Virus record (IMG/VR): IMGVR_UViG_3300045996_000773
Coordinates: 1 to 54,595 of that record
DNA length: 54,595 nt
Source of the DNA: a virus
Strand: one strand, 5' to 3'
In this document: in pieces, positions 1-54,595 of the stretch
Layout of the letters: every line of letters starts with the position of its first letter
How positions within the stretch are numbered: the stretch's first letter is position 1
The notes under the pieces: generated by a model
What the model saw: the letters and a program-made list of their open reading frames with translations, nothing else
The model's database searches: none
What the model was told of the DNA's origin: nothing
Translations under genes and position numbers: made by a program

Positions 1-142
1 CCTGGTCCCGCTGATCCTGGTCCCGCTGATCCTGGTCCCGCTGATCCTGGTCCCGCTGATCCTGGTCCCGCTGATCCTGGTCCCGCTGATCCTGGTCCCG
101 CTGATCCTGGTCCCGCTGATCCTGGTCCCGCTGATCCTGGTC
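1..142. repeat. 15-bp tandem array, left end
   Basis: Nine perfect head-to-tail copies of the 15-mer CCTGGTCCCGCTGAT (1-135) plus a 7-bp partial copy. The same array, same strand and rotated in phase, closes the other end of the window (54496-54595). The contig was therefore opened inside the array and the true copy number is unknown. The unit length is a multiple of three; the frame reading Pro-Gly-Pro-Ala-Asp is open through the array to a stop at 184-186, but no ATG precedes it. Confidence 0.97.
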
Positions 143-190
143 AGTATATAGCGTGCTATTCGACGCCGTATAAAAACAAAGATTAGAGCG

Positions 191-220
191 AATAAAAACC
201 CGGTATTGAAATACCAGGTT
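191..220 (-). terminator. Rho-independent terminator of the M20 peptidase operon
   Basis: Inverted repeat with arms AACC-x-GGTATT (197-207) and AATACC-x-GGTT (210-220), a 2-nt loop and one internal mismatch. On the minus strand it is followed by a T-rich tract (complement of the A run at 194-200). It lies about 20 bp beyond the stop of the leftward gene ending at 242, the position expected for the end of that operon. Confidence 0.7.
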
Positions 221-241
221 TGACCTAAACAATCTAAAAAT

Positions 242-1207
242 CTATATCTTCATTGTGTCCATAGCTTTCATACATTTATTGCACATATCGACATTATATT
301 CAGGGACGTAAGTCACGACGTCGGCAAGTTCACGGCAGCAATCACAATATTCAATCGGGACCGTCTTTATCTTGTCAGGAATGCCGTCCCAATCTCCCCA
401 ATTATCCCAACGGTCCAAATATTTATTGCCGCCTAAACTTGTCACGGACTTATAAACAGGCTTATCATAGTTGCAAACATAGGCCCGACCGTTTAACGTG
501 GTAATAATTTCAAATACAAAGTTCAAACATTTTAGAACGTCTGGGACGTTTACAAATTCATAAACTGAATGAGGGTTATAATATCCACAACTGATATTTG
601 CCATAGAACATTCAATGCTACATTGTTTAAGGGCCATGACATCAGTCATTAACCCAGATTCAAATTTATACCCGTATTTATTCAGGATGAATTTAACGTC
701 CCGTTGAAAATCTTTGTCAGATAATCTTACACCACCCGCTTTTGTAATAAAATCTTTGTTTCCCTTCCGATCACATTGAAGTACAAAACCACAATCCGAG
801 AAAAAATCGTCGTCAGGTTCATAACTTCCTTCACAACCAACTTCCTCGTCCCGAAAAAACGCAGCTTTAATATTTTCAAACTTTTCCAAACATTGAAGGG
901 CAATAAAAATACCCACTTTATCGTCGCCCCCGATACCAGTTTGAGACATGGTTACACTGTTAAAACCCGTTAGGTTATCGCCTATCTGAATAACTGTTAA
1001 GTCTTCGCAAATTTCGTGAACAGTGTCTAAATGAGAAACAATACAAGGGAATGAACTTGCATTCCCTTTTGTTACATATATGCAGCCATTATAGACGTAA
1101 TATTCACAGTCAATCTTTTTTAACTGTCTTATCACATAAGCGAACATTCTGAATTGATTATAAGATTCAGATTGAATTGATAATATGTCTGTTAATTTGT
1201 TTAGCAT
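242..1207 (-). CDS. M20-family metallopeptidase-like protein (peptidase T-like)
   Basis: A probable zinc-dependent aminopeptidase or amidase acting on small peptides or amides in the cytoplasm; no signal peptide is visible. All M20 signature positions are present: SHLDT (H59, D61), GGDDKVG (bridging metal Asp at 95), DEEVG (catalytic E121, metal E122), the Asp of QCDRKG (D146) and a late NPHS histidine (H213). At 321 aa it is shorter than bacterial PepT (about 400 aa). The C-terminal 40 residues hold four cysteines in C-x2-C and C-x2-C pairs (288/291 and 309/312), a probable extra zinc knuckle. It is the last gene of a three-gene leftward operon that ends at a terminator near 191-220. The substrate and benefit to the phage are unknown; the peptidase class is well supported. 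Confidence 0.85.
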   Translation of the reverse strand: MLNKLTDILSIQSESYNQFRMFAYVIRQLKKIDCEYYVYNGCIYVTKGNASSFPCIVSHLDTVHEICEDLTVIQIGDNLTGFNSVTMSQTGIGGDDKVGIFIALQCLEKFENIKAAFFRDEEVGCEGSYEPDDDFFSDCGFVLQCDRKGNKDFITKAGGVRLSDKDFQRDVKFILNKYGYKFESGLMTDVMALKQCSIECSMANISCGYYNPHSVYEFVNVPDVLKCLNFVFEIITTLNGRAYVCNYDKPVYKSVTSLGGNKYLDRWDNWGDWDGIPDKIKTVPIEYCDCCRELADVVTYVPEYNVDMCNKCMKAMDTMKI

Positions 1208-1218
1208 GTTAAATGTTT

Positions 1219-2520
1219 TTAGATTGTTACGCCTGCAGATTCCAGGTAATATTTCCCGTTAATTTCGACAACTTTATCACTGTCTTTATGGTACCACTTA
1301 TCGCCAATTTCAACTGCTTCACTTCTTAATACGTCCTCTCCATCGTCTTCGCAATAAACGCAATCATCCGATAAATAATAACAGCCATCACGTTCACAAT
1401 ATGTACAGTCTTCAGTTAAATAGTACTCATCATCTATGCAGCAAATATCGTCGTCGTCTTTTCTGTAATATTCGCCGTTAACACAAACAATATTATTGTC
1501 GTCTTCGTGGTACCAATCGTCGCCAATGTTAACCGCATTATTAACGTGACACGTTTGGTCCCGGTAGCGTCTTTCCCCTGCAGTAATAGTGCATGCATCC
1601 TCTTCGTCGATATATTCACCGTTTATGTCATCATATACCTGGCCCTCATTCTCGTCTTCGTCGCCGTCCCGGGTGCCCCCTGTAGAATTGTAAGTATATT
1701 TTCCTGAGTGATTATTTAGGGACCCGTCCTCGCCATAACAAAACGTGTCTATATAAGGATAGCTGTCAAAATCAGTTTCAGTATAAACAGTAAATTTTTC
1801 GCACATCATTTCACCAGCCGGATTAATGAAACACATTTTATCATTGTAGCCTTTATAATCTCGTTTGCGCCAAAGGTTATTTTCGACAGCGTATTGCAAA
1901 AATTTATCAAATAAAAAATCCTGAGTAACATAAATACGGTCCATTAATGTTATGTTATCTCTTAAACTCCAAACAAGGGACCGACCGCAAAGAAGACCTT
2001 CTTTATTTGTCAGGATAAGTATTTTTAAAGATTCACAATTGGTATAAATATCCATGTAATTACCTTGTCCGTTCATACAACTACCTGACAAACTACCTTC
2101 GCCAATGCCTATTTTCATTTCATCATAAACGAAAGGAATTTTTTCGGCTGGTAACAATTCAAATTTGTAGCCTGCATCATTAAAAGTCGCCTTATATTGA
2201 TTCGTGAAACATTCAAAATCAGCGTCTTTAAAATACTTCCAAACTCGAGGATGAAATAATTTTTTCATAACCTTTGCAGGTTTTCCGTTTTGTCTTCCGT
2301 CCCGCTTCCATGTCCCGTCGTCGTTTACAATATGGTCCTTGCCTGCAGGTAAATAACTGATTGTCCCGTCGTTTCTGAATGTCAGGAAATTAATTTCAGA
2401 ATCAGTTACCATTAATGAATGGTAATTTTTGCGGGCTAATCTGCAAAGTATTTTCGCAATAATGCAGTCCGAAGACTGCAAAAATTGTGAAAAGGAACGG
2501 GTGAAAATTAAGTTAGTCAT
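1219..2520 (-). CDS. Acidic phage protein of unknown function with C-terminal Asp/Tyr/Cys repeats
   Basis: 433 aa. I do not recognise a named family. The middle (about 140-215) contains GEGSLSGSCM and a segment ending MDRIYVTQDF; I recall similar stretches in uncharacterised phage proteins, but cannot check this. The C-terminal third (about 290-433) is very acidic and repetitive: units of the type WYH-ED and NGEYY alternate with Cys-containing units such as DDCVYCEDDG, which suggests repeated small metal-binding or calcium-binding folds. There are no membrane segments. It is the middle gene of the leftward operon, 11 bp from the peptidase gene. Base composition is unusual for the window: GGGAC/GTCCC words are frequent here. 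Confidence 0.7.
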   Translation of the reverse strand: MTNLIFTRSFSQFLQSSDCIIAKILCRLARKNYHSLMVTDSEINFLTFRNDGTISYLPAGKDHIVNDDGTWKRDGRQNGKPAKVMKKLFHPRVWKYFKDADFECFTNQYKATFNDAGYKFELLPAEKIPFVYDEMKIGIGEGSLSGSCMNGQGNYMDIYTNCESLKILILTNKEGLLCGRSLVWSLRDNITLMDRIYVTQDFLFDKFLQYAVENNLWRKRDYKGYNDKMCFINPAGEMMCEKFTVYTETDFDSYPYIDTFCYGEDGSLNNHSGKYTYNSTGGTRDGDEDENEGQVYDDINGEYIDEEDACTITAGERRYRDQTCHVNNAVNIGDDWYHEDDNNIVCVNGEYYRKDDDDICCIDDEYYLTEDCTYCERDGCYYLSDDCVYCEDDGEDVLRSEAVEIGDKWYHKDSDKVVEINGKYYLESAGVTI

Positions 2521-2571
2521 GTTTAGGTTTTTTAGCGTTAAAATAATGTGGTTTACATTAGAATAATTAGT

Positions 2572-2760
2572 TTAGAAACAAACAGTTATAAAGGTTATCA
2601 CTGTTGATAAAAGAACTGCCAATTTAAAAAGGGCAATTTCTTGTGTTTCAATTTGCTTAGTGATTGTGTTGTTCACATTCACTTTTTTTGCAGTGAATGA
2701 AGGGATTATTACACCTTTGTAATTTTTCATTTCACCGCGGTAAACTTTTAGAGTTGTCAT
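2572..2760 (-). CDS. Small membrane protein, first gene of the accessory operon
   Basis: 62 aa. A polar N-terminal half is followed by one strongly hydrophobic helix at the very C-terminus (about residues 44-62, ALFKLAVLLSTVITFITVCF), which makes it a candidate tail-anchored inner-membrane protein. It is the first gene downstream of the minus-strand promoter at 2837-2867, with an approximately 70-nt leader. No family is recognised. Being first behind a recognisable promoter and having a coherent topology argue that it is real despite its size. Confidence 0.55.
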   Translation of the reverse strand: MTTLKVYRGEMKNYKGVIIPSFTAKKVNVNNTITKQIETQEIALFKLAVLLSTVITFITVCF

Positions 2761-2836
2761 AACTTTAATTTTTAATAATGAGTTGAAAACCAGGCATTTA
2801 ATCGGGTACCTGTTCCCGTTTGTTTGTTTTGAAATA

Positions 2837-2867
2837 CAAATATAGAACTATTCAGGACCCATTCAAA
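2837..2867 (-). promoter_or_regulatory. Bacteroidota-type promoter of the accessory operon
   Basis: Reading leftward there is TTTG (complement of 2864-2867), a 19-bp spacer and TATATTTG (complement of 2837-2844), matching the Bacteroidota consensus TTTG / TAnnTTTG with standard spacing. Transcription would start near 2830 and run into the gene starting at 2760. A GTTCTA box overlaps the -7 element and a second lies just upstream of the -33 element. Confidence 0.75.
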
Positions 2868-2889
2868 CTTTTATAGAACTATTTTAGAA
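2843..2889. promoter_or_regulatory. GTTCTA operator sites flanking the accessory promoter
   Basis: TAGAAC occurs at 2843-2848 (sharing TA with the -7 box) and at 2874-2879. The second belongs to TAGAACTATTTTAGAA (2874-2889), a direct repeat with 11-bp (one helical turn) spacing. Nearly the same 15-mer recurs inverted at 39529-39543 in the repressor control region. The placement over and just upstream of the promoter suggests repression by a phage regulator. Confidence 0.55.
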
Positions 2890-2965
2890 ATATGTTTGCA
2901 ACAATATTTGCAACATATTAACAGTGTTTCATGTATCTTTAATGTAGAAAACATAATAAACATTT

Positions 2966-3229
2966 ATGGCAAGGGATGGCTCAATTTCAGGAGGTCGCAA
3001 AAAAGGATCATTAAATAAGAAGACGATTGATTCGCTTAATAGGGCCGAAAGTATCTTACAACTAATTGAAAGTGAATACCTTGTCGAAGATATAAAAAAA
3101 CTTACTTCGTCTCAAAGGTCCGCACTTTACAAGGACCTGCTACAATACCGGGCGCCAATGCTGACAAGGATTGATCAGCGGATTCAGGCAAATGTAAATT
3201 TGTCGGATGAACCAATTACGTTTGAATAA
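2966..3229 (+). CDS. Probable terminase small subunit
   Basis: 87 aa. The N-terminus carries the Gly/Arg/Lys-rich block GGRKKGSLNKKT, typical of the start of small terminase subunits in Bacteroidota phages, followed by a short helical region. Small terminases recognise the packaging site and regulate the large-subunit ATPase. It is placed directly before the large subunit, which supports the call, although a 354-bp gap separates them. A weak promoter-like TATCTTTA lies at 2934-2941. It is short for a TerS (usually 100-180 aa), so it may be only a DNA-binding domain. Confidence 0.6.
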   Translation: MARDGSISGGRKKGSLNKKTIDSLNRAESILQLIESEYLVEDIKKLTSSQRSALYKDLLQYRAPMLTRIDQRIQANVNLSDEPITFE

Positions 3230-3367
3230 TGATTTTCCCACTGAGGGCCAAATAACAGCCCGTTTAACACTTCCTTAACAAGTAATCAAATAATTGAATT
3301 TCTTAATAATTCGATAATCAGTTAGTTATCTTTCTACTTAACATAATGCTAATTATCAGTACTTTTT

Positions 3368-3382
3368 TAGAACAAAGTTCTA
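3368..3382. promoter_or_regulatory. Palindromic operator candidate TAGAAC-N3-GTTCTA
   Basis: Perfect 6+3+6 inverted repeat using the same GTTCTA half-site that recurs near 2843-2889, 36722-36759 and 39529-39576. It lies upstream of the large terminase promoter. Confidence 0.5.
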
Positions 3383-3567
3383 CCTGATAATTTGGCCGGT
3401 CCCGAAGTTTCCGACCTTCCGACCGGCCAAGTTGGACCCCCATATGGGGGGGGCACCTGGTCAACGAGGGCCTTCCCCTACGTCCCGCTAACTTTATAAC
3501 TTATGAACTACGAAGTATTTCGTATATAGCCACATCGGCGATAATTACGTTGTAATTAAAATAATTA

Positions 3568-3575
3568 TACCTTTG
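3568..3575 (+). promoter_or_regulatory. -7 promoter box TACCTTTG upstream of terL
   Basis: A perfect TAnnTTTG match ending 8 bp before the ATG at 3584. No good TTTG exists at the usual upstream distance (only a TTG at 3550-3552). A start at the normal distance would give an almost leaderless message. Confidence 0.5.
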
Positions 3576-3583
3576 CATCTTCT

Positions 3584-4936
3584 ATGGGGATCCAGGTGAA
3601 AACCGCTACATCACCCTTAACAGGTGAAAAACCTTTCCAGATTTTATATGATCTTCCGAAAGGTACGAATGTTGTCGTATGTATAGGCGGTCGCGGTGGG
3701 ATGAAAACTTATGAAGTATCAAAGTTTATCGCGTTCTCTTCCACAGTCAGGAAAAAGCGTTGTGTTGTTCTGCGGGATGAAAAAGAATTGATCCGTGAAT
3801 CGATCCTGAATGAAGTTCTATTAAGGTTCGATACCGCTAATACCGGCGGCAGATTGTCCGCAGAGTTCGACCGGCTCGATACCGGGATCAAGCACAGGCA
3901 GTCAAACGAAATGCTCGTCTTCACTAAGGGCTTCAGAGCCTCCCAGGTGGATAAGAAAGCAAACCTGAAGTCCATATCCAACGTGGATATAGCCGTTATC
4001 GAAGAGGCGGAGGACATTAGAGACGTTGATAAGTTCAACACTTTTGCTGATAGTATCAGAAAGGAGGACTCCCTTGTTATAATCATCCTCAACACTCCCG
4101 ACGTTAACCACTGGATCATAAAAAGGTACTTTAACCTGGTGCAAGTAGAGGACGGCTTTTACGAAATTGTGCCGAAAGACTTACCCGGCTTCGTATGCAT
4201 TAAGACAGGATTTGAAGACAACCCTTTCCTGCCGGAGCATATCGTTAAGCAGTACCGGGCCTACGGCGATCCGACAAGCCATCTGTTCAATCCGTTCTAT
4301 TACAGGACTGCGATCAAAGGACTTGCCAGCACAGGGCGGAAGGGCCAGGTGTTTACGAAGGTTAAGCCGATCAAGCTTGTCGATTATCTGGCCTTGCCGT
4401 TTAAGGAGTATTACGGCCTGGACTTCGGTACGGCCTCGCCTGCAGGGATTGTAGGGGTGAAGGTTGATAAGAATGCAGTGTACGCCCGCCAGCTGAATTA
4501 TAAACCAATGGTGACGCTGGAAATAGCCAAGTTCTTCTGCACCCTGGGGCTTAACCTGACGGATCTTATTGTCGCCGATAGCGCGGATCCGAAGAGCATA
4601 GCCAAGCTAAAGAAAGGATATACAGCTGACGACCTTTCCATTGATGAGTTTGTGAAGTACCCGGCTCTTGCCCGCGGGTTCCATATTGTACCAGCAAAGA
4701 AGGGTGCCGACTCGGTAGAATATTCGATAGGCGTGCTTGACAGCATGGAGTTTTACGTGGTGGAGGAAAGTGTTGACTTTTGGAACGAAGTCTTCTGCTA
4801 CATCTACGCCCAGGATAAGAACGGTAACTATACCAACGACCCGATCGATGAGTTTAATCACCTGATCGATCCAACCCGGTACGTCGTGATGCACGTCAGA
4901 CCGCACAACCGACCAGCACAGGCTTATGATGCTTAG
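3584..4936 (+). CDS. terL: Terminase large subunit (ATPase/nuclease)
   Basis: 450 aa, normal for the family. It is the motor that translocates DNA into the prohead and cuts concatemers. N-terminal ATPase: Walker A variant GGRGGMKT (35-42), Walker B IAVIEEAED (136-144) and coupling motif IIILNTPDV (about 166-174). C-terminal RNase H-like nuclease: YYGLDFG (metal Asp D280), IVADSAD (D332) and a late acidic region around DEFNHLIDP. The overall pattern resembles the Terminase_3/PBSX-type group. ATG is preceded by a near-adjacent -7 box, and the portal gene follows after one opposing small gene. Confidence 0.93.
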   Translation: MGIQVKTATSPLTGEKPFQILYDLPKGTNVVVCIGGRGGMKTYEVSKFIAFSSTVRKKRCVVLRDEKELIRESILNEVLLRFDTANTGGRLSAEFDRLDTGIKHRQSNEMLVFTKGFRASQVDKKANLKSISNVDIAVIEEAEDIRDVDKFNTFADSIRKEDSLVIIILNTPDVNHWIIKRYFNLVQVEDGFYEIVPKDLPGFVCIKTGFEDNPFLPEHIVKQYRAYGDPTSHLFNPFYYRTAIKGLASTGRKGQVFTKVKPIKLVDYLALPFKEYYGLDFGTASPAGIVGVKVDKNAVYARQLNYKPMVTLEIAKFFCTLGLNLTDLIVADSADPKSIAKLKKGYTADDLSIDEFVKYPALARGFHIVPAKKGADSVEYSIGVLDSMEFYVVEESVDFWNEVFCYIYAQDKNGNYTNDPIDEFNHLIDPTRYVVMHVRPHNRPAQAYDA

Positions 4937-4940
4937 CACG

Positions 4941-4981
4941 TTCACCAACTACAAAACCTTTACTTCGCTCTTACTGGTGAA
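4941..4981. terminator. Inverted repeat between converging genes
   Basis: Perfect 7-bp arms TTCACCA (4941-4947) and TGGTGAA (4975-4981) with a 27-nt loop, lying between the 3' ends of terL and the opposing small gene. It could be a weak bidirectional terminator; there is no clear T tract and the loop is long. Confidence 0.3.
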
Positions 4982-4992
4982 GAATTGCCGAT

Positions 4993-5223
4993 TCAGTTAT
5001 GAAATATCTGATCGAGTTCAGTGGTTGTATAACTTTCTGCATAGGGGCCGAAGCTAATATTTATATCCCGGCGAAGTTTATTAGCGTTGCGCTCGTTTAA
5101 CCAAAACATTCTACGGGCGTTGAAAGGGGCGACACTGTTTTGCAGATCGGCCCCGAGTTGGTACAAAAGCGTTTGCCTTTGTAGTCTTTTGAAAGCGTCG
5201 TGAAGATGTTCAGGAACTTCCAT
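4993..5223 (-). CDS. Small opposing gene (moron candidate), unknown function
   Basis: 76 aa on the strand opposite to all surrounding late genes. The sequence is polar and Arg/Asn-rich with no membrane segment or recognised motif. A perfect -7 box (TACATTTG, complement of 5228-5235) lies 4 bp before its ATG, so it has its own promoter and an almost leaderless start. An autonomous, reversed small gene between terL and portal fits a moron, possibly expressed in the lysogen. It could alternatively be a chance frame, but the promoter makes that less likely. Confidence 0.5.
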   Translation of the reverse strand: MEVPEHLHDAFKRLQRQTLLYQLGADLQNSVAPFNARRMFWLNERNANKLRRDINISFGPYAESYTTTELDQIFHN

Positions 5224-5227
5224 AGCT

Positions 5228-5235
5228 CAAATGTA
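5228..5235 (-). promoter_or_regulatory. -7 box for the opposing small gene
   Basis: On the minus strand TACATTTG, a perfect TAnnTTTG, ends 4 nt before the ATG at 5223. The upstream DNA is extremely AT-rich (5236-5290) and no clear TTTG is seen at -33. Confidence 0.5.
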
Positions 5236-5347
5236 AGCGTAAAAATAAAGTTAATAATAATTTTTTTAATTGTTTCACAATTATTTTAATATCTTTACCA
5301 GGGAAGGTGTACTCACACCCGCATAATTATTTTAATAATTCAGTCCA

Positions 5348-7054
5348 ATGATCCTACAATTTGATGAGATTGAAAAGATCATCAAAGAAAATCCAGGGGC
5401 AAAACGTATTCAACAGGGGAGAGATTACCTGAAGAACATGCGCCGCCATATCTACGGCGAGTCGCTGGAAAATTATTTGAAGAGTAACAAGAACCTAGAG
5501 ATCTACGAGACTGAATCCAAACGCGAGGCCAGAGCTAAATACACTAAATCCAATAAAGATTTATTTTCACGCCTGTCAAGACCGATCGATAAAGTTTTCA
5601 CCGCTAAAGGCGGATCGGTTTACTACAACTTAGGCGAAACCCAACAGAAAAAAGCAGTACAGTTATCCCAAAACGTGGCAGGTAACTTGTCAGTACGTAA
5701 GTGGGTTGAAACATTCTGGAAACCACACATGTTAGACGATCCATTCGGGGTTGTTTTTCTTGAAATACTGCCCGATAAAGAAGCAATACTGGCGAAGCGC
5801 GAAGGTCGTTCTTTCGTCTACCCTACATATAAACCGATCTCATCTATTTACGACTACCGAACTACCGGAAACAAACTTGAATGGGTCGTTTTTACGCTTA
5901 CACCGGAGGAAAGGCAGGAGGCGGGAATAAAAGACGACGTGCAGGCTTATCGGCTCGTTGATGATGCTAACGACTACTACGTTGTAAGGGAAGGGGAAGA
6001 AATTAAGATACTTGACTTCTTTACACTGGATAACTTTTTCGGTCAGGTCCCAGGCATTGTGAATAGCGACCTGCCGGATCCATCGAACGAAGAGCTTTAT
6101 GTGTCGTTTTTCCACGATGTACTGGAACTGGCGGAGCAGTTTTTGCTGAAAGGTTCTATAAAAGTTACGCACGACTTCCTGCATGGTTTTCCAAAATATT
6201 CCGAGTTTGCTTCCAGCTGTTCTACCTGTAAAGGTACAGGAGTGTACCAGGGCGTAGCGTGCAGCACTTGTAATGGCTCGGGCAAGAGTTGGATCACTGA
6301 CATAAGCAAAGTGAAGCTTCTCTCAATGCCGAGTTCAAAAGAGGATGCCATCGTCCTTCCGCAGCAGATAGGAGCATACATATCGCCGGACAAAACATTC
6401 TACGAAATATCCACTGATGACCTGCACTTGCTTGAAGACCTGATGACTTTTACCCTTTGGGGTACGCAGGTCAAGTCCAAGACTTCGGGCATGTCGATCC
6501 AGCAGGAGACACGTAAGACAGCCACTGAGGTAGTAGACGAGATCAAACCCGAGGCGGACCGGCTCTTCGTTATATCTGAAATGGCAGAGAAGCGGCACAA
6601 GTTCATCCTGGACATGATCATCCGGGTTCAGGTATCACCGACCTATAAAGGCTCATCCGTTAATTACGGACGCCGGTACTTACTTGAATCGCCTGATGTG
6701 CTTTGGCAAAAGTACAGCCAGGCAAGGCAGCAGGGATCGCCGCTTGTTGTGCTTGATACGTTACTGAACGAATACTACGACGCGAATTTTCAAAGCGATC
6801 CAATTGAGTTAGAGATATCCAAGAAACTGATGTACGTTGAACCGCTTGTTCATTATACAGCTATGGACCTTACAACCATGATGATCGATGACGCGGACTA
6901 CAAGGCCAAGCTGTTCTTTTCCGAATGGCTTTCCCAGACTGAAGATGCAGAGCTGGTCCTTAACGACATACCCACCTTACGCAAATCCCTGTATGATTAC
7001 ACCGCAACAAAGAAACTTAAAGAACCGGAGAAACCGGAATTAAAAGCAGCATGA
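5348..7054 (+). CDS. Portal protein
   Basis: 568 aa, in the portal size range and in the conserved slot after terL and before scaffold/capsid. The portal forms the dodecameric channel for DNA entry and the site of neck attachment. The sequence is mixed alpha/beta with long C-terminal helices. An unusual insert at about 285-315 carries two DnaJ-like zinc-finger half-sites, CSTCKGTG and CSTCNGSG (cysteines 291, 294, 305, 308), which probably bind one zinc ion; ordinary portals lack this. The upstream region (5279-5347) is AT-rich with a small GGTGT-ACTC-ACACC hairpin. The assignment rests on context, length and general character rather than a catalytic motif. Confidence 0.8.
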   Translation: MILQFDEIEKIIKENPGAKRIQQGRDYLKNMRRHIYGESLENYLKSNKNLEIYETESKREARAKYTKSNKDLFSRLSRPIDKVFTAKGGSVYYNLGETQQKKAVQLSQNVAGNLSVRKWVETFWKPHMLDDPFGVVFLEILPDKEAILAKREGRSFVYPTYKPISSIYDYRTTGNKLEWVVFTLTPEERQEAGIKDDVQAYRLVDDANDYYVVREGEEIKILDFFTLDNFFGQVPGIVNSDLPDPSNEELYVSFFHDVLELAEQFLLKGSIKVTHDFLHGFPKYSEFASSCSTCKGTGVYQGVACSTCNGSGKSWITDISKVKLLSMPSSKEDAIVLPQQIGAYISPDKTFYEISTDDLHLLEDLMTFTLWGTQVKSKTSGMSIQQETRKTATEVVDEIKPEADRLFVISEMAEKRHKFILDMIIRVQVSPTYKGSSVNYGRRYLLESPDVLWQKYSQARQQGSPLVVLDTLLNEYYDANFQSDPIELEISKKLMYVEPLVHYTAMDLTTMMIDDADYKAKLFFSEWLSQTEDAELVLNDIPTLRKSLYDYTATKKLKEPEKPELKAA

Positions 7055-7081
7055 TTATTTAACCTAAAACTATAAAAACAC

Positions 7082-7423
7082 ATGGCAAAGCCAAAACAAG
7101 CACCAACTAACGAACCTGATCAGGATTTTGAAATACCTGGTGAATTGATCGACGATATCCGGACCGACGAAAAGGTGAAAATGATGACTGAAGACTTTGC
7201 GAGAAACGTCGGTACTTATGCGCCTGCACCCGCGAAGTCCAAAAAACCATATCACGAAGAATGGACATGCCAGATCAGACAAACTGATAAAGGTCCGGTG
7301 TTTGAAAAGCTTAAGAAATTGAGGGAGAATATCACCATGACCGAAGAGCAAGCCGCGGTCCTTAACACAGGTCTGCTTCACGGTCCTAACAACTTTGGAA
7401 GTATGTATTTTCTGCAGGACTAA
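7082..7423 (+). CDS. Conserved-type phage protein of the head operon, unknown
   Basis: 113 aa, soluble, no recognised motif. It has a Pro/Lys-rich N-terminus, an acidic segment and a basic middle. It starts 28 bp after the portal stop behind an A-rich leader ending ATAAAAACAC, the usual ribosome-loading context in this window. It is in the same operon as portal and scaffold, so a head-assembly accessory role is plausible but not shown. Confidence 0.6.
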   Translation: MAKPKQAPTNEPDQDFEIPGELIDDIRTDEKVKMMTEDFARNVGTYAPAPAKSKKPYHEEWTCQIRQTDKGPVFEKLKKLRENITMTEEQAAVLNTGLLHGPNNFGSMYFLQD

Positions 7424-7437
7424 AAAACCAAAACAAT

Positions 7438-7737
7438 ATGAACCCATTTTTAGAAATACCGATCGTTCTGGTAAATAACGAGAACGAATCGAAGACCACA
7501 ATGGCGAGAATTAAACCGGGCGAAATCGAATACTACTATCCTGGTTTTAACGAAGGAACGATAGTGGTAATGGCGTCAGGCCATAGCATCATGTCCATGC
7601 TGACGTTTGCACAAATGGATGACGCGATCACTTCCTGGGTGAACTTCCTGAAAAAGAATCCTAACGCCGGTTTTGGTAATCTGGCGGTCAAAGCCAAAGA
7701 GCCTGAACAATCTAAACTAATATCTTTAAAACCGTAA
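7438..7737 (+). CDS. Small head-operon protein, unknown
   Basis: 99 aa, soluble, with a compact beta-rich N-terminal part (IVLVNNENE, GTIVVMASGHS) and a short helical C-terminus. It reads like a small folded domain. It is tightly packed, 14 bp after the previous gene and 3 bp before the next, behind an A-rich leader. I recognise no family. Confidence 0.6.
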   Translation: MNPFLEIPIVLVNNENESKTTMARIKPGEIEYYYPGFNEGTIVVMASGHSIMSMLTFAQMDDAITSWVNFLKKNPNAGFGNLAVKAKEPEQSKLISLKP

Positions 7738-7740
7738 ACT

Positions 7741-8010
7741 ATGCTGCCTGTTGATTTTCCCGAAAGGAACTTTACATACACCAAACCGAAGGGCTGGACT
7801 GACGAGCAGTGTTCGGACCTGCAGGTATGGCGCGGTACTTCACCCCTGGAAGGTGGAGGCATGACAGCTACCATTATATCTTGCTGGCAACCGTCCAAAG
7901 AAGATATTGAGGCTATTAATGCGGGCAAACCAATCTTCTTAAAGATCCTGTCGGCTGAACAGCCGCCGGTTGAGGTAACGACTGAAAACCCATTCATCCA
8001 CCAAGATTAA
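7741..8010 (+). CDS. Small head-operon protein, unknown
   Basis: 89 aa, soluble. Features include PKGWTDEQCSDLQVWRG, CWQPSKEDIEAI and a Pro-rich LSAEQPPVEV near the C-terminus. It starts 3 bp after the preceding stop, which suggests translational coupling. I recall no defined family name; its place between portal and scaffold suggests a small structural or assembly role. Confidence 0.6.
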   Translation: MLPVDFPERNFTYTKPKGWTDEQCSDLQVWRGTSPLEGGGMTATIISCWQPSKEDIEAINAGKPIFLKILSAEQPPVEVTTENPFIHQD

Positions 8011-8026
8011 AAAAAAATCTTAACCC

Positions 8027-8848
8027 ATGTTAAAAAAAGAAACCCTACAACAAATCGCAAAACTGCTAAGGCTCAGAGAAGCTGACCTGGAAGCAGCTAT
8101 CGCGGACGAAAAAGAAGTCGATTTTCCGGTTGACACCAACCTGCATGTTTTCACTGAAACAGAAGTAACTACCCTTAAAAACAACGAGTACAAGAACGGT
8201 AAGGATAAAGGCGTTGAAATGGTAGTGAAGGAAACAAAAGAAAAGCTTGGACTCGAGTTCCAGGGGAAAACTATCGATGGGCTTATCGGTGCCGCGACTA
8301 AAAAAGCACTGGAAGACGCCAAGATCGAACCTGAGAAGCAAGTAAAAGAGCTGCAGGAGAAACTTACCACGGTCCAAAGCTCTTACAAGCAACTCGAACT
8401 GCAAGTCGCTGAAAAGGATAATGAGGTAAGTAATGTGAAGATCAAGAACGAAGTGTTTAAGTATATACCGGCCTTTGGCGAAGATGCTCCACAGTTTGAC
8501 CAGGAAGACATTTATTCAATGATGAAGCTGAAAGGTTATGAGTTTAAGAACGAAAGCGGTAAAACCGTAGCTTACAAAGACGGCAAGCAGGTTTTAGATA
8601 AAGTGTCGGAGCCTGTTGCTGTTAAAGATGTAGTAAACAGTTTTCTTATGGAAAAGAAATTGATAACCGAAGACAGACAACCGGCAGGGCGCGGCGGCGG
8701 TAACGGTAAGCCAACAACGAAATTTACGGCCTTGTCTGAGTTGAAAAAGAACTTTACTGATCAGGGCAAGAGCCTGAACGGTCAGGAGTTTATGCAGGCT
8801 GTAGAAAAAGCAACTAAGGATAATCCAGAGTTTGCTTTAGACAAGTAA
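8027..8848 (+). CDS. Capsid scaffolding protein
   Basis: 273 aa, rich in Lys/Glu with a strongly predicted coiled coil in the middle (about 95-150, for example KQVKELQEKLTTVQ and QVAEKDNEVSN) and a flexible Gly-rich linker (GRGGGNGKP, near 223). This is the classic make-up of phage scaffolding proteins, which guide prohead assembly and then leave. It sits immediately before the major capsid gene and is followed by a terminator. Confidence 0.75.
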   Translation: MLKKETLQQIAKLLRLREADLEAAIADEKEVDFPVDTNLHVFTETEVTTLKNNEYKNGKDKGVEMVVKETKEKLGLEFQGKTIDGLIGAATKKALEDAKIEPEKQVKELQEKLTTVQSSYKQLELQVAEKDNEVSNVKIKNEVFKYIPAFGEDAPQFDQEDIYSMMKLKGYEFKNESGKTVAYKDGKQVLDKVSEPVAVKDVVNSFLMEKKLITEDRQPAGRGGGNGKPTTKFTALSELKKNFTDQGKSLNGQEFMQAVEKATKDNPEFALDK

Positions 8849-8880
8849 TTTTTTGCTTGACGACTCATGTTCCATTTTTG

Positions 8881-8912
8881 CCCCGGCTGTTTCCACAGCA
8901 GGGGTTTTTTAC
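8881..8912 (+). terminator. Intrinsic terminator between scaffold and capsid
   Basis: The hairpin CCCC-G-GCTG / CAGC-A-GGGG with loop TTTCCA is followed directly by TTTTTT. It would separate capsid expression from the upstream head operon. The loop resembles those of three other terminators in the window. Confidence 0.8.
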
Positions 8913-9037
8913 TGCATTAACAAATAATTATTCTAGTTACAGGGGAATTATATTAATTTTACGGTTAATTGCGAGGCCAGGTACGGCTTTGCGGGTCTAT
9001 TCTCAATTCGGGCAAGGTAATGTCCCGGTGGTATTAT

Positions 9038-9070
9038 CCTCTAGGTACAGAGGTCTTAACTCCTAAGACC
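9038..9070 (+). promoter_or_regulatory. Overlapping hairpins in the capsid mRNA leader
   Basis: CCTCT-AGGTAC-AGAGG (9038-9053) and GGTCTTA-ACTCC-TAAGACC (9052-9070) share bases 9052-9053 and so compete. The second ends 9 nt before the capsid ATG and is followed by AATTTT. This could control translation or transcription readthrough of the capsid gene. A promoter between 8912 and 9038 is expected but I see no perfect -7 box. Confidence 0.4.
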
Positions 9071-9079
9071 AATTTTATA

Positions 9080-10102
9080 ATGGCAAATTTTGATGTAGGT
9101 AATCTGTTAACAGCCCAAACAATATTGGCTGACAGATACAAAAGACCAGAAATGAGGATGAAACCCGCCCCGGCATTCACCCTCCTGACTGGCAATGACA
9201 ACTTCCTTATTGTCGGCGCTGAAACCCTTAAAACCAGGGACGACCGCACAATTGAGGCACACTTGCTTAACAGAACAAAAAGAAGTTCTGGATCTGCAAG
9301 GGCACACGATCACACAGGTACAATTGATGATTCAAGTAAGGTAACACTGACCTGGACAACCAAGTCGGACAAAACCGCTATCAGCCTGAAATTACTCGAC
9401 AAGAACATGCATGATTTCAATACTGTGCTTGCTAACAAGCTGGAACAGGCCTGCATGAACATTCTTGAAGATAAAGAGACTGAAGCAATCGCTTACCTGG
9501 TAGCGCAGAAGTCAACCCAAAGCCCGACGCTGAAGGGTGCGACTTTTAACACGGTACCGGATGCGGTTGAAGTGGCGCTGGCCGATAAATCGCAGTTTTT
9601 CCAGATCCTGAAGTCTGTAATGCGGCAGAATTATTTCGGCGGGCAGCTTGATATTATCGCTGATCCGATAAAAATGATCTCGGCTGAGTTCCTGAACGCA
9701 CAAGGCAGCGGCAACTCAACAAACTACGGCTTCCAGTTCAATAACATGAACATTGCTGAGTCTGTCGAGTACACTGACGCTGATTACACTTCTGGAAGTG
9801 TAATCGCAATGCCAGCAGGTACTGTAGCGGCCCTTAACTGGATCCCGAAACAGAACAGGCAGGGTTGGGGGGATTACAATTCTTACGTTGGTGGTTACGG
9901 CACGTTCCAGTTCATGGGATTCACGTTCGCGTTGCATGGCTATGCTTCAAGAACGAATACCAGTGCGACAAACGGTGACGTACAGGACGTAACAATGGAG
10001 TTCGAATTGTCGCTTGATTCAAGCTTCAATAAAGCGCCATTGGTTTACACAACCAGCAGAACTGATTCTGTAATTATCCAGTTCGGTCAATTGGCAGCAT
10101 AA
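9080..10102 (+). CDS. Major capsid protein
   Basis: 340 aa from the ATG at 9080. An upstream ATG at 8969 is in frame, but the extra 37 residues look like translated leader and cover the hairpins, so MANFDVGN is preferred. The product builds the icosahedral shell. The call rests on position after scaffold, length, and a beta-rich composition with many aromatic/Gly residues near the C-terminus (KQNRQGWGDYNSYVGGYGTF). It is isolated by a terminator upstream and followed 18 bp later by a neck-region gene, as expected for a highly expressed structural gene. Confidence 0.8.
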   Translation: MANFDVGNLLTAQTILADRYKRPEMRMKPAPAFTLLTGNDNFLIVGAETLKTRDDRTIEAHLLNRTKRSSGSARAHDHTGTIDDSSKVTLTWTTKSDKTAISLKLLDKNMHDFNTVLANKLEQACMNILEDKETEAIAYLVAQKSTQSPTLKGATFNTVPDAVEVALADKSQFFQILKSVMRQNYFGGQLDIIADPIKMISAEFLNAQGSGNSTNYGFQFNNMNIAESVEYTDADYTSGSVIAMPAGTVAALNWIPKQNRQGWGDYNSYVGGYGTFQFMGFTFALHGYASRTNTSATNGDVQDVTMEFELSLDSSFNKAPLVYTTSRTDSVIIQFGQLAA

Positions 10103-10120
10103 TAAAAGTTCTTTGAAACA

Positions 10121-11185
10121 ATGGCTTATTCCAATGGATATGATATAACAGCGGTGTACGCCGCACTTAAAGACCGGGTTGGTTTTCGCCAACCGGAAGG
10201 TTCAGGTGTGCCTACGCTGACCTCAGCAGTGACCACAACAAACAGTGGGAGATACTTTCAGGACTTCCATTCCCTGGTTACTGTTAAGAACATCAAATCC
10301 ACAATGGAATTAATAAATGCAAGCGACGGGCAACTAATTACGCATTTAGAGAACATACGTAAAGCTGCAATCATGCGGGCTTTGAAAGGCGTGTTTTCTG
10401 ATTCGGAAGTAGTTGAACAGGTAAAACTGTTTAGCAGGTATGGCAAAAACGATCAGCTGATTGAAAACACCGGAAAATTTATAGGCTATGAAATTAACGT
10501 AGCAGATAGACCGGATGCAGCTGTTCAGATAGATGCCTTACACCTGTACTTCGATAGTGCAGTCACGTTTAACATATACCTTTTCAAAGATGGCGATTTA
10601 ACACCTGTGATGACGCAGCCAGTAACAACGGTTGCGAATAAAATAACAGAAGTGATCCCCACAGCTGAACGAATAATAGGCCGGGGTAAATATTACCTCG
10701 GCTATTTTCAAGCTGATCTCACTGGCGGCGCGAAAGCATACCGTGAGCAGGTTGAATGCTGGAATGATACACTAATGTTTGCAGCAAGCCCGATCCAGGC
10801 TGAAGCAATAGATGCGACAACTTTTGAACGCGACGAGATCAGCTACATACAGCCGCAAGGCCTTAATGCAGAAATGAGTTCGTTTATCGATCAAACCCGC
10901 CACATAAAGTTAAAAGCTGCGGCCTTTGATGAGTTAATAGGATTAGTACTTGCCAATTCCGTACTTGAACAAATCATTTACGCGGTAAGAATTAACCCTG
11001 AAGAAACGGTCCTAAAGGATCAACTCAATCAGGTCGGTATACAGCTTGAAACGATGGGCGCGGCGCCGATCTCGGACAGCCCCAGGATCACAGGTTTAAA
11101 ACAGCGGATAGATAGAGAAGCGAAAGCAGTTAGAGAATCTTTTTATCCAAAACCCAAATCAGTTGTAATCGATGTTGGCGACTAA
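10121..11185 (+). CDS. Head-neck region structural protein, unknown
   Basis: 354 aa, soluble. The central segment (about 115-210) alternates hydrophobic residues and aromatics (IDALHLYFDSAVTFNIYLF, GKYYLGYFQADL), suggestive of a beta-sandwich; the N- and C-terminal parts are helical. It lies between the capsid and tail tube genes and overlaps the next start by 14 bp. A head completion or decoration role is plausible by position; no family is recognised with confidence. Confidence 0.6.
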   Translation: MAYSNGYDITAVYAALKDRVGFRQPEGSGVPTLTSAVTTTNSGRYFQDFHSLVTVKNIKSTMELINASDGQLITHLENIRKAAIMRALKGVFSDSEVVEQVKLFSRYGKNDQLIENTGKFIGYEINVADRPDAAVQIDALHLYFDSAVTFNIYLFKDGDLTPVMTQPVTTVANKITEVIPTAERIIGRGKYYLGYFQADLTGGAKAYREQVECWNDTLMFAASPIQAEAIDATTFERDEISYIQPQGLNAEMSSFIDQTRHIKLKAAAFDELIGLVLANSVLEQIIYAVRINPEETVLKDQLNQVGIQLETMGAAPISDSPRITGLKQRIDREAKAVRESFYPKPKSVVIDVGD

Positions 11186-11738
11186 AACAAACCCGGTTGG
11201 TATTGACTATAATCTGCAGGCCCTTCAAACGGATCTGCATGACGCCTTAGTTGCTAAGTGGGGGATTAGTTCTGACGATTATAAATCTTACGGGCGCTGT
11301 TACAGAAAACCGACAGACCAGGGATATATCGCGGTCAACTATGAATCAGGTAACGAGTACAAGGAGGTTTATTGCGATGACACCTTAAAAGCGTTAAGCT
11401 TTTTCGGTCAGTCGGCAAGAGTTGGGTTCAATCAATTAGAGTCTACTGAAGTTCATTTAGTATTCTTCGTGAACCTGGCAGCTTTGAAACCTCTGGTTGC
11501 TCACAGGGCTGATGAAGAGGTAAGAAAAGATGTGATCTCGCTAATCGGATCTGCTTCGTATGGGTTTGCTTATATGGGTTTTGATCTATACCTCGAAAAC
11601 GTATTGAGAGAATACCCAGGGAGCAGAAGGGATAGCCGGTTAAGCATCGTCGACATGCACCCATATCATTGTTTCAGGATCAACTTGAAAGTTCAATACG
11701 ATATTAATTCAAACAATTGTACACCTTTTAAAAATTAG
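11172..11738 (+). CDS. Neck/tail-completion-type protein, unknown
   Basis: 188 aa, soluble, with a mixed fold. It overlaps the previous gene by 14 bp and ends 3 bp before the tail tube gene, the usual slot for a tail terminator or head-tail joining protein. No diagnostic motif; the function is inferred from synteny only. Confidence 0.6.
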   Translation: MLATKTNPVGIDYNLQALQTDLHDALVAKWGISSDDYKSYGRCYRKPTDQGYIAVNYESGNEYKEVYCDDTLKALSFFGQSARVGFNQLESTEVHLVFFVNLAALKPLVAHRADEEVRKDVISLIGSASYGFAYMGFDLYLENVLREYPGSRRDSRLSIVDMHPYHCFRINLKVQYDINSNNCTPFKN

Positions 11739-11741
11739 TAA

Positions 11742-12695
11742 ATGGCCTCAATATTAAATGTACCCGATTGCGCAAGTGTGGATACCGTGTTTAACACTGG
11801 TAAACCGCTTTGCGACTTCATTAAAGGTATCCCGAAGAAAGGGGTAATCCTTTTGGATAAGGGGACAACTTTTTCAACTTCCGACCTTGCTTCGGTTGCT
11901 TCATTCATCGCAGCTGTTAAGGCTAAGACGTATGCAGCCCGCGGAGGTCGTGTGTATCCTATTTGGGATATCGACAACTTCGAAGAGGAAGTTCCTGATC
12001 CAACAACTGGCGCAGTAGGTAATATGACCACTGAGCAGATTTTCGTAAGCGATCCACTCCCTGCGTTCCGCGTAGGTTACGGTGGCGGCGAATTGCAACA
12101 CGCAAGAGTCGGCGCAATGAGTGGCGGATCGTATGATTTTATGATCGTTGATGACAACTATACTGTCTACGGCACCAAGACAGGTGACGGCGGCATGAAA
12201 GGTTGGTCAACGTCTCAGATCTTCGTATATCCGTCGAAGTTCCGCGTAGCTGATGCAGTAAACCAGTATTCGTTCCGTATCCAACTTGGATCAATTGCTG
12301 AGTACCGCGAAAACATTTCAGCAGTAAAAACAAACTCTACAATTCTTACAGCCTTCGGCTTGATCAACGTTCCGTTGAGCGAGTTAAGCAAAGCTGCAAA
12401 CGTTGTAAAAGTTTTGGCGATTGCTGATGGCGGTACGAACCTGCAGCCGATTTACGGCACAGCGATTTCAGGTCTTACCTGGACTGCGAAAAAAGCAGAC
12501 GGTACTGCGTTTACAGTTACTTCTGTAGCTAACAACGCACCTGACGACGCCTATGACGTGACGTTAGACACTACCGAGTGGACAGCGTTGGGGAGTGGCG
12601 AGACTGTGACAATTTACGGACCTACAGCAGCAGCTTTGGCTGGTGCAGCAGTGGCACCGTATGAAATGATCCCGGTTATCATCACTAAACCATAA
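11742..12695 (+). CDS. Major tail (tube) protein
   Basis: 317 aa. The N-terminal two-thirds form a beta-rich body (GGGELQHARVGAMSGGSYDF and flanks). The C-terminal 90 residues (about 225-317) look like an Ig-like add-on domain (LTWTAKKADGTAFTVTS, SGETVTIYGP), a frequent decoration of siphovirus tail tubes. The slot between head-neck genes and the chaperone/tape-measure genes fits. Codon context and leader are like the other structural genes. Confidence 0.7.
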   Translation: MASILNVPDCASVDTVFNTGKPLCDFIKGIPKKGVILLDKGTTFSTSDLASVASFIAAVKAKTYAARGGRVYPIWDIDNFEEEVPDPTTGAVGNMTTEQIFVSDPLPAFRVGYGGGELQHARVGAMSGGSYDFMIVDDNYTVYGTKTGDGGMKGWSTSQIFVYPSKFRVADAVNQYSFRIQLGSIAEYRENISAVKTNSTILTAFGLINVPLSELSKAANVVKVLAIADGGTNLQPIYGTAISGLTWTAKKADGTAFTVTSVANNAPDDAYDVTLDTTEWTALGSGETVTIYGPTAAALAGAAVAPYEMIPVIITKP

Positions 12696-12699
12696 TACT

Positions 12700-12891
12700 A
12701 TGGGTATTCAGATTGACGGAGTGCATATCCTGATTTCAGACAAGTATAAGGAAATGAGCAGAAGGGACGCGGTGGCACACATGCTGAAGGAAGGGTTTGT
12801 ACCCGGAGAAACCGAACGAGAAAAGCGAATATGGGCAGCGAATGCGTATGACTTGATCAATCCTAAGAAACCAGGCCCTGAAGAAGAGTAA
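12700..12891 (+). CDS. Small tail-region protein overlapping a terminator
   Basis: 63 aa, charged and helical, starting 4 bp after the tail tube stop. Its last codons and stop lie within an intrinsic terminator (12873-12906). No recognised motif; it may help tail assembly. Confidence 0.6.
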   Translation: MGIQIDGVHILISDKYKEMSRRDAVAHMLKEGFVPGETEREKRIWAANAYDLINPKKPGPEEE

Positions 12892-12906
12892 GGGCCTTCT
12901 TTTTTG
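12873..12906 (+). terminator. Intrinsic terminator embedded in the end of a coding region
   Basis: Perfect 7-bp arms AGGCCCT (12873-12879) and AGGGCCT (12891-12897) with an 11-nt loop, followed by TCTTTTTT. The right arm starts in the stop codon of the preceding gene. It probably attenuates rather than blocks, because tail genes continue directly downstream. Confidence 0.85.
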
Positions 12907-12909
12907 ATA

Positions 12910-13356
12910 ATGACAATAGATGCTATCATAGCAAATACTGAGGCGTTAAGTATCAACCAGGTGATCGAGGAATCGGTGAGCGAAACGACAGAAGAATTAA
13001 AGAACTACCAGCAGCAGCAGATGTACTCAGGTATGCGGGCAGACGGTGAACCGATTAATCCTTTACATGGTAAGTATGCAGGCTACGCGCTTCGTACAGT
13101 TCAGATAAAGCAGAGTAAGGGTCAGGTGACTAATAGGGTAACGCTAAGAGACGAACGAAATTTTTATTTGGGAATAGTTGTTACGCCTAAGAATAATGCT
13201 GCAGAGTTTACGAGCGCAGACGGTAAAACAGATTTGCTAATTGATTACTACGGCCCACAAATATTTGGTTTGAATAAAGATTTCGCTGGTTTGTATTCCA
13301 ATAATGATCTGAAGCCCCTCGCTATTCGTAAGATACAGGAACAAATTCTAAGGTAA
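12910..13356 (+). CDS. Tail-region protein, unknown
   Basis: 148 aa from the ATG at 12910; a TTG two codons upstream is less likely because it sits in the terminator T tract. Soluble, helical at the N-terminus with a Gln-rich stretch, then a beta-rich part and a final LIDYYGPQIFGL segment. It overlaps the next start in TAATG. It lies between the tail tube and the chaperone-type genes. Confidence 0.6.
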   Translation: MTIDAIIANTEALSINQVIEESVSETTEELKNYQQQQMYSGMRADGEPINPLHGKYAGYALRTVQIKQSKGQVTNRVTLRDERNFYLGIVVTPKNNAAEFTSADGKTDLLIDYYGPQIFGLNKDFAGLYSNNDLKPLAIRKIQEQILR

Positions 13357-13598
13357 TGTCTTGCATCGGATGCACACAACAAATAATAGACGCGAATGCC
13401 AAAGAACAGGAAATACTTAAATTGGCTGCGGAAAAAGCAGAAGCAACAGGGGAGTCGCAAGCCCTCTACAGGGACGAGGAAAAACGACTCTGTTTCTTAC
13501 CAGCACCAGCAGCATTCGGATACCCCGTCTTCTTTTACGTTACACCGGAGTATAAAAACACTATGCTACGAGAGTTTTATCCTAATCATAACAGGTGA
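13356..13598 (+). CDS. Putative tail assembly chaperone, short product (frame 1)
   Basis: 80 aa, starting in the TAATG overlap with the previous gene. It begins MSCIGCTQQI with a helical Ala/Glu-rich middle. The reading frame stops at 13598, but the downstream +1 frame carries convincing protein with no usable start codon of its own. A TTTT run at 13575-13578 would allow a +1 slip from TTT TAT into ATC CTA. Siphoviruses usually have two chaperones from one start by frameshifting exactly here, just before the tape measure gene. The usual shift is -1, so a +1 shift or a sequence error must both be considered. Confidence 0.55.
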   Translation: MSCIGCTQQIIDANAKEQEILKLAAEKAEATGESQALYRDEEKRLCFLPAPAAFGYPVFFYVTPEYKNTMLREFYPNHNR

Positions 13599-14142
13599 AG
13601 ATCTTGGACCGCTGATTATTTCAGGTCAGCCGCCGGTCGATGAACTTGTATCCGCCTGGAATACTATCGCCGATGAATACGCAGAGGCCATCAAAACAGG
13701 AAAATCGAAAAGTGTTTTTGAGGCGTATAAGAAAGTCGTCAGACTTGAAGCGCAGATCAAGATGATCGATGCGTGTCTCTACTACCTGACGCAATATTAC
13801 GACGAAGAAATAGCAACGATCCTGTCGGAGAATGGATACCATTTCATTGCGCCAAACGATGACACGGAAGTTTATTTAAGGGAGATCAATATTGTAAGGA
13901 CACAAGCGAAGACGTTGATTGTAATTCTCAACCAGGCGGTGGCGCACTACAGGCTCTTATCTCCTGATAACGAACTGAAGTTCGAGAGAAGCTATCAGGA
14001 TTTTTTGAACGAGTTGGCCGTGTTAAGCGAACACCAGGGGTATGCTTTAAGGCCGAAAGAAATTACAGTGGCGGAGTATTGTGCCGTCGTGAATAGCTTC
14101 ATAAGAAAAGTAGAAGCATATAAAAAGAAGCACAATGGGTGA
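13396..14142 (+). CDS. Putative tail assembly chaperone, frameshifted long part
   Basis: The open frame is given from its only in-frame ATG (13396), but residues 1 to about 60 (Lys/Gln/Arg/Ser-rich) look like out-of-frame translation of the preceding 80-aa gene. Convincing protein starts near 13579 (ILIITGEDLGP) and runs about 187 aa: helical, with a Tyr-rich core (MIDACLYYLTQYYDEE). There is no ATG, GTG or TTG in this frame between 13396 and that point, so expression by ribosomal frameshift from 13356 is the simplest reading. The end overlaps the tape measure start by 8 bp. Confidence 0.6.
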   Translation: MPKNRKYLNWLRKKQKQQGSRKPSTGTRKNDSVSYQHQQHSDTPSSFTLHRSIKTLCYESFILIITGEDLGPLIISGQPPVDELVSAWNTIADEYAEAIKTGKSKSVFEAYKKVVRLEAQIKMIDACLYYLTQYYDEEIATILSENGYHFIAPNDDTEVYLREINIVRTQAKTLIVILNQAVAHYRLLSPDNELKFERSYQDFLNELAVLSEHQGYALRPKEITVAEYCAVVNSFIRKVEAYKKKHNG

Positions 14143-17100
14143 AACACTTTTTAACCAGTTTGCCGATGAAGGTGCGCTTGCAGCGCAGCGGGATTTCTTT
14201 TTGAATGAAATATTAAAACCAATCAAAGAAGCGATAAAAAGTACTAATGTAAATCTAGGTACTATTGACTCATCGCAATCGAAAAAAAGTGTTGATGAAC
14301 TATCTAAAACAATAGATTTACTTGAAGGTAAACTTGGGATCGCGCAGAAAGAAATAGTTGCGCTTACCGCAAGGCTAAACGAGTATGCCGCCGCAAGCAC
14401 TAATGCAGCGAAAGGCCAAAAGGACATATTAAATACAACGGCGGACCTTACAACATCTTTGAAGGAAGGTGCAAAAGCCGCTTACGATAATGCGAAAGCA
14501 AAAAAGGATGCAGCGCAAGCTGAGGTCCTGGCTGCACAAGCAGCTTATAATTCTTTGAAAGCAAAAGACGGTGTAGCAGCCGCTGAACTTAAAAGCGCAA
14601 AGGCAACGCTGGATGCAGCGAAAGCAAAACGCGATGCCGTCAATTCTGATCTTGCGGCGGCAAGAGCAGCGTTATCTACCGCAGCTGCGAAAAAGACTGT
14701 TGTAAAAGAAACCCAAGCAGAACAGAAAGCGGCAGAGGATGCAGCCAATGACTATTTGAATTTAGCGAAGGCCTATAACGATGCCGCCTTACGCGCAAAG
14801 AATTTTGCATTAAGGCTTGGCGAAAATCATCCTATCACTGTACAGGCTATTAAGGATGCTAACGACATGGGCAACACGCTCAAAAGGCTTGATGCCGCTG
14901 TGGGCCAACACCAAAGGAACGTCGGTAACTACGCGAATGCAATGACCGGCCTGGGATTTTCATTTACGCAAGTAGCAAGGGAATTGCCATCGCTTGCAGT
15001 AAACTTTCAGCAGTTTGCTTTAGCGATATCAAACAACTTACCCTTTGTCGCAGACAGCATCGCGCAAACGAAAAAGGAGTTGGCGTTATTAAGAGCTGAA
15101 GGTAAGCAAGCGCCATCGTTATTTTCATCTATCGCCAAGTCAATACTTACCTGGCAAACAGCACTTGCGGTTGGCATAACACTCTTTACAATATTTGCAA
15201 AAGAGATAAGTAAATTCTTCACAGAGTTATTTGACGGATCCACGGCATTCAGTCGGGCGCAGAAAGAGTTGTCAAAAGCTATGGCTGAGGTAAATGTTAA
15301 CGCACAGGGCCAAGTTGCAGAACTACTTACTCTTTACAAGATCACACAGGACAGCAATCAGCAATTAGATGACCAGGTTGATGCAACAAAGAAAATCTTA
15401 GAGGTAAAAGACAAGGTAAATGAAGCAACTGGCGAGAACATTCAGTTAGTAACCGATGAGAATGGAGTATTAAAGAAAAACACCGGGGAATGGGAGAAGT
15501 TAATAAAGGTATTAGTAAGGGTTGAAAAAACAAAAGCGCTTTTATCTCTTATAGGTGAACAATTTAAAAAAGTGGTTGCAGCAGAGAGTAAGGGGTTAGA
15601 AACTTTTACTACGGGAGTAGGTGATGCTTTTAGAAAATTCGGCGGCGGAAAGCTTGGAGAAGTACAGACCGAAGCCCTTCAGCAACTAAGGAGAAAGCAA
15701 GGGGTTGATGACGCTAACGCTTATTTAATAGCTTTCGAAAAACGACTCCTGGACGGTTTAATAACGGGCGAGTTCGACCTATCCGGTGTTTTCGATACTG
15801 AGGGAACCGATAAAGCGCTGAAGGAAATTAATAAGTTGTTTACTGGTGAACTTGAATTTCGCAGGGACCAGCTGTTAAAGATTGCCGATGACGAAAATAG
15901 GTTTATCGCAGAGCGTATTAAAGCAAGGGAGGAAGCGGCTAATATAGATAAGCAGATCATAAGACTTAGATCAGGTTTTGAAATATCAGAAGCCCGCAGA
16001 AATGCGGAGTTCCAAATAAAAGAACAAAAAGGCAACGCTGAAAATATTAAGATCATCCAATCCAACTTAGCGAAGGAGATCGCATTTATACAAAAAACTG
16101 CAGCCGTTGATCTGAAGCGGATCAATGCTGAACGCGATGAAGACATATTAGCCTTGCAGGATGAGTTCTATCAAGAGCTTATCAATAATGTTGCAAGAAA
16201 TGAAAAGCTATTAGCCGAAGCCAAGAAAGGCGATATAAACGTCAGATCAGAGGAAGCGAAAAAAGAGTTCGAAGAGGAAAAGTTGATTGTCCAAAAGTTT
16301 TACGATCAGGAACTAAGAATACTGTCCGCAAACTTAAAGCAAAAGAAGATCACCCTGGAAGAATATAACCTGGGGGTTAAGGCTAATGACCGGGCGTTAA
16401 AAAGAGCTTTAATTGATGCGGAGATAGACTATGTAAAAAAACTAATCGAGATTGAAAGATTGAAGCCTGACGGCGGTAACGCCATAGCGCTTGAAGCCAG
16501 ATTGTTTAATCTCAGAAAGAGTTTGAGGGATCAGGACATAAACGACTACGGTGAGTACGCAAACAAAGTTGCCGAGATCAACAAGAAGATCAATGAAGAC
16601 ATTAAAAAATCATTAGAGAAACTTGCCGATCAGGTTAAGGAAACTTTGTTTGCTGCGCTTGCGGGTACTTATGACGCGCAGATAAATAAAATACGCGATC
16701 AGATCGATGCTGTAAACGAGTTGAAAGCAGCGGAGATTGAACGCGTCAACTCTAGTACAGATACAGTAGAACAAAAAGCGGCGAGAATACAGATCATAGA
16801 AGCCAGGGCGCAAAGCCAGCGTGAAGCACTGGAAAGACGGCAAAGACAGATCGAAAAAAACAGGGCTATTGTTGAAAGGGCGTCTTCTGCATTCTCAATC
16901 ACCATTGGCGGCATAAGGGACGTTGCGCGAATAAAGGCAGCAGCAGCTCTTGCGTATGCAAATGCAATGGCTACCATTCCTCCACCGTTTAACGTGCCTG
17001 CGGCCATTGCTCTTAGATTAAACGTTTTAAAAGAGATACCTATTTCCATTGCGACTACTGCCGCAAGTTTAGCCGCCATCCTCGCCACTCCGATCCCGAG

Positions 17101-17470
17101 GTTCTATAAAGGTACAGAGTCATCACCTGAAGGTATAGCCGAAGTAGCCGAGCGCGGGCCAGAGTTAGCGGTAGATAAGAAAGGTAACGTAAAGGTTTAC
17201 GAAAAGCACACGCTTACCTATCTGACTAAAGGAACAAAGATATATCCGGCTGACGCTACAAAAGATATTTTGAATGCAGCAGAACAGGAAAGAAAAGGCT
17301 TGTTAAAATCGTTTAATAACAATGTAACGATAAGTGTTCCGGATAATAGTGCAGAACTAAAGAAGCAAACAAAGATTCTGGAAAGACTTGAAAACAAATC
17401 CAGGATAGCAATTATAAATAACGCTCCTATTGAAACAGAAGCGTGGTATCAACAACAGTTTAAGCATTGA
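14135..17470 (+). CDS. Tail tape measure protein
   Basis: 1111 aa, the longest late structural gene apart from the fibre. Tape measures set tail length and assist DNA injection. The N-terminal 330 residues are long Ala/Lys-rich coiled coil (AAYNSLKAKDG, ALSTAAAKKT). A hydrophobic stretch near 335-355 (TALAVGITLFTIF) is the usual membrane-active segment. Further coiled coil spans about 560-930. The C-terminal region has an Ala-rich segment and the typical IAEVAERGPELAVD motif near 1005-1020. It overlaps the upstream chaperone frame by 8 bp and the next gene by 4 bp. Confidence 0.93.
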   Translation: MGETLFNQFADEGALAAQRDFFLNEILKPIKEAIKSTNVNLGTIDSSQSKKSVDELSKTIDLLEGKLGIAQKEIVALTARLNEYAAASTNAAKGQKDILNTTADLTTSLKEGAKAAYDNAKAKKDAAQAEVLAAQAAYNSLKAKDGVAAAELKSAKATLDAAKAKRDAVNSDLAAARAALSTAAAKKTVVKETQAEQKAAEDAANDYLNLAKAYNDAALRAKNFALRLGENHPITVQAIKDANDMGNTLKRLDAAVGQHQRNVGNYANAMTGLGFSFTQVARELPSLAVNFQQFALAISNNLPFVADSIAQTKKELALLRAEGKQAPSLFSSIAKSILTWQTALAVGITLFTIFAKEISKFFTELFDGSTAFSRAQKELSKAMAEVNVNAQGQVAELLTLYKITQDSNQQLDDQVDATKKILEVKDKVNEATGENIQLVTDENGVLKKNTGEWEKLIKVLVRVEKTKALLSLIGEQFKKVVAAESKGLETFTTGVGDAFRKFGGGKLGEVQTEALQQLRRKQGVDDANAYLIAFEKRLLDGLITGEFDLSGVFDTEGTDKALKEINKLFTGELEFRRDQLLKIADDENRFIAERIKAREEAANIDKQIIRLRSGFEISEARRNAEFQIKEQKGNAENIKIIQSNLAKEIAFIQKTAAVDLKRINAERDEDILALQDEFYQELINNVARNEKLLAEAKKGDINVRSEEAKKEFEEEKLIVQKFYDQELRILSANLKQKKITLEEYNLGVKANDRALKRALIDAEIDYVKKLIEIERLKPDGGNAIALEARLFNLRKSLRDQDINDYGEYANKVAEINKKINEDIKKSLEKLADQVKETLFAALAGTYDAQINKIRDQIDAVNELKAAEIERVNSSTDTVEQKAARIQIIEARAQSQREALERRQRQIEKNRAIVERASSAFSITIGGIRDVARIKAAAALAYANAMATIPPPFNVPAAIALRLNVLKEIPISIATTAASLAAILATPIPRFYKGTESSPEGIAEVAERGPELAVDKKGNVKVYEKHTLTYLTKGTKIYPADATKDILNAAEQERKGLLKSFNNNVTISVPDNSAELKKQTKILERLENKSRIAIINNAPIETEAWYQQQFKH

Positions 17471-19815
17471 GGCCATCATTCATATATTACCTATTTTCTA
17501 AGAACAAAGCACCGCTTTACGTGGATGCAAACGGCCATGTCCTGGAAGGAGATCCTGGTAACTATTTCAAACCGGACGGCCAACCGGCAAGGCTTAAACA
17601 TTCACCTGATGGATGGAAAGATACGCTTGTAAAATATGCAAGGAACATAAAATATTGGGGCCTGTTCAGAGATTATTCAGTGCCCATGAACTTTGTAGGT
17701 GATGGCAGAAGGATCTTAAGAGATCAGTTTTATAAGTATGGCAGTGAAGCAGTGGTATACTTAGGCATTGCAAAACTTGACAGAAGTTCTGTGCCTTATA
17801 ATTATACTTCCTGGTACATAAGCGAACTTGACTTCTCTAAGTATGAAGAAACAAAGACAGGCATTAAGGTAATGGCTGTTGAAGGTGGCCTGACTAAGTT
17901 TATAAAGTCGTTTGAAAATACTGTTTATGAAATACCGATTGACACTGACCCGGAAAAAATATTCGTAAAAGACGACGGGGTTGTACTCACAGAAAAGTCA
18001 AACCACCAGGTAGTTGACGGTTTTGAGATCACTAAGTCAGATCATGGCACAGAATTTTTCATGCCTTTCATATTCATCAATAGGGAAGGTCGTTCTAGCG
18101 GTATTACATTCCAGGATCAGAATATGGAAGACATAAGCGGCGTAACGTATGCGGATAAATTGCTTTCTTCAAACTGGTGCGCTAAAGCAGCTGACACTAA
18201 CACGTCAACAATCATATTAAGAGTCAGGGGCCAATTAACTTTTGACTGTAATCAACAAGACGCGGCTTTAGGGTTTATAATGCGGTTTTTAAGAAGTAAT
18301 CTGGATATTGGAAGTCAGAACGATTACCGTTTTTTCAATGAGTCGCCTTTGGTAGCGGGCGAGACTTATAATGTACCCGTCAGCATCGATATTCCACTAC
18401 AACCCGGCGAAAGGTTATACCTAGAAGGTATTTTCGGTTCAACCGGATCTGATATTAAAATCGTATTTGACCAGAGAAGTATATTATCCTTTGAATATGA
18501 AGGTAGGTACGGAACTACATACATAGCGGGCCTATACCCTTACCGGGTTTTGGAAGTACTGTTGAATAAAATGACAAACGGCCAGCACACTGTTGCACCT
18601 GGCTGGCTACAAAATAAAAAAGATATTGTACTCACAAGCGGCTTCGGCATAAGGAATTTACCGAATAAAGTTATAAAGACCTCGCTTGCCGATTTCTTTA
18701 AAGCGATGGGTATTTTCTCAGTGGGCTTAACTGTAAAAGATGAGAAGTTGGTAATTGACCAACTGGCTACTTTTTTTACTTCTGATGAAATAGTGGATTT
18801 AGGCGAAGTGGACGACATTCAAATCACGCCAGCTGATGACATTTCCTTCAACACAATTAAGACAGGATACAAGCAGCAGGAGTATAACGATGTGAACGGT
18901 AAATATGAGTTTAACCAGGGCCAGCAGAAAACCACACCGAAGCTAAGGAATGTAAAAGAGCTAGATCTTATTTCTCCTTACAGAGCGGATCCGATAGGCA
19001 TAGAACTACTCAGGCTCAATTACGATAGCCTGAACACCACAGATGCGAAAGATGATAACGACGTGTTCATGTTAAACGTGGAAACGGTCGTGCAAGTCTT
19101 AGTCCAAACGGTAGATTTCGTTTCAGCTGGAAACTTCTTAACGAATCCCGGTAATTATCCATTCACTGCGGGAAACCTTATAAAGATTACAGGCACAGTA
19201 AATAACAACGGCATATACCCGGTAGTAGCTGTAGGTACTAACATTGTGCAGATTGATCCGGCGGTCCCGATCATCGATGAAACAGGCGTAACAGCTACGA
19301 TAACGTTCTTACAAGGTGGAGTAGTCGCGTTAAACAGACCAACTTTTTCGAATTTGTCAGGCATACCGGAAACAATGGAAGATAGTATTTACAACGTACT
19401 GCTTTCCCCAACAACTAATCTGCTTAACAACGGCGGGCTGATACATTCCATTCTGGACCTGATGGACAGTGATGTAATAAAATTCCAAAGTGCTGATCAG
19501 AACGCGGATCTCAGTTATACATTTTTAGGTAACACAGTTACTGAAAAAGCGGATATACAAATAGGAGGTCTGACAGCTAAACATTTTAAACCTTATTACA
19601 TTGACTTAAGAACGATAGTGCCGATAAATGTAATAGAGTTGATAAATAAAACTCCGTTTGGTAAAGTGAAGTTTCAATCAGGCGGAAAAGATTACTATTT
19701 TTTCCTATGGGATGGCGGTATTGCACCGGCGAAAGCAGGAAAGGATAATGACGCGCAGCAGTGGAAGGGGTTAAGCGCGCCTGAAAGCGATTTGAGTAAA
19801 ATTTATAATTATTAA
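17467..19815 (+). CDS. Tail tip / distal tail protein (TTG start)
   Basis: 782 aa. The probable start is TTG at 17467, overlapping the tape measure stop as TTGA; no ATG occurs for some 65 codons. The body is beta-rich with segments such as GYLYPRVLEV-like helices followed by repeated beta modules (an SH3-like or OB-like insert near 540-600, SAGNFLTNPGNYPFT). The position directly after the tape measure matches distal tail/baseplate hub proteins. No enzyme motif is seen. Confidence 0.65.
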   Translation: MRPSFIYYLFSKNKAPLYVDANGHVLEGDPGNYFKPDGQPARLKHSPDGWKDTLVKYARNIKYWGLFRDYSVPMNFVGDGRRILRDQFYKYGSEAVVYLGIAKLDRSSVPYNYTSWYISELDFSKYEETKTGIKVMAVEGGLTKFIKSFENTVYEIPIDTDPEKIFVKDDGVVLTEKSNHQVVDGFEITKSDHGTEFFMPFIFINREGRSSGITFQDQNMEDISGVTYADKLLSSNWCAKAADTNTSTIILRVRGQLTFDCNQQDAALGFIMRFLRSNLDIGSQNDYRFFNESPLVAGETYNVPVSIDIPLQPGERLYLEGIFGSTGSDIKIVFDQRSILSFEYEGRYGTTYIAGLYPYRVLEVLLNKMTNGQHTVAPGWLQNKKDIVLTSGFGIRNLPNKVIKTSLADFFKAMGIFSVGLTVKDEKLVIDQLATFFTSDEIVDLGEVDDIQITPADDISFNTIKTGYKQQEYNDVNGKYEFNQGQQKTTPKLRNVKELDLISPYRADPIGIELLRLNYDSLNTTDAKDDNDVFMLNVETVVQVLVQTVDFVSAGNFLTNPGNYPFTAGNLIKITGTVNNNGIYPVVAVGTNIVQIDPAVPIIDETGVTATITFLQGGVVALNRPTFSNLSGIPETMEDSIYNVLLSPTTNLLNNGGLIHSILDLMDSDVIKFQSADQNADLSYTFLGNTVTEKADIQIGGLTAKHFKPYYIDLRTIVPINVIELINKTPFGKVKFQSGGKDYYFFLWDGGIAPAKAGKDNDAQQWKGLSAPESDLSKIYNY

Positions 19816-19818
19816 TAG

Positions 19819-20736
19819 ATGGCTAATCACTTCAACATACCGTTAATATGGCCTTTTAAGATGGTGCCGAGTACTCAAACACCAGGAATCCATTTTCACG
19901 ATGATTGGGCCTGCAGGCAGGTCCGGTCCTGGGAAATGAAGCGCTACTATCAACAGAAATGGGAGAAAGCAGATACCACCCCTCTACAGATCGAGTCGAG
20001 TATCATGCCCGATAACTTGAAAGTATTAAACCAGTACGGTGCTGTAGTGAAACAGTTTACCTGGACCGCTGTAGTAACTGAACTGAGCTATAAGATTTAC
20101 GAAACAACTTTTGATATTAGCGATCTTGCTGATGGAGTTTATTACTTGTATCAGCGAGTGACATTCGGCTCTATCGATTGGGCCTATATCAGCGAGCCGA
20201 TCAGTTCCAAAGTGGAATGGGAAAGGACTTTAGGGTTTACATATAAAAACTCGTTTAACGAAGCGGGGGTTGCCTGGACTGCTACAGGCATTGAAATGAA
20301 ATTTCGCTGCGAAGCAGATATCCAGGACGTAGATTTTTTAAGAGACAGATCTGCGTACATAAATCAGGTAAGGAATCTAACAAACCTTTCGGGCGTTCCT
20401 TACAACGCCTTTACATTAGTGATAGGCGATGCACCAGGTGTTGCTCCTTACATAGTTGATATTTTGAACCGTATATTTTCAACGTGTGACAGTATTGATA
20501 TCGAAGGATTAAAGTATCAAAGTAATGAAGGTAGTAAGTGGGAAATTAACCGGGTGAAAGGCTATCCTTTAATTGGCGCAGAAATAGAAATAGCGCCAGC
20601 AGTGAATAAAAGTTCTCAGCAATCTGCGGATACCACGCCACTTTCATCGGGCATTGTCATGGCTTATAATATTGAAACAGCATTTTTCGGCCCAGGTTCG
20701 CTTGTGCCTGTAACTGATATAGAAGAACAGTCTTAA
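19819..20736 (+). CDS. Minor tail protein
   Basis: 305 aa, soluble, rich in Trp/Tyr. The N-terminus (NIPLIWPFKMVPS, DDWACRQVRSWEMKRYYQQK) is followed by a beta-rich domain. It starts 3 bp after the preceding stop and ends 4 bp before the next gene, so it belongs to the tail-tip operon. Likely a baseplate component; no defined family. Confidence 0.6.
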   Translation: MANHFNIPLIWPFKMVPSTQTPGIHFHDDWACRQVRSWEMKRYYQQKWEKADTTPLQIESSIMPDNLKVLNQYGAVVKQFTWTAVVTELSYKIYETTFDISDLADGVYYLYQRVTFGSIDWAYISEPISSKVEWERTLGFTYKNSFNEAGVAWTATGIEMKFRCEADIQDVDFLRDRSAYINQVRNLTNLSGVPYNAFTLVIGDAPGVAPYIVDILNRIFSTCDSIDIEGLKYQSNEGSKWEINRVKGYPLIGAEIEIAPAVNKSSQQSADTTPLSSGIVMAYNIETAFFGPGSLVPVTDIEEQS

Positions 20737-20740
20737 AATT

Positions 20741-21892
20741 ATGGTACTAAAATATCACATATCACCCTCAGCCCTAACCGAAGATTTTATTGTAAGAATA
20801 TGGGAAGCCGCCAGCGATGGCGTCGGCGCACACATCTATGAGCAAACAATACCTGCGCCACACGCAGCGCCTGTAACCATTACGGTAAATGGCCTCGATA
20901 GAGTTGTGCATATTGTAAGAATGTATGGCGCTACTTCAGCAGTGCTTTTGCACGAATATAATGTAGAGCCTACTACGGAAGATATAGTTTCTGTGTTTGA
21001 TCCGATAAGGTTTAAAATAGGTGACGGTGGACCAAATACGCCTGCAGCAAATAGCAGTGTCTGTACAACTCCTGAACTTGCAGGTTTACTTGAAACAGAT
21101 TTTTTGATCTTCAGGGCGAACTATGGTCCGCTCTTCCCGACAACGCATTTCACTTTTAATACTGGCGACGGCAGTTGGGAATTAAATTCGCCTGATATCT
21201 TTAACGGCGAGGGCGGCGGTGAAGAGTTTACAATCGTAAGGCTACCTAAAGCAGTAACAGGCATTGTAAATGATAGCGTGGTCGGTAAATGGTTCGCAGG
21301 GTTTGTGGACGTTAGTTCAAATACAGCGTATGCGAGTACTCACCTTAGAAAATTAATTCGCTTCAGCGGTTCACCTGAATATACTTTTTCAGGAAGTATA
21401 CCAATCGGGTATGTATTTTGTTTTCAACATTTCGGCAGTACAGGAACCGCTAAGATCAATTTCAATAACGGTACTTTGCTTTACGCTGGTACCCCAAAAG
21501 CAAGTATTGATATTCCGCGTTACACCGAAGCCGCTTTCGTTTGGGACGGAACTAACTGGAATGTCGTGTACATGACAGACAGCGATTGGGTGAACGGCAG
21601 TTCAACTCCTACACCTGGAACAGTATTAGGTCTTGGCAGGTTTCTGTGTGGCGATGTACCAGCGGGCGATCCACTGTACACTATTGCGCATAACCTGAAT
21701 ATCAGTGGTGACTATATGATCATCCCGACAATAGAATCGAATAATCCGGCGAATTATGCAAAGAATAACAAGATGGGAGTCGCCTGGCATCACCATGCGA
21801 CGGATAAGCCCAATAAAGTGTACGTATCGCTGCAGGAGATAAGCGCGGAAGCGCAGGATTTGTATATTGCCTGGGTTATCATAAAAAGATAG
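20741..21892 (+). CDS. Minor tail protein with C-terminal beta domain
   Basis: 383 aa. The first 85 residues look like an Ig/FN3-type domain (PVTITVNGLDRVVHIVRMYG). The middle is Gly/Thr-rich, like a short fibre, with a segment common to phage receptor-binding proteins (AAFVWDGTNWNVVYM). The C-terminal 80 residues contain YTIAHNLNISGDYMIIPT and a WHHHA motif. It is the last gene before the -7 box of the fibre gene. A receptor-binding or baseplate role is inferred from composition and position. Confidence 0.6.
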   Translation: MVLKYHISPSALTEDFIVRIWEAASDGVGAHIYEQTIPAPHAAPVTITVNGLDRVVHIVRMYGATSAVLLHEYNVEPTTEDIVSVFDPIRFKIGDGGPNTPAANSSVCTTPELAGLLETDFLIFRANYGPLFPTTHFTFNTGDGSWELNSPDIFNGEGGGEEFTIVRLPKAVTGIVNDSVVGKWFAGFVDVSSNTAYASTHLRKLIRFSGSPEYTFSGSIPIGYVFCFQHFGSTGTAKINFNNGTLLYAGTPKASIDIPRYTEAAFVWDGTNWNVVYMTDSDWVNGSSTPTPGTVLGLGRFLCGDVPAGDPLYTIAHNLNISGDYMIIPTIESNNPANYAKNNKMGVAWHHHATDKPNKVYVSLQEISAEAQDLYIAWVIIKR

Positions 21893-21933
21893 TAATTATT
21901 TTAACGTTTTTATAATTAATTCAACTATTTAAT

Positions 21934-21941
21934 TAAATTTG
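21934..21941 (+). promoter_or_regulatory. -7 box TAAATTTG before the fibre gene
   Basis: Perfect TAnnTTTG ending 4 nt before the ATG at 21946, in an AT-rich 53-bp gap. No TTTG at -33 is visible (a TTTT at 21907-21910 is near). This gives the secreted-protein cassette a possible separate, almost leaderless transcript. Confidence 0.5.
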
Positions 21942-21945
21942 CGAA

Positions 21946-24900
21946 ATGAAGAGAATCCTAATCCTATTAATACTTATAATCCCTACCCTATGTTTCTCTC
22001 AGGTTGTAACGCCCGACAGCAAATATGCAACAGGACATGTAAGAAGTATAAAGGACAGCGTTGATAGAATACCTATAGGATTAACAGGTAGTAACGACGG
22101 CAAGAGAATATCTATAACAGGCCAGGATACCGCGCAGATCCGTTACAACAAAGCGGATAGCTCTATTTATGTACATACAGGTACGCAGTTTATTAAAGTT
22201 GGTGGCGGCGGTGGCGGTGCCTGGGGTACGATCACTGGCACTTTATCAGATCAAACCGACTTACAAGCCGCGCTTGATCTTAAATTAAATATTTCCGATT
22301 CTGCCGCTATGCTCGCCAGTTACATTCACAGTTCAGGTTGGGGGCTAATAGAAGCAGGACAAGGATTGAAGGTTGATACTTCTTTAGTTGGTACTCGTAC
22401 TTATATTGAAGCACTCGTCGAAGCTAATAATAATACCCCTACACTTCAGCAAGTATTAGACGCAGGAAGTATATTAACATCAGATGAGACAATAAATGCC
22501 CAGGGTAATATGTTAGCTTTTACTGGCACAGATGATGTAATGTCTATTGCTAATACGGGAGCAGCAGCGCAGCCGCCATTATTTTTGAGCCGGTCAACAT
22601 CTGCAACAAGTTCACCAACATTAGTATCAAGATGGGACACATATACAACTGGTACAGCAGCAGCAGGATTTGGCGGTCAGCTTGGATTAGCGGTTGAAAA
22701 TGCTGCTGGCAATCTTATAACGACAAATCAAATTGATTGGAAGTATTCAACAGCAACGGGCGGTAATGAAACTACCTTAATAGATATTAAGGGAATGGAT
22801 AATGGCTCGTATGAATCATTAATGGAGATACAGAAAAATGGGATTATAAGAGTAAATAATTATTTAGATACTCTTGGAACAATGTCTTGGGTTCGCGCAA
22901 ACTTTAGCACAGGTGGAGGCGGTACTCAAAATCTTTCCTGGGATGCTACAAATCACGAAGTAGATATTTCTGGCGGTGGTACAAGTGCGATCATTCCCTT
23001 TGCTGATTTAACTACTGATGGACTTCTTACTGATGGGTTTCAAGAAATTGCTGGAAACAAATTTTTTAGTCATGCTGGTAGTTTTACTCATAATTCATCA
23101 AGTACAACGGGAGCGAAAATACCACTTGATTTAGTTGGTAATACTACTGGGACACCAGAGGCTGGAATAGGAACAGGATGGAGAACTACAATAGAAAGTT
23201 TAGGAGGTAATCAAATCGGAGCAACATTTGAAGCTATAATGACCGATGTTACAGATAATAGCGAAGATGTTGATTTTGTAATTAAGCTAATGGCCGGAGG
23301 TTCAGCAGCGGCAGAAAGATTCAGGTTTATAAGTACAGGACAATTAAAACTTCCTTTATACACAACTACAACTTCATTTACTGTTACGCCAGTGGGAATG
23401 TTAGTTTTTGATGCAAATGGAAATATAGGAACTCAGGCTATTAGTGGAGGTAGTTATACAAATGAAGAAGCACAAGATGCAGTAGGTACGATACTCAATA
23501 CAAATACTTTCAACTACGATGATGCCACCCCCGCTATCACCTTAAAAACTCAAATGAGTATTACCAGTGATGCGAGTGGAATAAAACTTTCCGGTGATGC
23601 GGCTTCGCCGGGCAACACTAAATATTACGGAACCAACTCAGTTGGCACAAAAGGATTTTATGATTTAGCTGGTGTCTCATGGAGCGGTATAATGCAAGGT
23701 ACAGCGGTTTATAACACTTCACAGACATTAGCCACAGGAGTGGGTTATGATTTCGATGGAGCATCCCCAGCCACGTTTACACTTCCTTCCCTATCTACCA
23801 ACTTCAATAGATTGTATTTTATTAAAAACAGGGGAAGCGCAACGCTTACAGTCGCAAGGGATGGAACGGATAATATCTATACAACTTCGTCAGTGACTTC
23901 ATTTACACTTGCGCCTGGTGAACACGCAATAGTGAGGGCGCAAGGTTCTGCAATTTGGAGTGCGCATCAGGTAATCGGTGAAGTTGACGGAAGTACAAGC
24001 AACGAACTACAGACTATAAACAATACCAGTGATGCAACCAGTCATACAGTTACGCTTTCAAATTCAGGTGGCACTATTCAGTTTATCGAAGGAACAAATA
24101 TTACCCTGACAACAGGTGGTACGGGTGCAGCGGGAACGCTGACCATTGCTTCAACTGGTAGCGGCTTTACAAATCTTACTCAATTCGTATCGCAAACAGC
24201 ACATAGATTATTTTATTCAGATGCAAGTGGTGATGTGCAGGAACTTGCTTTTGGAACAAGCGGTCAATACTTGAAAGCAAACGGTCTTACAACTGCGCCT
24301 TCATGGGACACGCCCGCAGGAAGTGGAACAGTAAATGCAGGAGCAGCTTTAAAGGCGGCTTATTATCCTTCTGCCGCTGCGCTTGTTGATGATTGGATAG
24401 GAGTTGAATTTGGGAATACAAACTTGAACACTAAAATAATTGCGCAGGCCACAACCGAAGTTGGTTTACAAATATCTTTAGCTGATTTGGCAACAGCTAA
24501 TGCTTTTGAAATTAAAAATAGTGGTGGTACTAATTTAATGAAGATTACAGCAGACGGTGAACAAATAGCTTCTACGCTATCAGACCAGGGGGATTACGAT
24601 ATGCAGTTAAATAAGGGAATGTATGTTGCGAATGTAAGCGCCACTGAATATGGTCTAATAGTTAGCTCAAGTACTGGGACAGCCGATGTTTTCGGAATAG
24701 GTAACGGTAGCGGTAATTGGGTAATAGGCACTGTTGCTGGTTCAAAAGGGGTAAGCATGAATAGCGGAGCGGGTTACAATTTTAATTTTTCTAGTCAAGC
24801 AAGACACGCTTTTACCGCAGCAGGAGCGTTGATAACTGGCAATTCCATTGGATTCTTTAATCCAGACAGAACATTGCATGTATATGACCAGACCGGAACA

Positions 24901-27384
24901 ACTAATGCAGTGGTATATGAGGCAAGATTTGAACACAGTGTTTTTGGTACACAAGCAATCGGTTCTGGTGTAGGTATTGAATTTAAGAATACCGGAATCA
25001 TAGCAAGTACATTAGAATCAGTAGCCACAGATATAACAGGAGCAAGCGAAGATGCAGATATTGTTTTTAAAACATTAAGAGCGGGAACATTAACAGAAGC
25101 AGGAAGGTTTATTTCAACTGGCAGTTTAAAACTTGATGCGCTTGCTAATGATAACGCAGAAACAAATCTGGTTGTGTGGAATGCTACTGATAAGGTATTT
25201 GAGTATAGAACGGTGGCATCACTTCCAGGCGGTGGTGGAGGTTCTCCCGGTAGTCCGGTAAATAGCATTCAGTACAACAGCGCAGGAGCATTTGCAGGTA
25301 GCGCAAATCTAACTTATGACGCTTCGCTGGTTACTGCATTGTCAGCAGGACTTGGCGTAACACAAGACGATGCAAAAGGTATTGTTTTAATAAACACTAC
25401 TGCTGCCGCCGCAGGAGCGCAACAAATTTCACCAGCTATTAGATGGTCTGGACAAGGTTGGAAAACAACAGCAACAGCAGCAAGCCAGGAAGTAGAGTTT
25501 CGGGCTTATGTATTACCTACTGAATCGACAACAGCCCCGGTAGCAAGTTGGGTATTGGAGGCAGCGATTAATGGCGGCGGTTATGGTTTAAATTATAGGT
25601 TCACTTCAAACAATAGCATTATAATTGGTTCGGGAGTAATTACTGATCTACGCAATACTACCAACTCAATTGTGATGGCTGGAAGCGAAATAAGGGCAGG
25701 GGCTATTAATGCAGTAGTGTTCACGACAAACGGAATTGATAGCAGTAGCAACACATTTATGGCCGGTGGTCAAAACAGTGTTATCCAAGATGGTGCTGGC
25801 GGCGCAGTTTCATTATGTACTGATTGTTTAACTTATTCAAGTGCCTTATATTCTGTTTTATTAGGCGATGCCAACAAGACAAGAAGCGAAGCAAGTTTAA
25901 CAGCGGGATTTGGAAATTTGAATGCAGTAAGAAATGGTATTGCATTAGGAAACACCATTACATTAGGACAACTTGGCGGCAGCGAAATTTCATCAGCTAA
26001 TAAGTTTGATGATTCGTGGGCTATTGGTAGTAACATTCAGACAGAAGGACATAGAAACGGTACGCTTGGATATAGGATAACAAATACAGGAAAGGAAAGT
26101 ATCGTTATTGGTTCTGGGTATGGCGGTTCTAATTTAAACTTTGGATGGAGTAATGCAATCGGCTTTGGTACTCTTTCGGATAGCGCAACCCTTATCATTA
26201 AACCAGCAGCAGGAGCAACTGGAACTTATGGTGAGACAATGATTCGTGGAGCATTAAGACTTCCGAACAATGTTTATAATTCAGGTGAGCCAATGGTTGC
26301 CTTAGTTGTAGATACTTTGACAGGATTAGTTTACCGTAAGACGCAAACTGGTAGTGGTGGTGCAACCCTTCTTAATCTTATTGACGATGCAAATGCAGCA
26401 GGAACAGTAGCAGCAGGAAACTTTGACCAAACTTGGACATGGAATACTTTAGGCGGTAAGACTGGCTTTGCTCTTTCAGCTAATACAACAGCAGCAGCTT
26501 CTAATGCTCAAATATTGTTTTCGGTTGCTTTATCTGGCGCAAACTCTACATCGAACCAGATAACACAAGCTGTAAATATAAGCAATGTGCATACTGGTAC
26601 TGGCTCGGAAAATTATGGATTATCTCTTAGTGCAAGTGGTGGGGCTACAAGAAACATTGCCTTATTTATTGATGCCGGTGAATTGATGCTTCCTGAAATG
26701 ACTGCGCCTGGAACGCCTCCAACAGGATATGGAACATTATATGAAAAGACAGACGGTTTACTGTACTTTAAAAATGATGCTGGAACAGAGTTCGATTTAA
26801 CAGCAATAGGTGGGGGCAGTGGTATCACAATCGGGACAACTACAATAACAAGTGGAACAAATACAAGAGTGTTATTTAATAACTCAGGGGTTGTAGGTGA
26901 ATATGTAATCAGTGGTACAGGTAACGTAGCAATGACCACTAATGCTGTGTTCACAACTCCAAACTTAGGTACACCTTCAGCAGTTGATTTAACCAATGCT
27001 ACATCTATTCCAGCAGCACAGCTTACGGGTTCAGTAGCAACAGCAAGGCTTACCAATATTTCACAGACAAAGGGAATAAAGTTTGTTTCCCCGACAGCTT
27101 CGGAAAGTCAGTCATTGGCATTTAACGTATCAGCCATGACTGTCACGGCCGCAAGAGTTGTTGTAGTTGGTTCTTCGCCTTCGGTTACTTATACTGTTCA
27201 TTATGGCACTACATACGGAACGCCGGTAGGTACAGTCATAGCATCAAACACGGTTACCACAACAGGGACGCCAACATTAAACGTGACAGATATTCCAGCC
27301 AATAGTTATATGTGGGTAACAACAAGCGCAACAAGTGGAACGGTAAATGATTTTTCAATCTTTATAATAATGAACCAGCAATGA
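21946..27384 (+). CDS. Giant tail fibre-like protein with N-terminal signal peptide
   Basis: 1812 aa. Residues 1-19 (KRILILLILIIPTLCFSQ) form a textbook Bacteroidota Sec signal peptide, unexpected for a virion protein. After a Gly run (GGGGGAWG, near 85-93) come fibre-type linkers (GTLSDQTDLQAALDLKLN). The Gly/Thr/Ser/Asn-rich shaft has at least two diverged copies of one module, ending RFISTGQLKL near 460 and RFISTGSLKL near 1053. The C-terminal 100 residues form a small beta head (SPSVTYTVHYGTTYG). Codons ATGA overlap the next gene. Most likely a receptor-binding fibre; alternatively a secreted adhesin displayed by the lysogen. Confidence 0.75.
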   Translation: MKRILILLILIIPTLCFSQVVTPDSKYATGHVRSIKDSVDRIPIGLTGSNDGKRISITGQDTAQIRYNKADSSIYVHTGTQFIKVGGGGGGAWGTITGTLSDQTDLQAALDLKLNISDSAAMLASYIHSSGWGLIEAGQGLKVDTSLVGTRTYIEALVEANNNTPTLQQVLDAGSILTSDETINAQGNMLAFTGTDDVMSIANTGAAAQPPLFLSRSTSATSSPTLVSRWDTYTTGTAAAGFGGQLGLAVENAAGNLITTNQIDWKYSTATGGNETTLIDIKGMDNGSYESLMEIQKNGIIRVNNYLDTLGTMSWVRANFSTGGGGTQNLSWDATNHEVDISGGGTSAIIPFADLTTDGLLTDGFQEIAGNKFFSHAGSFTHNSSSTTGAKIPLDLVGNTTGTPEAGIGTGWRTTIESLGGNQIGATFEAIMTDVTDNSEDVDFVIKLMAGGSAAAERFRFISTGQLKLPLYTTTTSFTVTPVGMLVFDANGNIGTQAISGGSYTNEEAQDAVGTILNTNTFNYDDATPAITLKTQMSITSDASGIKLSGDAASPGNTKYYGTNSVGTKGFYDLAGVSWSGIMQGTAVYNTSQTLATGVGYDFDGASPATFTLPSLSTNFNRLYFIKNRGSATLTVARDGTDNIYTTSSVTSFTLAPGEHAIVRAQGSAIWSAHQVIGEVDGSTSNELQTINNTSDATSHTVTLSNSGGTIQFIEGTNITLTTGGTGAAGTLTIASTGSGFTNLTQFVSQTAHRLFYSDASGDVQELAFGTSGQYLKANGLTTAPSWDTPAGSGTVNAGAALKAAYYPSAAALVDDWIGVEFGNTNLNTKIIAQATTEVGLQISLADLATANAFEIKNSGGTNLMKITADGEQIASTLSDQGDYDMQLNKGMYVANVSATEYGLIVSSSTGTADVFGIGNGSGNWVIGTVAGSKGVSMNSGAGYNFNFSSQARHAFTAAGALITGNSIGFFNPDRTLHVYDQTGTTNAVVYEARFEHSVFGTQAIGSGVGIEFKNTGIIASTLESVATDITGASEDADIVFKTLRAGTLTEAGRFISTGSLKLDALANDNAETNLVVWNATDKVFEYRTVASLPGGGGGSPGSPVNSIQYNSAGAFAGSANLTYDASLVTALSAGLGVTQDDAKGIVLINTTAAAAGAQQISPAIRWSGQGWKTTATAASQEVEFRAYVLPTESTTAPVASWVLEAAINGGGYGLNYRFTSNNSIIIGSGVITDLRNTTNSIVMAGSEIRAGAINAVVFTTNGIDSSSNTFMAGGQNSVIQDGAGGAVSLCTDCLTYSSALYSVLLGDANKTRSEASLTAGFGNLNAVRNGIALGNTITLGQLGGSEISSANKFDDSWAIGSNIQTEGHRNGTLGYRITNTGKESIVIGSGYGGSNLNFGWSNAIGFGTLSDSATLIIKPAAGATGTYGETMIRGALRLPNNVYNSGEPMVALVVDTLTGLVYRKTQTGSGGATLLNLIDDANAAGTVAAGNFDQTWTWNTLGGKTGFALSANTTAAASNAQILFSVALSGANSTSNQITQAVNISNVHTGTGSENYGLSLSASGGATRNIALFIDAGELMLPEMTAPGTPPTGYGTLYEKTDGLLYFKNDAGTEFDLTAIGGGSGITIGTTTITSGTNTRVLFNNSGVVGEYVISGTGNVAMTTNAVFTTPNLGTPSAVDLTNATSIPAAQLTGSVATARLTNISQTKGIKFVSPTASESQSLAFNVSAMTVTAARVVVVGSSPSVTYTVHYGTTYGTPVGTVIASNTVTTTGTPTLNVTDIPANSYMWVTTSATSGTVNDFSIFIIMNQQ

Positions 27385-27950
27385 TAAAGATACTTATTGC
27401 CATATTATCTTTTGTTTCTGTAATGCCGTTTGCAAATACAGGTAACGTGTTTGCTGTAACAGGCGAGAATGTTGACAGAGCAGGATTAACAGCGTGGTTT
27501 CCTTTTGTTGACCTCGACGCAGATGATGCGAATGATTGCGTTTGTAATGGTGCTGGCAGCGATTATTTGGTTGCAAGAAATTTTGGATTCAGTTTACCAG
27601 CTGGCGCAACTATTAATGGAGTTCTTGTTAGAGTAGAAGCAAGTGAACACAGCGGTGGGACAGAGCCTTTATTAGCACAATTACAAGATGAAACCGCAGC
27701 TTTAGTTGGTTCATCAAAATCAACATCAAACGAAGGTAGTATAAGCGGAACTACTAAAGCCGTTTATACATACGGTAGCACAAGTGATTTATGGGGAGCT
27801 TCATTAACAGAAGCTATTGTGGAAGATGCTGATTTTGGCGTTAGGCTTTGGTTTGCAACATCACATCAGGTTAATATTGATTATGTAACAATGGCTATTG
27901 AATATACAACGCCGGGAGGACGCAGAGTAACATTAATTTCTAAAAAATGA
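27381..27950 (+). CDS. Exported beta-sandwich protein
   Basis: 189 aa with an N-terminal hydrophobic signal sequence (IKILIAILSFVSVMPFA) and probable cleavage near 20-25. The mature part reads as one beta-sandwich domain (FSLPAGATINGVLVRVEAS, DFGVRLWFATSHQVNID), a type often found with phage tail and glycan-binding proteins. ATGA overlap with the fibre gene suggests coupled translation, and the next gene overlaps by 4 bp as well. A fibre partner or cell-surface binding protein is an inference. Confidence 0.65.
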   Translation: MIKILIAILSFVSVMPFANTGNVFAVTGENVDRAGLTAWFPFVDLDADDANDCVCNGAGSDYLVARNFGFSLPAGATINGVLVRVEASEHSGGTEPLLAQLQDETAALVGSSKSTSNEGSISGTTKAVYTYGSTSDLWGASLTEAIVEDADFGVRLWFATSHQVNIDYVTMAIEYTTPGGRRVTLISKK

Positions 27951-28276
27951 AAAAACTATTTACAGCCTTAATGTTTGTAGCGGTTGCCGGTTGTGGGCAA
28001 AGAAACAGTGTGATTGATCTTAGGGGGTCAACTGGCGTTAGCTACTTTAACATTGATATTTCTGACAGCGTTAGACCTTTAATTAGGATCACCGCAACTG
28101 ATACAATCATTAATGATACGTTAGGATCTATCAGGTATTTGATCAAAGAAAACCAAAGGCTATACGACGCTAATGAGAAATTAAATGAGAAGTTGTTAAA
28201 AGCTGATAAAATGATGGGCCGGATTGACGGACTACTTCTGTATTTACCCAAACGAGAACAACATTTTAAACTATAA
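27947..28276 (+). CDS. Small lipoprotein, unknown
   Basis: 109 aa. Type II signal peptide MKKLFTALMFVAVAGC with lipobox VAGC (Cys 16), so probably anchored in a membrane facing the periplasm or surface. The mature part begins with a polar beta segment and ends in a helix likely to form a coiled coil (KENQRLYDANEKLNEKLLKA). It overlaps the previous gene by 4 bp. Confidence 0.65.
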   Translation: MKKLFTALMFVAVAGCGQRNSVIDLRGSTGVSYFNIDISDSVRPLIRITATDTIINDTLGSIRYLIKENQRLYDANEKLNEKLLKADKMMGRIDGLLLYLPKREQHFKL

Positions 28277-28290
28277 TCTATCTATACCCT

Positions 28291-28731
28291 ATGAAAAAAA
28301 TAATAGCCGCCTTTTTGATCTTATCAGTAGCAGGAGTTTTAAACGCTCAAAGCTATCAACTCAATGTAACATTCACAGCTGACTCCTGGGGACTTATGAG
28401 CGCCTTGTATTCATCAAAAGGAGACAGCACAGCCGCAAGGTTTGAAAGGAAACTGCATAATACCGTACAAGCAAATCTTCCGATCAATTCCTGGTCGCAG
28501 AATATCACCGTAGATACTGTGCCAAACGCTGTGATCAATTGGATATACGCCACGTATAGAAGCTTACCAGAGGGGCTAACAACTCTTTATGGAAATTCAA
28601 TACTCACTGTAATAAACGCCATGACGCATCCCGACATTGTAGCGCATAGGGCTATCATCAATCAACAATACATAGACCGAAGGATAAACGAAATTAGGCC
28701 GGAGGCAAAGAGAAAAAACATTGACAATTAA
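28291..28731 (+). CDS. Secreted protein, unknown
   Basis: 146 aa with signal peptide KKIIAAFLILSVAGVLNAQ (cleavage after about residue 19-20, -NAQS). The mature 125 residues are soluble with helical character and few cysteines. A 14-bp gap follows the lipoprotein gene. No family recognised. Confidence 0.65.
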   Translation: MKKIIAAFLILSVAGVLNAQSYQLNVTFTADSWGLMSALYSSKGDSTAARFERKLHNTVQANLPINSWSQNITVDTVPNAVINWIYATYRSLPEGLTTLYGNSILTVINAMTHPDIVAHRAIINQQYIDRRINEIRPEAKRKNIDN

Positions 28732-28755
28732 ATACTAACTATAAAAACAACGCAA

Positions 28756-29136
28756 ATGAAAAAAACAGCAATTCCATTTCTTACTGCGCTCGTCGTACTT
28801 GTAGCCTGCAACAGTCGTGACGACGACAGTTCAAAAGCGGATCCGAACGCAACGAAACCATACAGCAAAAGGAAAGTAGTCGCTGTCGTGACAAAACCCG
28901 ACAGCTCTAAAGTTCTGAGCGCTGTACTTGAAATTATCAGCGATAAAATCAAGTATGATTCGATTGCAGGTAAAAAGGTGATCGTAACAGACACTATTTA
29001 CGGCGAGTGGGCGCCAATGGCTTTTAAGACACAGGCCGGTAAAGACACTGTAGTGTACGATTGGTTTTTAAAAAGTAGAGACAGTATAAACACAAAAGTT
29101 GAAAACCGAGATCTTGATTCGTTATTAAAAAACTGA
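28756..29136 (+). CDS. Small lipoprotein, unknown
   Basis: 126 aa. Lipoprotein signal MKKTAIPFLTALVVLVAC (Cys 18) followed by an acidic NSRDDDSSKAD stretch, which in Bacteroidota resembles surface-export signals (acidic residues right after the Cys). The rest is polar. The leader contains ACTATAAAAACAACGC, the A-rich type used elsewhere in the window. Confidence 0.65.
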   Translation: MKKTAIPFLTALVVLVACNSRDDDSSKADPNATKPYSKRKVVAVVTKPDSSKVLSAVLEIISDKIKYDSIAGKKVIVTDTIYGEWAPMAFKTQAGKDTVVYDWFLKSRDSINTKVENRDLDSLLKN

Positions 29137-29164
29137 TGATAACCAATAACTAAAAAATCCAACA

Positions 29165-31741
29165 ATGAAAAATCTACTATTAGTTTTTGCAGCAGTCTTA
29201 CTCACAGTAAGCTGCCAGAAGCAAGCAAGAGAAATCTTGCGCCCAGAACTCAAAACTACCACTAAGACTGAAAAACCAAGCAAAAAGTACCGGGAGGGGC
29301 AGTTAATGATTCGCATGAAAGATGGCGGCACAACAGCTAGGCTTGGGTATAGAATCAAACAAAATATTCACACTAAGCACATGCAGCGCAAAGGTGTGAA
29401 AGCGATTGAAATAATCGAGGTTGACGATGTAGAAAAAGAATATGAAAGATTAAAGAATGACCCCAACGTTGAGGCGGTAAGCCCGAATTATATTCGTACC
29501 GTTCCTCAAATAGACCCCGAAGCGCCAAAGGGGTTAGATAAATTAAGCGCATCCCTTTATCCTAATGACCCGTTGTTATCACAGTTATGGGGCATGACCA
29601 CTATCAATGCTCAAACAGCATGGAACGCTGGAAGCCTGGGAGACACAAGCGTTATTGTTGGTTTGATTGACGAAGGTGTAAAGTATTGGCATGAAGATTT
29701 GCGCTGTGTTATTTGGACAAACCCTTTCGATAAACCTGATGGAATTGATAACGATGGCAATGGCTACACAGATGATATTCATGGATGGGATTGGCACAAT
29801 AGCGATAACACAATCTTTGATAACAGGGATTTTCACGGCACACATACGGCAGGAACTATTGGCGCAACCGGAAACAACGGGTTAGGTGTGATTGGCGTAT
29901 GTCCACAGGTGACAATTATTTCGTTGAAGTTCCTTGAAAGTTGGGGTGATGATAGTTGGGCTGTGCAAGCGTTTGATTATATAGCCGATTTAAAAGTTCG
30001 CCACAATCTTAATATTGTTAATACTTCTAATTCGTGGGGCGGTGGTGGATATAACGTTTTTCTTCGTGAAGCCATTAAAAGAAACGGTGATGTACAAATA
30101 CAAGCGTTTTGCGCTGCCGGAAATTCTCAACAGAATAATGATACTGACCAGGATCCAAATTACCCAAGTTCTTATGACTTAGATTGTATCACAGCAGTAG
30201 CCGCAAGTGATTGGTCAAATAACATGGCGGGATTCACTTCTTACGGCGCAACTTCAGTTGATCTTGCAGCACCGGGGACTGGAATTATTTCCTGCTATCA
30301 GGGTTCATTGTATGAAACAAATAAGTACGTTGGGGCGAGTGGAACAAGTATGAGTACGCCACATTGCGCCGGTGCAGATGCTTTATATGCAGCTTCTCAT
30401 CCCGGTAGTACGATAGCCGATCGAAAGGCAGCAATGTTAAACAGCGTTACGGTAGTTCCTGTATGGGCGGGTAAGGTAAGGTCAGGGGGTATATTAAATA
30501 TTGCCACCTTCACAACTCCAACACAAGCGCAAGCGGAAGTAAGTTGTTTAGACCAACCAGCGGATTTAGATACTGTTCGTCCTACAATACCTCCCGAACT
30601 TGAACTATTAGGCACAGCACCGGGACAAGTTTCTTTACGGTGGAGAAAGGGTTCAGACAATCAGGGCATAGATCATTACATTATAACAACTCATGGTTGT
30701 TGCATTGACGGAACGACAGACACAACAGCGACCTTAACAGGATTTCAACCGGGGGTTTATACATGGCACGTTAATGCGAAAGATAATTGGGGGAATATGT
30801 CTGACCCAACCAATACAGTTACCGGCACTATTCCGGGCGATGAGCAGCCGCCGACCTCACCTACAATTACTTCAGTAGCCGTTGATGGGACTAGAATAAT
30901 TGGGGTATTTACGGGAAGTACAGATAATATCGGCATCAGGAAATATGTAGTTTATTGGAGAGAAGCGGGAAAAAATTGGAATCAATTTGACCAATCGAGA
31001 GTAACGTTTCAATTTGTTTTGCAAGATCTTTCTCCCGGAACAACGCATGAAATTTACATGGTTGCACTTGACTACTCAGATAATCAGTCTGCGCCAAGTA
31101 ATACGGTATATGCCACAACAGGAGGCTCACCAACAGAAGATGCACAAGCTCCTACATTAAACGGGGCGCCTTCCCTAAGTGACATTACCACTTCGTCCAT
31201 AAGAGTAAGTTTCCCTGCCGCTTCTGATAACATTGGAGTAACAGGGTATAGGATTAATTGGAGGGCGGCAGGAGGAAATTGGCTTGAAAAATTACTAATA
31301 AGCACATCGCTTACTATTGGTTTATTGTCAGAAGGAACTACTTATGAATTTAATTACCAGGCGAGGGACGCAGCAGGAAATTGGAGCGCAAACAGCGCAA
31401 CAGTATCAGGAACGACATTAGTGACGCCCCCTCCACCACCGCCCCCTCCGCCGCCACCTGGCGATGATATCGCGCCAAGCGTAAATATTACCAGCCCGCA
31501 GGACGGTTATGTAATCCCACTGAAAGGAAACAGAAATGTAAAGATCATATTTACTGCCACCGATAATGTTGGAGTTACATCGACACAGATTTTAATTGAC
31601 GGGCTTGTTGTAGCGAATAACGTTTCGTCTTATATGTGGAATGCAGGTAAAGCATCGCCAGGAAATCATGTAATAACGTGCAAGGCTTTTGATGCGGCGG
31701 GAAATACAGGCAGTAAATCGGTGACAGTTGTTAAAAAATAA
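29165..31741 (+). CDS. Secreted subtilisin-like serine protease lipoprotein with FN3 domains
   Basis: 858 aa. Order: lipoprotein signal with Cys 17 (LTVSC); I9-type propeptide (about 40-110); peptidase S8 domain (about 130-430) with catalytic D169 (GLIDEGV), H224 (HGTHTAG) and S395 (GTSMSTPH); three FN3-like domains (about 465-755, each ending in a DxxGNxS-type turn such as AKDNWGNMSD); an unbroken proline run near 755-766; and a C-terminal Ig-like domain (770-858) of the kind that binds surfaces. The catalytic triad is complete. Exported and probably lipid-anchored, it may degrade host surface proteins, process the neighbouring secreted proteins, or confer a trait on the lysogen. A subtilase with its own signal peptide among tail and lysis genes is unusual. 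Confidence 0.92.
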   Translation: MKNLLLVFAAVLLTVSCQKQAREILRPELKTTTKTEKPSKKYREGQLMIRMKDGGTTARLGYRIKQNIHTKHMQRKGVKAIEIIEVDDVEKEYERLKNDPNVEAVSPNYIRTVPQIDPEAPKGLDKLSASLYPNDPLLSQLWGMTTINAQTAWNAGSLGDTSVIVGLIDEGVKYWHEDLRCVIWTNPFDKPDGIDNDGNGYTDDIHGWDWHNSDNTIFDNRDFHGTHTAGTIGATGNNGLGVIGVCPQVTIISLKFLESWGDDSWAVQAFDYIADLKVRHNLNIVNTSNSWGGGGYNVFLREAIKRNGDVQIQAFCAAGNSQQNNDTDQDPNYPSSYDLDCITAVAASDWSNNMAGFTSYGATSVDLAAPGTGIISCYQGSLYETNKYVGASGTSMSTPHCAGADALYAASHPGSTIADRKAAMLNSVTVVPVWAGKVRSGGILNIATFTTPTQAQAEVSCLDQPADLDTVRPTIPPELELLGTAPGQVSLRWRKGSDNQGIDHYIITTHGCCIDGTTDTTATLTGFQPGVYTWHVNAKDNWGNMSDPTNTVTGTIPGDEQPPTSPTITSVAVDGTRIIGVFTGSTDNIGIRKYVVYWREAGKNWNQFDQSRVTFQFVLQDLSPGTTHEIYMVALDYSDNQSAPSNTVYATTGGSPTEDAQAPTLNGAPSLSDITTSSIRVSFPAASDNIGVTGYRINWRAAGGNWLEKLLISTSLTIGLLSEGTTYEFNYQARDAAGNWSANSATVSGTTLVTPPPPPPPPPPPGDDIAPSVNITSPQDGYVIPLKGNRNVKIIFTATDNVGVTSTQILIDGLVVANNVSSYMWNAGKASPGNHVITCKAFDAAGNTGSKSVTVVKK

Positions 31742-31746
31742 AACGC

Positions 31747-31938
31747 ATGAAAGCGATGGAGCAGCAATGGTATGATGGTAAAAGTTTTTTGGGTGCCCTT
31801 CTTACGATCCTTTTTGCCTGGATCGGCACTATTACGCCGCAGGATTGGGCTACGATTATGGCGGTAGGTGCGGGGGCGACAACTATCATTTATAACATCG
31901 TAAAAACAATTAAAGAAATAAAAAATAAAAGACAATGA
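31747..31938 (+). CDS. Holin candidate
   Basis: 63 aa with two hydrophobic helices (SFLGALLTILFAWIG, about 13-29; WATIMAVGAGATTIIYNIV, about 34-52) and a basic C-terminus (KTIKEIKNKRQ). This matches small class II holins, which permeabilise the inner membrane at lysis. It is the first gene of the lysis region and overlaps the next by 4 bp. Confidence 0.65.
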   Translation: MKAMEQQWYDGKSFLGALLTILFAWIGTITPQDWATIMAVGAGATTIIYNIVKTIKEIKNKRQ

Positions 31939-32303
31939 TAGAGTACCTATTGATCATTTCCACCTACACGATCGGCTGCTACTTCGCTGCCCTGGAAGTA
32001 ATTAACAAAATCAGGAAGAGAAACCTAAGCGCCTCACTGAACGAAGTGAAGAAAACATATATGCAGGAAGAATGGAATACAATTCTTTCAATGGTAGGCT
32101 GTCTGTTCATTATCGTCTTAGCCTGGTATATCATCCATAAGAACGATGTACACCTACCGGATTGGATTCAAGATTGGGGCGCTTATGTTATCACGCTTGC
32201 TTCCGGATACTGTTTGCACAGGGTAATCTTTAAGCTACTCGGAACTACCGAAAAAGCTGTCGTTAAAAAGATAGAAGATAAAGGAAAGGAAATGGGCCTG
32301 TAA
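31935..32303 (+). CDS. Membrane protein of the lysis region (holin/antiholin candidate)
   Basis: 122 aa with three hydrophobic stretches: YLLIISTYTIGCYFAALEV (about 4-22), ILSMVGCLFIIVLAWYII (about 50-67) and a weaker segment near 84-105. The tail is charged and helical (EKAVVKKIEDKGKEMGL). Overlap of 4 bp with the holin candidate suggests joint expression; it could be a second holin or a regulator. Confidence 0.5.
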   Translation: MIEYLLIISTYTIGCYFAALEVINKIRKRNLSASLNEVKKTYMQEEWNTILSMVGCLFIIVLAWYIIHKNDVHLPDWIQDWGAYVITLASGYCLHRVIFKLLGTTEKAVVKKIEDKGKEMGL

Positions 32304-32313
32304 AAAACAAACT

Positions 32314-32823
32314 ATGAAAGATGCTTTAAAAGAGTTCTGGTTAGATGTAGGCATTGCAACACTTTTTGTTATTGCGATCTTCCTCGTTATGTTTTTCTTT
32401 TCAGGTTGCAAGGTGCTAAAGAATCAAAAGATAAGCACTAAAGATTCAACATCTGTAAACAACTCGAAGGAAGGAAGCATCAAAAGCGATAGCTCGGGAA
32501 GCAAAGCTGATAGGACCAGTACAAAGGAAACGGTTTACTACCCTCAGCCGATTTATATAGAGGGAAAGAACGGAGAAGCTAAGATCATTTTTGTACCACA
32601 ATCAGTAAAAGAATCAGGTACAGAAAAATTAGAACAGGCGCAGATAATAAGAGACACAAGCTGGAAAGAAGCTATCCGCGAAATGACGGTAGCCCTATCA
32701 AATAAAGAACTCGAAAAGAAAACAAAGGTAGGCCCGTCGTTCATTGAGTGGATATTGATTGCAGGAATAGCCCTGCTTTACGTAAAGGATTTTTTACCAT
32801 TTAAAATAATCACTAAAACTTAA
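32314..32823 (+). CDS. Candidate unimolecular spanin (lipobox plus C-terminal membrane helix)
   Basis: 169 aa. A hydrophobic segment (about 12-30) ends in a lipobox-like FFSGC (Cys 32), so the mature N-terminus could be lipidated and sorted to the outer membrane. The middle is polar, Ser/Lys-rich and extended. Residues about 145-160 (FIEWILIAGIALLYV) form a C-terminal transmembrane helix. N-terminal lipid plus C-terminal inner-membrane helix is the design of one-gene spanins such as T1 gp11, which fuse the outer and inner membranes at the end of lysis. The N-terminal 11 residues before the hydrophobic part are longer than in a standard lipoprotein signal, which is a caveat. Confidence 0.5.
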   Translation: MKDALKEFWLDVGIATLFVIAIFLVMFFFSGCKVLKNQKISTKDSTSVNNSKEGSIKSDSSGSKADRTSTKETVYYPQPIYIEGKNGEAKIIFVPQSVKESGTEKLEQAQIIRDTSWKEAIREMTVALSNKELEKKTKVGPSFIEWILIAGIALLYVKDFLPFKIITKT

Positions 32824-32828
32824 ATTTT

Positions 32829-33167
32829 ATGTACAGAGACTCAGAAAAATTCGAATGGTTAGTCGCGCGAATTTTCTTCGCTGCCTTACTGACTGTAAAC
32901 CTTCTTTTAATGTTTGTAATTAACCCAGGCGGAGCAACAGATCCGTTTGTAACGGAAACTTTGTGGGAAGCCGTTCATCCGTTCAAGTGGACAGATGCAA
33001 TAGCGCTGATCGCGAACCTGTTTGTATACCTGTACCTGGGCGGCGTGGCAAATAAAGTAGTCAGGCCGATCTACGAATGGATAGAACCGAAAGGTGAAAA
33101 TTCATACGGCTTTACGAAGGCAGTGTTTTGGGTATGTGTAGGGCTAATGCTACTATACTACATATGA
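32829..33167 (+). CDS. Membrane protein, unknown
   Basis: 112 aa with three predicted membrane helices: RIFFAALLTVNLLLMFVI (about 14-31), DAIALIANLFVYLYLGGV (about 56-73) and TKAVFWVCVGLMLLYYI at the very C-terminus. It lies within the lysis operon and overlaps the next gene by ATGA. No family recognised. Confidence 0.6.
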   Translation: MYRDSEKFEWLVARIFFAALLTVNLLLMFVINPGGATDPFVTETLWEAVHPFKWTDAIALIANLFVYLYLGGVANKVVRPIYEWIEPKGENSYGFTKAVFWVCVGLMLLYYI

Positions 33168-33607
33168 TCCCGGTCGTACTATATCAAATATTCGTTATAT
33201 GGCTTGCACGTAAAAACGCGAGTTGGAGCAACCCTGCCGATGTACACAAGATAAAACATACACTGAACGGTTTATGCCACTTGGCAGCAGCTGGTATCGT
33301 ATGGTATTTCTTTACCTGGACACTAGCTGTATCGCTACTGCTTATCACAAGGGTTGTTTTCGATGCTACGTACAATATGGCTATGGATAACGGCCTCGGG
33401 TACATACCGCAGAAACCGAAAAGTAGATTGGATCAGTTGGAAAAGCTGTTTTTTAAAATAAACAAGTTAGAAGAATGGTTCATTCTACTTATCGTTAAAA
33501 TAATCTGCAGGCGGAAAACTGTCATACCGGATTACGTGGTAGAACGAGTGGCTATTGTTTTTAGATTAAAAGTCTTATCAACGGGAATAATATTACTATT
33601 TATATGA
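33164..33607 (+). CDS. Membrane-associated protein, unknown
   Basis: 147 aa from the ATG at 33164, which overlaps the previous stop as ATGA; an upstream ATG at 33128 exists but would lie deep within the preceding gene. The hydrophobic segments are at the start (IPVVLYQIFVIWLA), about 38-63 (LCHLAAAGIVWYFF, LAVSLLLITRVVF) and near the C-terminus (VLSTGIILLFI). An ATGA overlap with the endolysin gene places it in the lysis operon. Confidence 0.6.
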   Translation: MIPVVLYQIFVIWLARKNASWSNPADVHKIKHTLNGLCHLAAAGIVWYFFTWTLAVSLLLITRVVFDATYNMAMDNGLGYIPQKPKSRLDQLEKLFFKINKLEEWFILLIVKIICRRKTVIPDYVVERVAIVFRLKVLSTGIILLFI

Positions 33608-34116
33608 AACCCTCAGAAAACTGTCACGCCTTAATAAAACAATTCGAAGGTTGTAGATTAAAAGCCTATAAGGATTCTGCCGCAGTCTGGACTATCGGCT
33701 ATGGTACTACCTATTATCCGGACGGCAACGCTGTAAGACAAAGCGAAGTAATTACACAAGAGAGGGCTGAGTTTCTTTTGAAGTGGCAGGTCTTAGAAAA
33801 GTCAGGCGGCGTCGATGCTTTGGTGAATGGCCCGCTCAATAAATTAAAGCATGGCTATTCACGCGTAAATCAAAATCAGTTTGATGCATTAGTTTCTTTC
33901 GCTTACAACGTAGGAACAGGCGCCTTAAAGAAAAGCACTTTACTAAAAAAAATCTTAGTAAACGCAAATGACCCGACAATAGAACAAGAGTTTTTGAAAT
34001 GGGATAAAGTGAAAAAGGTAATTAAAGACGAAAGCGATAAGTCGATTATAACCTACGTTCCCGTTAGAGGACTAACTAAAAGAAGACAAGCAGAGGCAGA
34101 TCTGTATTTTAAATGA
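33604..34116 (+). CDS. Endolysin, GH24 lysozyme
   Basis: 170 aa, standard for T4/P22-type lysozymes that cleave the MurNAc-GlcNAc bond of peptidoglycan. The catalytic Glu-Asp-Thr pattern is complete at the N-terminus: FEGCRLKAYKD (E15, D24) and WTIGYG (T30). NQNQFDALVSFAYNVGTGAL (about 95-114) is the second family signature. No signal peptide, so release depends on a holin. It overlaps the preceding and following genes by ATGA, within the lysis block. Confidence 0.93.
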   Translation: MKPSENCHALIKQFEGCRLKAYKDSAAVWTIGYGTTYYPDGNAVRQSEVITQERAEFLLKWQVLEKSGGVDALVNGPLNKLKHGYSRVNQNQFDALVSFAYNVGTGALKKSTLLKKILVNANDPTIEQEFLKWDKVKKVIKDESDKSIITYVPVRGLTKRRQAEADLYFK

Positions 34117-34367
34117 AAATCTTTTTCATCATAGCGCTCGTTTGGTCCATCACAGCAATCTGCTTTACCAGGTGCAGGATCGAAAAGATACTGCAGGTAA
34201 AGGAGATAGGCGTTACACTAATAGACATAAAAGACGGCGGGCGCGAAGAACGCGGACACATGTACTGGCTTACCTGGCGTGATGAAAGAGGAACTGATTA
34301 TTTGATGCTATGCCCTTGTCCTGGATATAAGATTGGAGATACACGAACCTTTTTAATAACCCGATGA
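34113..34367 (+). CDS. Small membrane-anchored protein, unknown
   Basis: 84 aa with an N-terminal hydrophobic segment (KIFFIIALVWSITAICF, 2-18) and a folded soluble part with WLTWRDERG and a C-x-C pair (CPC). Its soluble part resembles that of the protein at 40536-40856 (aromatic, basic-acidic DE, C-x-C, then a Gly-Asp/Asn-Thr turn), so the two may be paralogues. It overlaps the endolysin gene by 4 bp and the next gene by 4 bp. Confidence 0.55.
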   Translation: MKIFFIIALVWSITAICFTRCRIEKILQVKEIGVTLIDIKDGGREERGHMYWLTWRDERGTDYLMLCPCPGYKIGDTRTFLITR

Positions 34368-34579
34368 AACTACCCTGCTACTATAGCCTCCACTATCAAG
34401 GCTACCTTGTTATTAACATGGATGGCTGGTACAAAATACCCGCTATAGTTTGCCCGCTTTTACCAAACATGAACGCCGCAAAAGCTAAGATCGACGAATA
34501 CGAGAACTTACGAAACGGACCGAAGCTCTTTGATAACGAAACAACCACCTATGCCAAAGAAAGTAATGTCGGCCAGTGA
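34364..34579 (+). CDS. Small protein, unknown
   Basis: 71 aa, starting in an ATGA overlap with the previous gene and overlapping the next gene by 29 bp. The N-terminus is aromatic and cysteine-containing (CYYSLHYQGYLV); the C-terminus is polar. No family recognised; the coupling to neighbours supports it as real. Confidence 0.5.
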   Translation: MKLPCYYSLHYQGYLVINMDGWYKIPAIVCPLLPNMNAAKAKIDEYENLRNGPKLFDNETTTYAKESNVGQ

Positions 34580-35696
34580 AAAGATAAAAGAACACATACT
34601 AAATAATCCAGCAAGTACAAATGCAGAGATAGCGAGAGCCTTAGACTCCACGCCTCAGTTCGTTGCAAATTGCCGCAATAAACTGAGGCAAGAAGGTAAA
34701 ATAGCAAAAGCACCTGCCGACTACAGAAGAAAAAAGCATCCTGCTTTAGCAGCGGAATGCGACACAGTAGGCTTGCCTGTTGACAATGTTTCTAACTACT
34801 GGTATAAAGGCAAGCATTATTCCATACACGTAAATGGTAAAGACGTTTCACCCTGGGAGGTTCTTGAACAGGTGATCGATGAAATGAAAAAGCATAGTCC
34901 CAGGTATGCGCCAATCAAATATGAGAAAGTAACTGACGGGCATTTGCTCGTTGTGGATCCGGCAGATATACATATCGGTAAGCTTTGCAGCGCTTTTGAA
35001 ACAGGCGACCCGTTCACACATAAAGTTGCGATCGACCGGGTGAAGTCGGGAGTGGCGGGTATTATTCAGAAAGTAAAAGGCTTCCCGATCGACAAGATCT
35101 TACTTATCATCGGCAACGATATCCTGCACGTCGATAATGCAAAACATACAACCACATCGGGCACTCCCCAGGACACAGAACTTATGTGGTATGACGCTTT
35201 CAAGATTGCATTCAAGCTGCAGGTCGAAGTAATTGAAATGCTAATATCGATCGCGCCGGTCCATGTGCAGTACGATCCGTCAAATCACGATTACCTAACC
35301 GGCTTTTTCCTGGCGCAGTCGCTAGAGGCATGGTTCAGAAATTCAAAAGGAATAACGTTCAATGTAAGTCCTGCGCACAGAAAATATTTTGTTTACGGCG
35401 AGAACTTGATCGGTAGCACACACGGCGACGGAGCTAAAGAAGCGGACCTGGGTTTTCTAATGGCGCATGAAAGTAAGGATTGGAACGGTTGCAAGCACAG
35501 ATATTTTTATACCCATCACCTGCATCACAAGAGAAGTAAAGACTATATGAGCGTTTGCGTGGAAACCCTACGAAGCCCGAGCGGTACGGACAGCTGGCAC
35601 CACCGTAACGGCTACCAACACGCACCTAAAGCTGTAGAAGGGTTTTTGCATCATAAGACACATGGACAAATAGCCAGAGTAACACATTTATTTTAA
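34551..35696 (+). CDS. Metallophosphoesterase with N-terminal winged-HTH-like region
   Basis: 381 aa from the ATG at 34551 (MPKKVMSASEK); a TTG seven codons upstream is also in frame. Residues about 10-55 look like a helix-turn-helix (NAEIARALDSTPQFVANCRN). The rest is a calcineurin-like phosphoesterase with DPADIHIG (metal Asp/His), GNDILHVDN, DPSNHDY, STHGDG and THHLHHKRS, which together give the full metal-ligand set. These act on DNA ends or nucleotides in several phages; the DNA-binding domain favours a nucleic-acid substrate. Confidence 0.8.
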   Translation: MPKKVMSASEKIKEHILNNPASTNAEIARALDSTPQFVANCRNKLRQEGKIAKAPADYRRKKHPALAAECDTVGLPVDNVSNYWYKGKHYSIHVNGKDVSPWEVLEQVIDEMKKHSPRYAPIKYEKVTDGHLLVVDPADIHIGKLCSAFETGDPFTHKVAIDRVKSGVAGIIQKVKGFPIDKILLIIGNDILHVDNAKHTTTSGTPQDTELMWYDAFKIAFKLQVEVIEMLISIAPVHVQYDPSNHDYLTGFFLAQSLEAWFRNSKGITFNVSPAHRKYFVYGENLIGSTHGDGAKEADLGFLMAHESKDWNGCKHRYFYTHHLHHKRSKDYMSVCVETLRSPSGTDSWHHRNGYQHAPKAVEGFLHHKTHGQIARVTHLF

Positions 35697-35707
35697 AACC
35701 AAACACT

Positions 35708-36208
35708 ATGAAACGAATATTACTCATTGGATCCGCCCGACACGGTAAAGACACGGTAGCTGAAATGCTAAGTGCTATGTGCGGGATAACTTTTGAAAGT
35801 TCTTCTATGGCTGCAGCCAGAATATTTTTATTTGATAAGTTAAAAGATAAGTACGGCTATAAGACTTTTGGAGATTGCTTTGAAGACCGAATGAACCGCC
35901 GCGCCGAGTGGCATGCAGAGATATGCGAGTACAACAAAGATGATAAAGCCAGGCTTGCAAAAGACATTCTTGCTACTTCAGATATGTATGTAGGTATGCG
36001 CAGCAACGTTGAAGTTGAAGAATGTTTAAGGCAGGGCTTATTTAATCTGGTCATCGCAGTTTACGATCCGCGCAAACGGCTTGAAGACGCTACTTCTTTC
36101 GATATAAATATTTGGGCCAAAGCTGATATCGTAATACCGAACAGTGGCAGTCTTGAAGATCTGTACATACGGCTGCATAAAATAAAATCACTGTTTTCGA
36201 TACTTTAG
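35708..36208 (+). CDS. P-loop kinase, probable deoxynucleoside monophosphate kinase
   Basis: 166 aa with Walker A GSARHGKDT (8-16), followed by a helical lid region and AVYDPRKRLED. This pattern (G-x4-GKD-S/T with a small alpha/beta fold) fits phage dNMP kinases and adenylate-kinase-like enzymes that keep up the nucleotide supply. It is short relative to host kinases. The substrate base cannot be told from sequence. Confidence 0.75.
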   Translation: MKRILLIGSARHGKDTVAEMLSAMCGITFESSSMAAARIFLFDKLKDKYGYKTFGDCFEDRMNRRAEWHAEICEYNKDDKARLAKDILATSDMYVGMRSNVEVEECLRQGLFNLVIAVYDPRKRLEDATSFDINIWAKADIVIPNSGSLEDLYIRLHKIKSLFSIL

Positions 36209-36243
36209 CAATTCATTTGAAAGTAAAAAAGTAAATTGATGAC

Positions 36244-36492
36244 ATGGGAATCGCCGCGACTGAGAGGGTTCAAATAACCGAAGATTATTTCGGTGAGCCT
36301 TTTTATGTGATCAACGACCCAAAGCAAAAGGAGTATCTGTTGACAGGTATAACGAAAAGACCAGGAGGAACAATCCTTCACCTTGATTATTTAGGAACAG
36401 AGATCGAGGTTTACGACTTTGAATGCAGCCTTACAAGGGATGAAAATAAATACATGGAAGGTAAATACGCGACAAACGACGAGGACGAATAA
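36244..36492 (+). CDS. Small protein, unknown
   Basis: 82 aa, soluble and acidic, reading as one small beta-rich domain (GEPFYVINDPKQKEYLLTGI, GTILHLDYLGTEI) with an acidic tail. It is the last rightward gene before a terminator (36536-36557). Confidence 0.6.
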   Translation: MGIAATERVQITEDYFGEPFYVINDPKQKEYLLTGITKRPGGTILHLDYLGTEIEVYDFECSLTRDENKYMEGKYATNDEDE

Positions 36493-36535
36493 ACTTTTTT
36501 CTCATAAGCAGTTAGTTTTGGTTGCGGGGCTTGTT

Positions 36536-36557
36536 TCTACAGGCCCCTAATTTTTTT
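36536..36557 (+). terminator. Intrinsic terminator of the late/lysis region
   Basis: GGGGC (36536-36540) and GCCCC (36543 region) pair around the loop TTGTTTCTACAG, followed by TAATTTTTTT. The loop and flanks (TTCTCATAA, GTTAGT) recur in the terminator at 40053-40080. Confidence 0.8.
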
Positions 36558-36783
36558 GTACCCCGCTCAAATAAAAAACGCAGTAAACTATTCATTTACA
36601 ACGTTTAACGTTTTACTCTTGTGATCCCGCAGGGATAAATCAGTCAGATTATTGAAATAATTAGTTTCTAATTAGTTACGCTAAGAACCGCTACGGGTGT
36701 GCATTTCAGGTGAAAAATAAAGTTCTATAAAGTCGTGAGAATACCTGAAAAATGTTCTAACCTTGTACCCCAAATTGTACCCC
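36556..36783. other. Integrase leader with repeated TTGTACCCC and GTTCTA motifs; attP candidate region
   Basis: No gene before the integrase. TTGTACCCC occurs at 36556-36564, 36763-36771 and 36775-36783; the last two are 12 bp apart over the start of the integrase frame. GTTCTA occurs at 36722-36727 and 36754-36759. Short palindromes are ATCCC-GCA-GGGAT (near 36625) and TTTCA-GG-TGAAA (36704-36715). Repeated short sites next to the integrase fit arm-type integrase or Xis sites around attP, but no core can be proven without an integrated copy. Confidence 0.4.
36722..36759. promoter_or_regulatory. GTTCTA sites upstream of the integrase
   Basis: Two GTTCTA boxes 32 bp apart (about three helical turns) at 36722 and 36754; the second runs into a -7-like TAACCTTG (36758-36765). 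They match the operator motif at 2843-2889 and 39529-39576. Confidence 0.45.
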
Positions 36784-36786
36784 TGC

Positions 36787-37956
36787 TTGAATAAGATATC
36801 CTTTATTTTAAAGAACCCTAACACTGATCCCTCGGCAATATTACTGCTTTTTACCTGCTATGACGGAAGATTAAAATACTACACAGGTGAAAAGGCTGGA
36901 TCGAAATGGCCTGACGTGGACGACGGTACTGCGGCTCAACTGGATCGGATAAAACGGATCGTCCGTGAAATGCATGTCGATTATAAGATCAAAGGAGAGC
37001 CACTTACAAAGGCATTGCTGGCCTCTTCTTTGGATAAGGCCCTGCATAAGAAAAAGCCGACTTCTACAAATCTGTTTACCGCAATGCGCCAGGTAGTGGA
37101 GAAAATGCGAATTGGCGAAATACTTACCCCCGATAACAAGATTTACGCAAAAGGTACTATAAAAAACTTCAACTTTTCGATCGATGTTCTCGAAAAGTTC
37201 CAACCCGACATGACGATCAGAAGTGTATCGATCGACACTTATAAAAAATTCATCACCTGGTGCCAATCAAAGGACTATTCGACAAACTACATAGGCGCGC
37301 AGATCAAGAACTGGAAAACCCTGGGCCGCGCCATCGGCGGCAATCCGATCTTTGATGACGAAGAGTTTAAGAAAATACAAGAAGCCACTTCTGACGTTTA
37401 CCTGGATGAAAAGGAACTCGGCGCAATTATGAGGCTTAAACTCCGCAACCGGGAAAGCCTTGCTCGGGATTGGTTCATTCTGGACTGCTATACAGGCCTG
37501 CGCGTTTCAGATCTTGTAGTTCTCAATAAAAAGAACTACCACAACGGCTACATAACTATAGCTAATGAGAAGACGGGTGCAAAGGTAGTGATCCCTTCCC
37601 ACCCGATCGTAAAGAAAATACTGGGCAGGTACAAAGGTTTTCCGCCGCCAATTACCGACGTGGAGATAAATAGAACTATTAAGAAAGTTGCTGAAAAAGC
37701 AGGCATTACTGAAAAAGTTCTATTTACGATCACTAAAGGCGGCAAGCGTAAAGATTCTTATATGCAAAAATGGGAAATGGTGAGCAACCATACTGCCCGG
37801 CGCAGCTTTATTACAAATCTCAGGAAAAACGGAGTAGCTGATAGTATTGTGATGAAGTTGACCGGGATCCGGTCAGCAGCTACGCTGCAGCGCTATGATA
37901 AGTTGTCTGCTGATGAGGCAGCGAAAATTGCAGCAAAGCTGAAGTTTTTTAAATAA
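36787..37956 (+). CDS. int: Tyrosine-type site-specific integrase
   Basis: About 389 aa. No ATG exists near the expected N-terminus; TTG at 36787 (giving MNKISFILKNP, the usual beginning of Bacteroidota integrases) is preferred over TTGs at 36763 and 36775. Order: arm-binding domain (1-50), SAM-like core-binding domain (about 90-185), catalytic domain (about 205-389). Active-site residues with this start: R239 (GLRVSD), K262 (ANEKTG), H335 and R338 (NHTARRSF), Y370 (LQRYDKL). All are present, so it should catalyse integration. It is convergent with the repressor gene. Confidence 0.92.
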   Translation: MNKISFILKNPNTDPSAILLLFTCYDGRLKYYTGEKAGSKWPDVDDGTAAQLDRIKRIVREMHVDYKIKGEPLTKALLASSLDKALHKKKPTSTNLFTAMRQVVEKMRIGEILTPDNKIYAKGTIKNFNFSIDVLEKFQPDMTIRSVSIDTYKKFITWCQSKDYSTNYIGAQIKNWKTLGRAIGGNPIFDDEEFKKIQEATSDVYLDEKELGAIMRLKLRNRESLARDWFILDCYTGLRVSDLVVLNKKNYHNGYITIANEKTGAKVVIPSHPIVKKILGRYKGFPPPITDVEINRTIKKVAEKAGITEKVLFTITKGGKRKDSYMQKWEMVSNHTARRSFITNLRKNGVADSIVMKLTGIRSAATLQRYDKLSADEAAKIAAKLKFFK

Positions 37957-38269
37957 TTATTTTATCCCTCTTTAGAGTAGCCTCTAAGGTTCTTATAGTA
38001 TCTTTCAGCTGCGTCAGTGTATCAGCTGACTTCTTGAACCGCATTTCGTTATCCAGCCCAAAGATCCAGTTCACGTTTATCTTATACTTCACGGCAGCGG
38101 CGTGTATTTGCTCAATGGTAAAAGATTGGCTGCCGTTTTTTACCTGGCGTAAGTTACTTGGCTGAAAATTGATACTTTCCAGGAACTCTTTTTGCGTGTC
38201 ACACAGTTCTAGGTCCATGCAATGCCGCATTAGTAGCAGGATGCGCTGATCCCATACTTTTAGTTTCAT
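37949..38269 (-). CDS. HTH-type transcription regulator (XRE-like)
   Basis: 106 aa. An N-terminal HTH region (DTQKEFLESINFQPSNLRQVKNG, summarised: helix, turn, recognition helix, about 24-47) is followed by a WIFGLDNEMRF motif shared with Bacteroidota XRE-type regulators and a C-terminal helix that may dimerise (TLTQLKDTIRTLEATL). The 3' end overlaps the integrase end by 8 bp. One of two HTH proteins on this strand, hence a candidate repressor or antirepressor of the lysogeny circuit. Confidence 0.75.
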   Translation of the reverse strand: MKLKVWDQRILLLMRHCMDLELCDTQKEFLESINFQPSNLRQVKNGSQSFTIEQIHAAAVKYKINVNWIFGLDNEMRFKKSADTLTQLKDTIRTLEATLKRDKIII

Positions 38270-38312
38270 AATTATTTTAATTATTATAGCGCTAACTCAA
38301 ATAGCGTTCCAA

Positions 38313-38795
38313 TCATATCTTAGGCGGCACTTTCGAGAACATTTTTACCACTTCAGGTAATTGTTTAGGTTTTATTTCTACGAAGTGATTCACCTGGTAG
38401 CCTGTCTTCCTTTGTATAACTTCGGAAGTTTGTTCAAACGCCGGATCTGTGTTCTGGATCATAACAAACCAACCACTATCTTTAAAGTAGCTGCATGTCA
38501 GTAGCAAGCTTTTAGTTGTACGGGTGATCACTGTTTGACCGGCAACCTTGTTTGCTGTTTCTGCAGCAAAGAAATTTAGAGTTTGCACAACTTCAGCAAT
38601 TTCGCTTTGTGGTATGACCACAGCCCGTATGTCGTAAGACTTGTTCTGTGATATCGACACCGTGTACACAGTATCTGTCTTAGCGAAGGAAAAGTTTAGG
38701 CCCCCGACTTTTCCAAGTTCAACTACTGTTGTCGTTGTTTGGCCGCTCCCAAATTGGGAACAACCTAGAAGGATGAACATTATTGTTATTTTCAT
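38313..38795 (-). CDS. Exported lipoprotein in the lysogeny module
   Basis: 160 aa. Signal MKITIMFILLGC gives a lipobox LLGC (Cys 12). The mature part is beta-rich then helical, with no known domain. It sits between two HTH regulators on the lysogenic strand, so it is likely made by the prophage. Small lipoproteins in this position often block superinfection or alter the cell surface; here this is inference from place and topology only. Confidence 0.65.
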   Translation of the reverse strand: MKITIMFILLGCSQFGSGQTTTTVVELGKVGGLNFSFAKTDTVYTVSISQNKSYDIRAVVIPQSEIAEVVQTLNFFAAETANKVAGQTVITRTTKSLLLTCSYFKDSGWFVMIQNTDPAFEQTSEVIQRKTGYQVNHFVEIKPKQLPEVVKMFSKVPPKI

Positions 38796-38936
38796 TTTAC
38801 AATTTAATTGATCTTATACAAGAATTTTCGTTTTCTTTTTTTCATTTGAAACTATTACCTTCGACCCTGCAGCCGTCAAAAAAAACCTGCCTTATGATGA
38901 CAACGAACCCAAAAGCGCAAACCTGCGCGAACTGCC

Positions 38937-39509
38937 CTAATCGTTTTGAATGCCGCCTACTCGCTTTTTCTTTAACTGTCCGTAAAGTTTATTGCGAACG
39001 GCTGCAGCACCCTCTTCTCTACTTTTCCAATGTTTCCCCATCCCGAGATCGACTAACAATTCCCGAAGCCCCCCTGCAATGGCATCGAAGGTTATCGGAC
39101 TTTCTACGGGAGCATTCTCAGATGTTAACAGGTCTAACAATCTCTTGTTGTTCTGTTCTCTGAGCATTTCCGCGTCGGCCCTGATCCTGTCAGCTGCAGC
39201 ATGTTCTTTATTGCTTTGCGACAAGTTGTAAATGGTCTGCGCCATAAGCGTCTCTTTCCCGTATTCGGGCTGCGGTTCGTTCAGGACCCGCGCCGGAACT
39301 TCTTTGGAACTTTCTGCATGAAACACTTCATAGAACTTTTTAATAAAAGCCTGGGAGGGTTCTTTTTTCCTATTTAAATACTCACTCACGTTCCCTTTGC
39401 TGAACCCTGTAGCCTGAGCTATAGCGGAAATGGGAAATCTTAACCCCAAATTTTCTAAGTCCGTGTAGAAATTTTCGATAATTTTTTGGGTTAACATTAG
39501 TTGTTGCAT
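38937..39509 (-). CDS. Phage repressor-like HTH protein
   Basis: 190 aa from the ATG at 39509 (a TTG four codons upstream and an ATG at 39497 are alternatives). Residues about 22-58 form a clear XRE-type HTH (ISAIAQATGFSKGNVSEYL). The C-terminal half is helical with Leu/Arg-rich segments, probably for oligomerisation; there is no LexA-like protease Ser/Lys pair, so induction must differ from lambda CI. It is divergent from the early operon starting at 39747, the normal arrangement for a lysogeny switch. Confidence 0.8.
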   Translation of the reverse strand: MQQLMLTQKIIENFYTDLENLGLRFPISAIAQATGFSKGNVSEYLNRKKEPSQAFIKKFYEVFHAESSKEVPARVLNEPQPEYGKETLMAQTIYNLSQSNKEHAAADRIRADAEMLREQNNKRLLDLLTSENAPVESPITFDAIAGGLRELLVDLGMGKHWKSREEGAAAVRNKLYGQLKKKRVGGIQND

Positions 39510-39528
39510 TTTTTGTTGCAAATAATCT

Positions 39529-39576
39529 TTCTAAAATAGTTCCATAAAAGTTTGGATAGGTTCTATTTTAGTTCTA
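39529..39576. promoter_or_regulatory. Operator cluster of the lysogeny switch
   Basis: GTTCTA at 39560-39565 and 39571-39576 forms an 11-bp spaced direct repeat. TTCTAAAATAGTTCC (39529-39543) is a degenerate copy with the same spacing. CTAAAATAG (39531-39539) and CTATTTTAG (39563-39571) are exact inverted repeats. This region lies between the divergent repressor-like gene and the early genes. Confidence 0.6.
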
Positions 39577-39582
39577 ACATTG
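39551..39582 (+). promoter_or_regulatory. Candidate rightward early promoter
   Basis: TTTG (39551-39554), a 20-bp spacer and TAACATTG (39575-39582; one mismatch to TAnnTTTG). Both GTTCTA boxes lie in the spacer, the second sharing TA with the -7 box as at 2843-2848, so a bound repressor would block it. It would drive the genes from 39747. Confidence 0.5.
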
Positions 39583-39619
39583 CATTTCACTTTCGGGTCC
39601 GCATTAGTCTGAATAAGAC

Positions 39620-39627
39620 CAAATATA
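39620..39627 (-). promoter_or_regulatory. Possible leftward -7 box TATATTTG for the repressor-like gene
   Basis: The complement reads TATATTTG, identical to the -7 box of the accessory operon. No TTTG at -33; transcript start would be near 39613, about 100 nt before the ATG at 39509. Confidence 0.35.
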
Positions 39628-39682
39628 AGGAACGGAATTGATTTTTCAGGAGAGGCGGGAATTTAAGTGCCAAAGGAGTTAA

Positions 39683-39699
39683 CGTATAGTAAATATACG
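39683..39699. promoter_or_regulatory. Palindrome CGTATA-N5-TATACG
   Basis: Perfect 6+5+6 inverted repeat 47 bp upstream of the excisionase-like gene; different from the GTTCTA motif, so possibly the site of a second regulator. Confidence 0.45.
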
Positions 39700-39746
39700 A
39701 CTCCCGAAATTAAAAACAATACCACAAACAGGTAATTCTTAAAACA

Positions 39747-40013
39747 ATGAGCGAAATACTGGAAAAAATACTGAAGGGGCAAGAGAGAATCGATAAAAAG
39801 CTGACCGCTTTATTGAATAAGGAGCCAAAGCCGGAAAAGGAAACCTGGGTAAAAGTTTCATTTGTTGTTATGCTGACAGGGTGGAGTAAGCGAAAACTTT
39901 ACCAGGCAAGGCAGCAAGGAACTATTACCTACAGGAAGACAGAAGAAAAAGGTTTTGAGTACTTAGTTGAATCGATACCGCCGCAGTTTATACTGAACAA
40001 GATTTCTGATTAG
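39747..40013 (+). CDS. Excisionase-like / MerR-type DNA-binding protein
   Basis: 88 aa. A coiled N-terminus (SEILEKILKGQERIDKKLTA) is followed by a winged-helix of the Xis/MerR kind: WVKVSFVVMLTGWSKRKLYQ then the wing GTITYRKTEEKGF (about 35-75). It is the first gene rightward from the switch region, where Xis or Cro-type proteins are expected. It may direct excision with the integrase or activate early genes. Confidence 0.65.
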   Translation: MSEILEKILKGQERIDKKLTALLNKEPKPEKETWVKVSFVVMLTGWSKRKLYQARQQGTITYRKTEEKGFEYLVESIPPQFILNKISD

Positions 40014-40052
40014 AAGCGTGTTCTCATAATAAGGATAGCGTTAGTGACTCAG

Positions 40053-40080
40053 CCGCCTTGTTTCTACAGGGCGGTCCTTT
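40053..40080 (+). terminator. Terminator-like hairpin after the excisionase-like gene
   Basis: CCGCC (40053-40057) and GGCGG (40070-40074) pair around TTGTTTCTACAG, followed by TCCTTT. The loop and the upstream TTCTCATAA and GTTAGT words match the element at 36500-36557. The U tract is weak, so this may be an attenuator. Confidence 0.55.
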
Positions 40081-40096
40081 AAAAAAAAACTGAATT

Positions 40097-40240
40097 ATGA
40101 AATATAGGCCAAGCTACTTACTAATACTGATCGTTTTCTTACTCGCGCTATGGGCGCTATCATCATGCAGCAAACTCACCTGCCCTAGCAATACAAAAAA
40201 TTACGAGCCAAAATACAGAACTGCTAAAATGAAAGTATGA
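40097..40240 (+). CDS. 47-aa lipoprotein
   Basis: Begins MKYRPSYLLILIVFLLAL and reaches a lipobox LSSC (Cys 24), followed by a short polar tail with another cysteine (KLTCPSNTKNY). The stop overlaps the next gene as ATGA, which supports reality. Function unknown; in phages such tiny lipoproteins can be spanin partners or exclusion factors. Confidence 0.6.
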   Translation: MKYRPSYLLILIVFLLALWALSSCSKLTCPSNTKNYEPKYRTAKMKV

Positions 40241-40539
40241 AGAACCTGACTAAACTCGAAAGACACACAGCGTATTTAATAATGCTAGAAGAGGCGGAGG
40301 ATCCAACAAGTTACAGTACTCTGCTTTACAGCCCTTGTCTCTGCGGGTTTTGCTATATGATCGGTGTTCTTTTCCGCATGGGTAATGGGGCTAGTGAAAC
40401 TATAATACGAGATTACTTCCCTGAATTGTATAAACGTAAGCCCTCAACTGCAGCTAATCTATTTTGGTTTACCCGTAATGAGGCAGGGTGGGAAGAAAGA
40501 AAGAAAATATTACTTGAATGCATAAACGAAACAGCATGA
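40237..40539 (+). CDS. Small protein, unknown
   Basis: 100 aa, soluble, with cysteines in CLCGFC (about 34-39) and aromatic residues near the C-terminus. It overlaps the 47-aa lipoprotein gene and the following gene by ATGA at both ends, so the three are translationally coupled. No family recognised. Confidence 0.6.
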   Translation: MKNLTKLERHTAYLIMLEEAEDPTSYSTLLYSPCLCGFCYMIGVLFRMGNGASETIIRDYFPELYKRKPSTAANLFWFTRNEAGWEERKKILLECINETA

Positions 40540-40856
40540 AAAATATACAGAGTCACAGCGAATCATTTATTAAGTTCTTAATTATAGCAGTGGTACTGCT
40601 ATTCATCCTGGCTTGCTTCTTACCAGCGCCAGCTGAGGCGCAAGACTCAATCAGTCTTAAAGTGCAGCGGATCAGAACCGCTGATGGTAAATACCATATC
40701 TGGCTTAAAGATGAAAAGACCAGGAGGCAGTATGTAACAGTGTGTGAGTGTGATAGGTTGCCCGATCGCGTCAGAAAAGGTAACACTGTTATGGTAGCAA
40801 GAAACAGCGTCAGGGTTACAAAAGAAATCTACAAAGACAGCGAACTGGAATACTAA
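40536..40856 (+). CDS. Membrane-anchored or exported small protein
   Basis: 106 aa from the ATG at 40536 (ATGA overlap; an upstream ATG at 40518 is inside the previous gene). N-terminal hydrophobic helix FIKFLIIAVVLLFILACF then PAPAEAQ, a possible cleavage site. The soluble part has IWLKDEKTRRQY and C-x-C, like the protein at 34113-34367. Confidence 0.6.
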   Translation: MKNIQSHSESFIKFLIIAVVLLFILACFLPAPAEAQDSISLKVQRIRTADGKYHIWLKDEKTRRQYVTVCECDRLPDRVRKGNTVMVARNSVRVTKEIYKDSELEY

Positions 40857-40867
40857 AACCAAAATAT

Positions 40868-41005
40868 ATGAATACCGAACCTATCATCTTCTCGTTTGCC
40901 GCTATTGTTTTTGTCCTTGTGCTTGTCGTTGCGCTAAGGAATAGAATGCATGAAAGAGATTTAAAAAGGCAATGCCGGGAAACGGACGAGAACAGCTACA
41001 GCTAA
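40868..41005 (+). CDS. 45-aa single-pass membrane protein
   Basis: Begins MNTEPIIFSFAAIVFVLVLV with one membrane helix (about 6-22), then a basic and polar tail (RNRMHERDLKRQC). The A-rich leader ACCAAAATAT precedes it. It is in line with the neighbouring small membrane genes; function unknown. Confidence 0.5.
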   Translation: MNTEPIIFSFAAIVFVLVLVVALRNRMHERDLKRQCRETDENSYS

Positions 41006-41037
41006 ACAATTTTTAATACTATAAAACTAAGCATCAA

Positions 41038-41388
41038 ATGGAATTTACATTATCCATCGGGTTTAACCCCGAAACACTCAAAAGGATCGACGCTTTCTTG
41101 CAAGCGATCAACAGCAATGCGCCTGCCGCAAAAGTAAAAGCTGAACCTGTAAAACAGGCGCTTGAAAAGTCGATCGCTGAAGGACCCGCAAAAGCAGCAT
41201 CGACTAACGGTAAAGCTGTCGTGATCACGCTTGAAGATCTTCGCAAGCTTGCAGCTGATAAAACCACCAGCAGCAAGGCAAACAAAGCCAAGTTCGCAAG
41301 CATGTTACAAGAGTACGGCGTTGCTTCTTTAAGCAAAGTACCGGAAGACAAACACGTAGAATTATTTAACCAATTAACAGAAATGTAA
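41038..41388 (+). CDS. Small early protein, unknown
   Basis: 116 aa. An N-terminal helical part and Ala/Lys-rich linker (about 28-60) lead to a C-terminal domain with FASMLQEYGVASLSKVPED, a pattern common in proteins encoded next to phage recombination genes. The stop overlaps the next start by one base. It may act with the nuclease and DUF2815 protein. Confidence 0.55.
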   Translation: MEFTLSIGFNPETLKRIDAFLQAINSNAPAAKVKAEPVKQALEKSIAEGPAKAASTNGKAVVITLEDLRKLAADKTTSSKANKAKFASMLQEYGVASLSKVPEDKHVELFNQLTEM

Positions 41389-42617
41389 TGGCCGGACAAC
41401 ATGCCTTACTATCCCCTTCAGGAGCAAGTCGCTGGCTTGCTTGTACTCCAAGTGCAAGATTAGAGACACAATTTCCGGACAAAGCCGGTGACGCTGCTTC
41501 CGAAGGAACCCTGGCGCACAAACTTGGTGAACTACTCATCCAACAAAAAGCTGGTCAGATAAGCAAAGCCAATTTCAATAAGAAGCTGAAAGCGCTACAA
41601 AGTTCAGAAGCAGGTAAGAAATTCTATAACGCCGGTATGCATGAGTACTGCGAAGACTATGCAGTATACGTGATGGAAACTTTTGCAGCAGCTAAGTCAA
41701 GAACTAAAGATGCAAAACTGTTCCTGGAAACGCAACTGGACCTGACAGAATTTATACCGGAAGGTTTTGGAACTACTGATGTAAATATCGTTGCTGATCA
41801 TATCCTCGATGTGATCGATCTGAAGTACGGCAAAGGTGTTGAAGTATCTGTGGTTGAGAATAAGCAGGCAATGGTATACGGTTTAGGCGCCTTATCGCAA
41901 TTCGATCTCTTGTACGATATACACACGGTCCGACTGCACATCTACCAGCCACGTATGGATAATATAAGTGTATGGGAGATAGACGCCCTTGAACTGAAAG
42001 TGTGGGCGATGGATGAACTCATACCAAAAGCGCAGATGGCGTTTGCTGGTGAGGGTGAGTACGTACCAGGTAAACATTGCCAATTCTGCAGGGCAAGACC
42101 AACATGTAAAGCACATGCGGATAAACAGATCGAGATTTTTGACTACGATCTTAAAGCTGCGCGGTTGTTAACAGACACGGAAGTATCCGATATACTTGGA
42201 CGCGCGAAGGATCTCACAAGTTGGTTAGGGGAGTTACAGGACTATGCACTTGAACAAGCTGTGAATAACGGTAAGAAGTGGCCGGGGTACAAACTTGTAG
42301 CGGGCCGTAGCAATAGATTCTATACCGATCAGGAAACTGTCGCAACCAAACTAATAATGGCAGGCTTTCCGGAAGAAAAGATTTATAAACCGAAGGAACT
42401 GTTAGGCATAACCGAAATGGAGAAGACTATAACCAAAAAAGTTTTCAACGCAGAACTAAGTGATCTGGTAAAGAAACCTGAAGGTAAGCCAACACTTGCA
42501 CCAGTTGATGATGAAAGACCTGAACTTAATTCGGTAGATAAATGTGACGCTGATTTCGCAGAGGACCTGCCGATATATGACTTAGGAACAGTTTATGACG
42601 GAACAGGGCACGATTAA
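41388..42617 (+). CDS. RecB-like/DUF2800 nuclease
   Basis: 409 aa. N-terminus PSGASRWLACTPSARLE matches the DUF2800 family of phage PD-(D/E)xK exonucleases. The core TDVNIVADHILDVIDLKYG (about 130-150) gives the catalytic Asp and the acidic-Lys pair (DLKYG). Cysteines in HCQFCRARPTC (about 228-238) resemble the Fe-S cluster of Cas4/AddB-type nucleases. It probably resects DNA for annealing-type recombination together with the DUF2815 protein. Confidence 0.8.
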   Translation: MAGQHALLSPSGASRWLACTPSARLETQFPDKAGDAASEGTLAHKLGELLIQQKAGQISKANFNKKLKALQSSEAGKKFYNAGMHEYCEDYAVYVMETFAAAKSRTKDAKLFLETQLDLTEFIPEGFGTTDVNIVADHILDVIDLKYGKGVEVSVVENKQAMVYGLGALSQFDLLYDIHTVRLHIYQPRMDNISVWEIDALELKVWAMDELIPKAQMAFAGEGEYVPGKHCQFCRARPTCKAHADKQIEIFDYDLKAARLLTDTEVSDILGRAKDLTSWLGELQDYALEQAVNNGKKWPGYKLVAGRSNRFYTDQETVATKLIMAGFPEEKIYKPKELLGITEMEKTITKKVFNAELSDLVKKPEGKPTLAPVDDERPELNSVDKCDADFAEDLPIYDLGTVYDGTGHD

Positions 42618-42634
42618 AAATATTTATACTGCCT

Positions 42635-42712
42635 GCGGGTGCGGGTCGGTTTGCAACCAAAGGGATTAAGTGATCGCAAACTAAATCCTGGCCTGCACAC
42701 CGCAAACAGTAA
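42635..42712 (+). ncRNA. Structured RNA candidate in the nuclease-DUF2815 gap
   Basis: GGTTTGC (about 42648) pairs with GCAAACT (about 42675), and flanking GCGGGTGCGGGTC pairs imperfectly with GGCCTGCACACCGC about 60 nt downstream. Inner AGGGATTAAG faces AAATCCT. These nested arms in a 137-bp gap could be a 5' leader or attenuator of the DUF2815 gene. No known riboswitch class is recognised. Confidence 0.35.
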
Positions 42713-42754
42713 CAGAACGAAATTTTATTCAATCAAATATTAAAACTATATCAA

Positions 42755-43354
42755 ATGGCAACAAAAGATGCAACATCAAAACCCATTACGCAAGTAACTA
42801 CGAACCTGATTAGGCTTAGTTACGCAAGTATTTGGAAAGCTACAGCAGTTGAAGAGGGCAACGAGCCTAAATTTTCTTCTGCAATCCTGATCCCTAAAAC
42901 TGATACTGCAACGCTCGAAAAGATCGATGCCGCTATCGAACACTTAAAAGCTGAGGCAGCAAAAAAGTTTGGCGGTAAGAGTGGCAAACTGCCGGTGAAA
43001 TTCAAACTGCCACTGCGCGACGGTGATGAAGAGAAACCCGATGACGAAGCTTATGCAGGACACTACTTCCTGAACGCATCAAGCAAACAACAGCCTGGTA
43101 TCGTAGGTCTGGAAAGAGGACCTGACAACAAGCTGAAGCGCATCACTGACGAAGCTGAAGTGTACAGTGGTTGCTATTGCAGAGTGAGTCTTAACTTCTA
43201 CATCTTTGATGTAAGTGGTAACAAAGGAATAGCTGTAGGACTGAATAATATACAGAAAGTAAAAGACGGCGAACCTCTCGCCGGTCGCAGCAATGCCGAT
43301 GCTGATTTCGATGATGAGTATGAAGGTGAAGATGGCGACGGAATGCTGGATTAA
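42755..43354 (+). CDS. DUF2815 family protein, probable ssDNA-binding protein
   Basis: 199 aa. The sequence (FSSAILIPKTD, LPVKFKLPLRDGDEEK, CYCRVSLNFYIFD) matches the DUF2815 family, which in phages stands next to the DUF2800 nuclease and substitutes for SSB. The acidic C-terminus (DADFDDEYEGEDGDGML) is like that of SSB proteins and may recruit partners. It is preceded by a structured leader and followed by a terminator (43385-43420). Confidence 0.75.
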   Translation: MATKDATSKPITQVTTNLIRLSYASIWKATAVEEGNEPKFSSAILIPKTDTATLEKIDAAIEHLKAEAAKKFGGKSGKLPVKFKLPLRDGDEEKPDDEAYAGHYFLNASSKQQPGIVGLERGPDNKLKRITDEAEVYSGCYCRVSLNFYIFDVSGNKGIAVGLNNIQKVKDGEPLAGRSNADADFDDEYEGEDGDGMLD

Positions 43355-43384
43355 AATTTTTTTTGCAATTGTCCATAACCATTC

Positions 43385-43420
43385 GGGTCGGCTTGTCCAG
43401 GCTGGCCCTTATTAAAACTT
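43385..43420 (+). terminator. Intrinsic terminator after the DUF2815 gene
   Basis: GGGTCGGC / GCTGGCCC with an 8-nt loop (TTGTCCAG), two G-U pairs, followed by TTATTAAAACTTTTT. The loop is like the other two TTGTTTCTACAG-type terminators of the window. Confidence 0.65.
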
Positions 43421-43427
43421 TTTATTC

Positions 43428-43514
43428 ATGGCACAAGTCATATTCAACCTATTTGTCGCTGCTAGTTTAATACTACTACTGATCAGGGTTGGTAATCTTG
43501 AAAATAGAAAATGA
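43428..43514 (+). CDS. 28-aa membrane peptide
   Basis: MAQVIFNLFVAASLILLLIR, one hydrophobic helix, then a short polar tail. It directly precedes the GIY-YIG-like gene and overlaps its start as ATGA. Too small for confident calling, but the coupling is typical of real phage microproteins. Confidence 0.4.
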   Translation: MAQVIFNLFVAASLILLLIRVGNLENRK

Positions 43515-44077
43515 GAAACCACTATCAAAGAACTAAAGACGCAGGGCGTCAGATACCGTATCCCGACTATAACAAAATTAGAAGAGAACGTAAAAAACAA
43601 CTGAGGGACCTTCTAAAAGACAAAGACGAAAACGCTAGAACTTACATACTTGCTGACGCCTTGCTACCAGGGGTATATAAAATCGGAAAAAGTTCTAACC
43701 CTACCAGCAAAAGGGAGCTTACGTTAGAAGCACAAAAACCCTCTATAGAATGGCTATACGTATTAAATCGAAACGTGGAAAAGGAGCTACATGCCAAGTA
43801 TGAAAACAAAAATGTTCGAGGCGAGTGGTATAGATTAACCCGGAGGGAACTAAAACAAATATTAAAAGATTATGGTTTTGAACTGGCAATGACACCCAAC
43901 CTACACAGTCTGACAAAAATAGAAAAAATTAAATGGTGCAGAAAAAAAATATACGAGGAAGCGATGCTATCAAATGCCGAGGATATCCTTTTTAGGTACT
44001 ACCTGCAATTAGAATACGTAAAGCACCTTGAAGTTAAAATTGAGCAGTTGACGCCGAAAGTTTTATCTATCGAATAA
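43511..44077 (+). CDS. GIY-YIG-like (T5orf172/MUG113-type) protein
   Basis: 188 aa. After a basic N-terminus comes YILADALLPGVYKIGKSSNP (about 45-64), a degenerate GIY-YIG core in which GVYKIG takes the place of the second motif, followed by the typical RELTLEAQ, ELHAKYE and GEWYRLTRRE segments. Such domains are nucleases or bind DNA. The C-terminal 70 residues are helical with charged residues. Confidence 0.75.
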   Translation: MRNHYQRTKDAGRQIPYPDYNKIRRERKKQLRDLLKDKDENARTYILADALLPGVYKIGKSSNPTSKRELTLEAQKPSIEWLYVLNRNVEKELHAKYENKNVRGEWYRLTRRELKQILKDYGFELAMTPNLHSLTKIEKIKWCRKKIYEEAMLSNAEDILFRYYLQLEYVKHLEVKIEQLTPKVLSIE

Positions 44078-44096
44078 ATAAAAAAACCACTACAAT

Positions 44097-46055
44097 TTGA
44101 GAACACTCGCCATCGACATAGAAACCTATAGTTCTGCGGATCTTAAAAGCTGCGGAGTTTATAAATACACCGAAGCGGAAGATTTTGAAATACTGTTGTT
44201 TGGGTATTCTATGGACGGCGGTCCGGTAAAAGTTACCGATCTGCTGATCGATCCCTTGCCCTACGAAGTAGTCATCGCACTGAATAATCCCTACGTTTTA
44301 AAGACTGCGCACAACGCTGCATTCGAAAGAACTTGTATAGCAAAACATTTCGGACTTACTCTTCCTCCGGAGCAGTGGGAATGCACAATGGCGAAGGTTG
44401 CTCAACTTGGCCTGCCGTTATCGCTCGACCAGGCAGCTAAAGCACTTGGTATCGAAGACGGCAAAAAGGCTGATGGTAAAAAACTGATCCGTTATTTTTC
44501 CATACCCTGCAAACCGACAAAGACTAACGGTATGCGCACTCGTAATTTACCGCAGCATGATCCTGAGAAGTGGTTAAGTTTTATAGAGTACTGCGCTCAG
44601 GACGTTGCAGTAGAGCTAAAGATAAAAGAGAAAACATCATTTTTCGAAATAAACGAAACAGAAAAGAAAGTATGGAAGCTGGATCAGCAAATCAACGATC
44701 GCGGGATCTTAGTAGATCCTGAGTTTGTAAAAAACGCGATCGAGTTTGATCTGGCACACGCCGAAAAACTCACCCGAAAAGCCGCTGAGATTAGCGGTTT
44801 GGAAAACCCCAACAGTGTGTCGCAGCTAAAGGAGTGGCTGTTACAAGAAACAGGCGAAACCGTCCAGAGCCTGAATAAAGAAACTATCCCCGCCCTACTG
44901 AAATCAGTTTCTTCCGAGGCTGCGAAACACATGCTGGAAATACGTCAACAATTATCCAAAACATCGATTAAGAAATACGCTGCGATGATGGAAGTCATCG
45001 GACGAGATAATAGGGTAAGAGGCATTCATCAATACTACGGAGCGAATAGAACAGGCCGTTGGGCCGGTAGGTTAATACAACCGCAGAACATGCCGAAGAA
45101 CGAATTAAAGGACCTGGATCTTGCAAGGCGAATCGTAAAGCTTGGAGAACTTGACATGCTTGAAATGTTGTTCGGTGATGTATCGGGTACAATTTCTCAA
45201 CTTACGAGAACAAGCTTTATAGCAAAGCCGGGCTGCAGGTTTATAATTGCTGACTTCTCAGCCATTGAAGCAAGAGTTATCGCATGGCTGGCTGGTGAGA
45301 AGTGGCGCGTCGATCTGTTTAACAAAGGCGGCAAAATATATGAAGCCTCAGCTTCTCAAATGTTCAAGATACCTATTGAACAAATTACAAAGGGTTCAAC
45401 TTATAGACAACGTGGCAAGATAGCTGAACTCGCATTAGGCTACCAGGGTGGACCGAACTCAATTCAGCAGATGGAAATATCCACTAAAGTACCGCCGGAA
45501 GACCGCATACCCGAAGATGAACGTGTTCCGCTTGTAAAGAAGTGGCGTAAAGCAAATCAAAAAATAGTCCAATTCTGGTATGATGTGAATGACGCTTGCA
45601 TTGAAGCCGTTGATAGTGGTGAAAGGACAGGAGTACAGTACGGGATAGAATTTCATACTCATAACGATTGCCTGTTCTTAAAACTTCCAAGTGGCAGAGA
45701 ACTGGTTTATCAAAAGCCGAGACTTAAAGAAGGTCAGCGCGGCCCCGCAGTTACTTATATGGGAATGAACCAAACAACTAAACAATGGCAGCGGCAAGAT
45801 ACCTACGGCGGGAAGTTGGTAGAGAACATTGTACAGGCTACAGCAAGGGATTTATTAGCGCATACGATGTTAGATCTTGCCAAATGGGGATATACTATCG
45901 TTATGCACGTACACGACGAAGTTGTACTGGAAGAAGAATATGACTTTAGTAGAAGCCAAGAGGTCGCAGATATAATGAGTATAGTACCTACCTGGGCCAA
46001 AGGATTACCGCAGTCAGCTGAAGCTTACGAAACTGAATTTTATAAAAAAGATTAA
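44097..46055 (+). CDS. polA: DNA polymerase I family replicative polymerase
   Basis: 652 aa, family A polymerase without a 5' nuclease domain. The start is TTG at 44097, fixed by the exonuclease motif I DIETYS at residues 7-12. The 3'-5' exonuclease domain is N-terminal (CAQDVAVELKI as the Exo III region). Polymerase motifs: A (FIIADFSAIEARVIAW), B (RQRGKIAELALGYQGG), C (HVHDEVVLE). All catalytic carboxylates are present. It probably replicates the phage genome with the primase-helicase at 48738. Confidence 0.93.
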   Translation: MRTLAIDIETYSSADLKSCGVYKYTEAEDFEILLFGYSMDGGPVKVTDLLIDPLPYEVVIALNNPYVLKTAHNAAFERTCIAKHFGLTLPPEQWECTMAKVAQLGLPLSLDQAAKALGIEDGKKADGKKLIRYFSIPCKPTKTNGMRTRNLPQHDPEKWLSFIEYCAQDVAVELKIKEKTSFFEINETEKKVWKLDQQINDRGILVDPEFVKNAIEFDLAHAEKLTRKAAEISGLENPNSVSQLKEWLLQETGETVQSLNKETIPALLKSVSSEAAKHMLEIRQQLSKTSIKKYAAMMEVIGRDNRVRGIHQYYGANRTGRWAGRLIQPQNMPKNELKDLDLARRIVKLGELDMLEMLFGDVSGTISQLTRTSFIAKPGCRFIIADFSAIEARVIAWLAGEKWRVDLFNKGGKIYEASASQMFKIPIEQITKGSTYRQRGKIAELALGYQGGPNSIQQMEISTKVPPEDRIPEDERVPLVKKWRKANQKIVQFWYDVNDACIEAVDSGERTGVQYGIEFHTHNDCLFLKLPSGRELVYQKPRLKEGQRGPAVTYMGMNQTTKQWQRQDTYGGKLVENIVQATARDLLAHTMLDLAKWGYTIVMHVHDEVVLEEEYDFSRSQEVADIMSIVPTWAKGLPQSAEAYETEFYKKD

Positions 46056-46056
46056 T

Positions 46057-46242
46057 ATGAGTAATACCGTAACAGCGGAAAGCAAAATTGCTTACCTGGA
46101 AGAACTTAATATCGATCATTTAGTTGATCTGGAAAAAACTAACAAACAGATCGCGGAACTGAAAGAGCATTGCGCAATACTTGAACGCTACATTACCGAG
46201 AACATTAAAAGGATCGCTGAACTTAAAAAGCAAAACAAATGA
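46057..46242 (+). CDS. Small coiled-coil protein
   Basis: 61 aa, almost wholly heptad-like (IAYLEELNIDHLVDLEKTNK, then AELKEHCAILERYITEN). It starts 1 bp after the polymerase stop and overlaps the next gene by ATGA. It may be a polymerase accessory or scaffold, but no partner is known. Confidence 0.55.
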   Translation: MSNTVTAESKIAYLEELNIDHLVDLEKTNKQIAELKEHCAILERYITENIKRIAELKKQNK

Positions 46243-46697
46243 CACCTACTATTGATGAAGTGCTTGAAACCCACTTACCGGAGTTTCATGATACTACTAA
46301 TTTTTTAAAGAATTGTATTTATGCAGCCATGACCGAATGGGCCTCCCTCAATAGGCAGGGATGGACGGATGAATTAATAAAAGAAATGATTTACCAAAAG
46401 TGCGCAATCCAAGAAAATTATTTTGGGAATGTTCAAAAGATGCTTGATGACTTTAAAGAATCTAAACCAGAAATTGATTGGATGCCACTACCAAGTAAAC
46501 CCGGTGACGAATCCTGTCAATGTGATAAGGATAAGGAGATTGAAAGGCTGAAGGGATTGATTGAAAGGCTTGTTACAGATAAATATTATTTAGCAAACAC
46601 ACCAAGACAAACGACGGTCCGCTGGATATCGCTACCGGTGCCACCTGTCAGCATTGAAAAATATCGGGAGCAATACGCAATAGAAAACAATCTATAA
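46239..46697 (+). CDS. Small early protein, unknown
   Basis: 152 aa, helical, with a CQCDKDKEIERLKGLIERL segment (C-x-C plus coiled coil, about 90-110) and a Pro-rich C-terminus containing WISLPVPPVS. It overlaps the previous gene by 4 bp. No family recognised. Confidence 0.6.
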   Translation: MTPTIDEVLETHLPEFHDTTNFLKNCIYAAMTEWASLNRQGWTDELIKEMIYQKCAIQENYFGNVQKMLDDFKESKPEIDWMPLPSKPGDESCQCDKDKEIERLKGLIERLVTDKYYLANTPRQTTVRWISLPVPPVSIEKYREQYAIENNL

Positions 46698-46714
46698 CCA
46701 ATAAATAATAGTAT

Positions 46715-46996
46715 ATGAAATACAGAAAAAAACCAGTAGTCATTGAAGCGATTCTTTATAACGGTGATAATGGGAATGAATTATATAATTGGTCAAATGG
46801 TGTAGTTGTAGAAAGCCCAATAGCGGAAGCGACAAATGATTACACAAATGGTAGTTACGTTCAAATAAAAACGTTAGAGGGTACAATGACCGGTATTATT
46901 GGTGATTGGATTATAAAAGGTGTTAAAGGAGAGTTCTACCCATGCAAGCCTGACATATTTGAAGCAACCTATGAAAAAGCTGATAACCAAATTTAA
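46715..46996 (+). CDS. Small phage protein with a conserved-type C-terminus
   Basis: 93 aa. It starts MKYRKKPVVIEAILYNGDN and ends with GDWIIKGVKGEFYPCKPDIF, a pattern I recall from a widespread uncharacterised phage family (basic start, aspartate-aromatic turn, CKPDIF near the end). Soluble; the fold is probably a small beta domain. The last codons lie in a 28-bp repeat shared with the following junction. Confidence 0.7.
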   Translation: MKYRKKPVVIEAILYNGDNGNELYNWSNGVVVESPIAEATNDYTNGSYVQIKTLEGTMTGIIGDWIIKGVKGEFYPCKPDIFEATYEKADNQI

Positions 46997-47019
46997 CCCA
47001 ACTCAATACACCAACATGA
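46992..47019. repeat. 28-bp direct repeat, copy 1 (gene junction)
   Basis: The 28 bases from TTTAACCCAACTC to ACCAACATGA span the stop of the upstream gene, the intergenic bases and the start of the downstream gene. The exact same 28 bases recur at 47245-47272. A third, degenerate copy (AATACACCAACTATA) is near 47466. Confidence 0.95.
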
Positions 47020-47249
47020 GTAACTACACTAAAACGGATGATGATAAGATGCCGTTTACTCGGGTCAAAGAACCGCAACTAAATTTCTATTATCATCTAT
47101 CGTGGGGTTTTAAAGGGGCAAGATTTTGTCTTACAAAAATTAACAAAGACGGAACTGGGGAAGTTTGGACAGGTAAGACAAAAAACAAAACCATAAAAAT
47201 AAAGTTAGAAGACCTTAGACATATAAGAATGAGAAAAAACAAATTTTAA
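47016..47249 (+). CDS. Small protein, unknown (repeat-flanked cassette)
   Basis: 77 aa from the ATG at 47016 inside repeat copy 1. Soluble and basic, with YYHLSWGFKGARFCL and a Lys-rich C-terminus (KTKNKTIKIKLEDL). It is bounded by two exact copies of the 28-bp repeat, each containing a stop and a start codon, so it looks like an exchangeable module. Confidence 0.55.
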   Translation: MSNYTKTDDDKMPFTRVKEPQLNFYYHLSWGFKGARFCLTKINKDGTGEVWTGKTKNKTIKIKLEDLRHIRMRKNKF

Positions 47250-47272
47250 CCCAACTCAATACACCAACATGA
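47245..47272. repeat. 28-bp direct repeat, copy 2
   Basis: Identical to 46992-47019. The stop (47247-47249) and start (47269-47271) codons lie at the same places in the repeat as in copy 1. Confidence 0.95.
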
Positions 47273-47484
47273 CAAAGGAAAAAATAATTAAACGAGTTAA
47301 TAATTGGAAAAGTACAAGGTTAGCGGCAATGTTTGATATTTATTGTTCTAATCGTTCTGAAGCTATCGTAATTCAATCGTATTTGAAAGAGGCTGGTTTA
47401 GTTGGTTATATCACCCACATAGGAACAGAAATAGGCATACTATTATATCTGAATGACAACAAACAGAATACACCAACTATATAA
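47269..47484 (+). CDS. Small protein, unknown
   Basis: 71 aa starting within repeat copy 2. Soluble, basic at the N-terminus, with NRSEAIVIQSYLKEAGLVG. No family recognised. Confidence 0.5.
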   Translation: MTKEKIIKRVNNWKSTRLAAMFDIYCSNRSEAIVIQSYLKEAGLVGYITHIGTEIGILLYLNDNKQNTPTI

Positions 47485-47494
47485 ATACAAAACA

Positions 47495-47800
47495 ATGATA
47501 CCGCAAGATGTAAAGGATGAAGCGGAAAAAAGATTTCCGAAGCAAATAAGCTACGTTCCGGGCGGTTCTGACCGCCAACAATCATTACTTAAATCAGCCT
47601 TCATAGCCGGAGCAATGTACGCCGCCTCGCAGATAGAGGAATTGAAAAAAGAGTTGGAGGGTTACGAGGAAGCTACTAAAGATAAAAACCGCTTAGTAAG
47701 AGAACTTGACATTATCATCAACGGAGAGGAGGGGGCAGCAAAACAAGCATCCCTGTGTGATATAGTTTCTCAATTAAGAAATGAATATAAAAAGCAATAA
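47495..47800 (+). CDS. Small helical protein, unknown
   Basis: 101 aa from the ATG at 47495; an upstream in-frame ATG (47453) would lie inside the previous gene. N-terminal MIPQDVKDEAEKRFPK then FIAGAMYAASQIEELKKELE and a charged C-terminal helix. Similar small proteins with an AFIAGA-x-YA segment are common in phage early regions; function unknown. Confidence 0.6.
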   Translation: MIPQDVKDEAEKRFPKQISYVPGGSDRQQSLLKSAFIAGAMYAASQIEELKKELEGYEEATKDKNRLVRELDIIINGEEGAAKQASLCDIVSQLRNEYKKQ

Positions 47801-47803
47801 TTT

Positions 47804-48208
47804 ATGAGTACAAAAGAGATAACAAAACAACCTTACATAAAGCTGTACACCAGGAAGAACGATAAAGTGTTTATGAAAAAAATACTTTACGTAACAACGC
47901 GCGAGATACGATTTTCATTGCTGACCGGGGATTGGATGGGACTGGAACGAGGTTCGAAGGTTGTATTCTTAAACCTCGGCGATGAGTGGTATATCGCAAT
48001 CGACAGTGATAATGAAGACGGCTACCTCGCCAATAGAGAACAAAACCACAGAAGCGGCTACCGGATATGTTCTGCCTATATGGTCAGGGCTTTATTATCA
48101 TCGCTGGCCCCTGGCAAGCTTAAAGCAGAATGCGAATTAAGTATTTCATCGAGGTTTGAATATCACGGCAAGCCGATTTATAAATTGACGAAAAGAAACA
48201 CCTTATGA
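47804..48208 (+). CDS. Small early protein, unknown
   Basis: 134 aa, mixed alpha/beta, basic N-terminus and a beta-rich middle (KVVFLNLGDEWYIAIDSDNE). Starts 3 bp after the previous stop and overlaps the HD gene by 4 bp. No family recognised. Confidence 0.6.
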   Translation: MSTKEITKQPYIKLYTRKNDKVFMKKILYVTTREIRFSLLTGDWMGLERGSKVVFLNLGDEWYIAIDSDNEDGYLANREQNHRSGYRICSAYMVRALLSSLAPGKLKAECELSISSRFEYHGKPIYKLTKRNTL

Positions 48209-48705
48209 CGGAGAACCTGTACACGCCTGATTGCATAAGAACCTTCAGTGGAAAATATGTAAACGTCTTTGAACCGGATCCGGAAACAATCTGCATCGAG
48301 GATATAGCACACGCCTTGTCGCATCAATGCCGCTTCGGTGGACACCTGCCGCAGTTCTATAGCGTCGCGCAGCATAGTATCTTCTGCGCTGACCTGGCAG
48401 AAGATCAGCATAAGCTTGCAGCACTCATGCATGACGCGAGTGAAGCATACCTGCTTGACGTGCCAAGACCGATAAAGCTGAGGCTGGATAACTACAAAGC
48501 GATTGAAGACAACCTTATGACCCTTATCGCGGCAAAATTTAACTTCTCATTTCCCCTGGACCCGCACATTAAAGTAGTAGACGAACACATGCTTCGTACA
48601 GAGTGGGTTACTTTAATGTTAGAGTGCAGGGAGTATAAATTTGAAGTGTATAGCCCACAGAAAGCAAAGATTTTCTTTTTAAGAAAGTTCCAAGAATTAA
48701 AATAA
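48205..48705 (+). CDS. HD-domain phosphohydrolase (YfbR-like 5'-nucleotidase type)
   Basis: 166 aa. Metal ligands are in VAQHS (H57), ALMHDASEAYLLD (H76, D77, E80) and a late Asp (about 124). This arrangement matches small HD hydrolases of the YfbR/5'-deoxynucleotidase group, which dephosphorylate dNMPs; a nucleotide-pool role fits a phage encoding polymerase and dNMP kinase. It overlaps the preceding gene by 4 bp. Confidence 0.8.
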   Translation: MTENLYTPDCIRTFSGKYVNVFEPDPETICIEDIAHALSHQCRFGGHLPQFYSVAQHSIFCADLAEDQHKLAALMHDASEAYLLDVPRPIKLRLDNYKAIEDNLMTLIAAKFNFSFPLDPHIKVVDEHMLRTEWVTLMLECREYKFEVYSPQKAKIFFLRKFQELK

Positions 48706-48737
48706 TTATTACGCAATTATATTAACTTGTCCAACCC

Positions 48738-51203
48738 ATGCCAATACCTAAGATTACCCACGACGGTCCGCTGGACATTGCTACCGGCAGGCACAGAAGA
48801 GAATCAAATTGGAAGAATAAACAAACCCTATGGAGTGCATTACTTGAAAAGCTATCCACTACACACCGGACAGCAGAGTCATACGCTGAGTACCTCGCCG
48901 CCAAGAAGCCCCGCCAGGATGAGATCAAAGACATAGGCGGCTTTGTAGGCGGATATCTTGACAAAGGCAAGCGCCGCAAGAACTCAATACTCAACCGTCA
49001 GCTGATCACGCTCGACGCTGACTCGCCTTCGCAAGACTTATGGCCCGACTTCAAGATGTTCTATGACAACGCTGCCTGCATTTACTCAACCCATAAGCAT
49101 AGCCCTGAACTGCCACGCTACCGGCTGATCCTCCCACTTGACCGTGAAGTAATGCCGGATGAGTACATAGCCATCGCCCGCAGGCTTGCTGGCAGTATAG
49201 GCATCGAATACTTCGACCCGACTACCTACCAGCCTGAGAGGTTAATGTACTGGCCCTCCACTTCAAAGGACGGTACTTACGTGTTCGAGGCTCAGGACGG
49301 TCCCTGGATCTCAGCCGATGCCATCCTTGCCACCTATCACGATTGGCGCGACTCTAGCGAGTGGCCGATGAGTGACCGCGAGAGATCCATCCCGCTACGT
49401 GCTATAAAGAAGCAAGGCGATCCGCTGGAAAAGCCGGGCATCATCGGCGCGTTCTGCAGGACCTATAATATCCATGAAGCTATCGCTGAGTTTTTACCCG
49501 ATGTGTATGAACCTTGCGATGTTAATGATCGGTACACCTACGCAATGGGATCCACGGCGGGCGGACTTGTTGTGTACGATGATAAGTACGCTTATAGCCA
49601 TCACGGGACCGATCCAGTCTCCGGCAAGCTATGCAACGCGTTCGATCTGGTCCGGCTGCATAAGTTCGGCCTGCAGGATGAAGACGTAAGGGAAGGGGCG
49701 AAGGCGACGGAGTTGCCAAGTTATAAGGAAATGATCGTTTTCGCCTGTAAAGATCCCGCTACCAGCAAAACGCTAAGTATGGACAAGCTTGAAGAAACAG
49801 AAGCCGACTTCGCGGACGACCTGGTAGATGCGCCGCAGGCTGAAGAAAACCTGGATTGGCTGTCCGATATCAAAAAGGATAAACAGGGCAGGGCCACCCA
49901 AACGATAGAGAATGTAATAATCGTTCTGAATAACGATACCGCGCTGAAGGGTAAGTTCGCCTACAACGAGTTCGAGGGCCGGGAAGTAGCTACCGGCAGA
50001 CTGCCCTGGCGTCACGATAAAAACACCAGCCCGCATTTAACTGATACCGATGATGCCGGTCTGCGCCATTACCTTGAAAAGCGGTACGACCTGTCTTCAG
50101 CTAATAAAATCAAAGACGCTCTGGATATAGTTATAAAGAAGAACAGTTTTCATCCGGTACGGGAATACCTGTCTGCTCTGCAGTGGGACGGCGAAGAAAG
50201 ACTTGAAACGTTGCTCATAGATTACTTAGGCGCTGAAGATAATATTTACGTAAGAACCGTAACGCGGAAAGCACTGGTGGCGGCCGTTGCAAGGATATTC
50301 CAACCAGGTATTAAGTTCGATAACATGCTTACGATTGTAGGGGATCAGGGTATCGGTAAAAGTACAATCCTCAGTAAGCTTGGCGGGAAGTGGTTTTCCG
50401 ACAGCTTCAATTTCCACATGTTAAGCAGTAAGCAAGGCGAGGAACAGTTAAGAGGCGCGTGGCTGGTAGAAGTGGGAGAACTGACAGGCCTTTCAAAAAC
50501 AGACGTAGAAAGCGCCAAAAGCTTCTTATCGCGTTGCGAGGACCGCTACAGAGTAGCCTACGGTAAAAGACTTGAATACTTCCCCAGGCAGAACATTTTC
50601 TTTGGATCCACGAATAATAAAAGGCCTTTACGCGATTCATCCGGAGGCAGGCGCTTTTGGATAGTTGTAACCGACGCGGATAAGGCTACCAAGAGCGTTT
50701 TTGACGGTCTGACGCAGGATGATGTTGACCAGATTTGGGCAGAGGCTTACACGTATTACGAATCAGGGGAATCGCTTGTACTGTCGGCAGAAGTAAAGAC
50801 AATGGCTGAAGCCATGCAGCAAGAACACACAGAGGCAGATGATCAGGCAGGAGTGATAGCAGATTACCTGGAAATTTTGCTACCTGAAAGGTGGGAAAGT
50901 ATGGACGTGTGGCAACGCCGGGATTGGTTGAAAGGCGAGGACGAACTTTCGGAAGCAGGTACTATAGAAAGAACGCATGTAAGTGTAGCGGAAATATGGT
51001 GTGAACTAATGGGTGGAACTATTAAGGATATGACCAAAAATAACACCAAACATATACACGATTACATGCAGCAAAGGTCCGGTTGGAAGATGGGTAAAAA
51101 GACAAAAAGATATAAGCTTTACGGTACTCAAAGAGTGTACGAAAAACGTGTAAACGAAGTCCAAAAAATTGTAAACAAGCGTAAACGAGAGTTGCAACAC
51201 TGA
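48738..51203 (+). CDS. Primase-helicase (AEP-like N-terminus, VapE-type helicase)
   Basis: 821 aa. N-terminal region (about 75-200): LITLDADSP (D93, D95) and YSTHKHS, consistent with an archaeo-eukaryotic-primase-like active site. C-terminal helicase (about 440-740) of the virulence-associated E type: Walker A GDQGIGKST (535-543), acidic Walker B region around LVEVGEL and an arginine-rich FFGSTNNKRPLRD segment. Together it would unwind and prime DNA as the main replication initiator. Its last codons run into the TGTAAACG repeat array. Confidence 0.88.
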   Translation: MPIPKITHDGPLDIATGRHRRESNWKNKQTLWSALLEKLSTTHRTAESYAEYLAAKKPRQDEIKDIGGFVGGYLDKGKRRKNSILNRQLITLDADSPSQDLWPDFKMFYDNAACIYSTHKHSPELPRYRLILPLDREVMPDEYIAIARRLAGSIGIEYFDPTTYQPERLMYWPSTSKDGTYVFEAQDGPWISADAILATYHDWRDSSEWPMSDRERSIPLRAIKKQGDPLEKPGIIGAFCRTYNIHEAIAEFLPDVYEPCDVNDRYTYAMGSTAGGLVVYDDKYAYSHHGTDPVSGKLCNAFDLVRLHKFGLQDEDVREGAKATELPSYKEMIVFACKDPATSKTLSMDKLEETEADFADDLVDAPQAEENLDWLSDIKKDKQGRATQTIENVIIVLNNDTALKGKFAYNEFEGREVATGRLPWRHDKNTSPHLTDTDDAGLRHYLEKRYDLSSANKIKDALDIVIKKNSFHPVREYLSALQWDGEERLETLLIDYLGAEDNIYVRTVTRKALVAAVARIFQPGIKFDNMLTIVGDQGIGKSTILSKLGGKWFSDSFNFHMLSSKQGEEQLRGAWLVEVGELTGLSKTDVESAKSFLSRCEDRYRVAYGKRLEYFPRQNIFFGSTNNKRPLRDSSGGRRFWIVVTDADKATKSVFDGLTQDDVDQIWAEAYTYYESGESLVLSAEVKTMAEAMQQEHTEADDQAGVIADYLEILLPERWESMDVWQRRDWLKGEDELSEAGTIERTHVSVAEIWCELMGGTIKDMTKNNTKHIHDYMQQRSGWKMGKKTKRYKLYGTQRVYEKRVNEVQKIVNKRKRELQH

Positions 51204-51423
51204 ACACCCGTTTGTAAACGTGTAAACGAAAATGTAAACGAGATTTTGGCAGATAGTTTACGCTAACTCACCTGAACAACAACTTTTAATATGAAATGTA
51301 AACGTGTAAACAAGAAATACTATATAAGGATAAAAATATAGGTATAGCGTATATATGCGTATATATATACCCATAAATAGCCTATTACGTATAATCCTCC
51401 AAAATCTCGTTTACACGTTTACA
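51149..51423. repeat. Iteron-like TGTAAACG array around an AT-rich core (origin candidate)
   Basis: GTAAAC-type boxes at 51149, 51170, 51181, 51213, 51221, 51233, 51297 and 51305 read forward; TGTAAACG pairs are tandem at 51213-51228 and 51297-51312. CGTTTACACGTTTACA (51408-51423) is the inverted copy, with a single inverted box near 51256. Between the converging pairs lies an AT-rich stretch (51313-51400) with TATATAAGG and alternating TATATA. Directly downstream of the helicase gene, this is a good replication-origin candidate. Confidence 0.75.
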
Positions 51424-51442
51424 AATGCTAAAAACTTAAGAT

Positions 51443-51826
51443 ATGCCAGATGAAAAATTCGTCCCTTTTTGGGATGACCCTGAAGAAAAAAAGCGGGTTA
51501 AAGCGATGCAGGAATTTAAGGATAGATCCTTCAAGTGTGAATCGCACTTAGAAAATTATTTCGCAAGGAAAGTAAAAGAGGCTGGCGGCATGGCTATCAA
51601 GTTTAACCCGACCACCAACGCAGGCCTGCCAGATCGGATAGTTTTTTATAAAGGCCGCACCTGGCTTGTAGAATTGAAGATGCCTAAAGGTAGGGTAAGT
51701 CCGGTGCAGCAGGTAATGCATAACAGGTTTAAACTTCATGGTTTTCCCGTGACGATCGTAAGGACTAAGGAAGATGTTGCAAAGTTTATAAACACTATGA
51801 CGCAACGAATAATTGAGGGTTTATAA
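51443..51826 (+). CDS. VRR-NUC domain nuclease
   Basis: 127 aa, the size of stand-alone phage VRR-NUC proteins. Active-site pattern: E33 (KCESHLE), GLPDR (D64), VELKM (E77, K79) and PVQQ (Gln after the core). These enzymes act on structured or branched DNA, often next to SNF2-type helicases, as here. Confidence 0.88.
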   Translation: MPDEKFVPFWDDPEEKKRVKAMQEFKDRSFKCESHLENYFARKVKEAGGMAIKFNPTTNAGLPDRIVFYKGRTWLVELKMPKGRVSPVQQVMHNRFKLHGFPVTIVRTKEDVAKFINTMTQRIIEGL

Positions 51827-51838
51827 TAAATAGGATAT

Positions 51839-53221
51839 ATGAAATACAATCCCTGGCCGTACCAGCAATACACCGAAGACAGGATCGTAGCGGACACCTG
51901 CGGCCCCTTGCTTGACATGGGACTCGGTAAGACTGTGGCAACACTGACAGCGATGGCCCGGCTGATTAAAGCTGGCGAAGTAAAACGTGTACTTGTGATC
52001 GCCCCTTTACGGATAGCTGACGAAGTTTGGAGCGCTGAGGTACAGAAATGGGACCACCTGCGGCACTTGAAGCTATCAAAGGTCCTGGGGACCGAGACTA
52101 AACGCAAGAAAGCTTTGCTTTATAAGGCCGATATCTACATAATCAACCGGGAAAACGTGGCATGGCTTGTAGCTTATTACGCAGGCGCCTTTCCTTTTGA
52201 TGCAGTTATACTGGATGAGAGCAGCAGTTTTAAGGATCCCTCTTCAAGAAGGTTTAAAGCACTTCGGCAAGTAGCGCCACTGATCAAGCGGAAGTATATT
52301 TTAACCGGAACACCGATCCCCAACGGCTTGCTTGGTATATGGTCCCAGAAGTATTTTCTTGACCGTGGCGCGGCCCTGGGAGAGTCCTACGCTATGTACA
52401 GGCAGAAGTACTTCGAGGCCGATAAACGTGATCGGTATATGATACACAGCTATAAATTGCGGCAGGGCGATGAGTTGTTAGGCGCAGACATATTTGAAGC
52501 TGAGATCCATCAGAAAATAGCGGATCAGTGCTTTTCCATGAAAGCAAGCGATTATCTGGATCTACCAGAAAGGTTTGATCTTACCCGGGAAGTATCGCTA
52601 AACCCCGCCGATCATCAGAAGTATCTGGACTTTGAGAGGGACCAGGTTTTGGCCCTGAAAAGTGGGGAGGACATAACAGCCCTTACCGCTGCAGCCCTTA
52701 CCAATAAACTTCTGCAGTATGCTAATGGCGCGGTATATGACGAGGATAAAAAGTATCACGTTGTACACGACACGAAGCTGGAAGTGTTGGAAGAAATGGT
52801 GGAGGGCCTGGACGGTCAGCCGGTCCTTATCTTCTACTCCTACCGGCACGATCTGGAAAGAATGAAGCAGAAACTAAAGTCCCATAAACCTATGCACCTG
52901 CAAACCTCCCAGGACATTCAGGCGTGGAATGCATCAAAAATTGCGGTCATGCTTGCGCACCCGGCAAGTGCAGGCCACGGCCTTAATTTACAGGACGGCG
53001 GTAATCACATATTTTGGTATGGGTTGCCGTGGTCCCTGGAACTATACCAGCAGGCCAATGCAAGACTACACAGGCAAGGTCAGATAAAGCCGGTCTACAT
53101 TCATAAGCTTATTACTAAAGGCACAATGGATGAAGACGTTGAAAGGGCACTGCAAGGCAAGACTACCAAGCAGGACGCTTTAATGGATGCAGTCAAGGCG
53201 CTGGTTGAGAAATATCGATAA
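51839..53221 (+). CDS. SNF2/DEAD-type helicase
   Basis: 460 aa. Motif I DMGLGKT (26-32), motif II LDESSS (125-130), motif III LTGTPIPN (about 158-165), later QANARLHRQGQ (motif VI, about 395-405) and an internal VLIFYSYRHDLERM (motif IV). This is the phage SNF2-like family often coupled to VRR-NUC nucleases. It acts on double-stranded DNA, in remodelling, replication or recombination. Confidence 0.92.
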   Translation: MKYNPWPYQQYTEDRIVADTCGPLLDMGLGKTVATLTAMARLIKAGEVKRVLVIAPLRIADEVWSAEVQKWDHLRHLKLSKVLGTETKRKKALLYKADIYIINRENVAWLVAYYAGAFPFDAVILDESSSFKDPSSRRFKALRQVAPLIKRKYILTGTPIPNGLLGIWSQKYFLDRGAALGESYAMYRQKYFEADKRDRYMIHSYKLRQGDELLGADIFEAEIHQKIADQCFSMKASDYLDLPERFDLTREVSLNPADHQKYLDFERDQVLALKSGEDITALTAAALTNKLLQYANGAVYDEDKKYHVVHDTKLEVLEEMVEGLDGQPVLIFYSYRHDLERMKQKLKSHKPMHLQTSQDIQAWNASKIAVMLAHPASAGHGLNLQDGGNHIFWYGLPWSLELYQQANARLHRQGQIKPVYIHKLITKGTMDEDVERALQGKTTKQDALMDAVKALVEKYR

Positions 53222-53234
53222 ACCGGATCGGTAA

Positions 53235-53507
53235 TTACTTCGATAAACCTGGTTGGGCCTGCAGCCTGTGTGCTTTAAACCAGTACATGGCCCTTTTGAG
53301 CATCGATAATTGCGCCGGGCAATCGGATCCTTCACAGTTAGAAATGGTCAAGTACCAAACTTCATTACCTGCATCAAGTTTCAGGTATGAATCAGTTGGC
53401 GGCTTTTTACTTACTTCGATAATCGCCAGGGGGTGCAGGCAGTGTACTATGTACAATCCTGACACGCCTTCGCGTATCGGATTGTACGCTAATAGAAATT
53501 TGTCCAT
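53235..53507 (-). CDS. Small protein, unknown, interwoven with the CTTCGATAA repeat
   Basis: 90 aa, read leftward. Cysteines near 24 and 58-63 (ISNCEGSDCPAQ). A TTACTTCGATAA repeat lies inside the gene (53411-53422), another forms its stop and last codons (53235-53246), and a third lies just upstream of the start (53524-53535). The coding sequence has therefore been invaded by, or grown from, repeats. Convergent with the SNF2 helicase gene. Confidence 0.55.
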   Translation of the reverse strand: MDKFLLAYNPIREGVSGLYIVHCLHPLAIIEVSKKPPTDSYLKLDAGNEVWYLTISNCEGSDCPAQLSMLKRAMYWFKAHRLQAQPGLSK

Positions 53508-53523
53508 AATGTAAATTTAAAAG

Positions 53524-53535
53524 TTACTTCGATAA
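53524..53535. repeat. TTACTTCGATAA repeat upstream of the 90-aa gene
   Basis: Perfect copy 16 bp upstream of the start at 53507. The same 12-mer occurs at 53235, 53411 and 54353, and with one change at 54376. Confidence 0.85.
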
Positions 53536-53546
53536 TCCCGATAAGC

Positions 53547-54341
53547 CTACTGGCTATGCAGTTCTTTACCGGATCTTCTAATATAAGAGCCTTTCGTAAA
53601 TTCCTCAATCCAAATAAGTTTGTAGTCCTTTCGACCAGGACCGCAGGGCTGCACACGGAAATGTCCGCGGACCGTAAATTGGCCGTTTACAATGATAATT
53701 TTATTCCAATGAGCATTGACCAGGTAAACGTTTTTTAGGCCGGTGTCGTTTAAAAGCTTATCATCACCACCTTTCCCGTATTTGATTTTACTACCCGGGC
53801 TTAGTTTCAATTCCTTTATTTCGCTAAGTTCCATGAATAGTAAAAGCTTTATAAATCTATGGGCCATTGCTTGGTCCTGGGTAGGCAGTGTCTTTATTTC
53901 TTCACGTTCCAGATCCAGGGCGAAGCCTTCATATTGTACCATTTCAGCGAGGCCTTCACCGTGTTTATAGTATTGTAGGACCGTTATACGCAGCCCTTCC
54001 TTATTGAACCTGAAAAATTCCTTTTTACCAGTTATGTACATAGAACGCTGGTCCTTTATTTGCCGGAGCCACTTCATATTAGCTGCCTGGTATTTGATCA
54101 TTGCGGCCTCATCCTGGGCGGCTTTTGTCAGGTAGTACATTTTAAGCCTGTTTGAATTACACAGATCCTCTATCGCCTCCATTCGCCCGAGCATCCATAA
54201 AGCCCGGGAGGTTGAATCGGCGTTTGCCATACCGGGATCCAGGTCCATTTGCCGACCGCTGGAATGTTCCTTAGTAAAAAAGTCTTTAAGGAAACTGTCA
54301 GTCTCCCAAAGAACGCCAAGAAAAGAATTATTCAGTTTCAT
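53547..54341 (-). CDS. Uncharacterised phage protein
   Basis: 264 aa. The start is taken as the ATG at 54341 (MKLNNSFLGVLW); an in-frame ATG at 54401 would read across the repeat array and is unlikely. Helical N-terminal two-thirds, then a beta-rich C-terminus with VRGHFRVQPCGPGR and LIWIEEFTKGSYIRR, a pattern I recall from uncharacterised phage and integrative-element proteins. A TTACTTCGATAA repeat lies 11 bp before the start, and the 15-bp and 23-bp arrays lie upstream, so its expression may depend on them. Confidence 0.65.
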   Translation of the reverse strand: MKLNNSFLGVLWETDSFLKDFFTKEHSSGRQMDLDPGMANADSTSRALWMLGRMEAIEDLCNSNRLKMYYLTKAAQDEAAMIKYQAANMKWLRQIKDQRSMYITGKKEFFRFNKEGLRITVLQYYKHGEGLAEMVQYEGFALDLEREEIKTLPTQDQAMAHRFIKLLLFMELSEIKELKLSPGSKIKYGKGGDDKLLNDTGLKNVYLVNAHWNKIIIVNGQFTVRGHFRVQPCGPGRKDYKLIWIEEFTKGSYIRRSGKELHSQ

Positions 54342-54354
54342 AATTATATTTTTT

Positions 54355-54400
54355 ACTTCGATAAACGTGGTGGGCCTACTTCGATAAACGTGGTGGGCCA
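54355..54400. repeat. 23-bp tandem repeat, two units
   Basis: ACTTCGATAAACGTGGTGGGCC plus T or A, at 54355-54377 and 54378-54400. A 24-bp diverged copy lies at 53237-53260, at the 3' end of the 90-aa gene. It shares the core CGATAA with the neighbouring array. Confidence 0.9.
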
Positions 54401-54490
54401 TTACCGATAAGTCCCGTCAGGCATTACCGATAAGTCCCGTCAGGCATTACCGATAAGTCCCGTCAGGCATTACCGATAAGTCCCGTCAGG
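54399..54490. repeat. 23-bp tandem repeat, four units
   Basis: Four exact units of CATTACCGATAAGTCCCGTC plus AGG, contiguous. The core TTACCGATAA resembles TTACTTCGATAA of the preceding array. The first bases of the next array (CATTACCG then CTGATCC) share its beginning. Confidence 0.95.
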
Positions 54491-54495
54491 CATTA

Positions 54496-54595
54496 CCGCT
54501 GATCCTGGTCCCGCTGATCCTGGTCCCGCTGATCCTGGTCCCGCTGATCCTGGTCCCGCTGATCCTGGTCCCGCTGATCCTGGTCCCGCTGATCC
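54496..54595. repeat. 15-bp tandem array, right end
   Basis: Six full 15-bp units (54496-54585, CCGCTGATCCTGGTC phase) and a 10-bp partial copy at the end. It continues the array at position 1 after circularisation, so the complete array has at least about 16 units. Confidence 0.95.

Follow-up and report, generated by a model that had tools for sequence, protein, structure and literature searches.

A one-orientation 12-mer and three perfect tandem arrays in a probable leader region of a circular phage genome

In Cluster K mycobacteriophages, the Start-Associated Sequence (SAS) is an asymmetric 13 bp sequence that lies just upstream of start codons, nearly always in one orientation, and may overlap the stop codon of the preceding gene; there are 11 to 19 copies per genome, 3 to 7 bp from the start and containing AGGAG, and their function is unproven (PMC3203893). 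The stoperators of Cluster A mycobacteriophages such as L5 are asymmetric 13-mers as well. They occupy short intergenic spaces, in an orientation that follows transcription, at more than 20 sites through the genome, and are bound by a known repressor (PMC9283540). In phage TLS and T1-like phages, 21-nt intergenic direct repeats follow the direction of transcription, with 18 intergenic copies across the genome, about 76 bases upstream of starts and a function that is unknown (PMC11447400). The 17-bp repeats of Cluster O illustrate that short phage repeats in and between genes can persist without known function (PMC4351075). Here we describe a dispersed 12-mer that resembles some of these elements and adjoins three tandem arrays in a previously undescribed phage genome.

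The window, that is, the whole stretch of DNA analyzed, is the complete virus record of 54,595 bp. Its ends overlap exactly by 92 bp (or by 77, 62 and so on, owing to a 15-bp period), all within one tandem array of a 15-mer, array C. Because the window ends inside a single 15-bp array with an exact overlap, the record is a circular map that was cut within array C, splitting it in two. This circular reading is backed by a 47 kb contig (L017), in which a single uninterrupted stretch holds homologues of the window's right-end helicase and of its left-end peptidase, partner and terminase genes. The genes identified (TerL, portal, tail, endolysin, a tyrosine-recombinase-type integrase, DNA polymerase A, a VapE-like primase-helicase and an SNF2-type helicase) indicate that the phage is siphovirus-like, integrase-bearing and probably temperate.

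A preliminary description had placed three families of tandem repeats at the ends of the window. TRF recovered all four array segments at 100% match, with the unit lengths and copy numbers given there:

54354..54399, no strand assigned: array A, TACTTCGATAAACGTGGTGGGCC, 23 bp, 2.0 copies, perfect
54399..54498, no strand assigned: array B, CATTACCGATAAGTCCCGTCAGG, 23 bp, 4.3 copies, perfect
54496..54595, no strand assigned: array C, right part, CCGCTGATCCTGGTC, 15 bp, 6.7 copies, perfect
1..142, no strand assigned: array C, left part, the same 15-mer, 9.5 copies, perfect, continuous with the right part on the circular map

In a direct scan of the 54.6 kb (period 8 to 60), B and C were the sole perfect tandems of at least three copies. 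The arrays are GC-rich, array C reaching 67% against 43% for the genome. Collapsing the 92 bp overlap gives array C 150 bp and 10 units, and smaller overlaps give more; C thus has at least 10 units, and the copy numbers of C, and possibly also of B, are lower bounds. The earlier warning that copy number cannot be trusted was sound, the record being cut inside array C. The arrays had also been called nested, but they lie side by side, sharing 1 base at the A/B joint and 3 bases at the B/C joint. A successive expansion had been proposed. In pairwise local alignments, the units scored no better than shuffled units (p = 0.31 for A-B, 0.51 for A-C and 0.24 for B-C), so neither such an expansion nor a common origin of the three arrays is supported. 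Contrary to the earlier description, B has the unit TTACCGATAA, lacking the two "nn" bases, and so does not contain TTACnnCGATAA. Only array A is demonstrably related to the dispersed 12-mer, with a match of about 26 nt to the copy at 53235 (p = 0.0075 beyond the core).

Six-frame translation of the joined ends found no started ORF through A, B and C. We rejected a coding tandem repeat, the arrays lying outside any gene's ORF and the 23-bp periods shifting the frame. Arrays A, B and the right part of C folded as RNA no better than shuffles, and Rfam gave no match at gathering thresholds. The 15-mer was not found in viral_contigs, nor the arrays in the phage collection (where the BLAST low-complexity filter may conceal matches), nor an array with the adjacent gene in plasmids. 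A methylation or restriction decoy, considered for the GATC, CCTGG and GGTCC words in the 15-mer, was set aside because the remainder of the genome shows no depletion of them. An invertible segment was likewise discarded, as units B and C have no match of 11 bases or more elsewhere on either strand.

The dispersed element is the 12-mer TTACTTCGATAA, which reads TTATCGAAGTAA on the coding strand of the leftward genes. As described before, it occurs in four perfect copies and one with a single change, reaching back to 53235, where one copy ends a gene:

53235..53246, minus strand: 12-mer encoding the last residues (LSK) and the stop codon of leftward ORF 53235-53507
53411..53422, minus strand: 12-mer within ORF 53235-53507, in a reading frame different from that of the 53235 copy
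53524..53535, minus strand: 12-mer 16 bp upstream of the start codon of ORF 53235-53507
54353..54364, minus strand: 12-mer 11 bp upstream of the start codon of gene 53547-54341, beginning array A
54376..54387, minus strand: 12-mer with one change (CTACTTCGATAA on the plus strand), in the second unit of array A

All five local copies lie on one strand, and the motif is asymmetric. Allowing one mismatch, only 0.33 occurrences are expected by chance in the whole window; a sixth match, with one mismatch, lies far away at 24083, and none of 100 shuffles reached six. When the 1.1 kb region was simulated 500 times under a first-order Markov model, four copies were never attained by any 12-mer. Apart from the match at 24083, the motif is confined to about 1.2 kb (53235-54387). 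The copies at 53235 and 53411 occupy different coding frames, which points to conservation of the DNA rather than of a protein. Each of the 12-mers before the starts at 54341 and 53507 is followed by an A/T-rich stretch and then ATG. Among 189 loci, the only exact 12-mer beyond the window's own sequence is one in L066, and with this single outside copy selection on the 12-mer is not demonstrable.

Like the SAS, the 12-mer is asymmetric, has a single orientation, precedes start codons and in one copy covers a stop codon. Unlike the SAS, it has five copies in 1.2 kb, carries no Shine-Dalgarno sequence and stands 11 and 16 bp from two starts rather than about 3 to 7 bp, the other copies lying in a gene, at a gene end and in array A; its confinement to 53235-54387 also differs from the spread of the SAS over the non-structural half of the genome. 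Its orientation fits transcription, as with stoperators, but it is local where stoperators are numerous across the genome. With the T1-like 21-nt repeats it shares orientation and placement between genes, again differing in being local and in lying closer to the starts. As the genome-wide distribution that defines these three systems is missing, we do not class the 12-mer with any of them.

The genes and signals around the arrays are as follows:

196..221, minus strand: hairpin with a T-rich tail, likely intrinsic terminator of the upstream operon (58-nt segment, fold z = -3.3 versus shuffles)
242..1207, minus strand: phage peptidase, phrog_4191, weak M42 similarity, neighbor of the arrays on the upstream side
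1219..2520, minus strand: peptidase partner, 433 aa, no family match; the pair recurs in many phages
2837..2867, minus strand: weak promoter-like site of Bacteroidota type, TTTG-N19-TATATTTG, upstream of the peptidase operon
53547..54341, minus strand: gene of unknown function, 264 aa, with the arrays in its leader; homologue in L105 and L189
53235..53507, minus strand: second leftward ORF, 90 aa, no family match

Read along the minus strand, the order is partner (2520-1219), peptidase (1207-242), hairpin (221-196), arrays C, B and A, the gene 54341-53547 and the ORF 53507-53235. The arrays therefore lie upstream of the leftward gene starting at 54341, as had been stated, and this start is backed by the L105 homologue, which starts with MKLN at the same place. 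The hairpin is absent from the list of a consensus terminator scanner. Three Bacteroidota-type promoter patterns occur in the window against 2.4 expected, and the array gap contains neither a canonical Bacteroidota promoter nor a sigma-70-like leftward promoter. As a single-sequence query, gene 53547-54341 had no close relatives in viral_contigs or phages; an alignment-based search found one distant locus, and the predicted structure of the product has a pLDDT of 34, too low to be of use. The partner gene as a single query gave no match. A strong inverted repeat (AATTTGGCCGGTC/GACCGGCCAAGTT), located at 3389-3433 between the TerS candidate and TerL, is a possible packaging or terminator element.

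The peptidase and its partner (242-2520) form a two-gene cassette that is found in many phages in either gene order; in L017, the pair is inverted relative to the helicase. Among cellular assemblies, the closest cassette carriers are Sphingobacteriales MAGs, which hints at, but does not prove, a Bacteroidota host for the phage. L109, with a helicase of 57% identity, is missing the whole module: a small HTH-like gene comes after its helicase, and then the terminase genes (read from the sequence). By these gene orders, the module is accessory.

We compared the gaps beside this cassette in related phages. An absence of such repeats from this locus in relatives would have counted against the observation, and here the outcome was divided: none of the relatives matched the window's repeat units, but unrelated arrays occupy the matching gap of L017 and the gaps of other cassette carriers. 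In six loci (L017, L018, L024, L031, L045 and L084), as in the window, short tandem repeats fill a long gap adjoining the same peptidase and partner, and in L045 and L017 more than one unit type stands side by side. These loci differ from the window in having no unit sequence in common with it, and most of their arrays are less perfect. The L017 arrays (27 bp in 2.9 perfect copies, then 24 bp in 4 copies) lie well within the 47 kb contig, which shows that such arrays are not mere end artefacts. A close parallel to the window is found at L045 4429-4707, where adjacent arrays of 15, 39 and 19 bp precede the partner gene. Two other arrays were excluded from this comparison: an 18-bp array of 15 copies at a contig end (L015 1-276), which encodes an STIGDN-type hexapeptide repeat, and a 15-bp array in L125, which is readable as a pentapeptide-type (ANLED) coding repeat (frame read by eye). 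Across 23 non-redundant loci, an array was present in seven of the eight long gaps near the cassette versus four of 17 elsewhere (Fisher p = 0.007), and in 7/37 versus 5/88 gaps of at least 100 bp (p = 0.04); with a length bin chosen after the data were seen and crude gene prediction, this enrichment is suggestive.

The best explanation, in which our confidence is about even, is that the locus is the non-coding stretch at the head of a leftward transcription unit of two genes in the accessory module, made up of a 12-mer leader element, its duplication as array A, and arrays B and C expanded by slippage. TTATCGAAGTAA, 11 to 16 bp before both start codons, would most likely be a short cis element that acts either on a regulator's behalf, as its site, or in the leader during translation. 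Array A would be a leader copy of the 12-mer that was duplicated, whereas B and C would be unrelated short sequences amplified by replication slippage between the upstream terminator and the leader, serving mainly as spacer and perhaps modulating the promoter. This reading is supported by the arrays filling the gap from the terminator-like hairpin to a homology-backed start codon, and by the 12-mer preceding both leftward genes of the unit in one orientation. A promoter or leader role had been suggested before, and it is plausible in that the hairpin closes the preceding operon. The 100% identity of the array units is expected of recent slippage. With two leaders only, and two copies within or at the end of a gene, the association of the 12-mer with leaders could be partly chance. 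The lack of either promoter type in the array gap also weighs against this reading, as does the near-absence of the exact 12-mer from the other loci. The sequence itself shows the positions, the exact repeats, their orientation, the circularity of the record, the terminator-like hairpin and the leader placement; that the 12-mer is regulatory and that B and C arose by slippage is what we infer from it.

It is possible, although we consider it doubtful, that all repeats including the dispersed 12-mer are neutral, the arrays being a minisatellite that a non-coding gap tolerates, accompanied by minor duplications in its vicinity. A, B and C are mutually unrelated, the units of relatives have no sequence in common with those of the window, and the four array-bearing long gaps among the 17 away from the cassette show that tandem repeats arise elsewhere in related phages; all of this is as neutral turnover would have it. 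The 12-mer fits less well, as it is kept without change in both leaders and in two coding frames, in a single orientation.

That same asymmetry and single orientation, together with placement at gene boundaries, recalls stoperators (PMC9283540), and the core of array B, TTACCGATAA, is a near-palindrome. The arrays might accordingly be sites for a phage regulator (an operator, stoperator or enhancer array) acting over the leftward genes, with copy number setting the strength. We regard this as unlikely: the surroundings of the likely immunity genes (37.9-38.8 kb) contain no 12-mer, exact or with one mismatch, outside the local cluster there is none save at 24083, and three unrelated unit types would require three binding specificities. 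Among the phage's own regulators, HTH-type proteins are encoded at 37949-38269.

The recurrence of arrays beside the peptidase pair allows a further reading, in which cassette edges repeatedly build and keep arrays of ever different sequence and the array itself is functional, as a spacer, an insulator or a recombination point for cassette exchange or inversion. We judge this quite improbable.

Binding by an iteron-, ParB- or packaging-type protein had also been suggested. Short tandem repeats are typical of iterons and centromeres, and the arrays do lie in the segment between replication and packaging genes. A role as replication origin, partition or packaging site is nevertheless very improbable. 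A distance of 3 kb separates the GC-rich arrays from the VapE-like gene, and an AT-rich iteron-like cluster with inverted copies lies at 51140-51430, between the VapE-like primase and VRR-NUC genes, a place at which relatives also carry 9-13 bp tandem repeats. No ParA or ParB gene was matched among the 30 window proteins (a subset of ORFs) scanned with PHROGs. From the join it is about 3 kb to the terminase genes (TerS candidate at 2966, TerL at 3584), and L109 passes from helicase to terminase genes without the whole module.

The cluster at 51140-51430 holds seven of the window's 14 TGTAAACG units (2.2 expected in all), direct and inverted around an AT-rich element, and a 19-nt perfect inverted repeat (51211-51229/51407-51425). 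It is a better candidate for the replication origin than the terminal arrays. Different 9-13 bp tandem repeats occupy the VapE/VRR-NUC gap in seven other loci (L120 4202-4244, L137 5498-5531, L141 3113-3148, L142 5421-5547, L152 5536-5567, L155 5313-5359 and L187 5303-5328), and this gap is a candidate conserved position for iteron-type origins with changing units.

Finally, that the arrays or their multiplicity are an assembly artefact of repeats looping at a contig end is hard to credit: the contig does end within array C with 92 or 77 bp overlaps possible, perfect unit identity is what a collapsed loop would yield, and the lengths of left C (142 = 127+15) and B (100 = 77+23) fit a k = 127 or k = 77 graph loop (arithmetic, not proof), but such a loop requires a real tandem repeat of at least k, which makes the arrays genuine whatever their true count. 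Array A and the dispersed copies fall below the length at which looping would matter, and comparable arrays lie inside the L017 contig.

The observation is real but fairly ordinary. The locus is probably no new system but a leader or regulatory region that slippage has expanded. That the circular map was cut at its most repetitive spot calls for caution in describing repeats at contig ends as terminal repeats or packaging ends. The 12-mer offers a small, testable leader motif, and the data hint at a recurrence of array-filled gaps next to one phage cassette, irrespective of the sequence of their units.
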